Source: Oscillatoriales cyanobacterium (GTDB taxonomy: Bacteria > Cyanobacteriota > Cyanobacteriia > Cyanobacteriales > Laspinemataceae). From it: DNA of 64,000 nucleotides. Within the stretch, counting starts at the first letter, position 1. Each line of letters opens with the position of its first letter. Of the stretch, positions 1 through 64,000 are shown piece after piece. Under the pieces are notes generated by a model. The model made no database searches. It saw only the letters and a list, made by a program, of their open reading frames with translations, and was not told where the DNA came from. Where the stretch lies: assembly GCA_011390955.1 (NCBI GenBank), contig JAABRM010000010.1, positions 1 to 64,000 on the forward strand. Direction: 5' to 3'. Both the position numbers and the translations under genes were made by a program.

Positions 1-212
1 TAACCTTCGTTGGTAGGTATCGATAAGCTATCTTTGTTTTTCGTCTGGTGGTAAATATCAATCGAGTTGTAATACTTTCTAGTGTCAAAAAAGTATTGAC
101 GCTGGACATAATTAGCCGAGTTATAAATATTTTTGGATTGCCATGATAAATAGTCGCATTCCTGCCAAAATTTATGCTGTCGGTTAATTATATGCTTCTC
201 AACTAACTGCAT
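1..212 (-). CDS. tnpB: IS200/IS605-family transposase OrfB (TnpB), N-terminal part, runs off left edge
   Basis: The minus strand reads open from an ATG at 212 to the window edge, giving about 70 residues that begin MQLVEKHII and contain SKNIYNSANYVQRQYFFDT and KYYNSIDIYHQ. This is the N-terminal signature of TnpB, the RNA-guided nuclease of IS200/IS605 and IS1341-type elements. The RuvC-like catalytic core and zinc ribbon would lie to the left of the window, as would the omega-RNA at the element's right end. No tnpA (Y1 transposase) is seen on this side, so an IS1341-type (tnpB-only) element is possible. The gene points away from the amidohydrolase fragment at 495-782, on the same strand as it. 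Whether the full protein is intact cannot be judged from this window. Confidence 0.8.
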   Translation of the reverse strand, partial: MQLVEKHIINRQHKFWQECDYLSWQSKNIYNSANYVQRQYFFDTRKYYNSIDIYHQTKNKDSLSIPTNEG

Positions 213-505
213 TTGACTCGATCTCTCAAATGTTTCACTTTGACAATGATATATGAGTATAATTAAACTTGTCAATCCGGCTGACCAAAAATCTCTAATC
301 AGCCAAAACGTAGATCGGGGCGAGTATGCCCCGAACAGCTATCCAGTAATTATTGTGCCACAAGGGTTTCTAGTATGTTTACGAAAATTAGTCCCCCTGC
401 CAAAATGTCCGACTACTTAAGTGATGTCTCCATATCTGACGGCCAGACAAAAGCTACCCATTTTTGAGTAGCAATGGGTAACTTTGTCCAACAATTATGT
501 TACAG
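213..505 (-). mobile_element. Probable left end of the TnpB-carrying IS element, with sub-terminal hairpin
   Basis: This stretch lies between the TnpB start and the point where the amidohydrolase similarity stops. At 453-482 it holds an imperfect palindrome (arms GTTACCCATT and AATGGGTAGC on the minus strand, 10-nt loop, one G-T pair). Sub-terminal hairpins of this kind are what Y1 transposases recognise at IS200/IS605 ends. The exact boundary is not resolved, but the coding similarity of the host gene ends near 500-515. No other gene is visible here. Confidence 0.5.
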
Positions 506-782
506 TTTCAAACCCCGTGCGCTCGGTGATGGGCAGTGCATCCATGTCGGTTCTAATGGCCAAAATGCGATCGTCCTGACCACTCCCGGTCAACTCTCCG
601 ATCGCCCCAGTTTTCCCTACCTCCTCCTGCACATGAAGGCCACAGGAAGACAACACACCAGCAATATAAGCCGCCGTTTCATACTCTTGACCACTTAACT
701 CCGGGTGGCTGTGGAAATGTCGTCTAACCGAAATCAATCTTGGTGCGAGTTTCGTGGCTAAGTCTTTGATTTCTTGTAACAT
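495..782 (-). pseudogene. M20D-type amidohydrolase, 5' fragment interrupted by the IS element
   Basis: The ORF opens at an ATG at 782 and encodes 95 residues that match the start of N-acyl-L-amino-acid amidohydrolases (peptidase M20, subfamily D): RRHFHSHPELSGQE, then RTDMDALPITERTG, which includes the first Asp of the metal site. The family is about 390-410 residues long. Here the similarity stops after ERTG and the frame closes five residues later. The expected HACGHD motif and the dimerisation domain are missing. The break sits where the TnpB element's terminal hairpin begins, so insertion is the likely cause. The rest of the gene may lie beyond the element, outside the window. Confidence 0.75.
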
Positions 783-837
783 TGTTGTTGCTGATTGGTC
801 AAAAGTTTATTGGTATTGGTCAAATTTTCCCTACAGA

Positions 838-1093
838 CTGTTTTACAGCAATTTTCTCCGCGAATCTACCACAAACACCTGTAGGGGCAAAGCACTCCGG
901 CCAATATTTATGGGTTAAAAGCAGAGATTGAATACCGGAATGCTTCGCCCCTAGTAATATCTGTGGTCTATTCAATAGGACTTACGCAATGACTCTATAT
1001 ATGGGGTATTGGTGCGTTACGCTTTGCGCTTTCACACCCTACAAATAGCATTTATGCGTAAGTCCTATTCAACAGAAAACCGCTGTAAAACAG
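838..1093. mobile_element. Nested terminal-inverted-repeat (MITE-like) element
   Basis: The outer ends form a 20-bp imperfect inverted repeat (838-857 and 1074-1093, 18 of 20 matching, starting CTGTTTTACAGC). Inside are two further inverted-repeat units: 881-954 (GTAGGGGCAAAGCAC...CCGGAATGC...CGCCCCTA) and 974-1069 (AATAGGACTTACGCA / TGCGTAAGTCCTATT). There is no coding capacity. The nesting suggests successive insertions between the broken amidohydrolase and the DUF3352 gene. Confidence 0.6.
974..1069. mobile_element. Non-autonomous element with GGACTTACGCA ends, copy 1
   Basis: A perfect 15-bp terminal inverted repeat (974-988 and 1055-1069) encloses about 66 bp whose centre reads GGTGCGTTACGC...CACACCCTAC. 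TA dinucleotides flank the GGACTTACGCA termini, as expected for a Tc1/mariner or IS630-type target duplication. The same ends and a similar core occur at 46277-46366. No transposase for this family is seen in the window. Confidence 0.65.
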
Positions 1094-1115
1094 AAACCCA
1101 ATTTCTGCTTTAACT

Positions 1116-2930
1116 TTATTCGCCCTTAATCTTTAATAACAGATTGCCCCGTTGATAACCGGATTCCGGTTGATAGGCACTAAAAACCAGTGAACCTAAA
1201 TTATCAAAAATGGGGTTTCCGGCAATTTCTAAGAGTTGTAAAATGGGAAACTCTCGCTTTAACAACTTTTCGGCGTTTGGCCAATTCAGATATAAATAAC
1301 CGTAGTTGGGCGACGATAACGCCCCGATCGCCTGACTAAAAGTTTCCTGTTGCAAAATTGACTCATAATTTGCCGCATTATTCGCCGCATTTAATGCCAA
1401 TTGCAAGGTATTAATTGAAGAGGCAAAAATTTCATAATTGCCCACGGTGGTATGCAAGCCTTGGACTTTGGCTTTGAGACTTAAAGTTCCCCCTGCTTCT
1501 ACCTTGGCAGCGGTTAATTTTGTCCAAGCAGAAAGGGGCAGATCCTCGAATGTCACCGACCCAGTAGTGTAACCTTCTTGACGGGCGATCGCATCTAAAT
1601 GAGCCATTCCCGGTTCCGTGGTTTCTCCCTTTTCCGCCACAAAAATCCAATCAGCCCAATTAGAATTTTGCTCCGGGGTATTTGTGCCAATCAAACCTAG
1701 GGCATATTCTCCATTTACCCAAGAAAAAATATCTTCGGGGAGATTAACTTGCCAATTACTTTGTAACTTGCTTAATGGCGGATTAACCAAAGCGGAAATT
1801 ACCCCATCTTTGGCTAAAGTTGGTGCTATTTTTTGCCATAATTCCGACAAATTTGAGCCAGAGGCTAAAATATCCACTGATGCGGGAATATATTTTAACG
1901 CCCCAACGGGAGAACGCAAAGGCGCTGTTGCCGATGTTTCATTTGTTGCCGTAGGATCGATTAAATTGCCCGCTATTTGTGCCACTAATCCTTGTTTTTT
2001 TAAGCCCAAGGCAATGGCCAAATGTTCGTATATTTCCGGGCTGTCTAAGTCTAGGTCGGGGTCAAAGTCTTCGGTGGTTGAAACTGAAGGCCGATCGCTT
2101 AACCAGGCTAACAATTGCGGCATATTGATAAAAGTTAAGCCAATTTGGGGATTTTTTTGGCTATCTTTCATTAAGGGCGCGATCGCTGCTTGATATGGGG
2201 GATAATCCGGCAAATTTAGTCCCGCTGCTTGCACATTATTAATTGCTTCTCGGAGCACTTTCGGGTGATTGCCAAATAAGACAAAGCGATCGCCCACCAC
2301 CGCTGAAGCCCAATCCCCCGACAAAGGTTTAATTCCCCCAGATAAAGGAATCAATTCTGAGGCATTAAACGCATTACTATAAATTAATTGTACCCCCGCA
2401 TAATCTTCCAGCACTAACTCATGGCCAATCAGGGGTTTATTTTCCCAAAAATGGGTGAGAAACTCCCGACTTGCTTGGGGATCTTTCGTCGCGATCGCCA
2501 CCAAATAACCCGGTTGCGAGCCATTCATCGGGTCGCGATCGATATCTGGAGTCGTCATAGCCAAAGTAATTTCATTTCCCAACCAAGGTTGAATATCTGT
2601 GCTATAATTAACCTGAGTTGGCGCCAATAAACTTTCTTTGAACCGTTGTAATTGGCGACTAATTTGCGGGTTATTTTGGCTACTTTTTTTACTTGCCGCA
2701 GTCTGCTGCACAAATTCTTCTAATTGGTCAGGGTTGACCAACAAAGAGGCCATAAACGGGGCTTGTTTTGGCACGAAAATACTGGCATCGGGGCTAACTT
2801 TTCCCTCATCGCCAAATAGAATGCGGGGATTGCTGGGGCTGAACCCGGAAACCCCACAGCTTGCCAGTCCGAAGGCCAAAACAATCGCCGCAAAAATAGT
2901 AAAAAAGTTAATTTTTTTTTGTGGTTTCAT
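1116..2930 (-). CDS. DUF3352 domain lipoprotein
   Basis: A 604-residue cyanobacterial DUF3352 protein of unknown function. The start is set at the ATG at 2930 (MKPQKKINFF). An open frame continues upstream to 3113 but only translates the repeat array 2955-3205. The N-terminus is a lipoprotein signal peptide with a hydrophobic core and the lipobox LASC (Cys25), so export and lipid anchoring are expected. Residues of about 40-600 match the DUF3352 pattern (FVPKQAPFMASLLVNPDQL, repeated paired beta-rich segments, GNLLLKIKGE at the C-terminus). It lies downstream of the WD40 kinase on the same strand, separated by about 270 bp of palindromic repeats, so co-transcription is possible but unproven. 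Confidence 0.8.
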   Translation of the reverse strand: MKPQKKINFFTIFAAIVLAFGLASCGVSGFSPSNPRILFGDEGKVSPDASIFVPKQAPFMASLLVNPDQLEEFVQQTAASKKSSQNNPQISRQLQRFKESLLAPTQVNYSTDIQPWLGNEITLAMTTPDIDRDPMNGSQPGYLVAIATKDPQASREFLTHFWENKPLIGHELVLEDYAGVQLIYSNAFNASELIPLSGGIKPLSGDWASAVVGDRFVLFGNHPKVLREAINNVQAAGLNLPDYPPYQAAIAPLMKDSQKNPQIGLTFINMPQLLAWLSDRPSVSTTEDFDPDLDLDSPEIYEHLAIALGLKKQGLVAQIAGNLIDPTATNETSATAPLRSPVGALKYIPASVDILASGSNLSELWQKIAPTLAKDGVISALVNPPLSKLQSNWQVNLPEDIFSWVNGEYALGLIGTNTPEQNSNWADWIFVAEKGETTEPGMAHLDAIARQEGYTTGSVTFEDLPLSAWTKLTAAKVEAGGTLSLKAKVQGLHTTVGNYEIFASSINTLQLALNAANNAANYESILQQETFSQAIGALSSPNYGYLYLNWPNAEKLLKREFPILQLLEIAGNPIFDNLGSLVFSAYQPESGYQRGNLLLKIKGE

Positions 2931-2954
2931 CAATTCTATGCGATCTTTACTGAG

Positions 2955-3205
2955 TAGTATTCGTAGTATTCGTAGGGTGGGCATTGCCCACCATCCTATT
3001 CGTAGGGTGGGCAATGCCCACCATCCTATTCGTAGGGTGGGCAATGCCCACGATCCTATTCGTAGGGTGGGCATTGCCCACGATCGTATTCGTAGTATTC
3101 GTAGGGTGGGCAATGCCCACCATCCTATAGCGAATTATTCGGATGGTGGTGGGCATTGCCCACCCTACTATGGAAGTGGTGGGCATTGCCCACCCTACTA
3201 TGGAA
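2955..3205. repeat. 30-bp tandem array of GTAGGGTGGGC palindromes
   Basis: Palindromes of the form GTAGGGTGGGCA-(T/A)-TGCCCAC recur at 2971, 3001, 3031 and 3061 with an exact 30-bp period, then at 3100, and in opposite orientation near 3146 and 3179. Short spacers read CATCCTATTC, CGATCCTATTC or TTCGTAGTATTC. The array lies between the kinase stop and the DUF3352 start and stays open in frame on both strands, which produces spurious ORFs. The last unit overlaps the kinase stop codon. Confidence 0.9.
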
Positions 3206-5582
3206 GCCGATCGGTCGAGATAACTCGCCAAACTTTTATTGTATTGTCTTCGCTGCCACTGGTGAGAATTTGGCCATCGGCACTAAGCTTCAGGGAATGC
3301 ACCGTATCGGAATGACCGGATAATACTTGCAACCGTTCTCCGGTCGTGGCATCCCACACTTTAATCAGGCTATCCAGCGCCCCGCCCCCAGTGATCGCTG
3401 TCCGTCCGTCCAAACCAAAAGTCAGCGATCGCACCGCATCAGAATGTGCTTTGACCGCTAACATGAGTTCGCCCGTATTCAGATCCCAAAGATTAAAGGT
3501 GCCATCGTCACTGCCACTGAGAATTTTTTGTCCATTGGGGCTAATGGCTAAAGCGCGGAGTTGCTCTCTGGGACGTTCTAAAGTCCGTAGTACCGTCCCG
3601 GTGGTCAGATCCCAGATTTTAATCTGGCCATCACTGCTGCCACTGACTAAAATCGGTTGCGACTCCGAATAGGCGATCGCTAACACGGGGTTAGTATGAC
3701 CATACAAGTGCTTCAGCTTCACCCCTTTGGGCAAACCCGTGACATCATTTTCCACATCCCACAAAGTAATGATGCCATCTCGCGACCCACTAGCCAGGGT
3801 TTTACCATCGGGACTAAACGCCACAGAAATCACCCAAGAAGAAAAACCCTCAATGGTGTGTAACCAATAGCCCGTACTGACTTCCCACAGATTAATCTTG
3901 CTGTCACCCCCGGCAGTCGCCAGCATTTTACCATCGGGACTGGTAGTGACAGACCAAACCTGTTGGGAATGGCCGGATAAAGTATGCAACAGCGCCCCGG
4001 TAGCGACTTCCCAAATTTTCACCGTTTTATCCACACTGCCACTGACCAAAACTTTGGCATCTGGACTGAGATCCACCGCATTCACTCCCCAAACATGGCC
4101 GGTGAGGGTCTTGGTCAGGACAAAATCTTTTCCAGGAACGGTGGAATTTTGGCTATTTTGGCTAAATGGCTGAGAAAGTAGCGTTTCCAACGGTAAAGCT
4201 TCTACCGGACGAGATGTAATCATATTATGATTAGCCGATTCGACGACCGAACTCGCGGACGGTGGGGAGGATCCAGAAAGTAGATATTGTAAATCCAACT
4301 CATGCAACAGTTGTAAGACTGTCACCGGCACCGTTAAAGCGATCGCGCCCATGAGGAGTTTGGGCGCATATTTGGCAAAAATGCGGTGACGACTGCGCCG
4401 ATGACTTCTGCGGTGGTGGTGTTTATGAGCCATTGGATCGGAAAAGACCCAAAGCGAAATATTAGATGGCATCAAGTTCCGGGATATCTGTGGCGGTATC
4501 TGTTGCCGAGAACGAGTCGGCGGAGAAGATCGATATAATGGCCCCGCCCCTGGGGTGGTTTGGGGGGCGACCAAGGGCGATCGCCTTTGACGGTTGCGCC
4601 AAGATTGTCGAGAATAGCCCTCAGACCGCAAAGTAGCCCGAATTTCTTGCAACTGTTGCAAAATCAGATAGGTATTTTGGGGCCGGTTGCCGGGAAACGG
4701 GGCCATCATATAATCCAGCAAATCCACCAACGGGGGGAAAATATGCTCAACCTGCGATCGCCACTGCAACTCCCCGTTCCGGGAATCTTCAGGAAAAGCA
4801 TTCGGTTCTTTGCCGGTCAACAAATAGACAAAAGTCCGGGCTAAAGCATAAAAATCAGACTGGGGCACCGCCTTACCATTCGCTTGTTCTGGGGGAGTAT
4901 AACCGGGAGAAATAATTCCCGTCACCTGAGAACCTCCCCCTGCCACCTTCGCCAAATAAGTCCCAGAAACTTGCCGGGCACTGCCAAAATCAATTAACGC
5001 TAACTGGGGCGACCACGGGGGGATCGCCCCTACACGATCTGGTGGATCCAACCGCCGCATAATATTCGACGGCTTAATATCCCGGTGAAAATAATTCTGT
5101 TGATGGACTTGTTGGAGAATTTCCACCAGTTGAATCAACCACTCAACGGTTTGGGTTTCGGTAATCGGTCGATGGTCGCGATCGCCCATCCACTGTTCCA
5201 GATTTTCTCCGGCAATAAACTCCATCACCAAACAATGCAACTCAAACTCTTGGTTTCTCCCGGCAAAAATAAAATAACCGTCCGGTTCTACCTGGGGAAT
5301 GCCGGGATGATGCAACCGCTGGAGCACCTCTGCTTCCCGTTGAAACAGTTCGATCGCCTTGCGATTCTTAGAACTTAGTACCTTTAAAACCTTAACCTCG
5401 GATGTCCCCGCTGGTTCGTCGAGTACCTCATAAGTGGTGCCAAAACCCCCCTCTCCCAAAAGACGCTGGACACGATAACGGCCTTGCAACAGCAAAAGCG
5501 ATCCACAATGTCGGCAAATGCGGTGATGCTCGTGCAGTGGATCCGTGGGATTGGGACATTTAGGATTTAGGCAGTAACTCAC
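3198..5582 (-). CDS. Serine/threonine protein kinase with C-terminal WD40 propeller
   Basis: About 794 residues. I chose the GTG at 5582, which gives MSYCLNPKCPNP, the usual N-terminus of this cyanobacterial family; a TTG two codons upstream (5588) is also possible. In order: zinc-ribbon-like segment (CLNPKC...CRHCG, about 3-30); kinase domain (about 35-310) with glycine loop GEGGFGTTYEV, lysine in VKVLKVL, catalytic HRDIKPSN and DFG; one membrane helix (KLLMGAIALTVPVTVL, about 410-430); then six or seven WD40 repeats (GHVWGVNAV, GHSQQVWSV, GHTNPVLAI, GHSDTVHSL). The propeller probably senses or docks partners outside or near the membrane. Between HRDIKPSNIM and LIDFG there is an extra stretch of about ten residues encoded by a palindromic repeat (5006-5033). 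Confidence 0.9.
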   Translation of the reverse strand: MSYCLNPKCPNPTDPLHEHHRICRHCGSLLLLQGRYRVQRLLGEGGFGTTYEVLDEPAGTSEVKVLKVLSSKNRKAIELFQREAEVLQRLHHPGIPQVEPDGYFIFAGRNQEFELHCLVMEFIAGENLEQWMGDRDHRPITETQTVEWLIQLVEILQQVHQQNYFHRDIKPSNIMRRLDPPDRVGAIPPWSPQLALIDFGSARQVSGTYLAKVAGGGSQVTGIISPGYTPPEQANGKAVPQSDFYALARTFVYLLTGKEPNAFPEDSRNGELQWRSQVEHIFPPLVDLLDYMMAPFPGNRPQNTYLILQQLQEIRATLRSEGYSRQSWRNRQRRSPLVAPQTTPGAGPLYRSSPPTRSRQQIPPQISRNLMPSNISLWVFSDPMAHKHHHRRSHRRSRHRIFAKYAPKLLMGAIALTVPVTVLQLLHELDLQYLLSGSSPPSASSVVESANHNMITSRPVEALPLETLLSQPFSQNSQNSTVPGKDFVLTKTLTGHVWGVNAVDLSPDAKVLVSGSVDKTVKIWEVATGALLHTLSGHSQQVWSVTTSPDGKMLATAGGDSKINLWEVSTGYWLHTIEGFSSWVISVAFSPDGKTLASGSRDGIITLWDVENDVTGLPKGVKLKHLYGHTNPVLAIAYSESQPILVSGSSDGQIKIWDLTTGTVLRTLERPREQLRALAISPNGQKILSGSDDGTFNLWDLNTGELMLAVKAHSDAVRSLTFGLDGRTAITGGGALDSLIKVWDATTGERLQVLSGHSDTVHSLKLSADGQILTSGSEDNTIKVWRVISTDRLP
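5006..5033. repeat. 28-bp GTAGGGGCGA palindrome inside the kinase gene
   Basis: On the minus strand the sequence reads GTAGGGGCGATCCCCC...GGTCGCCCC, an imperfect palindrome of the type found intergenically at 11010-11063. It encodes roughly VGAIPPWSP, in frame, between the catalytic loop and the DFG motif of the kinase. Confidence 0.6.
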
Positions 5583-5935
5583 AACCAATACATCCAGAGT
5601 GAAGAGAACAATTTAAATAGTGACATAGCCGAAAGGATCGCGGCAAATCGTAGAAGTGCTGACCCCAACAGACGAGATCCCCAACAGACCGAGCAAAATT
5701 CCTTCTTGTTCCGGAAACGCGGCTGAGATCCCTGAAAGAAAATTAGTAATTCATCATGTATCTCAATATCCAGATTTATCTCAATATCCAGAGAAAATAA
5801 CTTGAAGTTTCATCAGCCTTAAACGAGCGACGGGTCTGCATCTGACTAATGCGTTGATGATATCCTTCATCAGTCATCTACCATCATCAGAAAATTTACC
5901 AAATTTGTTGCCAAAAACCCCAGGAGGAATCCGCC
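5583..5935. other. Intergenic region between divergent genes
   Basis: About 350 bp separating the leftward kinase and the rightward HTH gene, so promoters for both should lie here. I see a short direct repeat (two copies of TATCTCAATATCCAGA, 5759-5792) and CATCAG-rich sequence near 5810-5890, but no gene or RNA I can name. Confidence 0.4.
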
Positions 5936-7081
5936 ATGAATTCAACGCAATCAGCTTATATTTTTTCTTCAACTATTAGTCTGAATCAAATGATTTCCTT
6001 GGTGACAGAAATAGAAGCTGAAGTTTATGCCAGTCCAATCTACTCTAATGCTTTGGCCACATTAACCAAAAAATTCCCAAACAAAAAAAACACTAATTCT
6101 ATTCTGAAAAAGATTACTAGATCCGCGATCAGAGTAGCATTTCAGAAATTTCTCTCTATCCCCGAATTTCAGCGACAACCACTCTCGGTACAACCTTTTG
6201 ATATCTCAACCCCACCGCTAACAAATCTCCCACAAGAACCGATGACTCAAGAAAATTTGCCAAATTTTACCATGCCGTCGCCCCTTGAGAAACCCCAATC
6301 TTTACCTAAGCAGGAGGAACCTAACATGGTTCAAGCGATCGCGGAATCCTCTGACTCAAGTTACCCAAATAAGTTTGATGATTTGGTGAGTAAAGCCAAA
6401 GATTTGGAAACGAAAATTCATCATTCTATAGAAAAAATTAGAATGGCAAAACCAGCGACGGAAGCAACACCGATCGCTCAGGCTCGACTCAATAATAATC
6501 AGGAAACCGATCGGCATCAACGTTTACAAGAAATTGGCGGTCAAATTCGAGAGGCTCGGTTAGCCAAATCAATTACTATTGCCCAACTTAATATTAATAC
6601 GGCAATTTCGAGCAGTAAAATTGAAGCAATTGAGGATGGCTGTTTAGAGAAATTACCGGAAGAAATTTACGTGCAAGGATATATCCGTCGCCTTGGTAAT
6701 GCCGTAGGTTTAGAGGGCGATCGCCTTGCCCATTATTTTCTCATCAGTCCTCCGAATCCCGTTGAAAGTATCAAACAATCTGGCAATAATTCAGATCGAG
6801 ATAACGGCGGGAAAATCTACTTAAATTCTATGCACCTATTCTGGGTGTATATATCATTAATAGCCAGTTCCTTTGGCTTTCTCTCTTTAATTGCTAATAA
6901 CACCGATCCGTCCATAAATATAATGGAAGAAAACAACAAAGACCTGGAAGCTTTACCCATCACACCAGAACCAGAAAAATCCCACCAGAAAAAATATGAC
7001 CCCGAATTAAGCGCACCAATTTGCCAGAGTACGGCTCTTTTAAGTATTGCTCCTCCAGAGACAATCAGAGAATTACTTTAG
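5936..7081 (+). CDS. RodZ-like helix-turn-helix membrane protein
   Basis: 381 residues. The start ATG follows a good ribosome site (AGGAGGAA, 5920-5928). A poorly conserved, Ser/Pro-rich N-terminal 190 residues precede an HTH_25 domain (about 198-270: GGQIREARLAKSITIAQL...IEAIEDGCLEKLPEEIYVQGYIRRLGNAVGL) of the kind found in RodZ and related cell-shape proteins. One transmembrane helix follows (LFWVYISLIASSFGFLSLIA, about 300-320) and then a short tail of about 55 residues. The topology (cytoplasmic HTH, single membrane span) is RodZ-like, but the long N-terminal extension is unusual and the true RodZ orthologue may be elsewhere. Confidence 0.7.
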   Translation: MNSTQSAYIFSSTISLNQMISLVTEIEAEVYASPIYSNALATLTKKFPNKKNTNSILKKITRSAIRVAFQKFLSIPEFQRQPLSVQPFDISTPPLTNLPQEPMTQENLPNFTMPSPLEKPQSLPKQEEPNMVQAIAESSDSSYPNKFDDLVSKAKDLETKIHHSIEKIRMAKPATEATPIAQARLNNNQETDRHQRLQEIGGQIREARLAKSITIAQLNINTAISSSKIEAIEDGCLEKLPEEIYVQGYIRRLGNAVGLEGDRLAHYFLISPPNPVESIKQSGNNSDRDNGGKIYLNSMHLFWVYISLIASSFGFLSLIANNTDPSINIMEENNKDLEALPITPEPEKSHQKKYDPELSAPICQSTALLSIAPPETIRELL

Positions 7082-7352
7082 CTAATTCAACAGATAATTT
7101 TATTTTAAAGCTATCAGCAATAAACGATAATATTTGGGATATTTTAGATCCAAAAATATCAGTAATTTAAAAACAATCGCCGCGTGATTCACTGGTTGAT
7201 TGGCTGATGATGATTTTATAACAAGTTTGAGAAATACCCCCGCGACTTCGGTTTGCCCAGCGATCGGTTAAACCAGGAAACGGGGGTATTTTGGTATTGG
7301 TTGAGACTCCGGGGGTTTTTAATAGCATTTATAAAAAAATATGCAACAATAA

Positions 7353-7528
7353 GTATTTATATTGTAGGGTGGGCAAAAATTCACCATCATATATGGTAGG
7401 GTGGGTGATTTTTTTGCCCACCCTACGAAGTGAAAAATTAATCGGTTTTAGTATTTATATTGTAGGGTGGGCAAAAATTCACCATCATATATGGTAGGGT
7501 GGGTGATTTTTTTTGCCCACCCTACGAA
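7353..7528. repeat. Two tandem copies of a GTAGGGTGGGC inverted-repeat unit
   Basis: Two near-identical units start at 7353 and 7451 (98-bp period). Each has GTATTTATATTGTAGGGTGGGC, a CACCATCATATATG hinge, GTAGGGTGGGTGA and TTTTTTGCCCACCCTACGAA, so strong hairpins can form. A third copy lies at 46154-46229. The rest of 7082-7705 holds no gene I can see. Confidence 0.85.
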
Positions 7529-7705
7529 CTACTTAATAAATTCCCGATACATCGATCGCCGCCCCTCGAAAAATTAATCAAAAAATGCTATGATAGGAGC
7601 AAACCAGAAACGATCGCGCCTTATACAGGTTTACCAGGGAATTGATTTACGATCCGTATTTTCTATTGCAGGATTTAAGTTAATCAAACTTAATCAAACA
7701 CCGCC

Positions 7706-10700
7706 ATGCCAGCCAATTTAAAACCCCAACCACAAGACAAAGCCAATCCAGTGAACACTAATGACTCACATATTCCGGCAATTCAAGAGGAATTAAATCA
7801 GCAAAAAGCTTTAGCTAGGGCGATCGCCCGGATTCGTCAATCCCTGGATTTAGGCATCATTTTCACCACCACCGCCCAGGAAGTGCGGCAACTACTCAAG
7901 TGCGATCGCGTCGCGGTCTTTTGCTTAGATCCACAACGAAATTGGGAGGGAGAATTTGTCTCCGAAGATGTGGGGGAAAATTGGCCATCCGCTTTGGGGG
8001 CAAAAGTCTATGACCATTGTTTTGGGGAAAAATTTGCCATCCACTACCAACAGGGACAATTTCAAGTGGTCGCAGATATCTACGCTGCCGAACTCAGCAA
8101 ATGTCATGTCAAAATTCTCGAACAATTCCAGGTTCGCGCCAATTTAGTCGTGCCACTCCTCCAAGACGAAACCCTTTGGGGACTGCTTTGCATTCATCAA
8201 TGTAGTGGGCCTCGGTCTTGGCAACCAGACGAAATCGAATTTATCCAACAAATTGCCGACCATTTGGGAGTTGCCCTGCAACACGATCGATATTTACAGC
8301 AAATCAAAGCCCAAGCTGCCGAACTTGCCAGGGCAGCAGAACGAGAAAAACAGATTTATCGCCAGAAAATTGTTGCCCGAATTATCGATAAAATTCGGCA
8401 GATCCTAGATATCGAGACAATTTTCGCGATCGCCACCCAAGAAGTGCGGCAACTCCTCAACACCGACCGGGTGGCAATTTATCAATTTTTACCGGACTGG
8501 ACTGGCACCTTTGTCGCTGAATCAGTGGCAGAAGGCTGGACACCCTTAGTAGGAACATTGCCCATCATTGAAGATACCCACTTACAAGAAACCAAAGGGG
8601 GCCGATATGTCAACAATGAGAACTTTGCCGTTGATGACATTTACCAAGCTGGTCATGCGGACTGCCACATTCAACTCTTAGAACAATTTGAAGCCAAAGC
8701 TTATGTAATTGTCCCCTTATTTCAAGGAGAAAACCTCTGGGGACTGTTAGCCGCTTATCAAAACTCTGCCCCCCGACATTGGCAAGAAGATGAAATCGAT
8801 TTACTCTCTCAAATTGGCTCGCAATTGACCCTAGCCCTGCAACAATTAGATTACCTCAAACAAATGCAGGCTCAATCGGCACAACTCACCAAAGCCGCCG
8901 AACGGGAAAGAATGATCGAACGCCAGAAAATTTTAGCAGCGATCGTGGATAAAATTCGGCGTTCTTTGGACATTGAAACGATTTTTCGCACCACCACCGA
9001 AGAAGTGCAAAAATTGCTGCAAGCTGACCGAGTAATCATCTATCGGTTTAATCCCGATTGGAGTGGTGCTTGTGTTTCCGAGTCCGTCGCCCCAGAATGG
9101 ATTTCATTATTAGATCAACAAATCGAACCGCCCCGGTTAACGGAAAATATTACCGATAATCTTTCTAAGATTACCGATAATATTACCGATGATATTACCG
9201 ATAGGATTAGAAATGTGAGTGACTGCACCCTAAAATCTTTGGCGGAATTAGCATCGACGGATACTTATTTACAAACAACCCAAGGGGGATGTTTTGTCCA
9301 AGGACAATCATTCCGCACTTGTAATGATATCTATCAAGCGGGTTTTACTCCCTGCTATCTGCAAGTCCTCGAAAGCATACAGGCAAAAGCTTATGTAATT
9401 GTAGGCATTTACCAGGGAACAAAAGTCTGGGGATTATTAGCCGCTTATCAAAATTCTGCTGCCCGTGACTGGCAAGAGGAAGAGGTGGAAGTGCTGTCCC
9501 AAATTGCCAGTCAACTGGGGGTGGCATTGCAGCAAGCAGACTATCTGAATCAAGTGCAGAATCAAGCAGCACAATTAGCGAAAGCGGCAGAACGGCAGCG
9601 ATCGCTTGCTACCACCATTGATAAAATTCGCCAATCTTTAGATATTGATACAATTTTCCAAATTACCACCCAAGAAGTCCGGCGATTATTAGAAGTAGAA
9701 CGAGTGGCGATCTATCGCTTTTATCCTGACTGGAGTGGGGAATTTGTTGCCGATTCTATTGTGGATGGTTCCACCCCACAGCCATTTCAAACATTGGCGA
9801 TCGAAGAAAACTGGGTGACAATTAATCAGTCAGGAAAATGTCAATATCCTAGAAATGAAACATTTGTCCCCATTTTACAAGGGGAAAAACTTTGGGGTTT
9901 ATTAGTGGCTTATCAAACCTCGCACCCGCGTTATTGGCAAGATGAAGAAATTAACTTATTAGCCCAAGTCGGGGTACAACTGGGAATTGCCATCCAACAA
10001 GCGGAATTGCTGGAAAAAACTCGTCGTCAAGCGGCGGAATTGTCCCAGACCCTGCAAAATTTACAAAAAACTCAAACCCAAATGATTCAAAGTGAAAAAA
10101 TGGCTTCTTTGGGGCAGTTGGTGGCTGGGGTTGCCCATGAAATTAATAACCCGATTAATTTTATTCATGGCAACCTCGGTTATATTGGCGATTATACGCA
10201 AGATTTACTAGAGTTGGTGCAACTGTATCAAGCCCATTATCCCGAACCAGCCGCCGAAATATTAGAAAAAGTAGAAGAGGTGGATCTGAATTTTATTAGT
10301 CACGATTTACCGGAAGCTTTAGCTTCTATGAAAATAGGGACGGAAAGAATTCGGCAAATTGTCTTGTCATTGCGAACCTTTGCTCGCCATGATGAAGCGG
10401 AAATGAAGGCGGTGGATATTCATCAAGGAATTGATAGCACTCTGTTAATTTTGCAACATCGCCTAAAGTCTGAGGAAGGGCGGGAAATTATGGTGGTGAA
10501 AAACTATGGCGATTTACCGAAGGTAGAATGTCATGGGGCGCAATTAAATCAGGTTTTTATGAATGTTATCAGTAATGCTATTGATGCTGTAGAAACTGTC
10601 GAAAATCCCACGATAAATATTAGCACAAATTTGATTAAAAGTCAAGCATTAATTCAAATTTCTGATAATGGTTATGGGATTCCTGAATCTGTTTTACCGC

Positions 10701-10864
10701 AAATTTTCGATCCCTTTTTTACGACGAAAAAGTTAGGCAAAGGCACCGGGTTAGGTCTTTCGGTTAGCTATCAAATTATTGTGGAAAAACATCGGGGTAA
10801 ACTTGAATGTTCCAGATTGGGTGCCGGATCTGAGTTTAAGATTACTCTGCCAATTCATCAATAA
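7706..10864 (+). CDS. Multi-GAF sensor histidine kinase with a DXCF-type cyanobacteriochrome GAF
   Basis: 1052 residues. Four GAF domains (about 38-200, 225-390, 415-640, 650-770) are joined by coiled-coil linkers rich in QAAELAKAAER. A kinase core follows: HisKA H-box [22 protein letters not shown] (split here: [14 protein letters not shown] / AHEINNP, about 805-830) and HATPase_c with N-box [18 protein letters not shown] and [15 protein letters not shown]1 contains DHCF (Cys105) and the canonical CH pair (Cys133-His134), 28 residues apart, followed by [10 protein letters not shown] and [10 protein letters not shown]. This is the pattern of blue/green DXCF cyanobacteriochromes such as PixJ. 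GAF2 keeps a CH pair and GAF3 a CY pair; GAF4 lacks the middle section and any such cysteine. GAF3 also has an inserted ITDN-type repeat. No receiver domain or partner regulator is adjacent. Histidine-kinase identity is secure; bilin binding is inferred. Confidence 0.9.
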
Positions 10865-10865
10865 T

Positions 10866-11172
10866 TTGTTGTTTGTTTGTTGGTTGTTGGTTGTTGGTTG
10901 TTGGTTGTTGTTGGTTGTTGGTGGTTGTTGGTTGTTGGTTGGTGGTTGTTGGTTGTTGTTTGTTGGTTGTTGGTTGTTGGTTGGGGAAAGTGAAAAGTCG
11001 TAGGGGCGAATGGCCATTCGCCCGTACAAGTGGTAGGGGCGAATGGCCATTCGCCCGTACAAAAAAAGTATCACTATTCACTATTCACTATTCACTATTC
11101 ACTATTCACTATTCACTCTTCCCTACACCCTACACCCTACACCCTACACCCTACACCCTACACCCTACACCG
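10866..11172. repeat. Cluster of heptanucleotide repeats and GTAGGGGCGAA palindromes
   Basis: Four blocks follow one another: a TTGTTGG heptad block (10866-10985, about 16 units with drift); two copies of the palindrome GTAGGGGCGAATGG/CCATTCGCCC (11010-11030 and 11033-11060); an ACTATTC heptad block (about 11072-11117); and a CCCTACA heptad block (about 11123-11170). These are typical cyanobacterial STRRs. They sit between the histidine kinase and groES. Confidence 0.9.
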
Positions 11173-11318
11173 ATGGCGGCCCTGCACCGCCGCACTCTTA
11201 CGCCCAGATTTCCGGTTCGGTAAACCGTACAGTTAGACAAGTTGCGATCGCGCCTTAATTTAGTAAGATAAACTAGAAAAACTATTGCTCTTTACTATTA
11301 AATTCACAGGTGAGTTTT

Positions 11319-11627
11319 ATGGCCGTTAGCATCAATATTTCCACGGTTCAACCCCTAGGTGAGCGTGTATTTGTCAAAATCAGTGCATCGGAAGAAAAAA
11401 CCGCCGGAGGCATTCTGCTGCCTGATAGCGCCAAAGAAAAACCACAACTCGGAGAAGTCGTTGCGGTGGGTTCTGGAAAAGTTGATAAAAATGGTAAGCG
11501 CATTCCCCTTGATGTCAAAGTTGGGGATAAAGTGCTCTATTCTAAGTATGCTGGCACTGACCTAAAAATGGGCAATGAAGAATATATTCTGTTGACCGAA
11601 AGAGATATTTTAGCAACAGTTGATTAA
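11319..11627 (+). CDS. groES: Co-chaperonin GroES
   Basis: 102 residues from the ATG at 11319 ([20 protein letters not shown]); a GTG nine bases upstream is also in frame. The GroES signature is complete: mobile loop [19 protein letters not shown], then [14 protein letters not shown] and the C-terminal strand [13 protein letters not shown]. GroES caps the GroEL ring during cytosolic protein folding. In most bacteria, and usually in cyanobacteria, groEL follows directly. Here the next gene is ndhB on the opposite strand after a terminator, so this groES is solitary. I find no CIRCE operator (TTAGCACTC-N9-GAGTGCTAA) in the 130 bp upstream. Confidence 0.97.
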
Positions 11628-11720
11628 GCCTAAATTAGGCAAATATAGGACTCATATTCCGGCGGCAATCCGTCCGTGGGCAATACCCAGTCGCCCAAAC
11701 AACAAATAACCAATGACATA

Positions 11721-11753
11721 AAAAATGCCTGACTTAAATAGTCAGGCATTTTT
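11721..11753. terminator. Bidirectional rho-independent terminator between groES and ndhB
   Basis: Perfect hairpin with 14-bp arms (AAAAATGCCTGACT / AGTCAGGCATTTTT) and a 5-nt loop. A-run on one side and T-run on the other let it serve both convergent genes. Confidence 0.9.
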
Positions 11754-11777
11754 GGCGAATAATAGAAAAAATCTGCG

Positions 11778-13370
11778 CTAATTTTTGGCAGATGCGGAAG
11801 ACTGGGGCAGCAAAGTGGCTACGGATTCAGTTTGAATCGCCGATTGCAACATTTCTGTCCGAGTCACCGATTCATTGACAAAGGTGAACAAGGGATTAGA
11901 AAGAATTCCGGCTAAAGATGTGGCCACTAAGGTCAGAATAATGCCCACTTGTAAAGGCCGCATTCCGGGTAAATTCCAGCGAACTTCTTGATATTTTTTG
12001 ACAGAATCGGACATTTCCTGGGGTTCTTTAACCACCATCATCTTGACGACACGAATGTAGTAGTAAATCGAGATGACACTGGCGATCAACGCGACTAGGA
12101 CTAAGCCATAAAGTCCGGCTTGCCAACCTGCCCAGAAAATATACAATTTCCCAAAGAATCCAGCTAAGGGAGGAATGCCCCCTAGTGACAGTAAGCAAAT
12201 ACTTAATGCCAGGGTGAGTAAAGGGTCTTTTTGATACAGACCGGCATATTCACTAATTTGGTCAGTGCCCGTTTGTAGGGAGAAGAGAATTAAGCAAGTG
12301 AATGCCCCTAGGTTCATAAACAGGTAAACCAGCAAGTAGAAGACCATGCTGGCATAACCGGCATCGGTGTTGGCGACTAAACCAATCATTACAAATCCGG
12401 CTTGACCGATGGAAGAATAGGCCAGCATCCGTTTGAGACTGGTTTGGGCGATCGCCACCGCATTGCCCAAAATCATGCTGAGAATGGCTAAGGCGGTGAA
12501 GACAAAATGCCATTGTTCGCTGACCAGGGGAAATGCGATCGTTAAAAGACGAATGGCCAGGGCAAATCCAGCGGCTTTGGAACCGACGGATAAAAATGCG
12601 ACCACGGGTGTGGGCGAACCTTCATAAACGTCTGGGGTCCATTGGTGGAAGGGCACCGCCGAAATTTTAAAGGAAATCCCGGCGATCGCAAATACCAAGG
12701 CAATGAGCAAGGTAATCGACTCTCCCGTATTGCCTTTGGCTAAACCAGCGGCGATCGCTTCCAGGTTGGTTTCGCCACCGGACAAGCCATAAAGCAAGGA
12801 GGTGCCATAGAGGAAAACCGCCGACGCGGAAGCGCCAATCAGCAAATATTTTAAAGCCGCTTCATTGGAACGAGGATCCCGTTTCATGTATCCCGTTAAC
12901 AAATAAGAGGAGATACTCAGGGTTTCCAGGGAGATAAAGATCGTCACCAGTTCATTAGCGGCACAGAGGAACATTGCCCCAATGGTGGCGGTGAGCAATA
13001 TCATAATAAACTCAGCCAAAGCGGTGCCTGATTGATTCACATAGCGAATCGACATCAGAATTGTCACCGCTGTGGACAAAGCAATGATGCCTCTAAAGAC
13101 CACACTGAGGGCATCGCCATTAAAAGCCCCTAAAAAGGCTTCGGGAGTGGTACTATCCCATTGATAGTACAGGGCGACCTCGGTCGCCAATAAACCGGCG
13201 ATCGCTACATAAGGAATCCAGGCGCGTTCGGCGTTGCTACTCTCATCAAGAGGAGAAGACCGTCCGACAATCAGATCCGCGATCGCTACCACAACGAGGG
13301 TGACAATGACAATTCCCTCTGGCAAGATCGCCCCGGTATTCAGTTCGGCTGCAAGATTAGCAAAGTCCAT
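11778..13370 (-). CDS. ndhB: NAD(P)H-quinone oxidoreductase subunit 2 (NdhB)
   Basis: 530 residues from the ATG at 13370 ([19 protein letters not shown]), the expected length for cyanobacterial NdhB. It is a polytopic membrane subunit of the NDH-1 complex in the thylakoid membrane, part of the proton-pumping arm used for respiration, cyclic electron flow and CO2 uptake. Visible signatures include [61 protein letters not shown] (split: [13 protein letters not shown] / [11 protein letters not shown]) and [12 protein letters not shown], which belong to the antiporter-like Proton_antipo_M fold. About 14 hydrophobic segments are seen. It is monocistronic here, divergent from topA. Confidence 0.98.
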
Positions 13371-13619
13371 AGTCTGTAAATTAGGTTGAACTGTCTTTAG
13401 GGACAGTTGAGCGTTTTTGCCTCAGTAATCTGAACCGCGATTCGCTTTAGCGAATCCCGCCCAACTGTATCCAATCAGACTGTAAAAATACTTTACATTG
13501 GATTTTGGCGGTCAAATCATTGAATTTTTCCGTGGATTTCGGTTAATGTTCAACGGTCAAGGGTGGATAAATTAAGTTAGGGTGTAATTTCGAGGTAAAG
13601 ACAAATCGATATATATAAG

Positions 13620-13875
13620 TAAAAGGGAACGGGGAACGGGGAACAGGGAACGGGGAATAGGGTGTAGGGTGTAGGGTGTAGGGTGTAGGGTGTAGGGTGT
13701 AGGGAAAGGCAACTACTGCAACAGGCACTATTGCAACAGGCAATATTCTCCGTTTTCCGTTGCCCGTTCCCCGTTGCCCGTTCCCCGTTGCCCGTTCCCC
13801 GTTGCCCGTTCCCCGTTTCCCGTTCCCCACACCCCCCTTCCCTGTTGCCTGTTGGCTGTTGCTTGTAGCAGTAGT
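13620..13875. repeat. Heptanucleotide and GGGAACG-type repeats between ndhB and topA
   Basis: GGGAACGGGGAACAG repeats (13622-13660), a GTAGGGT heptad block (about 13662-13705), then a GTTGCCCGTTCCCC block (about 13755-13830) and TTGCCTGTTGGCTG-type repeats up to 13870. The two GC-rich blocks are roughly complementary, so a large stem is possible. The whole region stays open in frame and yields artefact ORFs, including an N-terminal extension of topA. Confidence 0.85.
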
Positions 13876-13929
13876 TGCCTTTTCCTTGGTTTTACTAATA
13901 TAGCTATTGTTCGCGAAAATAAAGAGCCC

Positions 13930-16587
13930 ATGTCAACTCTGGTCATTGTGGAATCTCCCACCAAAGCTCGTACCATTCGCAATTACCTTCCATCAAACTA
14001 TGTGGTGGAGGCTTCTATGGGGCACGTCCGGGATCTTCCCCAGTCCGCAAGCGAAATTCCCGCCTCAGTGAAAGGTCAACCCTGGGCAGCACTTGGGGTG
14101 AATGTGGATGGTGATTTTGAACCCATTTATGTGGTTCCGAAAGACAAAAAGAAAATCGTCAAAGAACTCAAAGAAGCCCTCAAAGGCGCTTCAGAATTGA
14201 TTCTGGCCACGGACGAAGACCGAGAAGGGGAGAGTATTAGCTGGCATTTACTCCAGCTACTCCAGCCCAAAGTCCCCGTCAAGCGGATGGTCTTTCACGA
14301 GATCACCCAAGAGGCAATCCGGGAAGCCCTGAAAAATTGTCGAGACATCGACGATCAACTGGTTCATGCTCAAGAAACCAGACGGATCCTCGATCGCCTC
14401 GTGGGTTATACCCTATCTCCTTTACTCTGGAGAAAAATTACCAGTGGCTTGTCCGCAGGCCGGGTGCAATCGGTATCCGTGCGGTTGCTGGTGGTGCGCG
14501 AACGGCAACGGTTAGCCTTTCGCCAGGGAACCTACTGGGACTTAAAAGCCTTCTTGGTGCAAGCAAATAGTCCCTTTGAGGCCAAGTTAATCAGCCTGAA
14601 AGGGACGAAACTGGCCACAGGCAGCGATTTTGATGAAGCCACCGGCCAAATTGCCGCTGGCCGTAAAGTGGTGCTGCTGAATGAACAGGAAGCTTTAGAT
14701 TTGCAAGCCCGACTGAGGCAACAGCCTTGGACGGTGATTAATGTGGACGAACGACCGACGATCCGCAAGCCCTCGCCGCCGTTTACCACTTCTACCTTGC
14801 AACAAGAAGCCAACCGCAAATTAAGGCTTTCCGCCCGGGAAACCATGCGGACAGCCCAGAATTTATATGAGCAGGGTTATATTACTTATATGCGGACGGA
14901 CTCCGTACACTTATCGGAGCAAGCGATCGCGGCTGCCCGTGATTGTGTCAACCAGAAATACGGTAAAGAATATCTCAGTCCTAAACCTCGGCAATACGCT
15001 ACTAATACCAAAGGCGCCCAAGAAGCCCACGAAGCGATCCGTCCCGCTGGCAGCTATTTCCGCACCCCCCAAGAAACGGGGTTGAGCGATCGCGAACTGA
15101 GACTCTATGACTTAATTTGGAAGCGTACCGTAGCCTCTCAAATGGCCGATGCTCGCCAAACCTTTGTCACCGTAGATTTACAAGTGGATGACGCGGTATT
15201 TCGCGCTACCGGAAAACGGATTTCTTTTCCCGGCTTTTTGCGAGCCTATGTGGAAGGATCCGATGACCCGGATGCGGCGTTGGAAAATCAGGAAATCATC
15301 TTGCCCAACCTGAAAGTGGGCGATCGCCCAGAGTGCCAAAACCTAGAGGCGATCGGGCATGAAACCCAGCCCCCCGCCCGTTATACCGAAGCCGCCCTGG
15401 TCAAAACCTTAGAAAGCGAAGGCATTGGCCGTCCCAGTACCTACGCCAGCATCATCGGCACCATCATTGACCGAGGCTATGCCCAACTGAAAAACAACGC
15501 CCTAGTCCCCACCTTCACCGCCTTTGCGGTGACAAATTTGCTGGAAAAATATTTTCCCGAATTAGTCGATACCAAATTCACCGCCCGCATGGAACAAACC
15601 CTGGATGAAATTTCCACCGGGGTCGCGGACTGGGTGCCCTACTTGCGGGAATTTTACTGTGGCGAACAGGGACTATCCACCCAAGTCAAACAGCAAGAAG
15701 ATCAAATTGAACCCCAAAGTGCTCGCACCATAGAACTAGAAAGCATCAATGCCAAAATCCGGATTGGTCGCTACGGGCCTTACATCGAAGCGGAAAATGG
15801 CGATGGCGTCGTCACCGCTTCACTGCCCACGGAATTAACCCCCGCTGACCTCAATCCTGAACAAATTGAGATATTGTTGCGGCAAAAAACCGTCGGCCCT
15901 GAACAGTTGGGCATTGACCCCACCACCGGCTTACCCATCTATGTGATGCTGGGCAAGTATGGGCCTTATGTGCAACTTGGGGAAGCCAGTGAGGACAACA
16001 AAAAGCCCAAGCGCAGTTCTTTGTTCAAAGGCATGACTGTAGAAAACCTCACCCTAGAAGATGCTTTAAATTTGCTGTCTCTGCCCCGACATTTGGGCAA
16101 CCACCCAGAAACTGGAGCCAAAATTAAAGCGGCATTAGGCAGATTTGGCCCTTATGTGGTTCACGACCAAGGAAAAGAAAAAGATTATCGCTCCCTCAAA
16201 GCCGGAGATGATGTCTTAACCATTGACCTCAACCGCGCTTTAGAACTGTTGGCGGAGCCAAAACGCAGCAAAAGCAGTAAAACCAGCACCAGCAAAAAAC
16301 CGTTGCGGGAACTGGGAGAACATCCGGCTGACGGCGAACCCGTGAATATCTATGACGGCTTCTATGGTGCCTATATCAACCACGGGAAAATCAATGTTTC
16401 CGTCCCGAAAGATCAACCGATGGAAAATGTGACCCTCGCTCAAGCGGTGGAATTGTTAGCCAGCAAAGCCGCTGAATCAAAAGCCAGTAACAGTAAAGGT
16501 AAGAGCAAGTCCACCAGCAAGTCCACGAGCAAGTCCACCAGCAAGTCCAGCAGCAAGTCCAGCACCCGGAAGAAAGCATCGGGTTAG
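13930..16587 (+). CDS. topA: DNA topoisomerase I (type IA)
   Basis: 885 residues. I chose the ATG at 13930 ([20 protein letters not shown]), because the frame upstream only translates repeats. Toprim domain about 1-115 with the catalytic Glu in VESPTKA and the metal triad in TDEDREGE; active-site tyrosine in [11 protein letters not shown]; domain [14 protein letters not shown]. The C-terminal third carries four topoisomerase C-terminal repeats ([32 protein letters not shown]) instead of Cys4 zinc fingers, then a Lys/Ser/Thr tail ([13 protein letters not shown]...) that probably binds DNA. It relaxes negative supercoils in the cytoplasm. It stands alone downstream of a repeat block. Confidence 0.97.
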
Positions 16588-16620
16588 CGCTGGGGAGGCA
16601 GAGGAGCGGAGGGGAGAGGG

Positions 16621-16728
16621 AATAATTGATAATTGATAATTGATAATTGATAATTGATAATTGATAATTGATGATTGATGATTGATAATCAATCTGTTTA
16701 ATTGTCAATTGTCAATTGTTAATTGTTA
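16621..16728. repeat. ATAATTG heptad repeat (STRR)
   Basis: At least eight ATAATTG/ATTGATA heptads run from about 16621 to 16690, followed by the inverse-complement type (TCAATTGTCAATTG, TTAATTGTTAATT) to 16728. Together they can fold into an AT-rich stem. Confidence 0.85.
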
Positions 16729-16798
16729 ATTATTTTCCCCTGCTCCCGATGGCGGCCCCCGCACCCCTACACCCTGCCCTTCTTTTGGTCAAAAGTAG

Positions 16799-16856
16799 TT
16801 GACGTTCTGCCTGTGGTATTTAAAATGGATGACAGGAGAACGTAAAGAATTGTAAA
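16799..16856 (+). promoter_or_regulatory. hli promoter with HLR1 (RpaB-type) site
   Basis: A sigma70-like promoter is visible: TTGACG (16799-16804), 16-bp spacer, TAAAAT (16821-16826). Just downstream, on the minus strand, 16839-16856 reads TTTACAAT-TC-TTTACGTT: two HLR1 half sites separated by 2 bp. HLR1 is the known binding site of the response regulator RpaB at high-light genes. Its position at or after the expected transcription start fits repression in low light and release in high light. Confidence 0.65.
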
Positions 16857-16870
16857 TTTATTTAAACACC

Positions 16871-17041
16871 ATGACACAACCCCAACCCACTACCACTCCC
16901 AAATTGGCCGATCCGAAATTTGGTTTTAATGAGTATGCCGAACGCTTGAATGGTCGAGCGGCGATGATTGGCTTTGTTTTGACCGTGGCGATCGAATATT
17001 TAACAGGTCAAGGTGTCTTATCTTGGCTAGGTTTAAATTAA
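16871..17041 (+). CDS. hli: High-light-inducible protein (HLIP/SCP)
   Basis: 56 residues from the ATG at 16871 to a TAA at 17041. The single chlorophyll a/b-binding-type helix has the motif FNEYAERLNGRAAMIGFVLT (E..NGRAAM), with the conserved Glu and Asn/Arg that ligate chlorophyll. These thylakoid proteins bind chlorophyll and carotenoid and protect photosystem II assembly intermediates under strong light. The N-terminus is a short polar, Pro/Thr-rich segment. A promoter with an HLR1 site lies upstream. The ribosome site is weak. Confidence 0.93.
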   Translation: MTQPQPTTTPKLADPKFGFNEYAERLNGRAAMIGFVLTVAIEYLTGQGVLSWLGLN

Positions 17042-17704
17042 TTGACCGATGGATCCGATGACTTTAGGAGAGGGCTGTGCCTTCTCCTGGTCTGAGGGGT
17101 CAGCTAGAAACCTGTCCAGCCCTTTGTGAGTCTTTGGGATGTGATGACCGGGAATATCAAAACAGTCCCAGAGGCGATCGCTGTTTCTCTATCTGCAAGG
17201 TCAGAAGTTAACAAGATTTGCCTGTATGGTAAGGCATATAATTCCTGGAACATCAGTCACGGAAATGTAGATTAAATATTATTGCTCATTATTGCTCGAC
17301 AATTTAAACTGCTCCCAGGAGAGTCTGCGGATCCTCAAAAGCCCAGACGTTCGCGCTATGATTAAGTTAATCGCCGGAAAAAGTTCTGCTAAGATTAAAG
17401 CGATCGCGCAAAAACTTTAAAACTGTGCTCAGAATCCCTGAACTATATGTAGCCTATATGTAGTCAATCCAGAAATATGCTGATAAGATTTGTTTCGGTT
17501 CCATTCCCCAGTCCATCTTGACCGTGAGCCAATGGAACCCCAGAATAGGAGAACTCCCTTGTTTAAGGATTCTGGACAGTCTGCCAAGAAAACCATCAAC
17601 CGTTCAGGTTTCTATTCCAGGATAAATCAATTAAGAATTTATTCCTGACGACTAAAACACCGAATCGATCAATTTAGAAAGAAATAGGAAGGCAAAAGTC
17701 TGTG
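17042..17704. other. Long intergenic region after hli
   Basis: About 660 bp with no ORF worth calling. It contains an AGGAGA...TCTCCT hairpin just after hli (about 17065-17087, possible terminator) and a 9-bp stem GGTTCCATT/AATGGAACC (17497-17505 and 17531-17539) about 170 bp before the next gene. A non-coding RNA is possible, but I recognise none. Confidence 0.35.
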
Positions 17705-18004
17705 ATGAACGCTGCTTTATTTAGATTTATTAAGTCAGCCTACCGTCAAGAACCCATCTCTAGTTTTATTATTACGGTGGGAGCGGTAGATGCGGTAATT
17801 GGTGGAGTGGAAAATAGCGCGTCTTTGTTTGGTTTTGGCGTGAGTATGGTTGGTTTAGCGCTATTTTTACGCTTATGGCAAATTATTAGAAATGAACCGG
17901 AAGAAATCCCCGAACAATTGCCAGAACGTTATCTTCCCCCAAGTTCTTCTCGACCCCAAATGCCGATGTTAATGGCTCAGAAAAAACATCCACCGAGTTT
18001 CTAA
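17705..18004 (+). CDS. Small conserved-looking membrane protein, function unknown
   Basis: 99 residues from the ATG at 17705 (MNAALFRFIKSAYRQEPISSF); a GTG one codon earlier is in frame. Two hydrophobic helices are predicted (SSFIITVGAVDAVIGGV and ASLFGFGVSMVGLALFLRLWQII), followed by a Pro-rich cytoplasmic tail (EEIPEQLPERYLPPSSSRP). I do not recognise a family with known function. Codon use with HIP1-type wobble and the absence of overlap support it as real. Confidence 0.6.
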   Translation: MNAALFRFIKSAYRQEPISSFIITVGAVDAVIGGVENSASLFGFGVSMVGLALFLRLWQIIRNEPEEIPEQLPERYLPPSSSRPQMPMLMAQKKHPPSF

Positions 18005-18091
18005 CTTTTCTGCGGATTGGGTAATTATTTTGGTAAATTATTCAGATAATTGACATGAAATCGATCGGGAAAATTAGCTGTTAAATTGTTA

Positions 18092-18145
18092 AATTTACCA
18101 GGAATTTACCAGGAATTTACCAGGAATTTACCAGGAATTTACCAG
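18092..18145. repeat. 11-bp direct repeat (AATTTACCAGG)
   Basis: Five tandem copies of AATTTACCAGG lie about 75 bp upstream of the merR-type gene, in its likely promoter or leader region. Confidence 0.85.
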
Positions 18146-18221
18146 CCGCCAAAACAGACGCCAAAACAGAAGACCCAGCAATCCTGAGAAAGTGGCTATT
18201 CCCTGGCTTGAGGCTTGACCC

Positions 18222-18656
18222 ATGAACTCCCTAATCATCCCCGATGTTCAGCGGTTAAAGATTGGCGAAGTCGCCAGTCAAAGTGGTTTGCCGGTAAAAA
18301 CTATTCGTTATTACGAAGAAATTGGTTTACTTGCGCCCACGGTCAAACGTTCTGAATCTGGTTATCGTTTGTTTGACAACCAGGTACTTAATCGTTTGGC
18401 TTTTATTAAGCGATCGCAATCTTTTGGGTTAAGTTTAAATGAAATTAAAACAATTCTCCACCTGCACGACCAAGGTCAGTTGCCTTGTGGTGAAGTGAAA
18501 CTTATGGTTCAGCAGAAATTAGTTGAGATCGCCGATCGAATAGAAGCCTTAGAAACTTTACGCGGGGAACTCCAAGGCTTACTTTCCGGTTGGCAAGACC
18601 GCCCAAGTGCTGACCGCATCGCCCGGACAATTTGCCCTAATATTCAATTAGACTAA
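18222..18656 (+). CDS. MerR-family transcriptional regulator, metal-responsive type
   Basis: 144 residues from the ATG at 18222. The N-terminal winged HTH is clear: LKIGEVASQSGLPVKTIRYYEEIGLLAP, then ESGYRLFDN and the dimerisation helix start. Cys89 (LPCGEV), just before the long antiparallel helix, matches the position of ZntR Cys79. A second cysteine, Cys138 (TICPN), lies near the C-terminus. This suggests a heavy-metal or thiol sensor, but the CXC or CCHHH loops of ZntR/CadR are not complete, so the ligand is open. Its TAA overlaps the ATG of the WD40 gene (TAATG), so the two are translationally coupled. Confidence 0.85.
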   Translation: MNSLIIPDVQRLKIGEVASQSGLPVKTIRYYEEIGLLAPTVKRSESGYRLFDNQVLNRLAFIKRSQSFGLSLNEIKTILHLHDQGQLPCGEVKLMVQQKLVEIADRIEALETLRGELQGLLSGWQDRPSADRIARTICPNIQLD

Positions 18657-19768
18657 TGACCAATTACCTGAAAAAGAAAATCAGAACCGGACGCAACATA
18701 CTCATTCTGTTTTCTTTTTCTTTGTTTTGTAGTTTAATCCCCATCTCCTTGGGTCAACTTCCTTTGTTTGCGGGTTTCCCCCCTCAGACGTTGACCCAGG
18801 AATCTTCGTGGGGGAATCTTCAGCTAGTCAGAACTCTGGAAATTCGCCATAAAACGGCGGTTGAGTCGTTGGTGTTTACCCCCAATGGCGAAATGTTAGT
18901 CAGTGGTGGGGGTCGCAACGATCCGATTATTCATTTGTGGACTGTGCGAGATGGCAAACATCGGGGACAGTTGAAAGGACATCAAACCAGGGTGCTGTCA
19001 ATGGCGATCGCCCCTGATGGTAAAACCTTAGTCAGTGGGGGAGAAGATTCCCTGATTAATCTCTGGGATTTGGAACAACGCGAGTTAATCCGCACCTTTG
19101 CTTCCCATTCGTCTCATGTGATGTCTTTGGCGATTACTCCTAATGGCCAAAATTTGATTAGTGGGGGGTTGGATGGGCTGAAAATCTGGAATCTTCAGCA
19201 ACAACTATTTATTGAAACTTTATTACGGCTGAATCCGATTTACTCCGTGGCGGTCGATCCTCGCGGCAGGCTGTTAGTTACAGGGGGCAAAAACGGCGAA
19301 ATTACTCTTTGGGATGCCCAACCAGACTGTACCGAGACTCTGGGTTGTTTTGTCCCCCGTCATAACCCGAATGACGGCACGTTTAAAGGACATACGGATG
19401 CCATTAGTGCGCTGGCATTTACCCCGAATGGAGAATATTTAGTCAGTGGCAGTTACGATCGCACTATCAAACTGTGGCATCTGGATACTGGGGAAATGAG
19501 GTCTTTGGGAGAGCATCTTGGCCCGATTCATACTTTGGCGATCGCCCCTGATGGTCAAACCCTCGCCAGTGCTAGTCGGGATGGGCTGAGGCTTTGGAGT
19601 TTGCGATCGGGTGAAGTCCTCCACCGGATTTCCGCCACGGTGGATGCGGTGCAAGCGGTGGCTTTTAGTCCCGATGGCACCATGCTGGCTACTGGGGGCG
19701 ACAATAACACGATTCAAATTTGGCGGTTGAGTTCCGGGACTCCCTCTAACCTCCCTCTAACTAACTAG
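18656..19768 (+). CDS. Exported or membrane-anchored WD40 repeat protein
   Basis: 370 residues starting within the stop codon of the MerR gene (TAATG). An N-terminal basic segment and hydrophobic stretch (NILILFSFSLFCSLIPISLG) form a signal peptide or anchor. The rest is a WD40 propeller with about seven blades (e.g. GHQTRVLSMAIAPDGKTLVSGGEDSLINLWDL, here split as GHQTRVLSMAIAPDGKTLV / SGGEDSLINLWDL; GHTDAISALAFTPNGEYLV; AVQAVAFSPDGTMLATGG). No catalytic domain is present, so it is probably a scaffold. Its coupling to a MerR regulator is unusual; a role in the response sensed by that regulator is only a guess. Confidence 0.85.
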   Translation: MTNYLKKKIRTGRNILILFSFSLFCSLIPISLGQLPLFAGFPPQTLTQESSWGNLQLVRTLEIRHKTAVESLVFTPNGEMLVSGGGRNDPIIHLWTVRDGKHRGQLKGHQTRVLSMAIAPDGKTLVSGGEDSLINLWDLEQRELIRTFASHSSHVMSLAITPNGQNLISGGLDGLKIWNLQQQLFIETLLRLNPIYSVAVDPRGRLLVTGGKNGEITLWDAQPDCTETLGCFVPRHNPNDGTFKGHTDAISALAFTPNGEYLVSGSYDRTIKLWHLDTGEMRSLGEHLGPIHTLAIAPDGQTLASASRDGLRLWSLRSGEVLHRISATVDAVQAVAFSPDGTMLATGGDNNTIQIWRLSSGTPSNLPLTN

Positions 19769-19777
19769 GTGCTCAAC

Positions 19778-19834
19778 AGAGAGGATAAAGGATAAAGGAT
19801 AAAGGATAGAGGATAGAGGATAGAGGATAGAGGA
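19778..19834. repeat. GGATAAA/GGATAGA heptad repeat (STRR)
   Basis: About eight heptads, first GGATAAA then GGATAGA, directly after the WD40 gene. The drift between the two halves shows divergence after expansion. Confidence 0.85.
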
Positions 19835-19875
19835 GCAACAATATATTGTTGCAGGTTTGCTGGCGATCGGATCTG

Positions 19876-20020
19876 ATACCAAATACGGTTGTCAAAACCC
19901 GTCTATAAAGGCATCTGTCATTCCCGCCGATGGCGGCCTTCGCGGGGGTAAACTCCTGCGGGAATCCACAAGTGTTTTAGGGGATTACCATAGTCAGTCT
20001 ATGAGAACTGTATTTGGTAT
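19876..20020. mobile_element. 145-bp MITE-like element with ATACCAAATACGGTT ends
   Basis: A 15-bp terminal inverted repeat with one mismatch (19876-19890, 20006-20020) encloses a palindromic core: CATTCCCGCCGATGG...GCGGGAATCCACA. The core also occurs in the TAAGTAG-ended family (e.g. 25035-25185), although the ends are unrelated. This indicates either a nested insertion or a shared REP-like module. Confidence 0.65.
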
Positions 20021-20105
20021 GACTTGGCGCGATCGCCCTAGACAGATCAGAGTACATGAGTTTCAATAGAAGTTAAATTCGGCCCGATCGCCAAGAGGTT
20101 TTTCT

Positions 20106-21044
20106 ATGTCTACGAATGAAACAAAATATCGATTAGTCACGCGGAGTGACTTTGATGGTCTAGTTTGCGCCGTGCTCTTCAAGGAACTAGACATGATTGA
20201 TGACATTAAATTTGTTCATCCTAAAGATATGCAGGATGGAAAAATTGAAGTCACGGATCGGGATATTACCACTAACTTGCCTTATGTAGAAGGCGTCCAT
20301 TTAGCCTTCGACCACCACGCCAGTGAAACGATTAGAAACGAACAAATTCAAGATAATCACATTATTGAACCCAACGCCCCCTCAGCCGCCCGAGTCGTTT
20401 ACAACTATTATGGCGGTAAAGAAACCTTTACGAATATTTCCGATGAAATGATGGAGGCCGTTGATAAATCTGATTCGGCTAAATTTGAAAAACACGAAGT
20501 TTTAGATCCAGAAAATTGGGTGCTTTTGAACTTTATTATGGATGCCCGAACCGGGTTGGGTCGCTTTAAGACTTTCCGGATTTCCAACTATCAATTAATG
20601 ATGGAGTTAATCGACTATTGCAAAAATCATAGCATTCAGGAAATTTTAGCTCTCCCTGATGTCAAAGAAAGAATCGACCTTTATTTTGAGCAATCCGTAC
20701 CTTTTAAAGAACAATTAAAACGATGCTCAAAAGTTTATAAAAATTTAGTCATTCTAGATTTAAGAAATGAGGAGATCATTTATGCGGGCAACCGCTTTAT
20801 GATTTATGCGTTATATCCTCAGTGTAATATTTCCATCCATCTGATGTGGGGATTAAAACAGCAAAATACTGTGTTTGCCGTGGGCAAGTCAATCTTTAAC
20901 CGTTCTTCCAATACAAATATCGGCAAATTAATGCTGAAACACAACGGCGGTGGTCATGCCAATGCGGGAACTTGCCAAGTGGATAATGACCAAGCGGAAG
21001 CGGTGAAACAGGAGTTGATTCGTCAGATTAACGCCGATGGTTAA
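20106..21044 (+). CDS. DHH-family phosphoesterase (exopolyphosphatase-like)
   Basis: 312 residues; ATG at 20106 with AAGAGG seven bases upstream. Motif order fits DHH/DHHA1 proteins: SDFDGLVCA (metal-binding Asp pair), an Asp in the second region, FDHHASE (DHH motif) and GGGHANAGTC (DHHA1 glycine-rich loop). The family includes exopolyphosphatases, nanoRNases and cyclic dinucleotide phosphodiesterases; this subgroup is usually annotated as exopolyphosphatase-like. It is soluble, with no membrane segment. It stands alone and ends in a good terminator at 21075-21113. The exact substrate cannot be read from the sequence. Confidence 0.85.
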   Translation: MSTNETKYRLVTRSDFDGLVCAVLFKELDMIDDIKFVHPKDMQDGKIEVTDRDITTNLPYVEGVHLAFDHHASETIRNEQIQDNHIIEPNAPSAARVVYNYYGGKETFTNISDEMMEAVDKSDSAKFEKHEVLDPENWVLLNFIMDARTGLGRFKTFRISNYQLMMELIDYCKNHSIQEILALPDVKERIDLYFEQSVPFKEQLKRCSKVYKNLVILDLRNEEIIYAGNRFMIYALYPQCNISIHLMWGLKQQNTVFAVGKSIFNRSSNTNIGKLMLKHNGGGHANAGTCQVDNDQAEAVKQELIRQINADG

Positions 21045-21074
21045 TTGGTGAATTTGCGGAAAATTCAGTTAATG

Positions 21075-21113
21075 AAAACCCCGGATTTATTCTTATTAAA
21101 AAACCGGGGTTTT
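21075..21113 (+). terminator. Rho-independent terminator of the DHH gene
   Basis: 10-bp arms AAAACCCCGG / CCGGGGTTTT with a 19-nt loop, ending in a T-run, 30 bp after the stop codon. Confidence 0.85.
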
Positions 21114-21640
21114 GCTAGTTTAATTGAATGATTTTATTTCAGGTCTGACATATTAGACAATTCTCGCAAAATACCGATCTCGATCCCCCCCAACCCCCCT
21201 GAGCGGGAATGACAAGTGTTGAATTTGTACTGTTATGCAACCTCACAAATCTCCCAACGGCTGTATAGTGATATCAATCACAATTGAAATGACTATATAT
21301 AGTGGAGTGAGCATGACTCACTCACAGTTTAGGGTTGATGCGTAAGTTTTATCATAGAAATTAGATGAAGTAATATTGCAAAAGATTACAGGAAGTAGCA
21401 ATTCTTTGCAAGAGGTTTACAAATAGATTTTCATCTTCGGCTGAACCTGTTTGATGCTGGCGCGGGCGTCAGGATTTTTTGATGGCTTTTAAGAGGATAT
21501 TTCAGCTTTTTTGCGGTTTTTTTGGCATACTACAAGCAAGCATTGATTGATTGTTATTGGTTATTCGTTATTTGACCCGCGTCAAAATCACAAATAACTA
21601 ATAACAGTTAAATAATAACGAATGATAAATAATAGATAAT
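21114..21640. other. Intergenic region upstream of the TPS haemagglutinin gene
   Basis: About 525 bp without a gene. There is an end fragment of the CATTCCCGC repeat (near 21195-21220, GAGCGGGAATGACAAG), a TAGTGGAGTGAGCATGACTCACTCAC inverted stretch near 21300-21325 (split arms GTGAG/CTCAC), and an imperfect inverted repeat TGTTATTGGTTATT / AATAACTAATAACA (about 21551-21606) immediately before the start codon. Confidence 0.4.
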
Positions 21641-24496
21641 ATGTTAGGTAAATCCCCAATACCCTGGACTGTCACTCTGTGTAGCTACTGCTTTGGCTAT
21701 GCGATCGCGCCATCAATTGCCCAAGGTCAGATTATTCCCGATCGCACCTTACCGATCGATTCCGTGGTGAATCCGGATGGCAACCTGCAAACAATTACCG
21801 GGGGAACTGCTGCCGGAGCTAATCTATTTCATAGTTTTCGGGAATTTTCTTTGCCGACTGGTGCCGAGGCATTTTTTAACAATGCTTCAGAGATTAGCCA
21901 TATTTTCACTCGCGTCACTGGTGGCAATATTTCTAATATTGATGGCTTAATTCGCGCTAACGGGACAGCGAGTTTATTTTTCCTCAACCCCAATGGCATT
22001 ATCTTTGGCCCAAATGCTCAGTTAAATATTGGCGGTTCATTTTTTGCCAGTAGTGCCGAAAGTTTGGTGATGGCCGATGGTAGTTTGTTTAGTGCGACCA
22101 ATCCCGAAGCCCCGCCATTGCTCACAATTAATCTGCCAGTGGGCTTACAGTTTGGCAGGGATCCCGGTGCCATTGTTAACCAGTCTCAGGGGACAGATAA
22201 TCAAGGAAACGCGATCGGTCTGGCAACACAACCAGGGCAAAGTTTGGCATTAATTGGCGGTAGCTTGCTTTTGGATGGGGGAAAACTGACCAGTCCCCAA
22301 GGACAAATTTACCTCGGTAGTGTGGGCAGTAATGCCAGAGTGAGTTTATCTGGTCCCGATCTTGGCTTTGCCCCAGGATATGCCGGGGTGGAGAATTTCG
22401 GCGATATTCAATTGACCCAAAATGCCGTGGTGAATGCCAGTGGGAATGGTGGTGGCGCGATCGCTGTCCGGGGCGGTAATCTCACTTTGACCAATGGCTC
22501 CAGCATTATTTCCCATACCCTAGGCAGCGAAAACGGCAGCAATATTACCGTTGACGCTAATCAATTTGTGCTCAATAACGGCGCCTTTATTTCTGCATCA
22601 ACCTTTGGCAGTGGGGACGGCGGCAACCTCACCCTCCGCGCTACGGAGCAGGTTAACCTTAGTGGCACCCAGCGATTAGTTATATCCGAACAGATTTTAG
22701 CCGGAACCTTTGACCCCCTGAATATAAATAGTGGTTTATATGCCTTGACTGCCAGCAATGGGATGGCAGGGGATCTGACTCTGGAGACGAACCAGTTAAT
22801 CGTCAACAATGGTATCGGCATCTTGGCTTCTACCTTTGGCCCCGGTAACGGCGGAAATTTGGCAATTAAGGCTGATTTCATTGATATCACTGGCGGCTCC
22901 CTGGTGATGGCTGGGACTGCGGGCACCGGCAGCGCCAACAACTTGACCATTGATACGCGGCAATTGAGAGTCCAAGATGGTTCCGTTGTTTCCAGTACCA
23001 CCTTTGGCCCCGGTCAGGGAGCCAGTGTCATCGTCAACGCTGCGGAGCAAGTAGAATTAGTTGGTGCTCCGGCCAATGTTTTAGGCAGAACTTTTGGGGT
23101 CAGTCGCTTAATTACCCTCCTGCCCACCAGCATTCTCAGTGGCAGTGTCGGTCGCGAAGAAACCGGGACTGGGAATGCTGGAGATTTAATTATTAATACT
23201 GGCCGGTTAATTGTTAGAGATGGTGGTTCTCTTTCCGCTGCCAGTACCAGTGCGGGAAAAGGGGGGACAATGTTGATTGATGCTTCGGAGTCAGTGGAAG
23301 TCGTCGGGGTTTCTGGGGATGGCCTGTTGGCTAGTTCTTTATTAGCCACGTCTAGTGGCCCGACCAGTGAGGCTGGTGACATTGTGATTAATACCGGGAA
23401 ACTGCTTGTCCGCGATGGCGGGACGATCGCCGCTGGGACTTTTTTTGGACCGGGGGCTGGGGGCAGCGTGACGGTGAATGCTTCCGAGTCGATCGAAGTT
23501 ACTGGTCGTCGGGCTGGGACTTTGATTCCTAGTGGGATATCGGCGTCTTCGGGCTTGGCCGGATCGCCAATTCCCGCCAGTGGAGCGGGGGGCGACGTGA
23601 GCATTGTTACGGATAAGTTGATTGTCAGTGATGGGGCGCAACTGGCGGTGAGCAGTGTGAGTCTGGGTGATGCGGGAAATCTAGAAGTAGTGGCTCGCGA
23701 AATCGAGGTTGCCAATACCGGGGAAATTACTGGGGCTACCAGTTCCGGTCAGGGTGGCAATATTCGCTTGCAAAGTCAAGATTTGCTGTTGCGGCAAACG
23801 GGCAATATTAATACCAATGCGGCGAATACTAATGGCGGGAATATTGCGATCGCCACTGAGAATTTAGTCGCCCTGGACAATAGCGATATTACGGCAAATG
23901 CCTTGGCGGGTCGTGGGGGTCAGGTCAGAATTAATGCTCAAGGGATTTTTGGCACCGAATTTCGCTCCTTCGAGACGCCCTTGAGCGATATTACCGCCAC
24001 TTCTGACCTCGGCCCCCAGTTTAGTGGCACCGTGGATATTAATACTCCAGATATTGATGCTGCTGCTGGGTTGTTGGAGTTGGCAGAAAGTCCCGTTGAT
24101 GTAGCCCGCTTGATTAGCAAAAATTTATGTGACCCAGGCGATACCAGTCAATTTACCGTGACTGGTCGCGGCGGGTTCCCCCGTTCTCCCAGTGAGGTGA
24201 TTGACTCCCCTTTGGTATGGGACGATTTACAATTTTTTGGCGATCGCCCCAACGAGGTGCCAAGGGGCAGTTCACAGGTAGAGTCACAAAGCCCTCTGCT
24301 GTCCGATGATTTGCCCATTGTGGAGGCTCAAGGGTGGCTGGTGAGGGAGTCGGGGACGGTGGTTTTGGTGGCGCGTGAAGCGAAGCTATCGCGTCAGCGC
24401 GAATCGCCTCACGTCACGCCCTCTGGGTTTGGGTTGCGGTTGCCTAGTTGCCGGGGATCCGCCATCGTGCAGGAGAGTGCCGGTGCCGAGCAGTAG
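21641..24496 (+). CDS. Filamentous haemagglutinin-type secreted protein (TpsA of two-partner secretion)
   Basis: 951 residues from the ATG at 21641. A signal peptide ends near SIAQGQ. Residues of about 30-165 form the TPS/haemagglutination-activity domain: PDRTLPIDSVV, ITGGTAAGANLFHSF, IDGLIRANGTASLFFLNPNGIIFGPNA (split at LIRANGTASLFFL / NPNGIIFGPNA) and GSFFASSAES. The rest is a right-handed beta-helix of G/N/S/T-rich repeats with DGGxxxAxTxGxGxGG periodicity. It ends with the cyanobacterial C-terminal pattern LCDPGDTSQF, GRGGFPRSP, PLVWDDLQ. It is exported by an outer-membrane TpsB (ShlB/FhaC) protein, not encoded in this window. DUF928 and CHASE2-cyclase genes follow on the same strand, a neighbourhood common in cyanobacteria. 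Adhesion or envelope function is inferred. Confidence 0.92.
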   Translation: MLGKSPIPWTVTLCSYCFGYAIAPSIAQGQIIPDRTLPIDSVVNPDGNLQTITGGTAAGANLFHSFREFSLPTGAEAFFNNASEISHIFTRVTGGNISNIDGLIRANGTASLFFLNPNGIIFGPNAQLNIGGSFFASSAESLVMADGSLFSATNPEAPPLLTINLPVGLQFGRDPGAIVNQSQGTDNQGNAIGLATQPGQSLALIGGSLLLDGGKLTSPQGQIYLGSVGSNARVSLSGPDLGFAPGYAGVENFGDIQLTQNAVVNASGNGGGAIAVRGGNLTLTNGSSIISHTLGSENGSNITVDANQFVLNNGAFISASTFGSGDGGNLTLRATEQVNLSGTQRLVISEQILAGTFDPLNINSGLYALTASNGMAGDLTLETNQLIVNNGIGILASTFGPGNGGNLAIKADFIDITGGSLVMAGTAGTGSANNLTIDTRQLRVQDGSVVSSTTFGPGQGASVIVNAAEQVELVGAPANVLGRTFGVSRLITLLPTSILSGSVGREETGTGNAGDLIINTGRLIVRDGGSLSAASTSAGKGGTMLIDASESVEVVGVSGDGLLASSLLATSSGPTSEAGDIVINTGKLLVRDGGTIAAGTFFGPGAGGSVTVNASESIEVTGRRAGTLIPSGISASSGLAGSPIPASGAGGDVSIVTDKLIVSDGAQLAVSSVSLGDAGNLEVVAREIEVANTGEITGATSSGQGGNIRLQSQDLLLRQTGNINTNAANTNGGNIAIATENLVALDNSDITANALAGRGGQVRINAQGIFGTEFRSFETPLSDITATSDLGPQFSGTVDINTPDIDAAAGLLELAESPVDVARLISKNLCDPGDTSQFTVTGRGGFPRSPSEVIDSPLVWDDLQFFGDRPNEVPRGSSQVESQSPLLSDDLPIVEAQGWLVRESGTVVLVAREAKLSRQRESPHVTPSGFGLRLPSCRGSAIVQESAGAEQ

Positions 24497-24539
24497 AGGC
24501 GCTTCAATACCAGTTACAAAAATTCATCCAACAGACCCT

Positions 24540-24690
24540 AGCAAGTGAAAAGTGAAAAGTGAATAGTGAATAGTGAATAGTGAATAGTGAATAGTGAAAA
24601 GTGAAAAGTGAAAAGTGGTAGGGGCGTTCTCGCATTCGCCCCTACAAATGAAATATCACTATTCACTTTTCACTATTCACTCTTTCATCA
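24540..24690. repeat. TAGTGAA heptad repeats flanking a GTAGGGGCG palindrome
   Basis: GTGAAAA/GTGAATA heptads (about 24544-24615), a GTAGGGGCGTTCTCGC/ATTCGCCCCTAC palindrome (24618-24645), then the inverse-complement heptads CACTATT/CACTTTT (about 24657-24682). The arrangement heptads-palindrome-inverted heptads is symmetrical and can form one long stem. Confidence 0.85.
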
Positions 24691-25034
24691 GCATCATCAG
24701 CATCCTCAGTGTGGAATGCATGCCCACGCTACAACATAAATACTAATTAGGATGATGCTTAAATCTTTAAGAAAGAAAAAAATTTGGCCAATCTTTATCT
24801 GATATTACTCTGGGTTGGGGCATCCGTACACCAGGTGGTTTTTTGCCGTTCATAGATAAACTCACAGTATAATAAGTAGAAAAGGCGTCATAAATAAGGA
24901 AAATCGATCGATGCCTCTTCCCAGATATTCAGGTGATGCGTCATTCCCGATCTATCTTCTGAGGGGATCGGATCGGTCTGGATGCTATGTCGATATGTGT
25001 TGATTATATACAAGCATCAATATTGAAACAACTG

Positions 25035-25185
25035 AGTAGGTGAACATAATTAATTGCACTTTTCGTTCCCCGCCGATAGGCTTTGGATTCCCGTCGGAGT
25101 TTACCCCCGCGAATGCCGCCATCGGCGGGAATGACAGTTTTTCTTCTGATATGGTCTTTGGTGCATTTATTTCTGCCCACCTACT
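25035..25185. mobile_element. TAAGTAG-family MITE, copy A
   Basis: Imperfect terminal inverted repeats of about 24 bp (AGTAGGTGAACATAATTAAT... and ...ATTTCTGCCCACCTACT) enclose the CATTCCCGC-type core; GCAC/GTGC pairs mark the inner ends. It ends 33 bp before the DUF928 start codon. It is 151 bp long; related copies are at 28903, 54432, 57389 and 59176. Confidence 0.75.
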
Positions 25186-25217
25186 TAAGTCACAATTTTC
25201 ATTATTGTTTTTAGGTT

Positions 25218-25985
25218 ATGACTTTGAATAAATCTCCAATTCGTCTCGCAGGCTGTTCCCTGGCGAGTTTCTCCTTAACCATGCTTCTGGGTGGTTTATC
25301 AGCCCAGGCCCAGATGCCGTCTGAAGCCATGATAGAAAGTCAAATTATTGCTGGAGTGACATTTGAGCCTCCTGGGGACCGAACTCTGGATCGTTCCCAA
25401 GGAGGAGCGACTCGTGATAGTGGGTATTGTCCCACTGATAGTTCGAGTTCGACTCAATCGGTGCTGCCCTTGATGCCTCAGAATAGTCGGCAAGAGTTTA
25501 CGGTGAGCGATCGCCCCACTTTTTTTATGTATGTGCCTTCCACTTCGGCGCAACAAATATTTTTTACTCTGAAAGACCAAACTGAAGATTATTACTACCA
25601 GAAAATGTTGTCCGTTCCTGAAGGCGCCAGTATTATTAGCATTGAGCTTCCCGAAGATGCCCCTGCTTTAGAGGTGGGAAAAAATTATCGCTGGACTTTT
25701 GCTCTAGCTTGCCAAGTGCCTGTGGGACCAGATAGCCCAATGGTGACTGGTTGGGTGAAGCGGGTGTCCCCCAGTGAGGTGGGACTGACTCAGCTTGACC
25801 CTACCCCCTCTCTGGAAATGGCAAAATCTTATGCATCTGCCGGGGTTTGGTTTGATGCGCTAACCACTTTGGCTCGGTTGCGTCAGCAACAACCAGAAAG
25901 CTATACCGCTACCTGGGAACAGTTTTTAACTTCTGCGGGCTTAGAGGCGATCGCGACTAAACCGCTGATTCTTGAAGAAAATTAA
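25218..25985 (+). CDS. DUF928 domain protein, exported
   Basis: 255 residues from the ATG at 25218. A signal peptide ends at LSAQAQ. The mature part matches the cyanobacterial DUF928 pattern: RTLDRSQGGATRDS, VLPLMPQNSRQEFTVSDRPTFFMYVP (split at LMPQNSRQEFTVSDRPT / FFMYVP), LEVGKNYRWTFALAC and WVKRV, with a C-terminal helical part (AKSYASAGVWFDALTTLARLR). Its function is unknown; it is periplasmic or associated with the cell envelope. The genes for TPS haemagglutinin (upstream) and CHASE2 cyclase (downstream) accompany it, a recurrent cyanobacterial association. A MITE occupies its probable promoter region. Confidence 0.85.
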   Translation: MTLNKSPIRLAGCSLASFSLTMLLGGLSAQAQMPSEAMIESQIIAGVTFEPPGDRTLDRSQGGATRDSGYCPTDSSSSTQSVLPLMPQNSRQEFTVSDRPTFFMYVPSTSAQQIFFTLKDQTEDYYYQKMLSVPEGASIISIELPEDAPALEVGKNYRWTFALACQVPVGPDSPMVTGWVKRVSPSEVGLTQLDPTPSLEMAKSYASAGVWFDALTTLARLRQQQPESYTATWEQFLTSAGLEAIATKPLILEEN

Positions 25986-26059
25986 TCATCGATCGCTCAA
26001 CGATCGCTCAATTGTGAGCGATCGATGATGGTGCGGAAGTTAATCATTAATTTCAAGCT

Positions 26060-26093
26060 AATCCGGCTTGTGGTGACACCAGCCGGATTTTTT
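26060..26093 (+). terminator. Rho-independent terminator after the DUF928 gene
   Basis: Stem AATCCGGCT / AGCCGGATT with a 12-nt loop and a following T-run. A separate long palindrome (ATCATCGATCGCTCA...TGAGCGATCGATGAT, about 25986-26030) lies just upstream, right after the stop codon. Confidence 0.8.
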
Positions 26094-26382
26094 ATGGCTA
26101 AATTATGGCTAGATCATAGAATAGAGTGGCGGTAGCTTTAGCCCCGATTCAAGCAATACATAGATTTCCTTTAGCTGGTGATTCATTAATCCTGATAGGC
26201 TAAATCTAATGTCTGAATATGGAATTAACCTCAGATAAACCGTTAAAACCAAGCAGGCGATCGCAAATCAATCGGGGTGATGTGGCGGATCGGTTTCTGG
26301 CAAAGATGCCCGGATTGCTGATGCCCAAACGGATCGGAAATTATGCCTCCTGAAATTAATTCTGAATTTGAGAGGATCTGCC

Positions 26383-28878
26383 TTGCTAAAAATAAATCGT
26401 CAAATTCGTAAATTATGGCAATGGCGGGCAGTATGGATCGCAACTCCTACCATTGCTGCTTTTGTGATGGCGATTAATGCTACGGGATGGTTACAAATTC
26501 TGGAATTGGCGACTTTGGATATCTTGTTTTCTTTGCGTCCGAGGGAAGCACCAGACCCCCGAATTGTGATTATTACTATTGATGAACCGGATATTCGGTA
26601 TTTGGGAAAATGGCCGATGTCCGATGCCTTGCTTTCACAATTAATTGAACAGATTAAACAACAGCAACCCCGGGCGATCGGCCTAGACTTCTATCGAGAT
26701 TTACCCAATGAACCGGGGCATCAGCAGTTAGTCGAAACCTTTAAATCGACGCCGAATTTGATTGGGGTTGATAAAATTATTGGCGATGTGGTCGATCCTC
26801 CTCCGACTTTAGCGGAACGAGATCGAGTCGGAATTTCTGATTTAATTCTGGATATCGATGGCAAGGTGCGGCGGATTTTAATGTCCCATAAAGATCGGCA
26901 TAATCAAACTCGGTTAAGCTTCGGGGCAATGCTGAGTTTGATGTATTTAAAAGATCGAGGGGTTGCTTTAGAGATGATTAATCCTGACAAGATGCACTTG
27001 GGGTTAGGCAAAGCTGTATTTGTTCCATTTAGTGCTAATGATGGCGGCTATATGGGTGCTAATCCGGGCGGGTATCAATTGATTATGAATTATCGCGGCG
27101 ACCTGGAAGATTTTTACACGGTTTCTCTGACTGATGTGCTGAATAATCAGATCCCTCCAAATTTAATTCCCGGTGCCGATCCTGACTATCCTCTGCGCGA
27201 TCGCATTGTGTTAATAGGCCCGATCGCCCCTAGTCTGAAAGATTTTTTCTTTACTCCCTATAATAGCAGTTTGTTAGGCAACCCTGAACCCACCCCAGGA
27301 ATTATCATCCATGCTAATTTGATTAGTCAAGTCATTAGCGCCGCTTTAGACGGGCGTCCTTTAATTCAAGTTTGGAGTCAAATAATTGAGGGAATTTGGA
27401 TATTTTTTTGGTCTTTTATTGGCGCCAGTTTAGTTTGGCTTTTCCGCCAGCGTCGCCCCGGAAAAAAACGAGGATTACCGGGTAGACTAATTGTGAGTTT
27501 AATTTTAGCTGGGAGTAGTATTCTTATTAGTGGATATGGGGCATTTTTGGCGAGTTGGTGGATTCCGATTGTTCGCCCTTTACTCTCTTTAACTGGTTCG
27601 GCGATGGTGATGATTTTCTATCATCAAAAACAGGTACAACGAGAAAATGAAAAAAAACTCGCCCAATTTCTAGAAGCGGTTCCGGTGGGAATTACGGTGG
27701 TCGATCCCACCGGACACCCTTATTTTGTGAATCAAAAAGCCAAAGAAATTTTAGGAAAGGGTATTATTTTCCAGGCAACTTTTGAGGAACTTTCAACGGT
27801 TTACCAAAGTTACATTGCCGGAAGCGATCGCCTTTATCCTACGGAAAAATTGCCCCTGTTTCGAGCATTGCAGGGAGAATCTACCAGTATTGACGACATG
27901 GAAATTCATCGCGATCGCCAGATGATTCCCCTGGAAGTCTGGGGTACTCCGATCTATGATGAACTGGGAAATATTGCTTATGCAATGGTCGCTTTTCAAG
28001 ATATTAGCGAACGGAAAAAATCCGAAGCTGACCGCAAAGCTTTTACCGAAGAACTCCTGAGATTAAACAAAGCATACCAGCGCTTTGTCCCCAATCAATT
28101 TTTACAAATATTGCATAAAAATAGCATCACTGAGGTTGAATTAGGTGAAGCCGTCCAGCGAAACATGACCACATTATTTTCTGATATTCGAGATTTTACC
28201 GCATTATCAGAACATCTATCTCCCGAACAAAATTTTCAATTTATTAATGCTTATTTATCTTGCATGGAACCGACCATTAATCAAAATAATGGCTTTATTG
28301 ATAAATATATCGGCGATGCAATTATGGCCTTATTTCCTGTAAGTCCTGATGATGCGGTCAAAGCCGCCATTGCCATGTTACAGCAACTTAAAATTTACAA
28401 TCAAAAACAGCCCCTAGGCATCCATCCGGTTAAAATTGGCATTGGCATCAACACCGGATCGATGATGCTGGGAACTGTTGGGGGAATTAATCGCATGGAT
28501 AGTACCGTAATTAGTGATGCCGTCAACTTATGTTCGCGAGTAGAAGCCTTGACCAAAACTTATCGGGTGTCTGTTTTAATTACCCAATATACTTTATTAG
28601 AGTTAGCCGATCCCAGTCATTACCATATTCGCTTAATCGATCGCGTTAAAGTTAAGGGCAAATCAAAACCTGTCACCGTTTATGAAGTTTTTGATGGGGA
28701 CGATCCGGAAGTTATCCAAGGAAAATTGGCCACTAGAACTCAATTTGAACAAGCCATCTCGCTTTATCACCTGGGATCTTATAATGAAGCTGAGGATTTG
28801 TGCCAAAAATGTCTTGAAGTAAATCCCTTAGATTTAACCATTGAATTTTATTTAAACCGAATTAAAGGCGATCGATAA
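26383..28878 (+). CDS. CHASE2-PAS adenylate/guanylate cyclase
   Basis: About 831 residues. The preferred start is the TTG at 26383, six bases after AGAGGA; a TTG at 26368 is also in frame. Order: one N-terminal membrane helix; extracytoplasmic CHASE2 sensor (about 45-330, with DPRIVIITIDEPDIRYLGKWP, here DPRIVIITIDEPD / IRYLGKWP); three membrane helices (about 345-425); PAS domain (about 440-560, FLEAVPVGITVVDPTGHPYFVN); class III nucleotidyl cyclase domain (about 600-790: TTLFSDIRDFTALSE with both metal Asp, YIGDAIMALF, GIGINTGSMMLGTVGG, VISDAVNLCSRVE); and a short TPR-like tail. It makes cAMP (probably) at the inner face of the plasma membrane in response to an external signal. It is associated with the TPS/DUF928 genes. 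Confidence 0.93.
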   Translation: MLKINRQIRKLWQWRAVWIATPTIAAFVMAINATGWLQILELATLDILFSLRPREAPDPRIVIITIDEPDIRYLGKWPMSDALLSQLIEQIKQQQPRAIGLDFYRDLPNEPGHQQLVETFKSTPNLIGVDKIIGDVVDPPPTLAERDRVGISDLILDIDGKVRRILMSHKDRHNQTRLSFGAMLSLMYLKDRGVALEMINPDKMHLGLGKAVFVPFSANDGGYMGANPGGYQLIMNYRGDLEDFYTVSLTDVLNNQIPPNLIPGADPDYPLRDRIVLIGPIAPSLKDFFFTPYNSSLLGNPEPTPGIIIHANLISQVISAALDGRPLIQVWSQIIEGIWIFFWSFIGASLVWLFRQRRPGKKRGLPGRLIVSLILAGSSILISGYGAFLASWWIPIVRPLLSLTGSAMVMIFYHQKQVQRENEKKLAQFLEAVPVGITVVDPTGHPYFVNQKAKEILGKGIIFQATFEELSTVYQSYIAGSDRLYPTEKLPLFRALQGESTSIDDMEIHRDRQMIPLEVWGTPIYDELGNIAYAMVAFQDISERKKSEADRKAFTEELLRLNKAYQRFVPNQFLQILHKNSITEVELGEAVQRNMTTLFSDIRDFTALSEHLSPEQNFQFINAYLSCMEPTINQNNGFIDKYIGDAIMALFPVSPDDAVKAAIAMLQQLKIYNQKQPLGIHPVKIGIGINTGSMMLGTVGGINRMDSTVISDAVNLCSRVEALTKTYRVSVLITQYTLLELADPSHYHIRLIDRVKVKGKSKPVTVYEVFDGDDPEVIQGKLATRTQFEQAISLYHLGSYNEAEDLCQKCLEVNPLDLTIEFYLNRIKGDR

Positions 28879-28902
28879 TTGCCAAATTTAGCTAAAATAA
28901 GC

Positions 28903-29028
28903 TAAGTAGATGTGCGTAAATAAATTCACCACAGACCCCATTAGATGCATTGTCATTCCCGCGAATGCGGGAATCCACAGCCTATCGCTGGGGAACGAAA
29001 AGTGCAATTAATTATGTTCACCTACTTA
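28903..29028. mobile_element. TAAGTAG-family MITE, copy B
   Basis: Ends TAAGTAG (28903) and CTACTTA (29028), with AGC/GCT flanks. The inside matches copy A in reverse orientation (GTCATTCCCGCGAATGCGGG and GAACGAAAAGTGCAATTAAT). The right end is 31 bp before the start of the HD-domain gene. Confidence 0.75.
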
Positions 29029-29058
29029 GCTGACCAATAAACATAATTATTCAATCCT

Positions 29059-29634
29059 ATGACTAACAAAGCGACTAACAAAGATATCTTAAACTTCGTC
29101 TTTGAATTAGGACAACTCAGACGGATTAAACATGAAGGATGGCGGGTAATTGGGATTGAAAATCCTGAAAGTGTCGCCGAACATTCATTACGCGCTGCCC
29201 AAATCGGTTTTATCCTGGCGAAATTGGAAAATTACCCTAATCCCGATCGCGTTTGTACTGCGATCGTATTTCACGATATTGGAGAAGCCAGAGTGGGGGA
29301 TATTCACAAATTAGCCAAACGATATATTACCGTTGATGAGGCTAAAGCCACCCAAGAACAATTAGAGGCATTAGGTGAATTGGGAGATGATATTTTTCAG
29401 CGATGGAATGAAGTAGAAACCCAAGAAAATTTAGCTGGAATCATTGCCAAAGATGCGGATCTTTTAGAACAAGCGGTGATGGCTAAAGAATATTTAGAAA
29501 AAGGCTATGTGGCCGCCCAACGCTGGATTGATAATGTGGCCAAAGCCTTACAAACTGAGTCCGCTAAACAGCTTTTAGCCAGTTTAAAAGAGGTTAATTC
29601 TTATGATTGGTGTTTAAACCTCAAATCGATGTAA
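29059..29634 (+). CDS. HD-domain phosphohydrolase (YfbR/5'-deoxynucleotidase-like)
   Basis: 191 residues from the ATG at 29059. HD-superfamily metal residues are visible: H in VAEHSLRAAQ, the HD pair in IVFHDIGEARVGDI, and the final Asp in IAKDADLLEQAV. The length and the EHSLRAA/HDIGE pattern fit the YfbR/HDDC2 group of deoxyribonucleoside 5'-monophosphatases. It is cytosolic and probably takes part in nucleotide-pool maintenance. It is not clearly in an operon; a MITE lies directly upstream and an IS630 remnant directly downstream. Confidence 0.85.
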   Translation: MTNKATNKDILNFVFELGQLRRIKHEGWRVIGIENPESVAEHSLRAAQIGFILAKLENYPNPDRVCTAIVFHDIGEARVGDIHKLAKRYITVDEAKATQEQLEALGELGDDIFQRWNEVETQENLAGIIAKDADLLEQAVMAKEYLEKGYVAAQRWIDNVAKALQTESAKQLLASLKEVNSYDWCLNLKSM

Positions 29635-29638
29635 GAAT

Positions 29639-30078
29639 CATATAACAATAATCAACCATTATGGGTGATTAATTACTTATTGGCCATTTTCCGGTTCTTT
29701 GGAGTACATAAATCTATGCGTCGTAACATTCGATGAACCGTAGAAATACTAATGGTTACTCCGGCGATCGCGGCTAATTTTTGCCTAAGCTCTTGTAAAG
29801 TGGCTTCTGGGTTTTCTGCCACTAATTCTTTAAGCACTTGTAACTGTTCATCGGTCAATTTGGTGGGGGTTTGTTTGGTTCTCACCTTGGGGGCAATATT
29901 GCCCGTTTCTTTATATTGTTTAATCAGTTTTTGGATAAAGCTTAAAGCTACCCGAAATTGTCGCGCTAACTGACGTTGCGATATATTTCCTTCCTGGTAA
30001 ACATCGATAATTTTTTGTCTCAAGTCAACAGAATAAGGCTTCATAGTTTCAACGCTACTTAACTTTTATTGTTATATG
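29639..30078. mobile_element. Internally deleted IS630-type element bounded by inverted repeats
   Basis: A perfect 13-bp inverted repeat, CATATAACAATAA (29639-29651) and TTATTGTTATATG (30066-30078), brackets a 440-bp segment holding only the N-terminal part of an IS630 transposase. The left repeat starts five bases after the stop codon of the HD gene. An intact IS630 would be about 1.1 kb, so the DDE catalytic part has been lost. Confidence 0.7.
29673..30044 (-). pseudogene. IS630-family transposase, N-terminal HTH part only
   Basis: 123 residues from the ATG at 30044: MKPYSVDLRQKIIDVYQEG, QRQLARQFRVALSFIQKLI, a linker KVRTKQTPTKLTDEQ and the second HTH segment ATLQELRQKLAAIAGVTISISTVHRML (split ATLQELRQKLAAIAG / VTISISTVHRML). 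This is the paired-type DNA-binding half of IS630 transposases (or the first ORF of a two-frame copy). The DDE nuclease half is absent between here and the left inverted repeat, only 22 bp away. The product could still bind element ends and repress full-length copies elsewhere, which is speculation. Confidence 0.8.
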
Positions 30079-30359
30079 TTATTATACCTCATTAGGCTAA
30101 AATATATACCATAACCGGATTAATCGGATGGTTTTTGCACCACAGAGACACAGAGAAAGCAGAGGATCCCGCCGTCGGCAGGGGTGCGGAGGGGCAGGGG
30201 TGCGGAGGGGCAGAGGAGATAACAGTCAAGATATCTTTTTGTCCTTTGTTTCTGGGGGTAAAAAAGTTATAAAATATGCCATTTTTTTTGTCAAATTTAT
30301 TGACAATTACTCAAATTAAGTTTATCATAATATTAACGATATAATGGGCAAATACTGCG

Positions 30360-30662
30360 CTATTTGTAGGGGCGTAGGGGCGAAGCATAAAGCCCTCCGG
30401 GCATGGCTTCGCTTACCGGGCCGTTAATTTTGGGTAAAAAAAAATAGAGAATTTATGACTCGGAGGCGAAGCCTTTTCTCTAAGAGTATGCTTCGCCCTG
30501 ACTTGGAAGAAAAGAAACCGGGTTTCTGGGGTGATCCCTGGGGGTTTAGAAACCGGGTTTCTGTGGTGAATATCAAAGTTAACGGTGGAAGCGAACAAGA
30601 AACCCGGTTTCTGAGGTTATCCCTGGAGGTCTAGAAACCGGGTTTCTGAGTTTCTGGGACTA
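30360..30662. repeat. Mixed palindromic repeats (GTAGGGGCGAAGC and AGAAACCCGGTTTCT families)
   Basis: At 30366-30500 are GCGAAGC-type inverted repeats (GGCGAAGCATAAAG, GGCTTCGC, GAGGCGAAGCC, GCTTCGCCC). At 30510-30660 are five AGAAACCCGGTTTCT-type palindromes separated by GTGATCCCTGGGGGTTT or GTTATCCCTGGAGGTCT spacers. The remainder of 30079-30359 is low-information sequence with no gene I can call. Confidence 0.85.
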
Positions 30663-31376
30663 CTAATTGCCCTGGCAAATGTACCAGTGTCGATCCATTT
30701 GTTTGGAAATTCTGCCTTCTTGATGACAATTCTTGACTGATTGAATGCCGTGGTGGGTTTCACTGTAAACCAATGGTTTATCCTCATTAAAAGGAATAAA
30801 TTCTACGATTAATCCAGCGGGGTCGCGATTCACAGATACACAAGTTGCGGTTAGATGTTGATACGCAGACGGGACGGCAAATAATGATTCTTTGCATTGT
30901 TCGTTGTGGGTTAACTTTTCCTGCCTTATTAGTTCCACGACTTCCTGGTATTTGGCTTGATGTCTCTGAAAATATACTTGTTCTGCACTTGGCGGTGTTG
31001 AAGGTTTAAATACTAAGTATAAGCCTAGTACCATTACGATTAAGGGGGCAGGATGGCCACTGGGTTTAAAGGCATGACCGACTGATAAAATGAAACAAAT
31101 ACATCCGCCGACGATCGCTAAAATAAATACTGGCAACAAAGGGCCTAACAGCAGAAAGAACCCCAGCCCCCGATCCATTTGCGCGATCGCCAAGAGGAAA
31201 ACGATAAAACTCAGTGACCCCCAGAAAAGTCGCCGACCATAGCGATCGCGGGGCAATAACCATTTGTTTAGGTTATGCAGCGGTTGCAGCAGCGGTTCCA
31301 GAGGCAGATTTTTTATTTTTTCGACGGGCTTTAAAGCGGTAATAATGCGGAGTTGCGGCTTTAGTCTGGCTAACAT
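30663..31376 (-). CDS. Membrane protein of unknown function
   Basis: 237 residues from the ATG at 31376. After a polar N-terminus of about 45 residues come four hydrophobic segments (FWGSLSFIVFLLAIAQM, FFLLLGPLLPVFILAIVGGCICFILSV as two, LIVMVLGLYLVF; about 50-125). A soluble C-terminal domain follows, with four cysteines (NEQCKESLF, TATCVSVN, VKNCHQEG, WYICQGN) that could form two disulfides if periplasmic. I do not recognise the family. It stands alone on this strand, bordered by repeats. Confidence 0.6.
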   Translation of the reverse strand: MLARLKPQLRIITALKPVEKIKNLPLEPLLQPLHNLNKWLLPRDRYGRRLFWGSLSFIVFLLAIAQMDRGLGFFLLLGPLLPVFILAIVGGCICFILSVGHAFKPSGHPAPLIVMVLGLYLVFKPSTPPSAEQVYFQRHQAKYQEVVELIRQEKLTHNEQCKESLFAVPSAYQHLTATCVSVNRDPAGLIVEFIPFNEDKPLVYSETHHGIQSVKNCHQEGRISKQMDRHWYICQGN

Positions 31377-31467
31377 ATTTGTTTTATTAATTTTTTCCTA
31401 CGATTGTAACGTGCCTTGCGGAAAAAAGCTAGAGCTTTACGATTCTTTATTATTTCTTGGTATTTCT

Positions 31468-31503
31468 TAAAAAAAAATAAAGAATGGGGGAATTACCCCC
31501 ATT
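31468..31503 (-). terminator. Rho-independent terminator of the CIA30 gene
   Basis: Read on the minus strand: AATGGGGG / CCCCCATT stem with a 5-nt loop, then a T-rich run (31468-31480). It lies 20 bp after the stop codon. Confidence 0.85.
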
Positions 31504-31524
31504 TATCTCCAAAATCAATCAATT

Positions 31525-32979
31525 TTAACGGTCAGCCTTAACCGTGGAAAACAGGCTAACCCAATCCCCAGGGGCTTGACCCCGATCGCTTTCTTTCACT
31601 TCAAAAGTGACAAACCGTGACTGCGGTTCTTGCAAAGAATTTAGACAAAGTTCGGCAATATCTTCTCGGCTTACTTTACCTTTAATATTATCCCCTTGGT
31701 CAAAAATTAAACGCTTACCTCCGGGTTCTTCCGTTAAAGCACAAGGTCGAATAATTGTATAAGGCAAACCACTATTGCGAATCACCTCTTCCCCGCGTAA
31801 TTTCCAGGTAAGAATCCCCCCCAATTGGTCATTTAATCGCACTGCTGGTGGTTCTTCATCTAAATTTAACCCAGGGCGACCGGGACGAGTTACTCCGGCA
31901 GAACTAATCTGAATAAATTGAGGTAATTTCGTGCCTCCATAAGCTTTAATCGATTTGACCTGAATTTGAAACAAACCTGGGGTAAATTTCGGGTTTAATT
32001 GCCCATCATATTCAAACTTACTCAGCATTAGTTGAAATGAGGTAATTTGACCGGGATCGAACGGAGTCGCATCTTTTAAAGTTTTAGCCCGGAAGACGGG
32101 GATCAATTCTGCAAAAGGAATTCGCACGGTAAACTCGATATTAGCCACCGTGTCAAAAGAATAGCAATAACAAATACTATCCCATTTTGTTTCATTCCGA
32201 ATAATAAATTTATACCGATTTCCGTCCCCTACAAGCCGCAAATCGATGCCAGTATAATTAGATAAGTCTAAAATTGGGTCAAAATTGCGCGATCGCACCG
32301 AGGCAAATCCCCCAGAATTGGCGGTGGAAACATTGCCGGAAAAAATAGCGGCTTCATTGCCTAGACGAATGCCACTTTCACTCACGCCACCCATGACAAT
32401 ATCATCCAAAGCGCCCCAAGTTTCTTGGATATCTTTGGTCGGTTGGCTGAAGTCAAAAATTACTGGTTCTTTGGCTTGATTTACCACTGCTTGTACCAGG
32501 TTTTTCATGCCCTGATATTCGACAATTTCCGGCACATCTACCACTTCTGGTAGATAAAATTTAATGCCTTGATAGTATTTTTCCCGATTGGGAGTATCGC
32601 CTTCTTTGGGTTGCACGCGGGTGCCCGTACAGCAAATTACCGCTTGAATATCTTTTGTCACTTGCGCGGTCAAAGTTTGCGGTAGGGTAATGTCTCCTTC
32701 CACCAGTTCCAGGCGATCGCCCAGCAGTTCTCGGGCTTTTTTGCTATCCCGAACCAGCGATCGCACCTGATAACCTTGTTCTAACAAACGTCTTACCACT
32801 CGTTTACCCACGCCCCCTGTAGCCCCCGCTACCAGAATCGTGCCTTTATTTTCCGTTGGGGCTTTTTTCGGTTGGCGTTTAAACTTATCCAGGCTACCAA
32901 TAAACGGAATAACCCGGAAATAGGCCAAAGTTCGCCAAAACCTGCCTGCATCCCATTTAGCGCGATTTGTTGCGGTCAC
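31525..32979 (-). CDS. NAD(P)-binding SDR / CIA30 fusion protein
   Basis: 484 residues from a GTG at 32979, six bases after GGAGGA. Residues of about 45-165 are an atypical short-chain dehydrogenase Rossmann fold (VAGATGGVGKRVVRRLLEQG, GxxGxxG). Residues of about 175-355 match CIA30 (complex I intermediate-associated protein 30): DFSQPTKDIQETWGALDDIVMGGVSES (split DFSQPTKDIQETWGAL / DDIVMGGVSES), GFASVRSRNF, GIDLRLVGDGNRYKF. The C-terminal part resumes the NAD-binding fold (FIQISSAGVTRPGRP, GLPYTIIRPCALTEEPGG). Cyanobacteria and chloroplasts have such fusions; roles in NDH-1 or photosystem assembly have been proposed for related proteins. It is probably cytosolic. Single gene. Confidence 0.85.
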   Translation of the reverse strand: MTATNRAKWDAGRFWRTLAYFRVIPFIGSLDKFKRQPKKAPTENKGTILVAGATGGVGKRVVRRLLEQGYQVRSLVRDSKKARELLGDRLELVEGDITLPQTLTAQVTKDIQAVICCTGTRVQPKEGDTPNREKYYQGIKFYLPEVVDVPEIVEYQGMKNLVQAVVNQAKEPVIFDFSQPTKDIQETWGALDDIVMGGVSESGIRLGNEAAIFSGNVSTANSGGFASVRSRNFDPILDLSNYTGIDLRLVGDGNRYKFIIRNETKWDSICYCYSFDTVANIEFTVRIPFAELIPVFRAKTLKDATPFDPGQITSFQLMLSKFEYDGQLNPKFTPGLFQIQVKSIKAYGGTKLPQFIQISSAGVTRPGRPGLNLDEEPPAVRLNDQLGGILTWKLRGEEVIRNSGLPYTIIRPCALTEEPGGKRLIFDQGDNIKGKVSREDIAELCLNSLQEPQSRFVTFEVKESDRGQAPGDWVSLFSTVKADR

Positions 32980-32999
32980 AATTGATTCCTCCTAATTTC

Positions 33000-33172
33000 C
33001 AGAAACCGGGCTTCTATGACAATTTTGGCTTAAATCCCCAGATTTGGGCAAGAAACCCGGTTTCTCATCTCCACGGGCGCCCCGCTCGATTAAGCTAGAA
33101 TTGGGCAGAAACCGGGTTTCTCTGACAATTTTGGTTTAAACCCGAAGAGTTGGGCAAGAAACCCGGTTTCTC
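33000..33172. repeat. AGAAACCCGGTTTCT composite units upstream of the Uma2 gene
   Basis: Two composite units. Each is AGAAACCGGG(C/T)TTCT, then TGACAATTTTGG(C/T)TTAAA, a short variable stretch and GGGCAAGAAACCCGGTTTCTC (arms split: GGGCAAGAAACC / CGGTTTCTC). The two palindromes in each unit are also inverse to one another, giving a unit of about 66 bp. Copies: about 33000-33075 and 33107-33172. Confidence 0.85.
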
Positions 33173-33196
33173 AGGTCAAAATTGGGGAATCAAAAA

Positions 33197-34036
33197 ATGC
33201 CTGTGGAACTAACTCGCGAGCAAGAACAAGCAACGGAAAATCTCCCACTCGAAGAAGAGTGGACTCCCGAACTCCCCCCAACCGATTTGATATTTGACGA
33301 CGGAGAACCCTTGGAAAGCAATCGACATCGCATCGCCATGAATGCCTTGATTTCTGCTGTGACCCTAGCTTATCAAGGACGGGAAGATTATTTTACTGGT
33401 GGCAATATGTTTGTTTACTACTCGGTAGAACAAGCCAGAAATCGAGACTTTAAAGGCCCGGATTTCTTTGTCACCTTAAATGTCGATGGCACCAAAGAGC
33501 GTCAAGGGTGGGTAGTTTGGCAAGAACACGGACGTTATCCCGACGTAATTGTCGAGTTAATGTCCCCCTCCACTGCGGCAGTGGACAAGGGAAAGAAAAA
33601 GTTACTTTATGAGCAAACTTTCAAAACCGGACATTATTTTGTCTATGACCCATTTGTCCCGGAGTCGCTACAAGGTTGGAAACTTGGCCAAGATTTCCGT
33701 TATGAAGAAATAACTCCTGACGAACGGGGATGGCTGTGGTGCGAAAGTTTAGGACTATGGTTGGGTACTTGGTCAGGAACTATCCTGCGAGAGACAGCCA
33801 CTTGGTTACGCTTTTATGATGCGGCGGGTAATTTAGTTAAATTATCCTTCGAGTTGGCGGAAGAAGAACGAGCAATTGCTCAACAAGAACGAGAACGGGC
33901 CGATCGCGCTGAGTCCAATCTTAAGCTGGAACAAGAACGGGGCGATCGCGCCCAAGAACAAGCCGATCGCGAACGACAACGGGCAGAAAAATTGGCTGCA
34001 CGGTTGAAAGAACTGGGAATTGATCCTGATATGTAA
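33197..34036 (+). CDS. Uma2-family (DUF820) protein, endonuclease-like fold
   Basis: 279 residues from the ATG at 33197 (MPVELTREQEQ); an upstream TTG at 33182 is also in frame. The core (about 20-205) has the DUF820/Uma2 pattern: GPDFFVTLNVDG (the PD of the PD-(D/E)XK-like site), WVVWQEHGRYPDVIVELMSPST with the conserved Glu (IVE), then DKGKKKLLYEQTFKTGHYFVYDP (split DKGKKKLLYEQTF / KTGHYFVYDP). The C-terminus is a charged helix of about 70 residues with AEEERAIAQQERERADRAE-type repeats, typical of the family. Such proteins are extremely abundant in filamentous cyanobacteria and their role is unsettled. The gene is bracketed on both sides by AGAAACCCGGTTTCT units. Confidence 0.9.
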   Translation: MPVELTREQEQATENLPLEEEWTPELPPTDLIFDDGEPLESNRHRIAMNALISAVTLAYQGREDYFTGGNMFVYYSVEQARNRDFKGPDFFVTLNVDGTKERQGWVVWQEHGRYPDVIVELMSPSTAAVDKGKKKLLYEQTFKTGHYFVYDPFVPESLQGWKLGQDFRYEEITPDERGWLWCESLGLWLGTWSGTILRETATWLRFYDAAGNLVKLSFELAEEERAIAQQERERADRAESNLKLEQERGDRAQEQADRERQRAEKLAARLKELGIDPDM

Positions 34037-34047
34037 GGCAGCGGACA

Positions 34048-34155
34048 AGAAACCGGGTTTCTCTGAAAATTTTGGCTTAAATCCCCCAGATTTGGGCAAG
34101 AAACCCGGTTTCTCATCTCCATCCCCAGATTTGGGCAAGAAACCCGGTTTCTCAT
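34048..34155. repeat. AGAAACCCGGTTTCT composite units downstream of the Uma2 gene
   Basis: One full unit of about 66 bp (34048-34114, same spacer TGAAAATTTTGGCTTAAAT as upstream) followed by a partial unit (about 34123-34154) that repeats CCCCAGATTTGGGCAAGAA and the palindrome. Confidence 0.85.
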
Positions 34156-34168
34156 GGCTGGAATATTT

Positions 34169-34960
34169 TCATCTACCCGCAGAAACAATTGGCACTAATC
34201 CGGCTTCGATTTCGTTCAAATAATCAGTTAATCCCGTTTCCACACCTCTTTCTCGGAGAATTTGCAAATCTGTTTCTGCCCAACATTTGCATTCTCGTTC
34301 CCAATTTTCTCCCGTTAAACGGGCAACCACAAACTTCGGATCCCTGATGCGTTTTTTTGGATCTGGTTCGGTTCGGATAGAACGCAATCGATGTGATTCT
34401 AAGCAGGGATCAAAATTTAATTCAGTCTTAATCTCATCTAAAATTCGTTGTTCTTCTTCATTTAATGGCAGAAATCCATTCAGAACCCATGCCTCTCGCT
34501 TGCCATTCGCTGTCCCGATCGCAATTTCTAATTTCGGGCTTTGATTAAGGTGTTGCCGTCTTGCTTGTTCCAGACCTTCTCTCCGTTCCGGTTCATTATC
34601 TAAATCGCGAATAAATACGACCGCTTTAATATCTCGCGTTCTTTGCAAAAACCGCACTAAATTTAGAACTTTAATTGCTCTGGCAGCATCAGGTTTTAAT
34701 GGCTCTCTTGCCTGGGTTTCTCTACTTCTTTTATACTTGGGAATACGCAAGAGTGAGGTTTGCTCAAAATCACCGATAATTTTCTCAATATCTCGCCAAC
34801 AAGAATGATCGGTATTTTCCTGTAAGCCACTCCAGCAAAAACTATATTGCAAATATTCCGGTTCTAGCCAATCAATTTTTTCTACCAAAATGCGTTCCGC
34901 TAACTTGGTAGCGATATCTGCATCTGCCCGACTTTCCCCGATGACAATAAACTCAATCAT
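34169..34960 (-). CDS. Toprim-like (RloB/DUF4276-type) partner of the adjacent AAA ATPase
   Basis: 263 residues from the ATG at 34960, six bases after AAGGAG; it overlaps the ATPase stop (ATGA), so the two are coupled. The N-terminus MIEFIVIGES resembles the first strand and acidic residue of Toprim-like DUF4276/RloB proteins. A later strand has the DxD pattern (AVVFIRDLDNEPER, about 117-131), then KLEIAIGTANGKREAWVL. ATPase-plus-Toprim-like pairs of this layout form the RloAB and AbiL anti-phage modules. I infer a nuclease or RNase role, unproven. The assignment rests on fold pattern and gene order, not on a clear family match, so DUF4276, RloB or an unrelated partner are all possible. Confidence 0.55.
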   Translation of the reverse strand: MIEFIVIGESRADADIATKLAERILVEKIDWLEPEYLQYSFCWSGLQENTDHSCWRDIEKIIGDFEQTSLLRIPKYKRSRETQAREPLKPDAARAIKVLNLVRFLQRTRDIKAVVFIRDLDNEPERREGLEQARRQHLNQSPKLEIAIGTANGKREAWVLNGFLPLNEEEQRILDEIKTELNFDPCLESHRLRSIRTEPDPKKRIRDPKFVVARLTGENWERECKCWAETDLQILRERGVETGLTDYLNEIEAGLVPIVSAGR

Positions 34961-36099
34961 TGACTGCTCCTTACCCAATCTTCACCCACTGAATCCCAAA
35001 ACTCACCAGTCATTAAAGATTCTATTGCCCATTCCATATCGGGATGTTCGTCTAAGCGTTTAGCAACAGTAAAACCAGTCTGGCTATTATGTAAAACATG
35101 GACTTGAGAAGGCTGCAACTCATCCACAATATATGAGGAATGAGTGGAAAAAATAATCTGCAAATTTGGATTATCTGCAATAATTTCTTTTAAAGCATTC
35201 ATTAATTCTCTTTGAGCATAAGGATGCAGACCTTGTTCCAGATCGTCCAATAACACTAGATTCGGTTGATTCGGATTCATCAATACCGTAAGCAGCCCCA
35301 AAGTCAGCATCGTTCCTTCACTAATTGCATGACCGGGAATTCGTTCGCCACTATTCATATCTAGGACAACTTCTTTACCCATAAGTTCTTGGGTTTCTTG
35401 ATAAGGAATCGATGATTGGTCATCAACTTTAATAGTCCGCTGACGATTGACCGTAACTTTGGCTAGTTGGAATCCGACTTTTTCTACACCTGGTACAATT
35501 CGTTTCAACATTTCTTGTAATTTTTCAAAGTTATCAGGATCCGCGTCACGTAGATAATCTAGGGTAGGTGCTAGACCTGAACCATCGTACTCAACTCGTG
35601 GTTTGATGTCCTCACTCAAAGCAGGTTTAGCGAGATTATTGGCGATTAATTTTAGGTAAACTGCATATCTTAGTGCCGGAGATATTGGATATGGCGCATC
35701 CTTTAGAGAACTTGACCATCCCTGTTGACAATTCTCTGAATCTTGATCTATTTTCCATGATGCGATCGGCTGCCAATAACTATCACTTTTTTTATCGCTT
35801 ATTTTCTGCCAACGATAGGCAGCTTCCCAATACTGGGGATTTTGATATCCCCAGAAACCATTGACAGTCACAGACATCGATTCTGCTGTAATTCTTGTAA
35901 GATGTTCAGGGTGTCTTTCATACTGGAAAACTTTGCTAAAGGGCGTGTTCGCTAACAGACACAGATAATGTAATGCTTGCAAGACTGATGTTTTTCCTGA
36001 ACTGTTTTGTCCCACCAATGCGTGTAAGCGGGAATCATCTAAAGTGAGTTCGGTTAGTTGATGACTTTTGAAGTTTTCCAGAGTTATTTTTTTCAGCAT
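34957..36099 (-). CDS. AAA-family ATPase (AAA_21/OLD-type, RloA-like)
   Basis: 380 residues from the ATG at 36099. It starts with the typical MLKKITLENFKSHQLTELTL strand pair, then Walker A GQNSSGKTS (about 30-38). ABC-type features appear late: GHAISEGTMLTLGLL (signature region), Walker B NLVLLDDLEQGLHPYAQ (Asp-Asp-Leu-Glu, with a Glu one step later than in canonical DE), and the H-loop IIFSTHSSYIVDEL. This is the architecture of overcoming-lysogenization-defect/RloA ATPases without their own Toprim domain. The Toprim-like partner follows, with a 4-bp ATGA overlap. The pair lies next to Uma2 and NurA genes amid repeats, consistent with an accessory defence locus. Confidence 0.85.
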   Translation of the reverse strand: MLKKITLENFKSHQLTELTLDDSRLHALVGQNSSGKTSVLQALHYLCLLANTPFSKVFQYERHPEHLTRITAESMSVTVNGFWGYQNPQYWEAAYRWQKISDKKSDSYWQPIASWKIDQDSENCQQGWSSSLKDAPYPISPALRYAVYLKLIANNLAKPALSEDIKPRVEYDGSGLAPTLDYLRDADPDNFEKLQEMLKRIVPGVEKVGFQLAKVTVNRQRTIKVDDQSSIPYQETQELMGKEVVLDMNSGERIPGHAISEGTMLTLGLLTVLMNPNQPNLVLLDDLEQGLHPYAQRELMNALKEIIADNPNLQIIFSTHSSYIVDELQPSQVHVLHNSQTGFTVAKRLDEHPDMEWAIESLMTGEFWDSVGEDWVRSSQ

Positions 36100-36147
36100 A
36101 TTTCACCATTTTATAAAAGTTACGCAGCAACCAAGAAGCAGTGGACA

Positions 36148-36214
36148 AGAAACCGGGTTTCTATGACAATTTTGGCTTAAACGCGAAAATTTGGGCAAGA
36201 AACCCGGTTTCTCA
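36148..36214. repeat. AGAAACCCGGTTTCT composite unit between nurA and the ATPase gene
   Basis: One full unit of about 66 bp with the same TGACAATTTTGGCTTAAAC spacer as the units around the Uma2 gene. It ends at the nurA stop codon. Confidence 0.85.
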
Positions 36215-36216
36215 GC

Positions 36217-37440
36217 CTAGGCAATAGAGCCCCGTTTGCGGGCTTCCTTATAAGAAGTACCCACATTGGGCAACCCAGCTTTAATCATAAGCTGTTCTAA
36301 CAGGGCAAAAAACCGGGCGCGATCGCCTCCCCGAACCACTGCCTGATTATGGGCTTCTGCCAAAGCCACCGGATAGCCATAGCCTTTATTTACCTGGGCC
36401 AATATCAGACTAAAAGCCGACTCGCGCATATCGTCATCTTCTGCCACCCAAGCAGGCAGATCGATCCGGGCAATTTCTGGTCCCACATGGACATAACAAA
36501 AATAGACCGCGTTTTCTGCCCCGTACAAGTCCAAAATTCTTGCCCTGCTGCGCCATAGGGGACTGCGTTGCCCTGGTTGCAACACCGAAGCCCAAAAGGT
36601 AGTATCCCGTAGCGGGTCAAAAATTTGACAAGGGGTTTTATCGTTATAAGCACGATGTACCGTATCCGGAGCGATCGGGCAATGAGTATAACAGTCCGGT
36701 TCTGGATAAGGACAAGCTTGCAACCGCAGAAAACTCAAAGACTCACTACTGCGAGACGCACTCAAATAGCCCACCAAAGGCACCCGACAACGGCGCATTT
36801 CCTCCCAAGCGGCAAAAATAATCGATAAAATAATGTCGCGGGCATCATTGGGCAACGGTTCCAGCACCCAATAAATCAACGAACCATCTACCATTGCCAA
36901 CATGGGCATCGCGGTTTTTTCGGGTTTCAGTCCAGTTCTCACCGCCGTCGCCAACTCTGCTAAAGCCTTTGCCTCTGCTGCCGTTCGGCGGTGTCCCATC
37001 CATTCCTCAGTTTTAATGCCCCATTGCCGCGACACATATAAATCTTCCGGGCGATAAAATACTTCTGGAATACTATCTAATAATGGATGACGACTTTCCC
37101 CATAGTGCAACACCACCCGCCCAATATTAATTAGATAACAATAGGCAATTTCATGGTGGCTGGGGGCAATTTGCGATCCATCGGTGGCCAAAATTGTATG
37201 CACTTTCGGCGGGACTGCGATCGCCGGACGAATATGCAGGGGTTCCACGGGGACGGGCGGGGAAAATACCATGCGATCGCACAAACTTTCCCGGCGTTTA
37301 ATCAACTCTGCCTGCCGCCACTGGGCTTTATCCAAGAGTTTTTGGGCAACTTCCAACCGTTGCCGGGATGCTTCCGCCTCCTTCTGCAAATGCTGACTAA
37401 TTCCCTGCATTTGCTTGGCTAATTGGGTTAAATCTAGCAT
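36217..37440 (-). CDS. NurA-domain nuclease
   Basis: 407 residues from the ATG at 37440 (MLDLTQLAKQM); in-frame TTG (37461) and ATG (37458) lie just upstream. After a coiled-coil N-terminus (about 1-70), the NurA nuclease core begins with HTILATDGSQIAPSHHEIAYCYLINIG (split HTILATDGSQIAPSHH / EIAYCYLINIG), where the first metal Asp is in ATDGSQ. A second acidic site is AMLAMVDGSLIYW and a late one YPVALAEAHNQAVV. NurA is a 5'-3' nuclease that in archaea works with the HerA helicase in DNA end resection. Cyanobacteria often have NurA without an adjacent herA, as here. Confidence 0.9.
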   Translation of the reverse strand: MLDLTQLAKQMQGISQHLQKEAEASRQRLEVAQKLLDKAQWRQAELIKRRESLCDRMVFSPPVPVEPLHIRPAIAVPPKVHTILATDGSQIAPSHHEIAYCYLINIGRVVLHYGESRHPLLDSIPEVFYRPEDLYVSRQWGIKTEEWMGHRRTAAEAKALAELATAVRTGLKPEKTAMPMLAMVDGSLIYWVLEPLPNDARDIILSIIFAAWEEMRRCRVPLVGYLSASRSSESLSFLRLQACPYPEPDCYTHCPIAPDTVHRAYNDKTPCQIFDPLRDTTFWASVLQPGQRSPLWRSRARILDLYGAENAVYFCYVHVGPEIARIDLPAWVAEDDDMRESAFSLILAQVNKGYGYPVALAEAHNQAVVRGGDRARFFALLEQLMIKAGLPNVGTSYKEARKRGSIA

Positions 37441-37461
37441 GATGTTCGATCGAGTCATCAA

Positions 37462-38171
37462 GACTTTATGACTATTTATAACTATTTATAACTATTTATA
37501 AATATTTTGGCTCTTTTCGCTGACCAGGAAGCTGAATCTACAATACACGATCCGCTGATTTTTCTTCCAAAGTAGTTTTATGACTCTCCAGATTAGATCG
37601 TCAGGTTGATGATATTTGCCGATCTTGGGTAGCTAGAGGCACCAATTTTTTATCGGCTTCTTTCGCTGACTTATTTCAATATGTAAAGTTTTTTAAACAA
37701 CTCCCACGATCCCAAAATAATCAGTTAAAATCGACCAGGCATATATGCGCCTGGGTCGAGCTAGGTTGCATTCAAAAAAATGCAAAATTTGTGCTTTTTT
37801 TGACATTAGGGATCCTTGTTACTAACGCAATTTAACCTAGTTCATTTTTTACTCCGGATCCGGTTATATTAATCAATATTAGTCGATCTATTCATGGGTG
37901 AAGATGGTGGATGATGAACCTGTATATTTAATAGATCAAATGGCCTAATCTAAAGCAAGGAGTTTTATGGTTCGATTTAACTAAATCAAATAAGCATAGA
38001 AATAGATTTGATGGTTCGGGAAATTTATCCGATCGAAAAGAGGCGATTTTCCCAGTCTAGTCATTGATTATTCGAGATAAATTGACTAGCATAATAATTT
38101 CTGTTGATCCACAAACACCTATTGGTCATATCGGCAAATTAAATTTCTTGAAATATGTCAGGATTCCTTAT
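37462..38171. other. Intergenic region upstream of the GT-C gene cluster
   Basis: About 700 bp between divergent genes. Three and a half copies of a 10-bp repeat AACTATTTAT lie at 37468-37502. At 37731-37760 a stem can form between GACCAGGC and GCCTGGGTC. No gene is seen; promoters for both neighbours should be here. Low-complexity AT sequence dominates 37780-38060. Confidence 0.4.
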
Positions 38172-39416
38172 ATGCTAAAAAATCCGCTAAAAAATCCCTA
38201 CCGAGGAATTATATTAATTGGATTGTTCCTGCGGTTATTATGGGCGATCGCAGTTCCCGTAGTCCCCGTATCCGATAGCAATGCTTACGATGTGTTTGCC
38301 CAAAACTTGGCCAAGGGCAACGGCTTTGGCTGGGGCGTCAACGAATTAACCGCATACTGGCCGCCGGGAACTTCATTTATCTATGCGATATTTTACAAAA
38401 TACTGGGTCATAGTTACTGGCCAATTATTCTTTTCAACCTCTTGGTAGCGGCTGGAACCATCTGGGTTACGATGTATTTAGCCGAAAAGTGGTTCGATCG
38501 CCGCATTGCTATTTTAACTGGTTTTATCCTAGCATTTTGGCCTGCCCAAATCCAGTTTACCACCGTCTTAGCCAGCGAATTAATCTTTACTATTTTACTT
38601 ATGGTAGGTTTGTGGCTATGGCTGGAAGAAAAATTTACTCTGCGATCGCGAGCCATTGGCGTAGGAGTGATTATGGCAGCAGCTTGCTATGTCAGACCCA
38701 CTGCCTTATTAATTCCTTTCCTGCTATTATTTTTTCGCGTCATCAAAACCAGAGAAATCTTTAAAACCGTTACAGCGACCCTGGTCATGTTTCTAATCAT
38801 GGCCATAATTATTGCCCCCTGGTCGTATCGCAATACCCAACTTTTCGGACAATTTACCTTGCTTTCAACTAATTCCGGTGCCGTATTATGGATGGGCAAC
38901 AATCCCAATTCTACCGGCGGATATATGCAATTACCAGAAGAAGTAGAGGGAATGAATCAAGCCCAAAAAAATCAATACTTAAAGTCTCTGGCTAGAGAGC
39001 ATATCAAAGAAAAACCCCTACTATTTATTCAACGTTGCATCATCAGGCTAATTGACACCCATAATCGGGAAAGTATTGGCGTGGCTTGGAATGAAAAAGG
39101 CTTAGTTTCTCGTTATGGTTCCGGCATTTTATTGCCCCTAAAGATTATTAACCAATTATATTGGCTGCCCGCTTTAGGTTTGGGATTAATCGGCATTGTC
39201 ATCTTAGGAAAACAATATGGATGGTTGACCATGCTGACTCATCCAACCGTGGTAATATGGGGCTACTTGGCTGGAGTTCATGCAGTAATTATTTCCCAAG
39301 ACCGTTATCATTTTCCCAGTGTCCCCATGATTGCCATATTAGCGGCATTAGCTCTAGCTTACGGGTTGGATCTAAAAGCAAAATTGCCGCAAGGGGAATC
39401 AGTGAATCAAGAATAA
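38172..39416 (+). CDS. GT-C fold glycosyltransferase (GT39/GT83, ArnT-like)
   Basis: 414 residues from the ATG at 38172 (MLKNPLKNPYRGII); a TTG at 38064 would add 36 residues of doubtful value. A PMT_2-type integral membrane enzyme: first helix GIILIGLFLRLLWAIAV, then the luminal acidic loop VSDSNAYDVFAQNLAKGNGFGW with the catalytic-type Asp, YWPPGTSFIYAIFY, and about ten further hydrophobic helices. It ends with a small periplasmic domain and a final helix (MIAILAALALAYG). Members transfer a sugar from a polyprenyl-phosphate donor on the periplasmic side. Four same-strand genes follow that could make and flip such a donor (see findings). Acceptor unknown. Confidence 0.8.
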   Translation: MLKNPLKNPYRGIILIGLFLRLLWAIAVPVVPVSDSNAYDVFAQNLAKGNGFGWGVNELTAYWPPGTSFIYAIFYKILGHSYWPIILFNLLVAAGTIWVTMYLAEKWFDRRIAILTGFILAFWPAQIQFTTVLASELIFTILLMVGLWLWLEEKFTLRSRAIGVGVIMAAACYVRPTALLIPFLLLFFRVIKTREIFKTVTATLVMFLIMAIIIAPWSYRNTQLFGQFTLLSTNSGAVLWMGNNPNSTGGYMQLPEEVEGMNQAQKNQYLKSLAREHIKEKPLLFIQRCIIRLIDTHNRESIGVAWNEKGLVSRYGSGILLPLKIINQLYWLPALGLGLIGIVILGKQYGWLTMLTHPTVVIWGYLAGVHAVIISQDRYHFPSVPMIAILAALALAYGLDLKAKLPQGESVNQE

Positions 39417-39527
39417 TTTTGCCAGAAAAATATTAATAGAAATGAATCATGGTTTGATTTATTTCTATTAATATAACTCTAGCGCTAATTTTTAACTAAT
39501 TAATGGTATATTTTAGGAGAAGCCAAA

Positions 39528-40163
39528 ATGAATCAACAACTAATCTCTATTATCAATAGCTACCCCCTAATCCTGCCTCGTTTGTACAATTACCTCAGAA
39601 TTCTGATCTTACCTTTAGAAGAAATTGCTAAATTTGTCCCAACATCGGGAAATATTGTGGATGTGGGATGCGGTTATGGTCTGTTGGATATGTACCTAGC
39701 CAAAATAGGCTCGAATCGAAATGTGATTGGTAGCGAATTAAATGGCAAAAGAGTGAGAATCGCTCAAACAATTTCCCAAAATATCCCCAATGTCAAATTT
39801 TTTGAGAAAAACTTACTCGCAGAAAGTGATGTGGCCAATGTCGATCAAATTGACTGTATAATTCTGATGGATTTACTGCATCATGTGACTTATGAACAAC
39901 AAGATGAGTTAATTAAAACCATCCATAATATTCTGCCCCAAGGCGGCAAACTGGTGATTAAAGATATGGACGATCGCCCCGCGTTTAAATATTACTGGAA
40001 CTTAGTTCACGATAAGTTAATGACCAAGTTTGATAAATTGCATTTTATTGGCGCCAATAATTTGACAAAAAAAATAGAGCAAATGGGCTTTGCCGTGCAA
40101 TTATCAACCAAGTTTAACCATCCCCTATACGCTCATTATTTGCTCGTATGCGAAAAAGAATAA
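39528..40163 (+). CDS. Class I SAM-dependent methyltransferase
   Basis: 211 residues; ATG at 39528 following AGGAGA. The Rossmann-like methyltransferase motif I is clear: NIVDVGCGYGLLDMYLA (about 42-58), then motif II/III GSELNGKRVRIAQ and the post-III strand IDCIILMDLLHHV. These are similar to small UbiE/Methyltransf_11-type enzymes. The substrate is not evident. Its position between the GT-C transferase and the UbiA-type prenyltransferase suggests modification of a sugar, lipid or nascent donor. No signal peptide, so cytosolic. Confidence 0.85.
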   Translation: MNQQLISIINSYPLILPRLYNYLRILILPLEEIAKFVPTSGNIVDVGCGYGLLDMYLAKIGSNRNVIGSELNGKRVRIAQTISQNIPNVKFFEKNLLAESDVANVDQIDCIILMDLLHHVTYEQQDELIKTIHNILPQGGKLVIKDMDDRPAFKYYWNLVHDKLMTKFDKLHFIGANNLTKKIEQMGFAVQLSTKFNHPLYAHYLLVCEKE

Positions 40164-40259
40164 AAAAAGCATAAAATAGGCAAATTTCCGGTAATGGTAA
40201 TAATTAGCCAAATCCCATTGAATCCATGAATACAATTGATGCTTTCAAGATGAATCAAG

Positions 40260-41186
40260 ATGAAAATTGCAGCATATTTAAAGGCGCTACGACCAAGACA
40301 ATGGACAAAAAATCTGATCGTTTTTGCTGCTCCACTGTTTGCGTTTAGTATTAATCAGCAATCCCTCCTGGGTAGCTTGCTGGCACTAGGGTTGTTTTGT
40401 GCCGCATCAAGTAGTTTCTATTTACTCAATGATATTGCCGATGTAGAAGCAGACCGACGCCATCCCGTAAAATGTAATCGACCTATTGCGGCTGGTTTAG
40501 TGAAGATTCCCGTAGCGATCGCTATGGCAGTAATTCTGTTAGGAGGTGCCTTAATCTTAGGCTGGTTGCGATCGCCTTTATTGGGCGCAACCATCTTATC
40601 CTACGCCATCCTGCAAATTGCTTACAACCTCAAGCTAAAACACACAGTAATTCTTGATGTCATGGCGATCGCTGCTGGGTTCGTCCTGCGTGCTTGTGCT
40701 GGGGCAGCAGCCACGGGAATTGTTTTATCTCCTTGGTTTATGTTATGTACCGCGATGCTGGCGTTATTTTTAGGCATAGAAAAGCGCAAAGCCGAACTAC
40801 GATTACTCAGAATTAAAGGCGGAAAAACCCGCGCCGTATTGCGACGTTATTCATTAAGTTTGTTGCTCCGCATGGAAAGTGTCGTCACCAACGGAGCGAT
40901 TATTACCTATGCGATTTGGAGCGCTGGCCCGATTGTCAAGGGAGCATCAACTCCTTGGATGATGTTAACATTACCCTTTGTGCTTTATGGAATGTTTCGT
41001 TATCAATTACTCAGTGACCCTAGAGAAATTTCTACTATCGACGAACATCAGGCGGAAACAGGTGGGGAAACCGAGCGCCCCGAAGAAGTCTTATTAAAAG
41101 ACTTCCCGATTAGATTAACGGTTTTAAGTTGGGTAATGACCACTTTTATCATTATGTATTTAAACCGCCAGGGAATCATTACATAA
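40260..41186 (+). CDS. UbiA-family decaprenyl-phosphate phosphoribosyltransferase (DPPR synthase)-like protein
   Basis: 308 residues from the ATG at 40260. It begins YLKALRPRQWTKNLIVFAAPLFA, as in mycobacterial Rv3806c (UbiA/DprE pathway), and contains the prenyl-phosphate/Mg site YLLNDIADVEADRRHPVKCNRPIAAG (split YLLNDIADVEADRRHP / VKCNRPIAAG), with NDxxDxxxD and the CRPIAAG-like stretch of this subgroup. A second acidic region is NLKLKHTVILDVMAIA. About eight membrane helices. DPPR synthase joins PRPP to a polyprenyl phosphate to give polyprenyl-phosphoryl-5-phosphoribose, the first step to lipid-linked arabinose or ribose. Next to it are a HAD phosphatase, an SMR-type protein and a GT-C transferase. 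Confidence 0.85.
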   Translation: MKIAAYLKALRPRQWTKNLIVFAAPLFAFSINQQSLLGSLLALGLFCAASSSFYLLNDIADVEADRRHPVKCNRPIAAGLVKIPVAIAMAVILLGGALILGWLRSPLLGATILSYAILQIAYNLKLKHTVILDVMAIAAGFVLRACAGAAATGIVLSPWFMLCTAMLALFLGIEKRKAELRLLRIKGGKTRAVLRRYSLSLLLRMESVVTNGAIITYAIWSAGPIVKGASTPWMMLTLPFVLYGMFRYQLLSDPREISTIDEHQAETGGETERPEEVLLKDFPIRLTVLSWVMTTFIIMYLNRQGIIT

Positions 41187-41230
41187 TTGTCGATTTCGAC
41201 CCATGAAAGCAAAAACCAATTAAATCAACC

Positions 41231-41767
41231 ATGAGGAAAAATCAGTTTCCCCGAAAATCATCTCCGATAGTGGCTGCCATTGAGCTTGATTTATTGATCG
41301 ATCGCGGCATCAAAGGGATTATCCTGGATTTAGATAATACCATCGTTTCCGAAGACGATCGCTATTTATCTCCCGAAGCAGAAGCATGGATTCAGAAAGC
41401 TAAATTACAAGGACTGAAGTTTTTTATCTTATCCAATGGTAAACGGCGTTATCGAGTCAAAACCTGGTCGGCAAGACTGGATATTCCGGCCATTAGTCCC
41501 GCGAAAAAGCCCTTTCCTTTTGCTTTTCTTAAAGCTTTCGCCCAAATGCAACTGAAAGCAAAGCAAGTTTTAGTCATCGGAGATAGTCTGCATACGGATA
41601 TAATCGGTGCATGGATCGTCGGTTGTCCGAGTATTCAAGTAGCCAGTTTGCCTCACCCTCCTCGCTGGTGGGAAAAATTAATCGGCAAATGGGTTCAAAA
41701 ACCATATCCATCAAACTATGAACTTTGGCAAATGGATCAAATCTATGAAAATATTGAGCATAATTAG
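41231..41767 (+). CDS. YqeG-family HAD-IIIA phosphatase
   Basis: 178 residues from the ATG at 41231. HAD motifs: GIILDLDNTIVSED (motif I, DxD), FILSNGKRR (motif II), the Lys in PAKKPFPFAF (motif III) and VIGDSLHTDIIGA (motif IV). The YqeG/GEP4 family includes phosphatidylglycerophosphate phosphatase, so this may be the lipid enzyme of the cell. Its position directly after the DPPR synthase-like gene also fits removal of the 5-phosphate from polyprenyl-phosphoryl-phosphoribose. The sequence does not decide between them. It ends 9 bp before the SMR gene, so both are probably co-transcribed. Confidence 0.85.
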   Translation: MRKNQFPRKSSPIVAAIELDLLIDRGIKGIILDLDNTIVSEDDRYLSPEAEAWIQKAKLQGLKFFILSNGKRRYRVKTWSARLDIPAISPAKKPFPFAFLKAFAQMQLKAKQVLVIGDSLHTDIIGAWIVGCPSIQVASLPHPPRWWEKLIGKWVQKPYPSNYELWQMDQIYENIEHN

Positions 41768-41776
41768 AGTTGTCTC

Positions 41777-42115
41777 ATGGTAAATAATTTAATTTTTAGC
41801 CTGTTTATCCTGCTGGCCGTTGGACTGAATACTGGCGGTCAAGTTCTCTTAAAAATGGGAACGGGTCAAAATCCCTTGAATCTTTACTTAATTGGTGGAT
41901 TGGGGCTGTATGCGATCGGTACAGTCTTTTATATTTTAGTTCTTGGTAAGTTTAATTTATCCGTCGCCTATCCCACGGTGATTGGATTAACTTTGATCGC
42001 GACAACTGTATCCGGTATGTTTTTTTTACAGGAGAAAGTTACTTTTATTCAATGGATGGGAATTGGTTTAACGATCGGGGGAATTTCCGCCATATCCTTG
42101 GGAAAAATTTTGTAA
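41777..42115 (+). CDS. SMR/EamA-type membrane protein resembling ArnE/ArnF flippase subunits
   Basis: 112 residues from the ATG at 41777, four transmembrane helices. The first helix reads LAVGLNTGGQVLLKMGTG. It has the GQxxLK pattern of ArnE/ArnF-like proteins and lacks the proton-coupling Glu of drug-exporting SMR pumps (Glu14 in EmrE). The third and fourth helices (YPTVIGLTLIATTVSGMFFL, WMGIGLTIGGISAISLG) are normal SMR. ArnE/ArnF move undecaprenyl-phosphate-aminoarabinose across the inner membrane. With the DPPR-like, HAD and GT-C genes on the same strand, flipping of a lipid-linked pentose is a reasonable inference. Last gene of the cluster; a hairpin follows at 42243. Confidence 0.75.
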   Translation: MVNNLIFSLFILLAVGLNTGGQVLLKMGTGQNPLNLYLIGGLGLYAIGTVFYILVLGKFNLSVAYPTVIGLTLIATTVSGMFFLQEKVTFIQWMGIGLTIGGISAISLGKIL

Positions 42116-42146
42116 TTTTGTAATATAGAGGTTATTATCGTGATTA

Positions 42147-42190
42147 CAGAGGTTTTCTGGATTCCCGCATTCGCGGGAATGACAGTTTTT
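42147..42190. repeat. Fragment of the CATTCCCGC repeat core
   Basis: The palindrome GGATTCCCGCATTCGCG-GGAATGACAG, followed by TTTTTTTTG, matches the inside of the TAAGTAG-family MITEs but lacks both ends. It lies between the SMR gene and the convergent HAD gene. Confidence 0.7.
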
Positions 42191-42242
42191 TTTGTACTTG
42201 ATAAATCTGAGAAGTGCTATAAATAATCAACAGAAATAACAA

Positions 42243-42275
42243 AAACCGGGTTTTTTAGGGAAAACCACCCGGTTT
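42243..42275. terminator. Hairpin between convergent SMR and HAD genes
   Basis: AAACCGGGT (42243-42251) pairs with ACCCGGTTT (42267-42275), followed by CTTGTTGTTT. It is a variant of the AGAAACCCGGTTTCT family and could act as a terminator for either gene. Confidence 0.55.
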
Positions 42276-42291
42276 CTTGTTGTTTATTGGA

Positions 42292-43095
42292 TTAGGGCCA
42301 ATTAGATAAATCGGCAGCAAATTCCGCCAGAGAAATTAGGTGAATTCCCGGATTTTCCTGGGCTAAAAGGCGATCGCTTTCGGTGTTATATCCCCAATCC
42401 GCTAAATATAGTTTCACCGTAGTTAAGTCTGGTTGTTGTTGCACCGATCGCAAAGTATTCACCCGATCTTCCACAAACCAAACCACTGGTTCACTCTGAC
42501 TCTGACTAATTAATTCCCGGAGAATTTGATGTTTCGGTCGTTGACATTCTTTACCAAAAATTTCTGTTGCCCCTAAATCAACCCCTTGTTGCTGTAAGAG
42601 TTGTTTGACAAATCGACCCTCTTTGGTGGTAATAATCACCGTTTCTATGGGAGAGGCGATCGCAATTTTCAAAGTTTCCAGCACTCCCGGATAAAAGCGA
42701 TGCAAACTCAACCAGCCGGATAAATCTTCCGCGATCCATTTATCTCGGTTTTGGTCTAATTTTTTCCCCAGTTCCCCTGGGTTTAAATGTTCTTGTTCGA
42801 CAATTCTTTGGGCAACGGAATGCCAATCCGCTAAAATTTCCGACTCAGACATTCCCAGAAGCAGCGATCGCATCAAAACCGGCATTTCCCAGCCCGTTTC
42901 GATCGTCGGTCGCAACCGGGCAAAACTCGGTTCCAACCCTTCCGGGGGATGTACGGGCGATTCGCTCTTCGCCCCTACTGGTTGCCAAATTTGACAATAA
43001 GTCCGCCAAGTCGATTGGAAATATTCCAGCATTCCATCACAGAGGACACCATCAAAATCAAGGGCTAGAATCGTTGGCAAAGGTTTGGAAGACAT
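42292..43095 (-). CDS. HAD-family hydrolase with an in-frame palindromic insert
   Basis: 267 residues from the ATG at 43095. HAD motifs: ALDFDGVLCDG (I), VIITTKEGRF (II, Thr-Thr), the Lys near FGKECQRPKHQI (III) and VWFVEDRVNT (IV), with a four-helix cap between I and II. This is the cyanobacterial phosphoglycolate-phosphatase-like group; the substrate is unknown. Residues of about 39-49 (VGAKSESPVHP) are encoded by a 28-bp GTAGGGGCGA palindrome (42951-42978), which looks like an in-frame repeat insertion in the cap. It stands alone. Confidence 0.85.
   Translation of the reverse strand: MSSKPLPTILALDFDGVLCDGMLEYFQSTWRTYCQIWQPVGAKSESPVHPPEGLEPSFARLRPTIETGWEMPVLMRSLLLGMSESEILADWHSVAQRIVEQEHLNPGELGKKLDQNRDKWIAEDLSGWLSLHRFYPGVLETLKIAIASPIETVIITTKEGRFVKQLLQQQGVDLGATEIFGKECQRPKHQILRELISQSQSEPVVWFVEDRVNTLRSVQQQPDLTTVKLYLADWGYNTESDRLLAQENPGIHLISLAEFAADLSNWP
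42951..42978. repeat. 28-bp GTAGGGGCGA palindrome inside the HAD gene
   Basis: On the minus strand it reads GTAGGGGCGAAG...CGAATCGCCCGTAC, with arms matching the intergenic repeats at 11010-11060. It is the same length as the palindrome in the kinase gene at 5006-5033. Confidence 0.7.
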
Positions 43096-43254
43096 AAATA
43101 AGCGATCGCATAAATTGCAGCATCCTCAATTCTGCCATAGATCGCCATAGCCATAGATCGCAAAAAGGGTGGACATCATGCCCACCCTTTGCGAGTAAAT
43201 CACTGAACCCTGAAGGCAAACGCCTCATGCTTAACTTATTTTAGTTTAACTAAC

Positions 43255-43326
43255 TGGGGCGGAAGGATTCGAACCTCCGAAATGCCTGGACCAAAACCAG
43301 GTGCCTTACCGCTTGGCGACGCCCCA
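43255..43326 (-). tRNA. trnQ: tRNA-Gln (UUG)
   Basis: 72-nt cloverleaf on the minus strand: acceptor TGGGGCG/CGCCCCA, D-arm GCCAAGCGGTAAGGC, anticodon arm CCTGG-TTTTGGT-CCAGG with anticodon TTG, T-arm with GGTTCGAATCC. The CCA end is not encoded as a full extra triplet. No intron. Confidence 0.96.
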
Positions 43327-43834
43327 TTGACTCAGCCTTAAATATAATAACATCTTACCACCGGAATTTGTCAACCCCTTGGGCAAAAATTTTTTTTCAT
43401 CGATCCGAAGCTGACGATTCACGGGCAATTCGCGGCTTCTCTACCCCTACTCCAGAGGCGAAAAATCTGCCGGAGTGAATCGTAAATCCTCCCCATGTCA
43501 CCCAACTGGGGGCGCCACTCTTTCTTCTCTGGATCCCTCCCCTGCCCACATCAATTCGACGAACCAGGTAAAATGAATATAGGGAATCTAGGCACCCGTC
43601 CGATCGCCCCGAAAAATTAAACAATTTTTGATAATTTGCTGATTCTATCAGCGTCACTTAAAACCATAGAGTAATTTTGAAAATATTCTTAAGGCTCATT
43701 GTCAGGCAATGCGGCTTTAATTTATTGAGAAAACTTACCGATTTACCCACTTTTGCCCGTGGCTAATCACCACTTAATTTATTTTATTATATTATAATAA
43801 AAGGAAAGACCGTTTACCGTCTAAAACATCGGCC
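43327..43834. other. Intergenic region between tRNA-Gln and the exporter genes
   Basis: About 500 bp. A leftward frame of 86 codons exists at 43397-43657 but has no recognisable motif and no good ribosome site, so I do not call it. AT-rich sequence at 43750-43810 probably contains the promoter of the exporter permease. Confidence 0.4.
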
Positions 43835-45016
43835 ATGCCCTCAATTGCCCGCAAGAACCTATTTGAAGACCTGCCGCGTTTCCTCGTTGCTCAAGCGGGG
43901 ATCATGTTTGCGGTTAGCTTAATTACCATTCAAACCGGAATCTTGCAAGGAGTGATTCGCTCGATCGCCCTATTGATTGACTACTCAAAAGCCGATATCT
44001 GGGTCGGTTCCCAAAACACTGCTTCCTTAGAATTAACCTTGCAAATTCCATATGAGCGCTTTACCCAAGCCAAAGAAGTCGAAGGAGTAGAGTTAGCCGA
44101 ACCCGTGATTTTCAATGGGGGCAGTTGGCGATCTTTTTCCGGGCAAATCAATCATGTCCGAGTCATCGGATTCAATCCTGACAGCCAACTCTTTGTCCCT
44201 GGTGAGATTACCAAAGGAAATCTCAGTTCCCTTAAAGAACCGTACACCTTCTTTATCGATCGAAAAAACACTCGGTCTCTGAATGCGGAATGGATTGGCG
44301 ATCGGGTAGAAATGGGCATATTTCAAGCCAGACTGGTGGGGTTTACCCGAAATACCCAGTCAATCATATCCAGTCCTTTTGTTTTCACGTCTTTAGAAAA
44401 TGCCCATGCGATCGTCACCTCACCCATGACCGAAGAACCGTCTAAATTATTGGCACCGGATCCCGAACCCTTAGAATCTGACGATCTGATTACTTATGTC
44501 TTAATTCGGGCAAAACCCGGACAAGACCTAGAAGAACTCAAACAAAGACTGGAAAAAGCTTTACCATACAGTCGAGCATTTACCAAGGCCGAATTTGCCC
44601 AAATGACTCGCACCTACTGGCAAAAGCGCACTGGCATCGGCTTTGTCTTGGGACTGGGGGCAGTTGTTGGTGTCATCGTGGGCATCGTGGTAGTTGGTCA
44701 AATCCTTTATTCTTCTGTGGCTGACCACCTCAAAGAATTTGGAACTCTTAAAGCAATGGGTGCATCGAATTACATGATTTATAGTGTCATTATCGAACAA
44801 TCCCTCTGGATGGCGGTACTCGGTTATATTCCCGGTATGGCACTCTGTTTCGCGGTCAAAGCTTGGGCATTCGCGGCACAAGGACTGGTCATTTTAATTG
44901 TCCCGAGCACCGCTGCCGGTGTTTTTGGTATTACCGTGTTGATGTGTGTCGGTTCCGCCTTATTTGCTATTCAAAAAGTGAATCGCGTGGATCCAGCAAT
45001 TGTTTTTAAAGCTTAA
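43835..45016 (+). CDS. devC: DevC-type ABC exporter permease (MacB/FtsX fold)
   Basis: 393 residues from the ATG at 43835. The family start RKNLFEDLPRFLVAQAGIMFAVSLITIQTG (split RKNLFEDLPRFLVAQ / AGIMFAVSLITIQTG) carries the first membrane helix. A periplasmic domain of about 210 residues follows (YSKADIWVGSQNTASLEL, FTKAEFAQMTRTYWQKRTGIG) and then three C-terminal helices in the FtsX layout (FVLGLGAVVGVIVGIVVVGQIL, LKEFGTLKAMGAS between). DevBCA exporters move glycolipids or other envelope compounds through a TolC-type channel; in heterocyst formers they build the glycolipid layer. The ATPase gene follows. No devB membrane-fusion gene is adjacent. Confidence 0.85.
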   Translation: MPSIARKNLFEDLPRFLVAQAGIMFAVSLITIQTGILQGVIRSIALLIDYSKADIWVGSQNTASLELTLQIPYERFTQAKEVEGVELAEPVIFNGGSWRSFSGQINHVRVIGFNPDSQLFVPGEITKGNLSSLKEPYTFFIDRKNTRSLNAEWIGDRVEMGIFQARLVGFTRNTQSIISSPFVFTSLENAHAIVTSPMTEEPSKLLAPDPEPLESDDLITYVLIRAKPGQDLEELKQRLEKALPYSRAFTKAEFAQMTRTYWQKRTGIGFVLGLGAVVGVIVGIVVVGQILYSSVADHLKEFGTLKAMGASNYMIYSVIIEQSLWMAVLGYIPGMALCFAVKAWAFAAQGLVILIVPSTAAGVFGITVLMCVGSALFAIQKVNRVDPAIVFKA

Positions 45017-45233
45017 CTTGCAATAATTCTGGTGGCATATCTTACGGATCGAGTATTTTCTCTGGCGAAGAATGTTCATAACCATGAACCCGGTTCTCGA
45101 TCGACAGCCACACGAAGGCGAAAAACCGAGATTACCATATCGGTACTTGGCATTGGGACAACACGATCCGTTCACTTTGGTGCTTCCTCACACCACTGGC
45201 CGTATAACCCTTATCAATACAAATAAATTGGGA

Positions 45234-46007
45234 ATGATTGCTTCTTCTATTACCATCGATCAGTCTTATCGCAATATACTCATTCCAGTGGCTGAAGCTA
45301 CCCAGGAAATGGCAACTGCGAAAACCATTGCCTTGAAAGCCCGGGGTGTCAAAATGGTTTATCAATCCGGTTCGGGGTACTATGAAGCCCTCAAAGGAGT
45401 TGACCTGGATGTGCATCGCGGTGATATTGAACTGTTAATGGGTCCTTCTGGTTCAGGGAAAACCACCTTACTTTCAATTTTGGCAGGCTTGTTAACTCCT
45501 TCGGTGGGACAAGTCACTATCCTCGGACAAGACATTACCCGAATGTCTCGGTCTAAGCTTTCCAAGTTTCGTCGGGACAATATTGGTTTCATTTTTCAGG
45601 GGTTTAACTTATTTCCCGCCCTCACTGCGGCTGAGAATGTGGAAATGGCACTAAAAGTGAAAGGAATTGGCGGGCGCCAAGCCCGAACCCAGGCGGAAAA
45701 TTTACTCGAACAAGTCGGGTTAGCGGATAAAGCCAAACTCCGCCCTAGGGATCTTTCTGGAGGTCAAAAACAACGGGTGGCGATCGCGCGTGCTCTAGCT
45801 GGACATCCTCAGTTCATCATGGCTGATGAACCCACTGCTGCCCTCGACTCCCACAGCGGTCATGCCGTAATTGAACTGCTGCGTAAGCTTGCCAAAGAAG
45901 AGGGTTGCACTGTGCTGATGGTGACTCACGACCCTCGGATCCTGGATGTGGCCGATCGCATTCTTTATCTGGAAGATGGTATTTTAACCCCCCAAAGTCC
46001 TCGGTAA
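45234..46007 (+). CDS. devA: DevA-type ABC transporter ATP-binding protein
   Basis: 257 residues from the ATG at 45234 (MIASSITIDQS); the frame is open back to 45072, and a later ATG at 45309 is also possible, so the start is uncertain. Nucleotide-binding domain in the MacB/LolD group: KMVYQSGSGYYEALKGVDLDV, Walker A GPSGSGKTT, Q-loop GFIFQGFNLFPALT, signature LSGGQKQRVAIARALA, Walker B FIMADEPTAALDS, H-loop VMVTHDPR. It powers the DevC permease encoded upstream; the pair acts at the plasma membrane. Ends about 50 bp before a repeat cluster. Confidence 0.9.
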   Translation: MIASSITIDQSYRNILIPVAEATQEMATAKTIALKARGVKMVYQSGSGYYEALKGVDLDVHRGDIELLMGPSGSGKTTLLSILAGLLTPSVGQVTILGQDITRMSRSKLSKFRRDNIGFIFQGFNLFPALTAAENVEMALKVKGIGGRQARTQAENLLEQVGLADKAKLRPRDLSGGQKQRVAIARALAGHPQFIMADEPTAALDSHSGHAVIELLRKLAKEEGCTVLMVTHDPRILDVADRILYLEDGILTPQSPR

Positions 46008-46052
46008 AGTCCTCGGTAGCGATCGCGGTGCGATCGCCTTTCTTGGGCATCA

Positions 46053-46232
46053 GCGGGAATTGAGAAACCAGGTTTCTTTTCTGTTGGCGATCGTTAACTC
46101 TGATGTCCGCAGAAGAAACCCGGTTTCTTTGTTTCGGGGGGTCTTTACACAAGTATTTATATTGTAGGGTGGGCAAAATTCCACCATCATATATGGTAGG
46201 GTGGGTAAAATTTTTTGCCCACCCTACGAATC
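46053..46232. repeat. AGAAACC and GTAGGGTGGGC repeat cluster
   Basis: 46057-46131 carries a diverged AGAAACC unit (GAGAAACCAGGTTTCT ... AGAAGAAACCCGGTTTCT). 46154-46229 is the third copy of the TATTTATATTGTAGGGTG unit seen twice at 7353-7528, with the same CATCATATATG hinge. Confidence 0.85.
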
Positions 46233-46276
46233 TTAGGGGCTGTTGGATGATTTTTTGTAAATTATCTTATCATATA

Positions 46277-46366
46277 TAGGACTTACGCATAAACGCTATT
46301 CGTAGGGTGTGTTAGCGAAGCGTAACGCACCAAGACCCCAGATATAGAGTCGTTGCGTAAGTCCTA
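46277..46366. mobile_element. Non-autonomous element with GGACTTACGCA ends, copy 2
   Basis: Perfect 13-bp terminal inverted repeat TAGGACTTACGCA / TGCGTAAGTCCTA. The inside contains CGTAGGGTGTGTTAGC and GCGTAACGCACC, i.e. the GTAGGGTGTG palindrome that also forms the arrays at 62598-63160. Copy 1 is at 974-1069. Confidence 0.7.
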
Positions 46367-46468
46367 ATATAAACCAAATAATTTGTCAATAATTTTTGCC
46401 AAAAAAGTTAGCAAAAATTTTTGAATTTTTTCAGATCGAATACGGAAATAGACTTAACAGATTCAAGC

Positions 46469-46864
46469 CTATTTTTTGGCCGATCGCTTTTTATTCTTTG
46501 GCTCATTTTCTGGGCTATCGGGTTTTTTGGGTTTACCCGCTTTTTGCCAGATTTCCAGACACCAGAAAATCAACTCAACAAGTTGAACCAACAGCCACAC
46601 CCCTTGAACCAGGATTTCCCAAGCAGCGCGTAAGATTACCTGGAATGGCCACAATAATATCTTAAGTTTTTTCTGTTTAATCTCTCTTTTGATGGCTGTT
46701 AAAGCTGATTTAATTCTGGCTTTGAGTTCAGCAATTACCCAAATTAAGAGTTCTAAAATTTGAATGGTTAGCCAAAAAGTTAACACGAGCATTTGCCAAA
46801 GTTGTCCTCCTAACCATTGGAGAACAACTTTTAGCCAATGCCGAAGATTTTGCCCTGTTCTCAC
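46469..46864 (-). CDS. Small membrane protein of unknown function
   Basis: 131 residues from a GTG at 46864, five bases after GGAG. It consists of amphipathic, Trp-rich and strongly hydrophobic helices (MLVLTFWLTIQILELLIWVIAEL and VWLLVQLVELIFWCLEIWQ) around a basic central part (KREIKQKKLK), ending with a Lys/Pro-rich polar tail (KPKKPDSPENEPKNKKRSAKK, split KPKKPDSPENEP / KNKKRSAKK). The composition looks like a genuine membrane protein and the ribosome site supports it, but I know no family for it. Confidence 0.5.
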   Translation of the reverse strand: MRTGQNLRHWLKVVLQWLGGQLWQMLVLTFWLTIQILELLIWVIAELKARIKSALTAIKREIKQKKLKILLWPFQVILRAAWEILVQGVWLLVQLVELIFWCLEIWQKAGKPKKPDSPENEPKNKKRSAKK

Positions 46865-46914
46865 GGAAACTCCGATGCAAATTATTGAACCTTACCGATT
46901 GATTTGCCCGGTAA

Positions 46915-47571
46915 TTACTGAGAATTACCTGATGGTTGCAATTGCCGCAAACTTGCTTGGGCTGGTTGATAGTTGGGATTAATTTTTAAGGCTGCCTGAA
47001 ATTCCGCGATCGCCTGTGGGGATTGCCCTTGTTTTTGATACAATAAGCCTAAACCATAATGAGCCAAAGTATGAGAACTTGCGGGGATTCCCATCATGTC
47101 TGGTAAATTCAGTGCCAGTTGATAAGCAGACATTGCCTCTTCAATTCTATCGAGTTTACGGAGTACATCTCCCACATTTGTATAAGGTGCCGCTAGGTTA
47201 GGATTGCGTTGAATTCCTTGCATATAAACAGCCCCCGCTTCATTCAATTTTCCCTGTTCAGCTAGTGCTAAACCTAAGTTATTGTAAGCAGCTATCAAGT
47301 TGCGATCGCGTTGAATTGCTTGGGTAAAAACCGCGATCGCTTCATCTAATTTTTGCTGGTTCATCAACGCCAATCCTAAATTATTATAAACCCCTGGATC
47401 TGCGGGACGACTTTGGCTCATCTGTCGCCAAATTAATTCCGCTTGAGCATGATTTCCCGCATTAGAGGCATCAAGACCCTGTTGCCAAAGTTGATCCAGG
47501 GATTGGGCCGCGATCGCCGTAGGGGTGAATGTGAGAGATAAGGTTAACAAAAGTCGGTAGAGTTGTCGCAT
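46915..47571 (-). CDS. Exported TPR protein
   Basis: 218 residues from the ATG at 47571. A signal peptide ends at TAIAAQS. About four or five tetratricopeptide repeats follow (e.g. AELIWRQMSQSRPADPGVYNNLG, split AELIWRQMSQS / RPADPGVYNNLG; EAIAVFTQAIQRDRNLIAAYNNLG; EAGAVYMQGIQRNPNLAAPY). It is a small periplasmic scaffold. The larger TPR protein at 48169-49431 has a related N-terminus (QxLEALWRQAIELNP) and the same orientation, suggesting they are paralogues separated by a repeat-filled region. Confidence 0.85.
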   Translation of the reverse strand: MRQLYRLLLTLSLTFTPTAIAAQSLDQLWQQGLDASNAGNHAQAELIWRQMSQSRPADPGVYNNLGLALMNQQKLDEAIAVFTQAIQRDRNLIAAYNNLGLALAEQGKLNEAGAVYMQGIQRNPNLAAPYTNVGDVLRKLDRIEEAMSAYQLALNLPDMMGIPASSHTLAHYGLGLLYQKQGQSPQAIAEFQAALKINPNYQPAQASLRQLQPSGNSQ

Positions 47572-47639
47572 AATCAGAATTTGATGTAAGTTGATCTGGA
47601 GTCTCGGTGACTCATCTCTATTGTAATATAATTGTTTTA

Positions 47640-48165
47640 ATCAAGATTAATACAATTATCTAGGGGCGCAAGCATTGCGCCCCTACAATCTCTGGTGATT
47701 TGGCATCTGTAGGGGCGCAATGCTTGCGCCCAAATTAACCTCGAAATCGTAGCAATAATTTTTGGAATTAGTATAATAGTAGGGACACGGCAATGCCGTG
47801 TCCCTACGAGTAAGCAAGGGGACAAAAATAATTGCATCCCAACGGAATTTATATAACATTAAGGACGCGGCAATGCCGTAAATGGCTGTAGGGGCAAAGC
47901 ATTCCGGCGGATAAATTATTGCTGAAAATATTAAATTAATTACCGGAATGCTTTGCCCTCCTCCTACAGCAAGGGCGAAGCATTCCGGTAGATAAATTGT
48001 CGTTTATATATTAAATCAACCGCCGGAATGCTTTGCCCCTACAAAATAAAAATTTATCCCAATTTTTGAAATTGGTAGGGACACGGCAATGCCGTGTCCC
48101 TACGGGCAATTTACTTTGGAATTTATATAACATTAAGGACAGGGCATTGCCTTGTCCTTACGGAC
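47640..48165. repeat. Dense cluster of GTAGGG...CCCTAC palindromes
   Basis: In order: GTAGGGGCGCAAGC palindromes (about 47660-47730), a GTAGGGACACGGCAATGCC palindrome (47780-47809), GTAGGGGCAAAGCATTCCGG units with CCGGAATGCTTTGCCC arms (about 47889-48043, two units of about 75-80 bp), and another GTAGGGACACGG palindrome (48075-48103). All share the GTAGGG/CCCTAC ends but differ in core. No gene is present in 47572-48168. Confidence 0.9.
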
Positions 48166-48168
48166 AAT

Positions 48169-49431
48169 TTACCGCTGAAGGCTGGCGAGATTTCTTTGGG
48201 CTGACTGAAAATTTGGATCGATTTCTAAAGCTTGCTCAAACTGTTGCCGCGCTTCGGATAATTTTCCCTGCAATTTTAAGGTTTCGCCTAAATCATTGTA
48301 GGCTTGAGGCAGTCTTGGTCTGAGTAAAACTAGCTCTCGAAATGCGGTTTCTGCTTCGGAAAGATTGCCTTGTTGTCTGAGCAGTAACCCCAAGTTTCCA
48401 TAGGCGCCAGCATTATTCGGATTTATTTGAGTTGCCCGACGATAAGCGGCGATCGCTTCGGTAATTTTTCCGGTTTGACTATAAGCTATGCCTAAATGAT
48501 AATAGGCGAATCCTTCATTGGGATCTAATTCAATGGCTTTTTGATAAGCCGCGATCGCTTCATCCAATTGTCCCCGAGCATTCCAAGTAATTCCTAACCC
48601 TAGATATGCTTGCGGTAAATTGGGATTAATTTCCAGTATTTGCTGATAAGCTGCCAGGGCTTCATTTAATTGCCCTTGTTGTCTCAAGGCATTGCCTAAA
48701 TTATAATAAGCGGAGGTATGATTGGGGTCTAATTTTAAGCCTTCTCGGTAAGCGACAATTGCTTCTGGCATTCGGCCAAGATTATACAGCGCATTACCGA
48801 GATTTAAATAAGCCCCTGCATGATTTGGGGCTAATTCTAAAGCTTGCTGATAAGCCGCGATCGCCTCTTCAATTTTGGTGCTGTTATACAAAGCATTGCC
48901 CAGATTATAGTAAGCTGCGGCATAATTTGGATCTTGGGCAATGGCTTGGCGATAAGTGGCGATCGCTTCATCTAATTCCCCTTTTCGTTTCAGGGCATTG
49001 CCTAAGTTATTATAAGCCCGAGCATGATTTGGGTCTTGGGCAATGGCTTGGCGATAATTCGCGATCGCTTCATCTAATTCCCCCAAATTATAGAGCGCAT
49101 TGCCTAAGTTATAATAACCGGGGGCATAATTCGGGTCTAGTTTAATCGTTTCCCGATAAGCGGCGATCGCTTGGTCAATTTTCTTTTGGGAATAAAGGGT
49201 ATTGCCCAAATTATAATAAGCGATCGCATGATTCGGATTTAGTTCAATGGCTTGACGCCACAGCGCCTCAGCTTGTAAATAATTTCCGGCTTCTTGCGCG
49301 ACTTTCCCTTGTTCTAATAAACTTTCAAGGGATGAATTTTCCGGTAAAATTTCTCTGGATTGAGCCATCACTCCTTGGGGACTTGCCCCCAAAGAGAGGG
49401 TTAATAGCAGAATTAAACATCGGCGAAACAT
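48169..49431 (-). CDS. Large exported TPR protein
   Basis: 420 residues; I chose the ATG at 49431 (MFRRCLILLLTLSLG) because it gives a proper signal peptide (cleavage near VMAQS), whereas the frame open to 49503 adds 24 unlikely residues. About eleven tetratricopeptide repeats follow almost without a break, each with the xAIAAYRxAIxLDPNxAxAYYNLGN pattern; neighbouring units are very similar, so the array probably grew by recent duplication. A periplasmic or membrane-associated scaffold of unknown partner. Confidence 0.9.
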   Translation of the reverse strand: MFRRCLILLLTLSLGASPQGVMAQSREILPENSSLESLLEQGKVAQEAGNYLQAEALWRQAIELNPNHAIAYYNLGNTLYSQKKIDQAIAAYRETIKLDPNYAPGYYNLGNALYNLGELDEAIANYRQAIAQDPNHARAYNNLGNALKRKGELDEAIATYRQAIAQDPNYAAAYYNLGNALYNSTKIEEAIAAYQQALELAPNHAGAYLNLGNALYNLGRMPEAIVAYREGLKLDPNHTSAYYNLGNALRQQGQLNEALAAYQQILEINPNLPQAYLGLGITWNARGQLDEAIAAYQKAIELDPNEGFAYYHLGIAYSQTGKITEAIAAYRRATQINPNNAGAYGNLGLLLRQQGNLSEAETAFRELVLLRPRLPQAYNDLGETLKLQGKLSEARQQFEQALEIDPNFQSAQRNLASLQR

Positions 49432-49577
49432 AATCAGATTTTTGTGTGATAGAGGAGCGGTGAAATTTGAGAACAGCGCGATCGGCTGCCTCATTTTTAT
49501 CATAATTTACAACCGATCCCCGGTCATCTCAGGAAATCCGATCTCGTCGATACAGCAGATTCCATACTTATGAATTG

Positions 49578-49672
49578 TTGTAGGGACCTGGGCCAGCCGT
49601 GTCTTATGAATTGTTGTAGGGACACGGCAATGCCGTGTCCCTACGAGGGTCGATCGATAAGTAGGGACACGG
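49578..49672. repeat. GTAGGGACACGG palindromes
   Basis: Three copies or fragments of GTAGGGACACGGCAATGCC / GGCATTGCCGTGTCCC, one perfect (49616-49644) and two partial, between the TPR and DGQHR genes. Confidence 0.8.
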
Positions 49673-49674
49673 CC

Positions 49675-49812
49675 CGCCATCTTATCCGCTGCCAATCCGC
49701 CATATTATCCGCTGCCAATCCGCCATATTATCCGCTGCCAATCCGCCATATTATCCGCTGCCAATCCGCCATCTTATCCGCTGCCAATCCGCCATCTTAT
49801 CCGCTGCTAATT
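49675..49812. repeat. 23-bp tandem array
   Basis: Six units of 23 bp (TATCCGCTGCCAATCCGCCAT plus AT or CT) with period positions 49683, 49706, 49729, 49752, 49775 and 49798. The unit is not a GTAGGG palindrome and not a heptad. It abuts the 3' end of the DGQHR gene (stop at 49815). Confidence 0.9.
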
Positions 49813-49814
49813 CC

Positions 49815-51416
49815 CTAATGCAAAACCGGGGGTAAATCGATTTTTTTCGGATCGACAAATTTACCATCAAAGTTCATGGCTTGATTGCCAAAAGTGCGGG
49901 CTTTCGCTAGTTCTTTTCGCAGGTTAGCGCGATCGTAATTATCATTAATTCCCCCTAGAATATAAATTAATAATTTAGCGGCTAAATCCCGACCGGCAAC
50001 TAATATCCGTTTGCGATTGGGATCGTAAAGTACCCCATACCAAATAGACTGGGGATTTTCCATGCCACTAAAGCCCCCATCCGCATCAAAGCGGGCTAAT
50101 TTTTCAAATAATTTTTCTAGAGATAATTTTTTTTCATAGACTAAAATGCCCATTGCTTGAGCAAAGGCAACTTGACCCACGGGACGGAAAAGAAAATTTC
50201 CTTCGCCCCCGCCTTTTTCGTGGCTGAATCGCCGCATTCTGGGGGTTTCGGTTTCATATTCTAGGCGTTCATAACTTAATAAGCGGCTTAAATAGTCGAA
50301 AAATTGGCTAAATTCCTTGAATCCGGCGGCGATTTCGTCGTCTTCTGGGCGCATGGGAATTAACCCTTTATTGTCTGAGGGTTTCCAACTGGGAAAACGA
50401 GCGGATAAGTAACGCTCAGACATATCTTTGAGGGCTTGTAAGGTGGTTAAAACGGTGGATTTGCTGGCGACGGTGGCGCTGTCCCAATTAACGCGAGGTT
50501 TGCGATATTTGGCTTCTTTAAATAGAGGATGTTGCACGGCAATTTTCCGGGCGACAATGGAAAATCCGTCATCTTCATTTAATACGGCTAATTGTCCTTT
50601 GCTGAGGTTGACCGCCATGAGGTTGACATGGACAAAAATAGACCGGATTCTTAAGCGGGCTTCTTCGCGAGTTTCCCCTTTGACTACTGCGGGGATAAAT
50701 TCGATGCCGATTTTTTCTTTGGCTAAAGTTTGCACGTGGCTGGGGTCTACTTGATATTGCTTTTGTAGGTCTTCGATGGTGATGTGATGACCGATCGCTT
50801 TTTTCTGTTTGTTGTAGCCCTGGAGTTTGCCGGTTTTGATTAGTTGCATTAAACCCTGAACCCCCATGAGTCGATGTTGACCGTCGAGGGTAAATAGGGA
50901 AACACGGTCGCTGATTTCCAAGAGTCCCACGGTGCCATCTTTGTCTAAGGGGGTGAAGTCCGCAGCAGACTCGCGGGCTCGACCTTGTTCGTCCCATTCG
51001 TCTGCTTGGGGGTCGTCTACCCAGTCGGCGCTGAGGACCACCAGGACGGCGGGGAATTTGTGGGCTTTGCGGGCAACCAGGTACACCGCAAGGGCTGCTT
51101 GCCGCGACCAGTCCAGAGGTCTTTGGAGGATTTCATCGATGGTTTCTTCGTCCCGGATTACGTTGTCGGTTTCTGGGTCGAATTTTTTGCGGAACAGGGG
51201 CAGTTGCGAGGCGAAGCGCACCCGACTATCTAGCCATTCTAAGGTTACGGATCCAATGAAGGCTTCGGTGCTGCCCATTTGGGTTTGCTGGACGAGGAGG
51301 CGATCGCTTCTGGAAAGATGGCGATCTAATAGGAGGGCTAGGGCTTCTCGGTCTTGTCGATCTTGTTCGAGAATTTGGCTGGCAATGTTGGGGGGGTGTT
51401 TGGGGTCGCTGTTCAT
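49815..51416 (-). CDS. DGQHR-domain protein (DndB-like), long form
   Basis: 533 residues from the ATG at 51416. The signature DGQHRLMGVQGLMQL (about 178-192) defines the DGQHR family to which DndB belongs. Preceding it is a substrate-type region (QAALAVYLVARKAHKFPAVLVVLSADW, split QAALAVYLVARKAHK / FPAVLVVLSADW) and following it VHVNLMAVNLSKGQLAVLNEDDGF, then a C-terminal extension of about 200 residues not present in the shorter copy. DndB proteins bind DNA and repress or tune phosphorothioation genes. A second DGQHR gene lies 200 bp upstream on the same strand, and dndCDE are divergent. Whether this copy is DndB or a related DGQHR regulator is open. Confidence 0.8.
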   Translation of the reverse strand: MNSDPKHPPNIASQILEQDRQDREALALLLDRHLSRSDRLLVQQTQMGSTEAFIGSVTLEWLDSRVRFASQLPLFRKKFDPETDNVIRDEETIDEILQRPLDWSRQAALAVYLVARKAHKFPAVLVVLSADWVDDPQADEWDEQGRARESAADFTPLDKDGTVGLLEISDRVSLFTLDGQHRLMGVQGLMQLIKTGKLQGYNKQKKAIGHHITIEDLQKQYQVDPSHVQTLAKEKIGIEFIPAVVKGETREEARLRIRSIFVHVNLMAVNLSKGQLAVLNEDDGFSIVARKIAVQHPLFKEAKYRKPRVNWDSATVASKSTVLTTLQALKDMSERYLSARFPSWKPSDNKGLIPMRPEDDEIAAGFKEFSQFFDYLSRLLSYERLEYETETPRMRRFSHEKGGGEGNFLFRPVGQVAFAQAMGILVYEKKLSLEKLFEKLARFDADGGFSGMENPQSIWYGVLYDPNRKRILVAGRDLAAKLLIYILGGINDNYDRANLRKELAKARTFGNQAMNFDGKFVDPKKIDLPPVLH

Positions 51417-51488
51417 AGTGGGAGGAGTGAAATTTGTAACGTTTTTTAAAATCGCTGTTTAATATGGTACGATATTTTTGTTGTTTTT

Positions 51489-51536
51489 AAAAAATTCTGC
51501 GCCCTGAATAAAAACTACCTAGGGCGAAAATTTTTA
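51489..51536 (-). terminator. Rho-independent terminator of the dndB gene
   Basis: On the minus strand: CGCCCT / AGGGCG stem with a loop of about 25 nt, then TTTTTT at 51489-51494. A second small stem (AGACTAAA / TTTAGTCT, 51587-51607) lies between it and the stop codon. Confidence 0.6.
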
Positions 51537-51613
51537 TGCACATTTTGATTTTTTTGTCAATATTTTAGGGTGTAGCTATGTTTCAGACTAAAAAAAATTT
51601 AGTCTGCGATCGA

Positions 51614-52729
51614 TTACATCCATCTTAATTCGCTTTTAGCTGCTTTAACTGCATCTGAAATCGCACCAGCACCCCATGCTATGTTTAAAGTTGTTTCATT
51701 ATTTTTTGTATTCAGTCTTACGACATTTCTATGCCAAATAGGATTATTTCTCGACCAATCTAATTTAGTAATCTGTAAAACCTTAGAAAAATTAAATCGA
51801 GATTGATTATCATCATAGGTACAATATAACAAACGACCTAAAATTTCTATTCCAACACTGACTCCTAGCAAACAATTTTGTTTGAAATCCTTAATTTCTT
51901 CAACCGTCAGCTTTTCGACGCTTGTTTGAGAAATATATTGAGTTTGTTTACAGGCTGAAAAAAAATAGTTAAAGCATTCAGATAATTTTTGTGAATATAG
52001 ATCGACTGCAAAGCCCTCTAAGCTATCGTCTGATTGATCCGTTAAAGCAGAACTGACTGCTCTGGCTATATAATTCGATGTGTAGATTAATTTACTATTT
52101 TTGTTTGGTTGTTTGTTAACCTTATCTGTTTTGCCTCGAAACATAGAAACTTGTTCTATTAAATTTTTAATGATTCCACTTCTCGCAGATGATGAACTAA
52201 ATGACAAGAGTAATGAGCGCTCAACAGGTTTGGCTTCAGCTAAATCTTTAAAATCAGTTTGACATTGCTGAAACCGATCCTCTAAAATAACAGTGATTGG
52301 TAAATTTTGATCGGCAACAAGATGGTTTTGACCATTTTTAATCAATTCTGTAATAGCCTTAAGTCTATGTTGTCCATCAGTTAAATCTAGTTTAATTCCT
52401 TGCGGAACCCGAACAATGCAAAATCCTCTATCTAGTTCATTGACTGTAATCATCTCTGGTGCTACATTCGCCGTTAATGTACCCAGTATCCAGGATTTAT
52501 TTGATCTCACACGATCAATAATATATTGTTTAATCTCCTCCGCATGACCGGGAATTTCTGGACGGTCTTTACCTGATTCTGGATTATTAGAATTAGCGGG
52601 CTTTGCTTGTAATAAATTCGGCAAATCTAAAGCAGGAACATTAATTTGCAACAAAGTTCGTTTACCGTGATGAAAAATCAATCCGGGATAACAACGCTCA
52701 TTATCTTTAGAGATAAAATATGATTCCAT
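51614..52729 (-). CDS. dndB: DndB-type DGQHR protein (DNA phosphorothioation regulator)
   Basis: 371 residues from the ATG at 52729, the usual DndB length. Signature LDLTDGQHRLKAITELIKNG (about 135-155), followed by LPITVILEDRF, then RSLLLSFSSSSARSGIIKNLIEQV and a helical C-terminal half. It is divergent from dndC across an 80-120 bp promoter region and is the better candidate for classical DndB. DndB proteins regulate dnd expression and influence which sites are modified. The neighbouring long DGQHR gene at 49815-51416 is only distantly similar, outside the signature. Confidence 0.85.
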   Translation of the reverse strand: MESYFISKDNERCYPGLIFHHGKRTLLQINVPALDLPNLLQAKPANSNNPESGKDRPEIPGHAEEIKQYIIDRVRSNKSWILGTLTANVAPEMITVNELDRGFCIVRVPQGIKLDLTDGQHRLKAITELIKNGQNHLVADQNLPITVILEDRFQQCQTDFKDLAEAKPVERSLLLSFSSSSARSGIIKNLIEQVSMFRGKTDKVNKQPNKNSKLIYTSNYIARAVSSALTDQSDDSLEGFAVDLYSQKLSECFNYFFSACKQTQYISQTSVEKLTVEEIKDFKQNCLLGVSVGIEILGRLLYCTYDDNQSRFNFSKVLQITKLDWSRNNPIWHRNVVRLNTKNNETTLNIAWGAGAISDAVKAAKSELRWM

Positions 52730-52849
52730 GACAAATTAAAATTTTTCGGTTATAGCTGAACAATGCAAGAATCAAACATATTATACCATATTTTATAGTT
52801 GAATAACTACATGACAATATATTTACCATCAAAGGGAGCAACTCAAAAA
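52730..52849. promoter_or_regulatory. Divergent dndB/dndC promoter region
   Basis: AT-rich 120-bp region. A TATAAT-type -10 for dndB reads on the minus strand at about 52780-52786 (TATAAT within GGTATAATATG). The 9-mer TACCATATT (52784-52792) overlaps it, and the same 9-mer in inverse orientation lies upstream of the long DGQHR gene (51461-51469). This could be a shared operator; evidence is only two copies. Confidence 0.4.
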
Positions 52850-54418
52850 ATGACCACAACCCAAATTTCACTATTTCCATCGCGAACAGTTAGTCAATTA
52901 GTTGAAGATATTGAAAAACTTAATGAAGAAATTAAATATTTATACTGCTTGGATGAGATTCCTTGGGTCATTGGTTATTCTGGGGGTAAAGATTCTACGG
53001 CAACTTTACAGTTGATTTGGAATGCGATCGCTGAATTGCCTGAAGAAAAACGCCAAAAAAAGATTTATGTAATTACGACCGATACATTAGTTGAAAATCC
53101 GATTGTTGCTGCTTGGGTCAAAAAGTCTATAGATAAAATTAAAATTACAGCACAAAAAGAAAATCTACCTTTTGAACCGCATTTATTGCAGCCAGAAGTG
53201 TCTCTTACTTATTGGGTTGGTTTAATTGGCAAAGGTTATCCGGCTCCTCGTATGAAATTTCGATGGTGTACTGGACGATTAAAAATTGATCCATCTAATC
53301 GATTTGTTCGTAACATTGTTAGAGATAATGGAGAGGTAATTCTAGTTTTAGGAACTCGTAAAGCTGAAAGTTCAGCACGAGCTAAAAGAATGATCAAACT
53401 TGAAGAAAAGCGAGTGCGCGATCGCCTAAGTCCAAATGCAAATCTGTTGAACTCTCTAGTTTATAGCCCAATTGAAGATTGGCGCACTGATGAAGTTTGG
53501 CTATATCTCATGCAATGGGAAAATCCCTGGGGACATAGCAATAAAGATTTATTTTCTATGTATCGCGGTGCTACTGCGGATAATGAATGTCCTTTAGTAG
53601 TAGATACCTCAACCCCCAGTTGTGGTAGTTCTCGGTTTGGTTGCTGGGTTTGCACCTTAGTAGACAGCGATAAATCGTTAAACGCTATGATCCAAAATGA
53701 TGAGGAAAAAGAATGGTTACAACCTTTGGTTGATTTTCGTCTCGAATTAGATGTTATGAGAGATTACGATAAGAGAGATTTTCGCCGGATCTGGGGTGCG
53801 GTTCAACTCTTTGAGCGCAATGTTGATGGTGAAATTTCTGTAGAACCTATTCCTGGGCCATATAAAAAAGAATATCGAGAATATTTGCTTAAAAAACTTC
53901 TGACAGCACAAACGCAAATTCGCGCAACAGCCCCGGAAGATATGAGGGATATTACCCTGATTTCTGATGAGGAACTCAGCGAAATTCGCCGGATCTGGGT
54001 TGAGGAAAAACACGAGTTAGATGACAGTTTGCCCAAAATCTATGAAGAAGTCACCGGGCAACCTTTTAATGACCCGCGAGTAGCTGTCAGCAAAAAACTT
54101 TTAGGCAGCGATGAGTGGGAACTGCTGAAAGAAATGTGCTTTGAAGACCCGATGTATCTAGAACTAATGTCAAAACTCATTGGTACAGAATCTCACTATT
54201 ATGTGAAAAGGCGCGGCATTTTTGAAGCGTTGGATAGTTGCTTTGAAAGTAGTTCTCGCGATCGAGATGATGCGATCGGCAATGCACATTTACAGCGGGA
54301 TTTAAAGATTGCCGCAGGGGGCGGGGTTGTTGATGAGGTGAAACAGCTTGAGTTAGATACTTGGTCGATCAATAAGTATGGAAAGCAAGCAGCGGATCAA
54401 TTGGATGATGATGATTAA
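52850..54418 (+). CDS. dndC: DNA phosphorothioation sulfurtransferase DndC
   Basis: 522 residues from the ATG at 52850 (MTTTQISLFPSRTVSQLVEDIE), 11 bases after GGGAG; upstream ATG (52811) and TTG (52799) are in frame. PP-loop ATPase site WVIGYSGGKDSTATLQ (about 42-57), then the PAPS-reductase-like core with KFRWCTGRLKIDPS and the cysteine cluster SCGSSRFGCWVCTLVDSDKS (Cys residues of the Fe-S site). DndC activates the DNA backbone with ATP and transfers sulfur from the cysteine desulfurase (DndA/IscS) to replace a non-bridging oxygen. It is the first gene of dndCDE; a MITE separates it from dndD. Confidence 0.97.
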   Translation: MTTTQISLFPSRTVSQLVEDIEKLNEEIKYLYCLDEIPWVIGYSGGKDSTATLQLIWNAIAELPEEKRQKKIYVITTDTLVENPIVAAWVKKSIDKIKITAQKENLPFEPHLLQPEVSLTYWVGLIGKGYPAPRMKFRWCTGRLKIDPSNRFVRNIVRDNGEVILVLGTRKAESSARAKRMIKLEEKRVRDRLSPNANLLNSLVYSPIEDWRTDEVWLYLMQWENPWGHSNKDLFSMYRGATADNECPLVVDTSTPSCGSSRFGCWVCTLVDSDKSLNAMIQNDEEKEWLQPLVDFRLELDVMRDYDKRDFRRIWGAVQLFERNVDGEISVEPIPGPYKKEYREYLLKKLLTAQTQIRATAPEDMRDITLISDEELSEIRRIWVEEKHELDDSLPKIYEEVTGQPFNDPRVAVSKKLLGSDEWELLKEMCFEDPMYLELMSKLIGTESHYYVKRRGIFEALDSCFESSSRDRDDAIGNAHLQRDLKIAAGGGVVDEVKQLELDTWSINKYGKQAADQLDDDD

Positions 54419-54431
54419 TTTGGGCAACAGA

Positions 54432-54560
54432 TAAGTAGGTGAACATAATTAATTGCACTTTTCGTTCCCCGCCGTAAATCCTTGGATTCCCGCCTTCGCG
54501 GGAATGACAGTTTTTCTTCTGATATGGTCTTTGGTGCATTTATTTCTGCCCACCTGCTTA
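54432..54560. mobile_element. TAAGTAG-family MITE, copy C, inside the dnd operon
   Basis: 129 bp with TAAGTAGGTGAACATAATTA at the left and ATTTCTGCCCACCTGCTTA at the right end; the core GGATTCCCGCC...GCGGGAATGACAG is shortened compared with copy A. It starts 14 bp after the dndC stop and ends 42 bp before dndD. Confidence 0.8.
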
Positions 54561-54601
54561 TATCACTGATTCCCAACCCATAACCACATATATAATTAAC
54601 T

Positions 54602-56605
54602 ATGATTCTCACTGAACTTGTATTAGAAAACTTTGGCCCCTACGCGGGCAAACAAGTTATCAATTTTCACCCGGAGTCGGAAGCTGGTGAAACCCGCCCC
54701 ATTATCCTATTTGGTGGCATGAATGGGGGCGGAAAAACTACCCTGATGGATGCAATTCGCCTCGCTTTATATGGGTCGCGGGCCCAATGTTCTACGCGGG
54801 GAAATTTGAGTTATGGAGATTTTTTGTCTCAATGCGTTAACCGTCAATCTCCCTTTACGGATAAAAGCCGCTTGGAGTTGGCTTTTAAACATATCGATCG
54901 CGATCGCTGGGTGGAGTTAAGAATTGTCCGCTATTGGACGAAAAGCCCCAAAGACGGCAAAGACATTTTAGGGATTTTAGAGTGGGATGAAATTCAGCAA
55001 GATTATTGGAAAGAAGATTATTTAACCGAGACTTGGGACGAGTATATTGAAAATCTCCTGCCCCTGGGAATTTCTAATTTATTCTTATTTGACGGTGAAC
55101 AGGTCAAAGAGTTAGCAGAACAAGAAGTCCCGCCCCCAGTGGTGGTAGATGCGATCGAGGCGTTGTTAGGTTTAGAGTTAATCGAAAGGCTATCGATTGA
55201 TATCGATATTTTAGTTAAGCGAAAACAAAAGAAGCTGGCGAATTTTCAGCAAAAAGTAAATTTAGATGAAATTGACGCAAGACTGAAAAAATATCGCGCT
55301 GAGTTAGAGGCAGCTAAGGAAGAAGAAGCTGCCCAGAAAATTCAGTTAGAAAAAGCCGAAAAGAAAGCCAAAGAAGCCAGCGATCGCTTTCTCTCGGAAG
55401 GGGGTAAAATTGCCTCCAGAGAAGCGGAACTCGACCGCCAAAAAGCCGAATTAGAAGAAAATATTGAGCGATCGCGGCAAGTTTTAAGAGACTTAGCAGC
55501 GGAAAAGTTACCGTTAGGATTAATTCAACGGTTGCTGGTGGCTGCCCGCGTCCAAGCAGACCGAGAAATCAAGCGGCAACAAGCCCAAAGTGCTCAAACT
55601 CTAGTCCAACAAACAAGCGATCGCCTCTTAGATTATATCAAAAACTTGGGCTTAAAACCAGACCAAATAAAAAAAATTGACCAATTTTTAGGGGCAGAAA
55701 ACCAACAACTTTTAGACCAAATTGGGTCAGAGGAAAATGTCTGGTTAAATGCCAATGAAAAAGCCCTAGAAAGTCTGACTATTTTAGTCCACTCTGATTT
55801 AGGCGATCGCGTCAAAACTGCCCAAAGTATTCGCAGCGAAATCGACCGGCTATTGCACCAAGTTGAGGCGATCGATAAACAATTAGCGGTTGCCCCACCG
55901 CCGGAAATTTACGAACAGTTAAAAACCGGCGTCGAGAAAACCCAAACCGCATTTGTCAAAGCCAGAATTAACTATGAAAACGCCCAGCGTCTCGTCGCCC
56001 AACTGGAAGCAGAAATTAACAAAGCCAAAAAAGAATTAGGCAACTATGTAGATCATACCATCGAACGGCAACAAGATGAACATACAATTAAAACAGCGGC
56101 CAAAGTCCAAGAAACTTTAAGGCTATTCCGGGAAAAATTAACCATCAAAAAACTCAGTAAACTAGAAAAAGAAGTCACCGACTGTTTCCGCTATTTACTG
56201 CATAAATCCGACTTAGTTCACCGGGTTGCCATTGACACCAAAACCTTCAGCCTTTCTTTGTTCGATCTTCAAGGGGAACCTGTACCCAAACACCGGATTT
56301 CTGCCGGGGAAAAACAACTATTAGCGATCGCCTTTCTTTGGGGACTTGCGCGAGTTTCGGGCCGACAGCTACCCGTTGCCATTGACACCCCTTTAGGTCG
56401 TCTCGACTCCGAACACCGGCAAAACCTAATTCAACGTTATTTTCCCTCTGCTTCCCATCAAGTAATTCTCCTATCCACGGATACGGAATTGGGCAAAGAA
56501 GAGGTCAAACAACTCCGCAAACAAAAAGCGATCGCCCGTGAATATCTCCTCAAATATGATGGAGACACCCGCCAAACCAACATTGAACCCGGTTATTTTT
56601 GGTAA
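54602..56605 (+). CDS. dndD: DNA phosphorothioation ATPase DndD
   Basis: 667 residues from the ATG at 54602, normal for DndD. SMC/Rad50-like architecture: N-terminal strand pair MILTELVLENFGPYAGKQVI and Walker A FGGMNGGGKTTLMDAIRLALYG (split FGGMNGGGKTT / LMDAIRLALYG); long coiled coils (about 200-330 and 400-520); C-terminal signature HRISAGEKQLLAIAFLWGL, Walker B LPVAIDTPLGRLDSEH and H-loop-like VILLSTDTE. DndD's ATPase is thought to nick DNA or alter its structure during sulfur insertion. DndE follows after 65 bp that include one GTGGGC hairpin. Confidence 0.97.
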   Translation: MILTELVLENFGPYAGKQVINFHPESEAGETRPIILFGGMNGGGKTTLMDAIRLALYGSRAQCSTRGNLSYGDFLSQCVNRQSPFTDKSRLELAFKHIDRDRWVELRIVRYWTKSPKDGKDILGILEWDEIQQDYWKEDYLTETWDEYIENLLPLGISNLFLFDGEQVKELAEQEVPPPVVVDAIEALLGLELIERLSIDIDILVKRKQKKLANFQQKVNLDEIDARLKKYRAELEAAKEEEAAQKIQLEKAEKKAKEASDRFLSEGGKIASREAELDRQKAELEENIERSRQVLRDLAAEKLPLGLIQRLLVAARVQADREIKRQQAQSAQTLVQQTSDRLLDYIKNLGLKPDQIKKIDQFLGAENQQLLDQIGSEENVWLNANEKALESLTILVHSDLGDRVKTAQSIRSEIDRLLHQVEAIDKQLAVAPPPEIYEQLKTGVEKTQTAFVKARINYENAQRLVAQLEAEINKAKKELGNYVDHTIERQQDEHTIKTAAKVQETLRLFREKLTIKKLSKLEKEVTDCFRYLLHKSDLVHRVAIDTKTFSLSLFDLQGEPVPKHRISAGEKQLLAIAFLWGLARVSGRQLPVAIDTPLGRLDSEHRQNLIQRYFPSASHQVILLSTDTELGKEEVKQLRKQKAIAREYLLKYDGDTRQTNIEPGYFW

Positions 56606-56670
56606 AATAAACGGCAGTTAAAAATAAAAATAGGTGGGCTTTTGCCCACCCTACAAAAAAACATTAAAAT

Positions 56671-57063
56671 ATGGAACCACCAGTCAAACAAATTAAACTC
56701 TCACAAAGCGCCAAAGACCAACTTGTCAAACTCAAACGCTATACCAAAATTGACCAATGGAATATTCTTTGTCGCTGGGCATTTTGTCGATCGCTTGCGG
56801 AACCTTCTATTCCCTCACCCATTCCCATTCCTTTAGATAGTAATGTAGAAATTACTTGGCAAGTATTTGGGGGAGAAATGGCGGATATTTTCACCATTGC
56901 CTTAAAACAGCGTTGCCAACAAGACGGGTTAGGAACCGATCCCGAAACCCTGGCAACGCAATTTCGCCTACATTTACATCGGGGTATTGGCTATCTCGCT
57001 GGAGATCAGAATATTAAACGAATTGAAAATTTAATTGATATTGCAATTACCCCCAAAGAATAA
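56671..57063 (+). CDS. dndE: DNA phosphorothioation protein DndE
   Basis: 130 residues from the ATG at 56671. Matches the DndE pattern: PVKQIKLSQSAKDQLVKLKR, TKIDQWNILCRWAFCRSLAEPS (split TKIDQWNILCRWAFC / RSLAEPS) and the conserved VEITWQVFGGEMADIF (about 68-83), then a helical end. DndE binds nicked DNA and holds the ends during modification. It is the last dnd gene here; no dndFGH or pbeABCD genes follow before gdhA, so this cluster is a modification-only island as far as the window shows. Confidence 0.95.
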   Translation: MEPPVKQIKLSQSAKDQLVKLKRYTKIDQWNILCRWAFCRSLAEPSIPSPIPIPLDSNVEITWQVFGGEMADIFTIALKQRCQQDGLGTDPETLATQFRLHLHRGIGYLAGDQNIKRIENLIDIAITPKE

Positions 57064-57065
57064 TA

Positions 57066-57150
57066 TGTAGGGTATGTAGGGTGGGCAAATTTTGCCCACC
57101 CAACAACCAACAACCAACAATCAACAACCAACAATCAACAACCAACTTTT
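57066..57150. repeat. GTAGGGTGGGC palindrome followed by AACAACC heptads
   Basis: A GTAGGGTGGGCAAATTTTGCCCACCC hairpin (57074-57100, arms split GTAGGGTGGGCAAA / TTTTGCCCACCC) is continuous with an AACAACC/AATCAACC heptad run to about 57146. A second copy of the same hairpin-plus-heptads arrangement is at 57636-57836. Confidence 0.85.
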
Positions 57151-57162
57151 ATTTTTTTCTAG

Positions 57163-57372
57163 CTATATGTAGAATAACTTCAATTCTTCCATCTTTTGAA
57201 TATCGCTTAATGAATATAAGCGTTCATTACAAGACAGACAAACGAGAACATCAATTTTTAAAGTAGCTGTATGATTGCCCCCTTGGACAACTTCAGAGAC
57301 ATTACGTTCCGCAACCTCTCCACCGCAGATGGGACAACATTCTACTAAGTTTTTTTTGACTTTCGTTTTTTT
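57163..57372 (-). pseudogene. YgiT-type zinc-finger (antitoxin-like) remnant lacking a start codon
   Basis: The minus strand is open for about 70 codons between stops at 57373-57375 and 57163. It encodes VECCPICGGEVAERNVSEVV ... LKIDVLVCLSCNERLYSL, with two CxxC pairs, which is the YgiT/MqsA N-terminal zinc-finger domain found in many antitoxins. No ATG, GTG or TTG precedes the first cysteines, and the upstream end is cut by a TAG close to the end of a MITE (copy D, starting 57389). The remnant is therefore probably decapitated by the insertion. No toxin partner remains. Confidence 0.65.
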
Positions 57373-57388
57373 CTAGTTATAGCTATAT

Positions 57389-57633
57389 GTAGGTGAACAT
57401 AATTAATTGCACTTTTCGTTCCCCGCCGATAGGCTGTGGATTCCCGTCGGAGTTTACCCCCGCGAAGGCCGCCATCGGCGGGTATGACAGATAATTAATT
57501 GCACTTTTCGTTCCCCGCCGATAGGCTGTGGATTCCCGTCGGAGTTTACCCCCGCGAAGGCCGCCATCGGCGGGAATGACAGTTTTTCTTGTGATATGGT
57601 CTGTAGTGCATTTATTTCTGCCCAACTACTTAT
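57389..57633. mobile_element. TAAGTAG-family MITE, copy D, with internal tandem duplication
   Basis: Left end GTAGGTGAACATAATTAAT at 57389, right end ATTTCTGCCCAACTACTTA at 57633. The inner core is duplicated in tandem (92-bp period; AATTAATTGCAC at 57401 and 57493), so the element is about 245 bp instead of 129-151 bp. Its left end lies 17 bp upstream of the YgiT remnant. Confidence 0.8.
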
Positions 57634-57635
57634 AT

Positions 57636-57836
57636 GTAGGGTGGGCAAATTTTGCCCACCCTACCACCAACAACGAACAACCAACAACCAACAACCAACA
57701 ACCAACAACCAACAATCAACAACCAACAACCAACAACCAACAACGAACAACGAACAACCAACAACCAACAACCAACAACCAACAACCAACAACCAACAAC
57801 CAACAACCAACAACCAACGAACAACCAATAACTAAC
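57636..57836. repeat. GTAGGGTGGGC palindrome and long AACAACC heptad array
   Basis: A GTAGGGTGGGCAAATTTTGCCCACC hairpin (57636-57662, shown as GTAGGGTGGGCAAA / TTTTGCCCACC) runs directly into about 24 heptads of AACAACC with AACGAAC and AATCAACC variants, up to the last base before the gdhA stop codon at 57837. Confidence 0.9.
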
Positions 57837-59126
57837 TTATGGATACAAACCGCGATCGCTCAAAGCTTCGGCAACGCGACCCACGCCCAACATATAGGCA
57901 GCGCGACGCATAGGAACACTCATTTTCCGCGCATTTTCGCTAACTTTTTGATAGGCTTTCACCATCAAACCTTCCATTTCCCGGTTCACCCGGTCTTCAT
58001 CCCAAAATACATAGGACTGACCTTGCACCCATTCCAGATAGCTAACCACCACACCGCCCGCATTCGCCAGAATATCCGGCAACACCATAACTCCGCGAGA
58101 ATGTAGCATTTGGTCTGCCACCAAAGTCACCGGGCCATTCGCCGCTTCCGCCACAATTTTTGCTTGGATGCGATCGCAATTATCCTCAGTAATTTGGTCT
58201 TCCAACGCTGCCGGAACCAACACATCACAAGGCAGGTTTAGCAATTCTTCATTAGTAATCCGTTGCGCCCCCATAAAACCAGCGAGACTGCCTCGGTTAT
58301 GGGCCGCATAGTCCATCACGGCGGGAATATCCAAGCCATTGGGGTCAAAAAGTCCCCCAGACACATCAGAAACCGCCAAAATTTTCGCGCCTTCTTCATA
58401 CATCAAATAGGCTGTCGCATTGCCCACTTTGCCGAACCCTTGGATCGCCACCGTCACATCTTTATATGATTGTCCTCGTTCCGCCAAAGCTTCGCGAACC
58501 ACGATCGTCACCCCGCGTCCGGTAGCCAACTTACGACCCTTGGAACCGCCAATAGACAAGGGTTTTCCCGTGACCACTCCCGGCACCGCATAACCCTTAT
58601 TCATCGAATAAGTATCCATCATCCAGGCCATTTCCCGTTCGGAGGTGCCGATATCGGGGGCGGGAATATCAATTGATGGGCCAATATCTTTAACTAATTC
58701 GCTGGTATAGCGGCGGGTAATTCTCTCCAATTCCCGGACACTATATTGATTCGGGTCAATGGCAATGCCCCCTTTCGCCCCACCGTAGGGAATTCCCAGC
58801 AATGCACATTTCCAAGTCATCAACATTGCCAGAGATGAGACTTCTTCCAGGGTGACAGCGGGATGATAGCGAATGCCCCCTTTGTACGGGCCAAGCACGT
58901 CGCAATGTTGAACTCGATGCCCCGCTAAAACTTGCACTTCCCCGTTGTCCAGTTGCACCGGAATAGCCACTGTAATCACCTTGCGGGGCTGTTCCAACAT
59001 CCGCAATATGTTCGGATCCATTTGCAAATCTATCGCTGCTTGTCCCAAGTAGCTACAAGTGCGAGCCATTGGACAAATATACGCAGGAGACGGGGCCGCA
59101 TTGGGGACTGTTTTTGTTAAAAGCAT
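57837..59126 (-). CDS. gdhA: Glutamate dehydrogenase (Glu/Leu/Phe/Val dehydrogenase family)
   Basis: 429 residues from the ATG at 59126. Conserved segments: GPYKGGIRYHPAVTLEEV, MTWKCALLGIPYGGAKGGI with the substrate and catalytic lysines, PAPDIGTSEREMAWMMDTYS, GFGKVGNATAYL (Rossmann GxGxxG), VLVPAALEDQIT and EAANGPVT. It catalyses reversible oxidative deamination of glutamate to 2-oxoglutarate in the cytosol; the NAD(P) preference is not decided here. The ORF begins 50 bp after a MITE (copy E). No NtcA box (GTA-N8-TAC) is visible in the short upstream region. Confidence 0.95.
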   Translation of the reverse strand: MLLTKTVPNAAPSPAYICPMARTCSYLGQAAIDLQMDPNILRMLEQPRKVITVAIPVQLDNGEVQVLAGHRVQHCDVLGPYKGGIRYHPAVTLEEVSSLAMLMTWKCALLGIPYGGAKGGIAIDPNQYSVRELERITRRYTSELVKDIGPSIDIPAPDIGTSEREMAWMMDTYSMNKGYAVPGVVTGKPLSIGGSKGRKLATGRGVTIVVREALAERGQSYKDVTVAIQGFGKVGNATAYLMYEEGAKILAVSDVSGGLFDPNGLDIPAVMDYAAHNRGSLAGFMGAQRITNEELLNLPCDVLVPAALEDQITEDNCDRIQAKIVAEAANGPVTLVADQMLHSRGVMVLPDILANAGGVVVSYLEWVQGQSYVFWDEDRVNREMEGLMVKAYQKVSENARKMSVPMRRAAYMLGVGRVAEALSDRGLYP

Positions 59127-59175
59127 AGTTTGCTAAACCTTGATGAGAAGTTTTAAATAGACAAGAGTGCTTTCA

Positions 59176-59304
59176 TAAGTAGACGAGCAGAAATAAATGC
59201 ACCGCAGACCATATCAGAAGAAAAACTGTCATTCCCGCGAATGCGGGAATCCACAGCTTATCGGCGGGGAACGAAAAGTGCAATTAATTATGTTCACCTA
59301 CTTA
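59176..59304. mobile_element. TAAGTAG-family MITE, copy E
   Basis: 129 bp, ends TAAGTAG (59176) and CTACTTA (59304). The inside matches copies A and C in reverse orientation (AGAAATAAATGCACC, CATTCCCGCGAATGCGGG, GAACGAAAAGTGCAATTAAT). It lies upstream of gdhA, with its gene-proximal end 50 bp from the start codon. Confidence 0.8.
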
Positions 59305-59753
59305 ATGGATTGATCCCCCCAACCCCCCTTAAAAAGTGGGGCTTTTTAGAATTTTTCGCTCTTGTCTAATCAGTTGCTATACTTTTAGCTTAACTCAAAA
59401 TGTCAAAAAATGATGACATTAGTATAAATCGTAACAATTCATCATCAAGTTGTATGTATTGGCTCAAAATGTCCGTAGAAATACGGATGAATCCAAAAAT
59501 GTTGGGATTTGTCCTGGGAAGAAGCGATCGCCCAAAATAAGTATTAATACTCAAATGATTAACAATGGGGTTAACCACGATCCCTATTTAGTTTTTGTCT
59601 AAATTTAGCCGGTTTCCCTTAATTCAATCATAGCCTGAAAATCAAAAAACGGGTTGCTTTTGCTTTCCTGGGAAGCGATCGCGGCTAATTTGCGCCAAAT
59701 CAATCCCCGGACACCGCAATGCCTTGTCCTGGTTTTTGCCCCAAGTCTCTTGG
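59305..59753. other. Intergenic region between gdhA upstream element and EEP gene
   Basis: About 450 bp with no convincing gene; a frame at 59390-59578 has no recognisable motif. It contains a GATCCCCCCAACCCCCCTT stretch, also seen near 21182, and several single HIP1 sites. Confidence 0.35.
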
Positions 59754-60767
59754 TTAGTCCGAAGTCGCATTAAGAAAAGCGCGATCGCTTTTCTGGGGAA
59801 TAGTCAAATCCACAATAATCGGCAAATGATCTGACCCCACCGGATCGCCAACGCGACTATTTTGCACCTGAATATCCGGGCTGACCAAACAATGGTCAAT
59901 GGGAATATAAAAAATCGGTAATTTCTTGTACCATGTGGGCTGCACCCCAAAACCAGCGCGAGCATTTCGCATTCCCGTAATTGCCACAAAATCTTTATAA
60001 TAAGGAGACCACATCGTAATATTTAAATCCCCGAAAACGATTTTCGGCGTAGTGATTGTTTGCAGATAGCCGCTGATTTCTGCTAATTGTTTATTCCGCC
60101 CCTTCTCCAGACCGAAACTGATCGGTGGAAAAGTATGAGTGCCGATAACGCTCAGTTTTTCTCCGCCCACCGCGACCTGAGCCACAATACTGACAATTCC
60201 CTTAACTCCAAACTCTTGAAAAACCCCATTTTCTAGGGGAAACTTGCTATATAAAGCGATGCCATGATAATTATCCTGGGGATAGGATAAAGCATAAGGC
60301 AGAATATCTTTTAGCTCTTCTAATGCAGACGACCAGGTATCATTCACTTCCATAAATAAGGCCAAGTCTGGCTGTTCTTCGCGTACCAAAGATATGACGC
60401 GATCGTAGTTTTTATTCGTCCGAAGCACGTTGGCGGATAAAACCCGCAGATTTTGGGCAGCGATGCTGGGGTTATTGTCCGGTACTGGCAGATACCAAGG
60501 CAGAATTTCAGCGAGATTAATCACTAGGCAAAAAGCACAAATTGCTAGACCGATTTTTGACTGGCGGGCTAACAATAAAAACAGACCCATGATCCCCACA
60601 GACACAATCAAATATTGCAGGCGAAAATGGGAAGTGAGTTCTAAGAAAAGGTGCCAGCGGCCAAAATAACCGGCTAGAGAAAAAAGGGTACAACCGGCAA
60701 TGGCAATAATTAAGGCAATTTCCCGGATATTTTTGATATCTTTTGGGTTAAATTTGGAGTGACTCAT
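59754..60767 (-). CDS. Membrane-anchored endonuclease/exonuclease/phosphatase (EEP) family protein
   Basis: 337 residues from the ATG at 60767 (MSHSKFNPKDIKNI); the upstream frame only translates a heptad repeat. Three hydrophobic helices (about 14-105) precede an EEP domain with LRVLSANVL (Asn), LALFMEVNDTW (catalytic Glu), GTHTFPPISFG, KIVFGDLNITMW (Asp-Leu-Asn) and GSDHLPIIVDL (catalytic Ser-Asp-His). These residues form a metal-dependent phosphoesterase site, as in the AP-endonuclease/nSMase superfamily. Topology puts the catalytic domain outside the plasma membrane or in the cytosol, depending on helix count. The substrate is unknown (sphingomyelinase-like, nuclease or phospholipase). 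Confidence 0.85.
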   Translation of the reverse strand: MSHSKFNPKDIKNIREIALIIAIAGCTLFSLAGYFGRWHLFLELTSHFRLQYLIVSVGIMGLFLLLARQSKIGLAICAFCLVINLAEILPWYLPVPDNNPSIAAQNLRVLSANVLRTNKNYDRVISLVREEQPDLALFMEVNDTWSSALEELKDILPYALSYPQDNYHGIALYSKFPLENGVFQEFGVKGIVSIVAQVAVGGEKLSVIGTHTFPPISFGLEKGRNKQLAEISGYLQTITTPKIVFGDLNITMWSPYYKDFVAITGMRNARAGFGVQPTWYKKLPIFYIPIDHCLVSPDIQVQNSRVGDPVGSDHLPIIVDLTIPQKSDRAFLNATSD

Positions 60768-60800
60768 AAAGCAATATTGGTTCAGAATACTCTTAATAGT

Positions 60801-60866
60801 CAATAGACAATAGACAATAGACAATAGACAATAGACAATAGACAATAGACAATAGACAATAGACAC
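60801..60866. repeat. ATAGACA heptad repeat (STRR)
   Basis: About nine perfect ATAGACA heptads between the EEP start and the YiiX-type gene, followed by a GACACCGCATTGCGGTGTCC palindrome (60861-60880). Confidence 0.9.
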
Positions 60867-60889
60867 CGCATTGCGGTGTCCAAAAAATA

Positions 60890-62278
60890 CTACGCTTTCA
60901 GCACCACCGGGTCTTGAAAACAGGGAAAATTCACCACATCCCCAGGGGTTTTTTCCGAAGGATTCAGAGTCGGATCGATCGCACCAGCAATTTGCAGGGC
61001 TTTTGCCACTAACTCAGAACAAAATAGGTTAGAAAACTCTGGCTGATTGCTTAATCCCAACTCATCAAACCAATCAATTGCCGCATTATAAATTTGCAGA
61101 TAATCATAGCGAACTTTCTTGTTATGAGTTTCGCGTAACCACGCTTCCATTTCCGCTTGTTTCTCTGGATGCAGGGGATTTTTTAAACCTAACCAATAAA
61201 CCGAGCCATTATAAACTTCAATTCGCTTAGAAAGCCAGTGCATTTGCATCCCTTTAATCGCTTGTTTTCCCCGGGCATCTAAGACATTGGTTTCTAAGGT
61301 AGATTCAATGATTAATATACTATCTCCAAACCCACTACCCAGGTCAGCTTTAACCACAATTCCTACATGAGAATACGGAGATTTAGTTGCCCATTTGATC
61401 ACATTAGAAAATCCCGCATTACCAGAAAAAGCAATTACATCGCCAGTTTGCATCTGCGATCGATATTGTTCATAACTTGCTAAATTACTCTCAATTCTGG
61501 GAATTATATGTTCTTCAGATGGCTGAATAACTCTTGATTCAGGCAAAATTGCGGGGGGGTTTGCCTCGGTTACAGGTTCGGGGTTAAATAACTCTAAAAG
61601 TCGGTTAAAAAATAGCTGAACATAACCCCATAGTCCCGATGGTTCTTGTGGTTTGCTAAAGTCCATTGGTTTGAGGACTACGGGTTCCCCAAAACAACCA
61701 AATTTTACCACATCATCCGGGGTTTTTTCTGAGGGATTCAGATTCGGATCGATGACTCCGGCAATTCGCATGGCTTTGGCAACTAATTCAGAACAAAATA
61801 GGGTAGAAAAATCTTGCCGACTCGTCCATCCTAGTCGATCGAACCAATCAATTGCCGCTCCATAAATTTGTAAGTAATCATAAGGCACTTTTTGGTTATG
61901 AGTGTCTCTTAACCAGGCTTCCATTTTGGCTTTGTTTTCTGGAGCCATTGGGGTGGTAAGCTCTAACCAGTACAATGACCCATTGTAGGATTCAATGCGT
62001 TTAGAAAGCCAGTGCATTTGCACTCCCTTAATCGCTTGTTTGTTGTTAGCATCTAATAATTGAGTTTCTAGGGTCGATTCCACAACTAATATGCTATCCC
62101 CGAAACCATTGCCTAGGTCTGCTTTTAAGACAATGCCCACATGAGAATAGTGAGATTTGGTTGCCCACTTAATCACATTAGAAAATCCCGCATTCCCGGA
62201 GAAAGCAATTAGGTCTCCGGTTTTCATCTGCGATCGATACTGCTCATAAGTCTGGACAATACTCGGATTTCTGCTCAT
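60890..62278 (-). CDS. Tandemly duplicated YiiX/YaeF-type (C92) amidase-like protein
   Basis: 462 residues from the ATG at 62278. Two copies of the same domain (about 10-212 and 265-462) are very similar, e.g. YEQYRSQM(K/Q)TGD(L/V)IAFSGNAGF (split YEQYRSQM / TGD.IAFSGNAGF) and SNVIKWATKS.YSHVGIV. Each copy has the catalytic pattern of permuted papain-like NlpC/P60 enzymes (YiiX, peptidase C92): His in YSHVGIV, Glu in V/IESTLET and Cys in LFCSELVAKA. A linker of about 50 residues (PEVTEANPPAILPESRV) joins them. Such enzymes cleave amide or ester bonds in cell-wall or lipid substrates. Neither copy has a signal peptide, so action in the cytosol is likely. The start is set by the ATG right after the upstream stop. 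Confidence 0.85.
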   Translation of the reverse strand: MSRNPSIVQTYEQYRSQMKTGDLIAFSGNAGFSNVIKWATKSHYSHVGIVLKADLGNGFGDSILVVESTLETQLLDANNKQAIKGVQMHWLSKRIESYNGSLYWLELTTPMAPENKAKMEAWLRDTHNQKVPYDYLQIYGAAIDWFDRLGWTSRQDFSTLFCSELVAKAMRIAGVIDPNLNPSEKTPDDVVKFGCFGEPVVLKPMDFSKPQEPSGLWGYVQLFFNRLLELFNPEPVTEANPPAILPESRVIQPSEEHIIPRIESNLASYEQYRSQMQTGDVIAFSGNAGFSNVIKWATKSPYSHVGIVVKADLGSGFGDSILIIESTLETNVLDARGKQAIKGMQMHWLSKRIEVYNGSVYWLGLKNPLHPEKQAEMEAWLRETHNKKVRYDYLQIYNAAIDWFDELGLSNQPEFSNLFCSELVAKALQIAGAIDPTLNPSEKTPGDVVNFPCFQDPVVLKA

Positions 62279-62597
62279 AATAATTTTAATGATGCTGACA
62301 AAAGGCTATTTTAATTTTTTTAAAGTCGAATCAGTAATAATTTTTATTAAATTTCTTTAAGCAACGAGGCTGGTTTATTTGCTCGATCGCTCACGACCCC
62401 CATGAGGTAAGGGTTCAGCCCTGACGCGATCGCGCCTTTGCTTTACTCTGGAGGCTAAAGCCACAATAGAACACAATTCCGCGAGATTCGTAACGATAAC
62501 CTACTAATATTCATAATTATTATAAAAGCTTTTTTAGTCCGTTTTAACTATTGATGATTTCGCCGGGAAAAATATGTTATATTAATTGCCAGCCTGT

Positions 62598-63160
62598 GGT
62601 GCGTTACGGCTGGCATAAAAGTTAATTGTTTATGTCAAAGTTATCTGCCAGCCTAACACACCCTACACCCTACACCCTACACCCTCCGCATGGTGCGTTA
62701 CGGCTGGCATAAAAGTTAATTGTTTATATCACAGTTATCTGCCAGCCTAACACACCCTACATTTTGCTACATTTGTGCAGATTGTGGTGCGTTACGGCTG
62801 GCATAAAAGTTAATTGTTTATGTCAAATTTATCTGCCAGCCTAACACACCCTACATTTTGCTACATTTGTGCAGATTGTGGTGCGTTACGGCTGGCATAA
62901 AAGTTAATTGTTTATATCACAGTTATCTGCCAGCCTAACACACCCTACATTTTGCTACATTTGTGCAGATTGTGGTGCGTTACGGCTGGCATAAAAGTTA
63001 ATTGTTTATGTCAAATTTATCTGCCAGCCTAACACACCCTACATTTTGCTACATTTGTGCAGATTGTGGTGCGTTACGGCTGGCATAAAAGTTAATTGTT
63101 TATATCACAGTTATCTGCCAGCCTAACACACCCTACATTTTGCTACATTTTGCTACTAGG
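62598..63160. repeat. Higher-order tandem repeat: 94-bp units alternating as 188-bp dimers
   Basis: Six units start at 62598, 62692, 62786, 62880, 62974 and 63068, an exact 94-bp period. Each contains GGTGCGTTACGGCTGGCATA, a spacer and CTGCCAGCCTAACACACCCTAC (split CTGCCAGC / CTAACACACCCTAC), so the unit folds on itself. Units alternate between a TATGTCAA(A/T)(G/T)TTATCTG and a TATATCACAGTTATCTG spacer, giving a 188-bp dimer repeated three times. No ORF crosses it. It lies directly after the thrS stop codon. The preceding stretch 62279-62597 holds no gene. Confidence 0.92.
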
Positions 63161-63164
63161 CTAT

Positions 63165-64000
63165 CTAGAAATTCTCCCGATTCGCGATCGCAGTCTGCAT
63201 TTTTTCCAATACTTCTGCTACGGAAATAGTGCCTAATTCCCCATTAGCACGAGTGCGAATACTGAGGGAATTGGCCTCAACTTCTTTGGCACCAACTACC
63301 GCCATCACGGGAATTTTTAGCTTTTCCGCATTGCGAATTAACTTGCCCAAGCGATCGCCGCTTTTATCCACTTCGGCGCGAATTCCTAACCCTTGCATTT
63401 GCTTAACCACGTCGTGAGCAAAGGGCAAATATTCATCGCTGACCGGCAACAAACGGGCTTGAATTGGGGCTAACCAGAGCGGAAAATCGCCGGTATATTC
63501 TTCAATTAAAATCCCGATTAAGCGTTCCAAAGACCCAAATGGGGCACGATGAATCATTACCGGACGTTGCCGAGAACCATCGGCGGCGGTATATTCTAAA
63601 CCAAATCGTTCGGGCAAATTATAATCTACTTGCACCGTGCCTAATTGCCATTCGCGATCGAGGGCATCCCGGAAAATAAAGTCTAATTTTGGCCCATAAA
63701 ATGCCGCTTCCCCTGGGGCTTCAAAATATGACATTCCCTTGGTATTCATCGCATGACGAATGGCATTTTCTGCCCGATCCCAAGCTTCGTCAGAACCGAT
63801 ATATTTGTCAGAATCGCGATCGCGGGTACTCAACCGGGCCTTAAACTGACGCAAGTTCAAACTCTCGAACACGGATAAAATCAAATCAACTACTTGGAGA
63901 AATTCGGTTTCCAGTTGATCCGGAGTGACAAATAAGTGGGAGTCGTCTTGGGTAAAGCCCCGTACCCGCGTTAAACCGCCTAATTCTCCCGATTGTTCAT
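63165..64000 (-). CDS. thrS: Threonyl-tRNA synthetase, C-terminal part (runs off right edge)
   Basis: The minus-strand frame is open from 64000 to a TAG at 63165 and gives 277 codons of a class II synthetase. Motif 2 region EQSGELGGLTRVRGFTQDDSHLF (split EQSGELGGLTRVRGF / TQDDSHLF), then FEAPGEAAFYGPKLDF, GTVQVDYNLPERFGLEY, motif 3 HRAPFGSLERLIGILIEEY (HRAP..GS.ER) and the anticodon-binding HGTP domain (LWLAPIQARLLPVSDEY, LGKLIRNAEKLKIPVMAVVG). Charges tRNA-Thr in the cytosol. The N-terminal TGS/editing part and start codon are outside the window; an internal methionine at 63884 is not the start. Confidence 0.96.
   Translation of the reverse strand, partial: EQSGELGGLTRVRGFTQDDSHLFVTPDQLETEFLQVVDLILSVFESLNLRQFKARLSTRDRDSDKYIGSDEAWDRAENAIRHAMNTKGMSYFEAPGEAAFYGPKLDFIFRDALDREWQLGTVQVDYNLPERFGLEYTAADGSRQRPVMIHRAPFGSLERLIGILIEEYTGDFPLWLAPIQARLLPVSDEYLPFAHDVVKQMQGLGIRAEVDKSGDRLGKLIRNAEKLKIPVMAVVGAKEVEANSLSIRTRANGELGTISVAEVLEKMQTAIANRENF

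Follow-up and report, generated by a model that had tools for sequence, protein, structure and literature searches.

A candidate cyanobacterial cassette for lipid-linked ribofuranose, with conserved donor genes and an exchangeable GT-C-like transferase

Positions 38172 to 42115 of the window, the whole 64,000-nucleotide stretch of cyanobacterial DNA analysed here, are filled by five open reading frames, all on the plus strand and separated by gaps of 111, 96, 44 and 9 bp in gene order. The first (38172..39416) begins with ATG and encodes a GT-C-like polytopic glycosyltransferase of the PMT_2 family (PF13231, 45.1 bits against a cut-off of 26.1); an alternative in-frame TTG lies at 38064. It is followed by a SAM-dependent methyltransferase, MT, which may act on a sugar, a lipid or the acceptor (39528..40163; PF13489, 51 bits against 27), a UbiA-superfamily protein of the DPPR synthase-like kind, predicted to be a polyprenyl-phosphate 5-phosphoribosyltransferase (40260..41186; NF008978, 253.2 bits against 207), a YqeG-family HAD phosphatase, putatively a 5'-phosphatase (41231..41767; TIGR01668, 170 bits against 89), and a small SMR-type membrane protein, a putative flippase (41777..42115; PF00893, 23.9 bits against 23.7). 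Both the positions and the kinds of gene given by an earlier sequence-only reading of this DNA are borne out by the open reading frames and the family profile matches.

The conserved unit is UbiA-HAD-SMR, three genes and not five, and is referred to below as the module. A HAD gene lies no more than 900 bp downstream of UbiA in 61 of the 80 named loci listed (49 of them with an SMR gene) and in 39 of 75 loci drawn at phylum or order level (29 with an SMR gene); 54 of the 80 have an SMR gene at most 2.5 kb away from UbiA. The 80 loci are those listed out of 212 matches, Nostoc commune not being among them, and they overlap with the 75, which are hand-chosen matches and not a random sample. The latter come from 76 stretches, namely 19 of the 20 of one set (the second-YqeG stretch L058 being omitted), 56 others and the window, with L149 left out as it has no UbiA; the tree holds 118 rows after removal of near-duplicates. 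DprE1 is found within 7 kb of UbiA in 15 of the 75 loci and in 4 of the 80 listed, and in neither set do HAD and DprE1 occur at the same UbiA locus. Conservation of the five-gene order, proposed earlier as a check, holds for the UbiA-HAD-SMR core but not for the full order, which was seen only in the window and in genome G375, whose HAD gene, with matches in three reading frames, may be broken; a conserved five-gene operon is thus rejected. Of two congeners, G323 has one extra gene relative to the window order and alone carries a second GT-C gene, and SR001 has another upstream gene, so that three strains of one genus show three differing upstream GT-C-like sets beside a near-identical MT-UbiA pair. 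The distribution of the module is patchy: 58 genomes out of 388 in the order have a close UbiA, as do 14 out of 53 in one genus. Outer flanking genes vary while the UbiA-HAD neighbourhood stays, and among the 76 of 103 flanking genes analysed, housekeeping genes are about as frequent as glycan genes. A scan of viral contigs found no relative, and a plasmid search at E<=1e-40 returned a single record, a 1.2-Mb non-mobilizable plasmid of Kovacikia minuta.

The UbiA protein clears the Pfam UbiA model (81.3 bits against 34.2) and, with the score given above, the NF008978 equivalog for decaprenyl-phosphate phosphoribosyltransferase. For two sister models, NF008977 (229.1 against 234) and NF008976 (198.5 against 474), it falls short of the cut-off. 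Its best PDB match is 8j8j (E=1e-42; E=1e-58 by profile), the PRPP/decaprenyl-P enzyme Rv3806c of Mycobacterium. Passages of PMC10994848 name substrate-contact residues of Rv3806c that include R22, K28, Y70, N73, D77, K87, R90, Q135, Y138, K143 and K191. Among the 13 contacts with PRPP/Mg or the lipid phosphate taken from these passages, 11 are identical in the window protein when it is aligned to 8j8j, the counterparts being, in the same order, R11, K17, Y54, N57, D61, K71, R74, Q119, Y122, K127 and K175, and the two exceptions are Y157, replaced by Phe, and K208, replaced by Ala. All of these counterparts are invariant in the 35 module UbiAs aligned, out of 39 that adjoin a HAD gene. The earlier assignment of the protein as DPPR synthase-like therefore holds up against both the family model and the contact residues. 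It is proposed to catalyse the first committed step, as a PRPP-dependent polyprenyl-phosphate 5-phosphoribosyltransferase.

The HAD phosphatase, recognized as such from the start, is an intact member of the YqeG family and a separate protein of 178 aa. Residues D33, D35, T37, K93, D118 and D123, which we take to be the HAD catalytic residues, are invariant in two alignments, one of 32 of the 39 module HADs with one housekeeping copy and the other of the window protein with 39 of the 60 HADs listed. In the AF2 model (pLDDT 87.9), the secondary structure, as we read its listing, leaves no space for a cap insertion, and the enzyme is apparently capless as well as stand-alone. The conserved neighbourhood, the intact catalytic residues and a published analogue (PMC11127046) together suggest that it would strip the 5-phosphate to yield polyprenyl-P-ribofuranose.

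The SMR protein was noted earlier for a GQxxLK helix and for lacking the glutamate of drug pumps, and both features are found: the helix is present as GGQVLLK, and Asn18 takes the place of the membrane-embedded Glu14 of EmrE-type drug exporters, albeit in a weak profile match (E=0.086). Residues N18, Q22, K26, Y65 and P66 are invariant in the 23 module SMRs aligned (of 32). The protein stays under the cut-offs of the curated flippase models for ArnE (31.4 against 92) and ArnF (17.2 against 99). Its family, its neighbourhood and the loss of the pump glutamate suggest the proposed role of a polyprenyl-P-ribose flippase, which would turn polyprenyl-P-ribofuranose outward.

The GT-C-like protein carries a D35xxxY39 motif behind its first hydrophobic segment, with D35 and Y39 invariant in three homologues; at the sequence level, no PDB entry is a convincing relative. 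A fold modelled from a three-sequence alignment has low confidence (pLDDT 52) and is kept as weak support only; its 20 best Foldseek matches, none at E<=0.001, are mostly oligosaccharyltransferase chains, with the arabinosyltransferase AftA and PimE also among them. The description "ArnT-like" was thus too precise, since only the general PMT_2 family is reached, but the GT-C-like character stands. Across loci, the next downstream gene on the same strand is polytopic in 42 of 63 cases and the next upstream gene in 14 of 50; among genes farther away, only 14 of 301 are. Transmembrane segments were counted by simple hydropathy, and the Fisher test treats related loci as independent. Of 84 module loci (77 with HAD, 6 with SMR only, and L097), 54 have a polytopic gene right next to the module and on the same strand. 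The GT-C-like neighbours fall into several families, mutually unlinked at the threshold used; an alignment covered the window protein and 44 of the 51 polytopic neighbours listed. One neighbour is an apolipoprotein N-acyltransferase and no GT-C. The GT-C protein is proposed to move the pentose from its lipid carrier to an extracytoplasmic acceptor, and since the GT-C-like gene changes from locus to locus, even among three congeneric strains, the acceptors probably differ. Close homologues of the MT were found only in the two congeners (94%) and G375 (57%), and an MT-profile match lies within 7 kb in only 7 of the 75 loci and 8 of the 80 listed. The (methylated) ribose or arabinose first envisaged is narrowed: ribose is favoured over arabinose, and decoration of the cassette product by the MT is speculative.

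Two alternatives concern single genes. Membership in the broad UbiA superfamily would fit an ordinary prenyltransferase, for quinone, pigment or similar, misannotated as a DPPR synthase. This we consider very improbable: the window protein scores far under the cut-offs of the heme O, chlorophyll, quinone and homogentisate models while exceeding that of NF008978, and the phosphoribose-site residues, which passages of PMC10994848 describe as not conserved across the superfamily, are invariant in the module UbiAs. The HAD, for its part, belongs to the YqeG branch otherwise taken for phosphatidylglycerophosphate phosphatases, and might be a second such enzyme that stands beside UbiA by chance, the two not forming one pathway. 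One genus has three species whose only YqeG is the module HAD, which may there double as the housekeeping enzyme or have replaced it. Moreover, among 14 searched genomes with a UbiA locus devoid of HAD (two pairs of which look like one assembly entered twice), 12 have only a weak YqeG match, one has none and one has module HADs elsewhere; as some UbiA genomes lack it, the module HAD is not indispensable. On the other hand, the UbiA-HAD neighbourhood recurs in the 61 named loci despite varying outer flanks, and the HAD is an extra copy in most module genomes, with at least two YqeG matches in 22 of the 25 counted (of 39) and exactly one in all 15 genomes without the module. Module HADs also share the motifs SEDDRYLSP, SNGKRRYRV and LPHPxRWWE, which were not seen in the one housekeeping YqeG aligned, 28% identical. 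The genome of the window itself has a second YqeG elsewhere, and its HAD is hence not the sole phosphatidylglycerophosphate phosphatase, which, together with an unconserved gene order, the sequence-only reading had named as fatal to its proposal; the order of the core is conserved as well. Among the papers searched, none names both YqeG and phosphatidylglycerophosphate phosphatase. Altogether, chance adjacency of such an enzyme is improbable.

Two further alternatives accept the synthase and differ on what is delivered, or whether anything is. An epimerase whose gene lies elsewhere could turn the sugar into an epimer, arabinofuranose or xylofuranose, much as the SDR ORF13 does in Citrobacter O2; the published system is diversified through accessory epimerases (PMC11127046), and the genome of the window has eight DprE2-model matches, the best at 70.6 bits against a cut-off of 250. 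A protein search at E<=1e-20, however, found no DprE1 anywhere in 38 of 39 module genomes, the one exception having DprE1 with a second UbiA beside it. In the window's own genome (95% complete), the best DprE1-model match reaches just E=2e-12, whereas the 13 genomes with a real DprE1 score 280 bits or more, and the protein search had no hit there at 1e-20; DprE1/E2 were thus not found elsewhere in it. The 76 flanking genes hold 112 Pfam families, and the 25 commonest of these include no SDR or epimerase family. Ribose itself is therefore the likely sugar, in keeping with the earlier suggestion of its direct use, and delivery of an epimer is unlikely, an epimerase other than DprE1/E2 being its possible route. 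It might also be that lipid-P-ribose is an end product, lipid or signal, and that the GT-C genes nearby serve other pathways, as their several unlinked families and the 30 of 84 module loci with no directly adjoining same-strand polytopic gene would allow. The strong positional enrichment of polytopic genes and the published analogue (PMC11127046) speak against this, and we hold it to be highly unlikely.

A lipid-linked ribofuranose cassette, in which genes for a polyprenyl-phosphate-ribofuranose donor are joined by an exchangeable GT-C transferase, is the reading that we consider probable. The donor-making genes would stay constant and the GT-C-like gene vary between loci; in the window, the PMT_2 protein would place ribofuranose on a glycan or protein outside the cytoplasm, the sugar and the acceptor both being predicted. 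A lipid-linked pentose pathway to an envelope glycan, as first put forward, is supported by active-site conservation, by the co-occurrence of UbiA, HAD and SMR, by the general lack of DprE1 and by the enrichment of GT-C-like neighbours. Related UbiA genes of the same phylum, paired with DprE1/DprE2, would be expected to lead to arabinofuranose. Passages of two papers name ribose as a constituent of cyanobacterial glycans and report D-ribofuranose pendants in those of Nostoc (PMC4390846, PMC5635763). A more tentative extension, to which we give slightly less than an even chance, is a cyanobacterial branch of lipid-linked pentose chemistry. In it, a patchy donor cassette, made up of a PRPP-dependent UbiA, a capless YqeG recruited to the task and a Glu-less SMR, or in some lineages UbiA with DprE1/E2, would be combined with GT-C-like proteins of six or more families that do not link to each other. 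Sheath polysaccharides, pili or S-layers would thereby receive ribofuranose or arabinofuranose in a way that varies between strains, and the cassette would be the source of the Nostoc pendants. The cassette offers a concrete gene set for how cyanobacteria could add ribose to extracellular glycans, and it hints that one branch of YqeG may have a new function. With one synthase lineage in two pairings, either the phosphatase/flippase set or DprE1/E2, the pentose might be predictable from sequence.

Parts of the cassette recall several known systems. The Arn pathway for L-Ara4N, with its ArnE/ArnF flippase and ArnT, likewise has small SMR-type proteins with a GQxxLK helix and a GT-C that uses a polyprenyl-P-pentose, but its flippase is a pair whereas the window has one SMR gene, and its donor derives from a UDP-sugar whereas that of the window is predicted to come from PRPP. 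The DprE1/E2-type cyanobacterial loci have a UbiA up to 73% identical to that of the window, with DprE1 and a DprE2-like SDR where the window has its YqeG HAD; a GT87 neighbour is present in one, and in one examined locus an LPG-synthase-like membrane domain is joined to a different type of HAD in a single protein. The mycobacterial DPA pathway (Rv3806c, Rv3807c, DprE1/E2, Rv3789 and GT-C arabinosyltransferases) likewise has GT-C end users and a UbiA synthase that depends on PRPP, the active-site residues being almost identical; its phosphatase, Rv3807c, has no relation to the HAD kind, it uses DprE1/E2, and Rv3789 has been called an SMR-family exporter (PMC11127046). The closest parallel is the three-component pentofuranose system shown in 2024 in Citrobacter youngae O1/O2 (ORF12, a GT136, with ORF14 and ORF15), of which the synthase and the GT-C were assayed (PMC11127046). 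As there, synthase, small flippase and GT-C are encoded together in the window: shared, on the window side by prediction, are a UbiA-type polyprenyl phosphoribose synthase, a HAD phosphatase activity, a small EmrE/ArnE-like flippase, a GT-C transferase and the making of ribose without DprE1/E2. As the cassette would work like this system, the pathway concept is already known, and the earlier remark that no description in cyanobacteria was known to the reader stands only insofar as "cyanobacter" is absent from the main text of PMC11127046. The GT-C is a GT136 there and by profile match a PMT_2 protein in the window. The two differ in phylum, methyltransferase and acceptor, and in the HAD, which in ORF15 is fused to UbiA and has a modelled alpha-helical cap, and in the window is a separate YqeG protein with no cap apparent in its model. 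What is new is the stand-alone, apparently capless YqeG, the use of the cassette across cyanobacteria, and a UbiA paired with either a HAD or DprE1/E2.

The segment 38172-42115 is filled by five open reading frames, all on one strand, in a cyanobacterial genome of 7.12 Mb in 113 contigs. Family profiles bear out the kinds of gene named in the sequence-only reading: a polytopic, GT-C-like PMT_2 glycosyltransferase, a methyltransferase, a UbiA/DPPR synthase (NF008978, 253 bits, cut-off 207), a YqeG-type HAD phosphatase (TIGR01668, 170 bits, cut-off 89), and an SMR-type small membrane protein. The gene set is real and conserved, and the earlier interpretation as a lipid-linked pentose pathway is right in outline. 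Downstream on the same strand (43835-46007) lie the permease and the ATPase of an ABC exporter, which look DevC/DevA-like by sequence.

Among solved structures, only Mycobacterium Rv3806c (8j8j/8j8k; E=1e-42 by sequence and 1e-58 by profile) is strongly related to the window UbiA, whose closest named relative among the matches listed is from Planktothricoides sp. SR001 (97% identity). Of the Rv3806c substrate-contact residues given in PMC10994848, the window protein shares R22, K28, Y70, N73, D77, K87, R90, Q135, Y138, K143, and K191, and these 11 are invariant across all 35 aligned UbiAs of the module, i.e. the UbiA-HAD-SMR gene set. Y157 is replaced by Phe, a change also reported there for some mycobacteria, and K208 by Ala. 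Since phosphoribose sites are, according to the same paper, not conserved across the UbiA superfamily, this active-site identity is a specific sign of probable PRPP use, and the assignment as a DPPR synthase-like protein holds. A search of its own genome with the UbiA query (E ≤ 0.001) matched no further protein, although 7 UbiA-family genes exist. In two other genomes (G596 and G411), the UbiA match is interrupted by one in-frame stop each.

The HAD catalytic residues are invariant in the aligned module HADs. For a structure model (pLDDT 87.9), the best structural matches included small HAD phosphatases such as GmhB and YrbI as well as larger HADs, with TM-scores of about 0.5, and the secondary structure of this model reads as leaving no room for a cap domain. 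That the HAD might be the sole PGP phosphatase, which the sequence-only reading had considered as a counter-argument, is not borne out for this genome: a second YqeG, 28% identical to the window copy, lies on contig C5. Among 40 genomes searched, exactly one YqeG was found in 15 of 15 without the module and at least two matches in 22 of 25 with it; in G523, two of three matches are overlapping fragments. Three species of one genus (G333, G307, and G358) have the module YqeG only, as a housekeeping-protein query confirmed, and there the module HAD could possibly have taken over the housekeeping function.

In EmrE, Glu14 is the proton and drug site of the pump. N18 of the window SMR faces this residue in a weak profile match (E=0.086), and N18, Q22, K26, Y65, and P66 are invariant among 23 aligned module SMRs. 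The proposal of an ArnE/F-type protein without the pump Glu is therefore upheld in its second half by this weak match, whereas the score against the ArnE model falls far under the cut-off.

At E ≤ 1e-60, 58 of the order's 388 genomes contain a close relative of the window UbiA. Conservation of the gene order, proposed earlier as a check, was followed in two overlapping sets of loci. Among 75 hand-picked loci, 39 have a HAD gene downstream of UbiA and on its strand, at a distance of at most 900 bp, and 29 of these have an SMR gene too; DprE1 lies within 7 kb in 15. Among 80 named loci, HAD is near UbiA in 61 (49 with SMR), DprE1 is present in 4, SMR occurs without a near HAD in 5 (one of which, L186, has HAD at 1.1 kb), and 10 have none of the three, five of these near contig ends. 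HAD and DprE1 were found together in 0/75 and 0/80 loci. In some loci, a methyltransferase or other gene separates UbiA and HAD. Of 14 genomes with HAD-less UbiA loci (two pairs resembling one assembly twice), 12 have nothing beyond a weak YqeG match that is presumably to the housekeeping gene, one has none, and one has module HADs elsewhere. The HAD is thus evidently dispensable or replaceable.

Some loci depart from these arrangements. In L144, a HAD match in three reading frames between UbiA and SMR (about 9019-9418) reflects either a pseudogene or draft errors. A family of small genomes (1.7-2.5 Mb) outside the class accounts for 18 of 49 phylum genomes matching the UbiA query; its DPPR-synthase-like proteins show 30-38% identity, and no module HAD or SMR was found beside their genes in short loci and one 19-kb stretch (L060). 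A further arrangement, in L054 and L055, has a more distant UbiA (33-34%) adjoining a distant SMR, without HAD or DprE1. The UbiAs of L056 and L057, near DprE1, are 468 and 507 aa long and from length alone are perhaps of the HAD-UbiA fusion type.

The absence of DprE1 from the window, noted earlier, extends to the genome, whose best match to the DprE1 model reaches just E=2e-12, as against at least 280 bits in 13 genomes with a real DprE1. Protein searches found DprE1 in 7 of 57 UbiA-bearing genomes and failed to find it in 38 of 39 module genomes, three of the 39 being only 61-77% complete; in the exception, G060, it adjoins another UbiA, larger and at a separate locus. In a quick tree built from 118 UbiAs, a single clade of 109 rows (SH-aLRT 99) holds 10 proteins paired with DprE1 and 77 paired with HAD. 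At least 7 changes between partner states are needed on this tree, a rough count given weak support for almost half of its inner branches and the meeting of long branches.

Long polytopic genes are enriched beside the module: on its strand, they make up 42 of 63 genes immediately downstream and 14 of 50 immediately upstream, compared with just 14 of 301 more distant genes. These neighbours form several families without links at 60 bits, though a distant relationship among them is possible; 29 of 84 module loci have the largest family and 5 have the window's own (F4). Among 45 scanned, window included, 12 matched PMT_2, 4 GT87, 4 DUF6080, and 1 Glyco_transf_22. Another is an apolipoprotein N-acyltransferase, and the others had no family naming a glycosyltransferase. 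That the GT-C is the part of the cassette being exchanged is indicated most clearly by three Planktothricoides-type strains of the window's genus, which share methyltransferase-UbiA-HAD-SMR and differ just upstream. The window carries only the F4 GT-C there, whereas G323 adds a GT-C-like protein of 391 aa with an N-terminal LDE motif (L097:5563-6738), so that about 150 nt upstream of the methyltransferase (39417-39527 region) compare with about 1760. This protein has no copy elsewhere in the window's genome, and its relatives adjoin modules in other genera. SR001 carries an unrelated polytopic gene (L152:327-1349), faintly similar to the GT87 neighbour of locus L042; the SR001 DNA matches G323 (99.8%) from the methyltransferase onward only, although the SR001 contig starts just upstream of the polytopic gene. 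Among 76 flanking genes, the soluble kinds group-1 glycosyltransferase, group-2 glycosyltransferase, methyltransferase, and sulfotransferase each account for 3 to 6; housekeeping kinds (phosphoribosylglycinamide synthetase, ABC1 kinase, protein kinase) are about as frequent, with 3 or 4.

In the proposed pathway, UbiA would convert polyprenyl-P and PRPP into polyprenyl-P-ribose-5-P, as its active-site identity suggests. By gene association and analogy with the three-component pentofuranose system of Citrobacter, the HAD would then yield polyprenyl-P-ribose, the SMR protein would flip it outward, and the GT-C would move ribose onto an acceptor. PMC5635763, citing earlier work, describes D-ribofuranose pendants on Nostoc glycans, and PMC4390846 reports ribose and arabinose, with methylation possible, in cyanobacterial exopolysaccharides. 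The earlier statement that no description exists in cyanobacteria agrees with our search of openly licensed literature, which turned up no published account of the module, the PMC11127046 supplement with further candidate systems lying outside its scope. On that ground, the cyanobacterial form of the module is what is new; the pathway class is already established in Citrobacter, where, according to PMC11127046, assays cover the synthase/phosphatase and the GT-C, the flippase being assigned by inference. That paper also has the Citrobacter phosphatase domain modelled with an alpha-helical cap, whereas none is apparent in the model of the window HAD. After its first hydrophobic segment, the window GT-C has D35xxxY39, the spacing of which resembles D31/Y35 of the Citrobacter GT-C ORF12 in the same paper, a suggestive but weak parallel.
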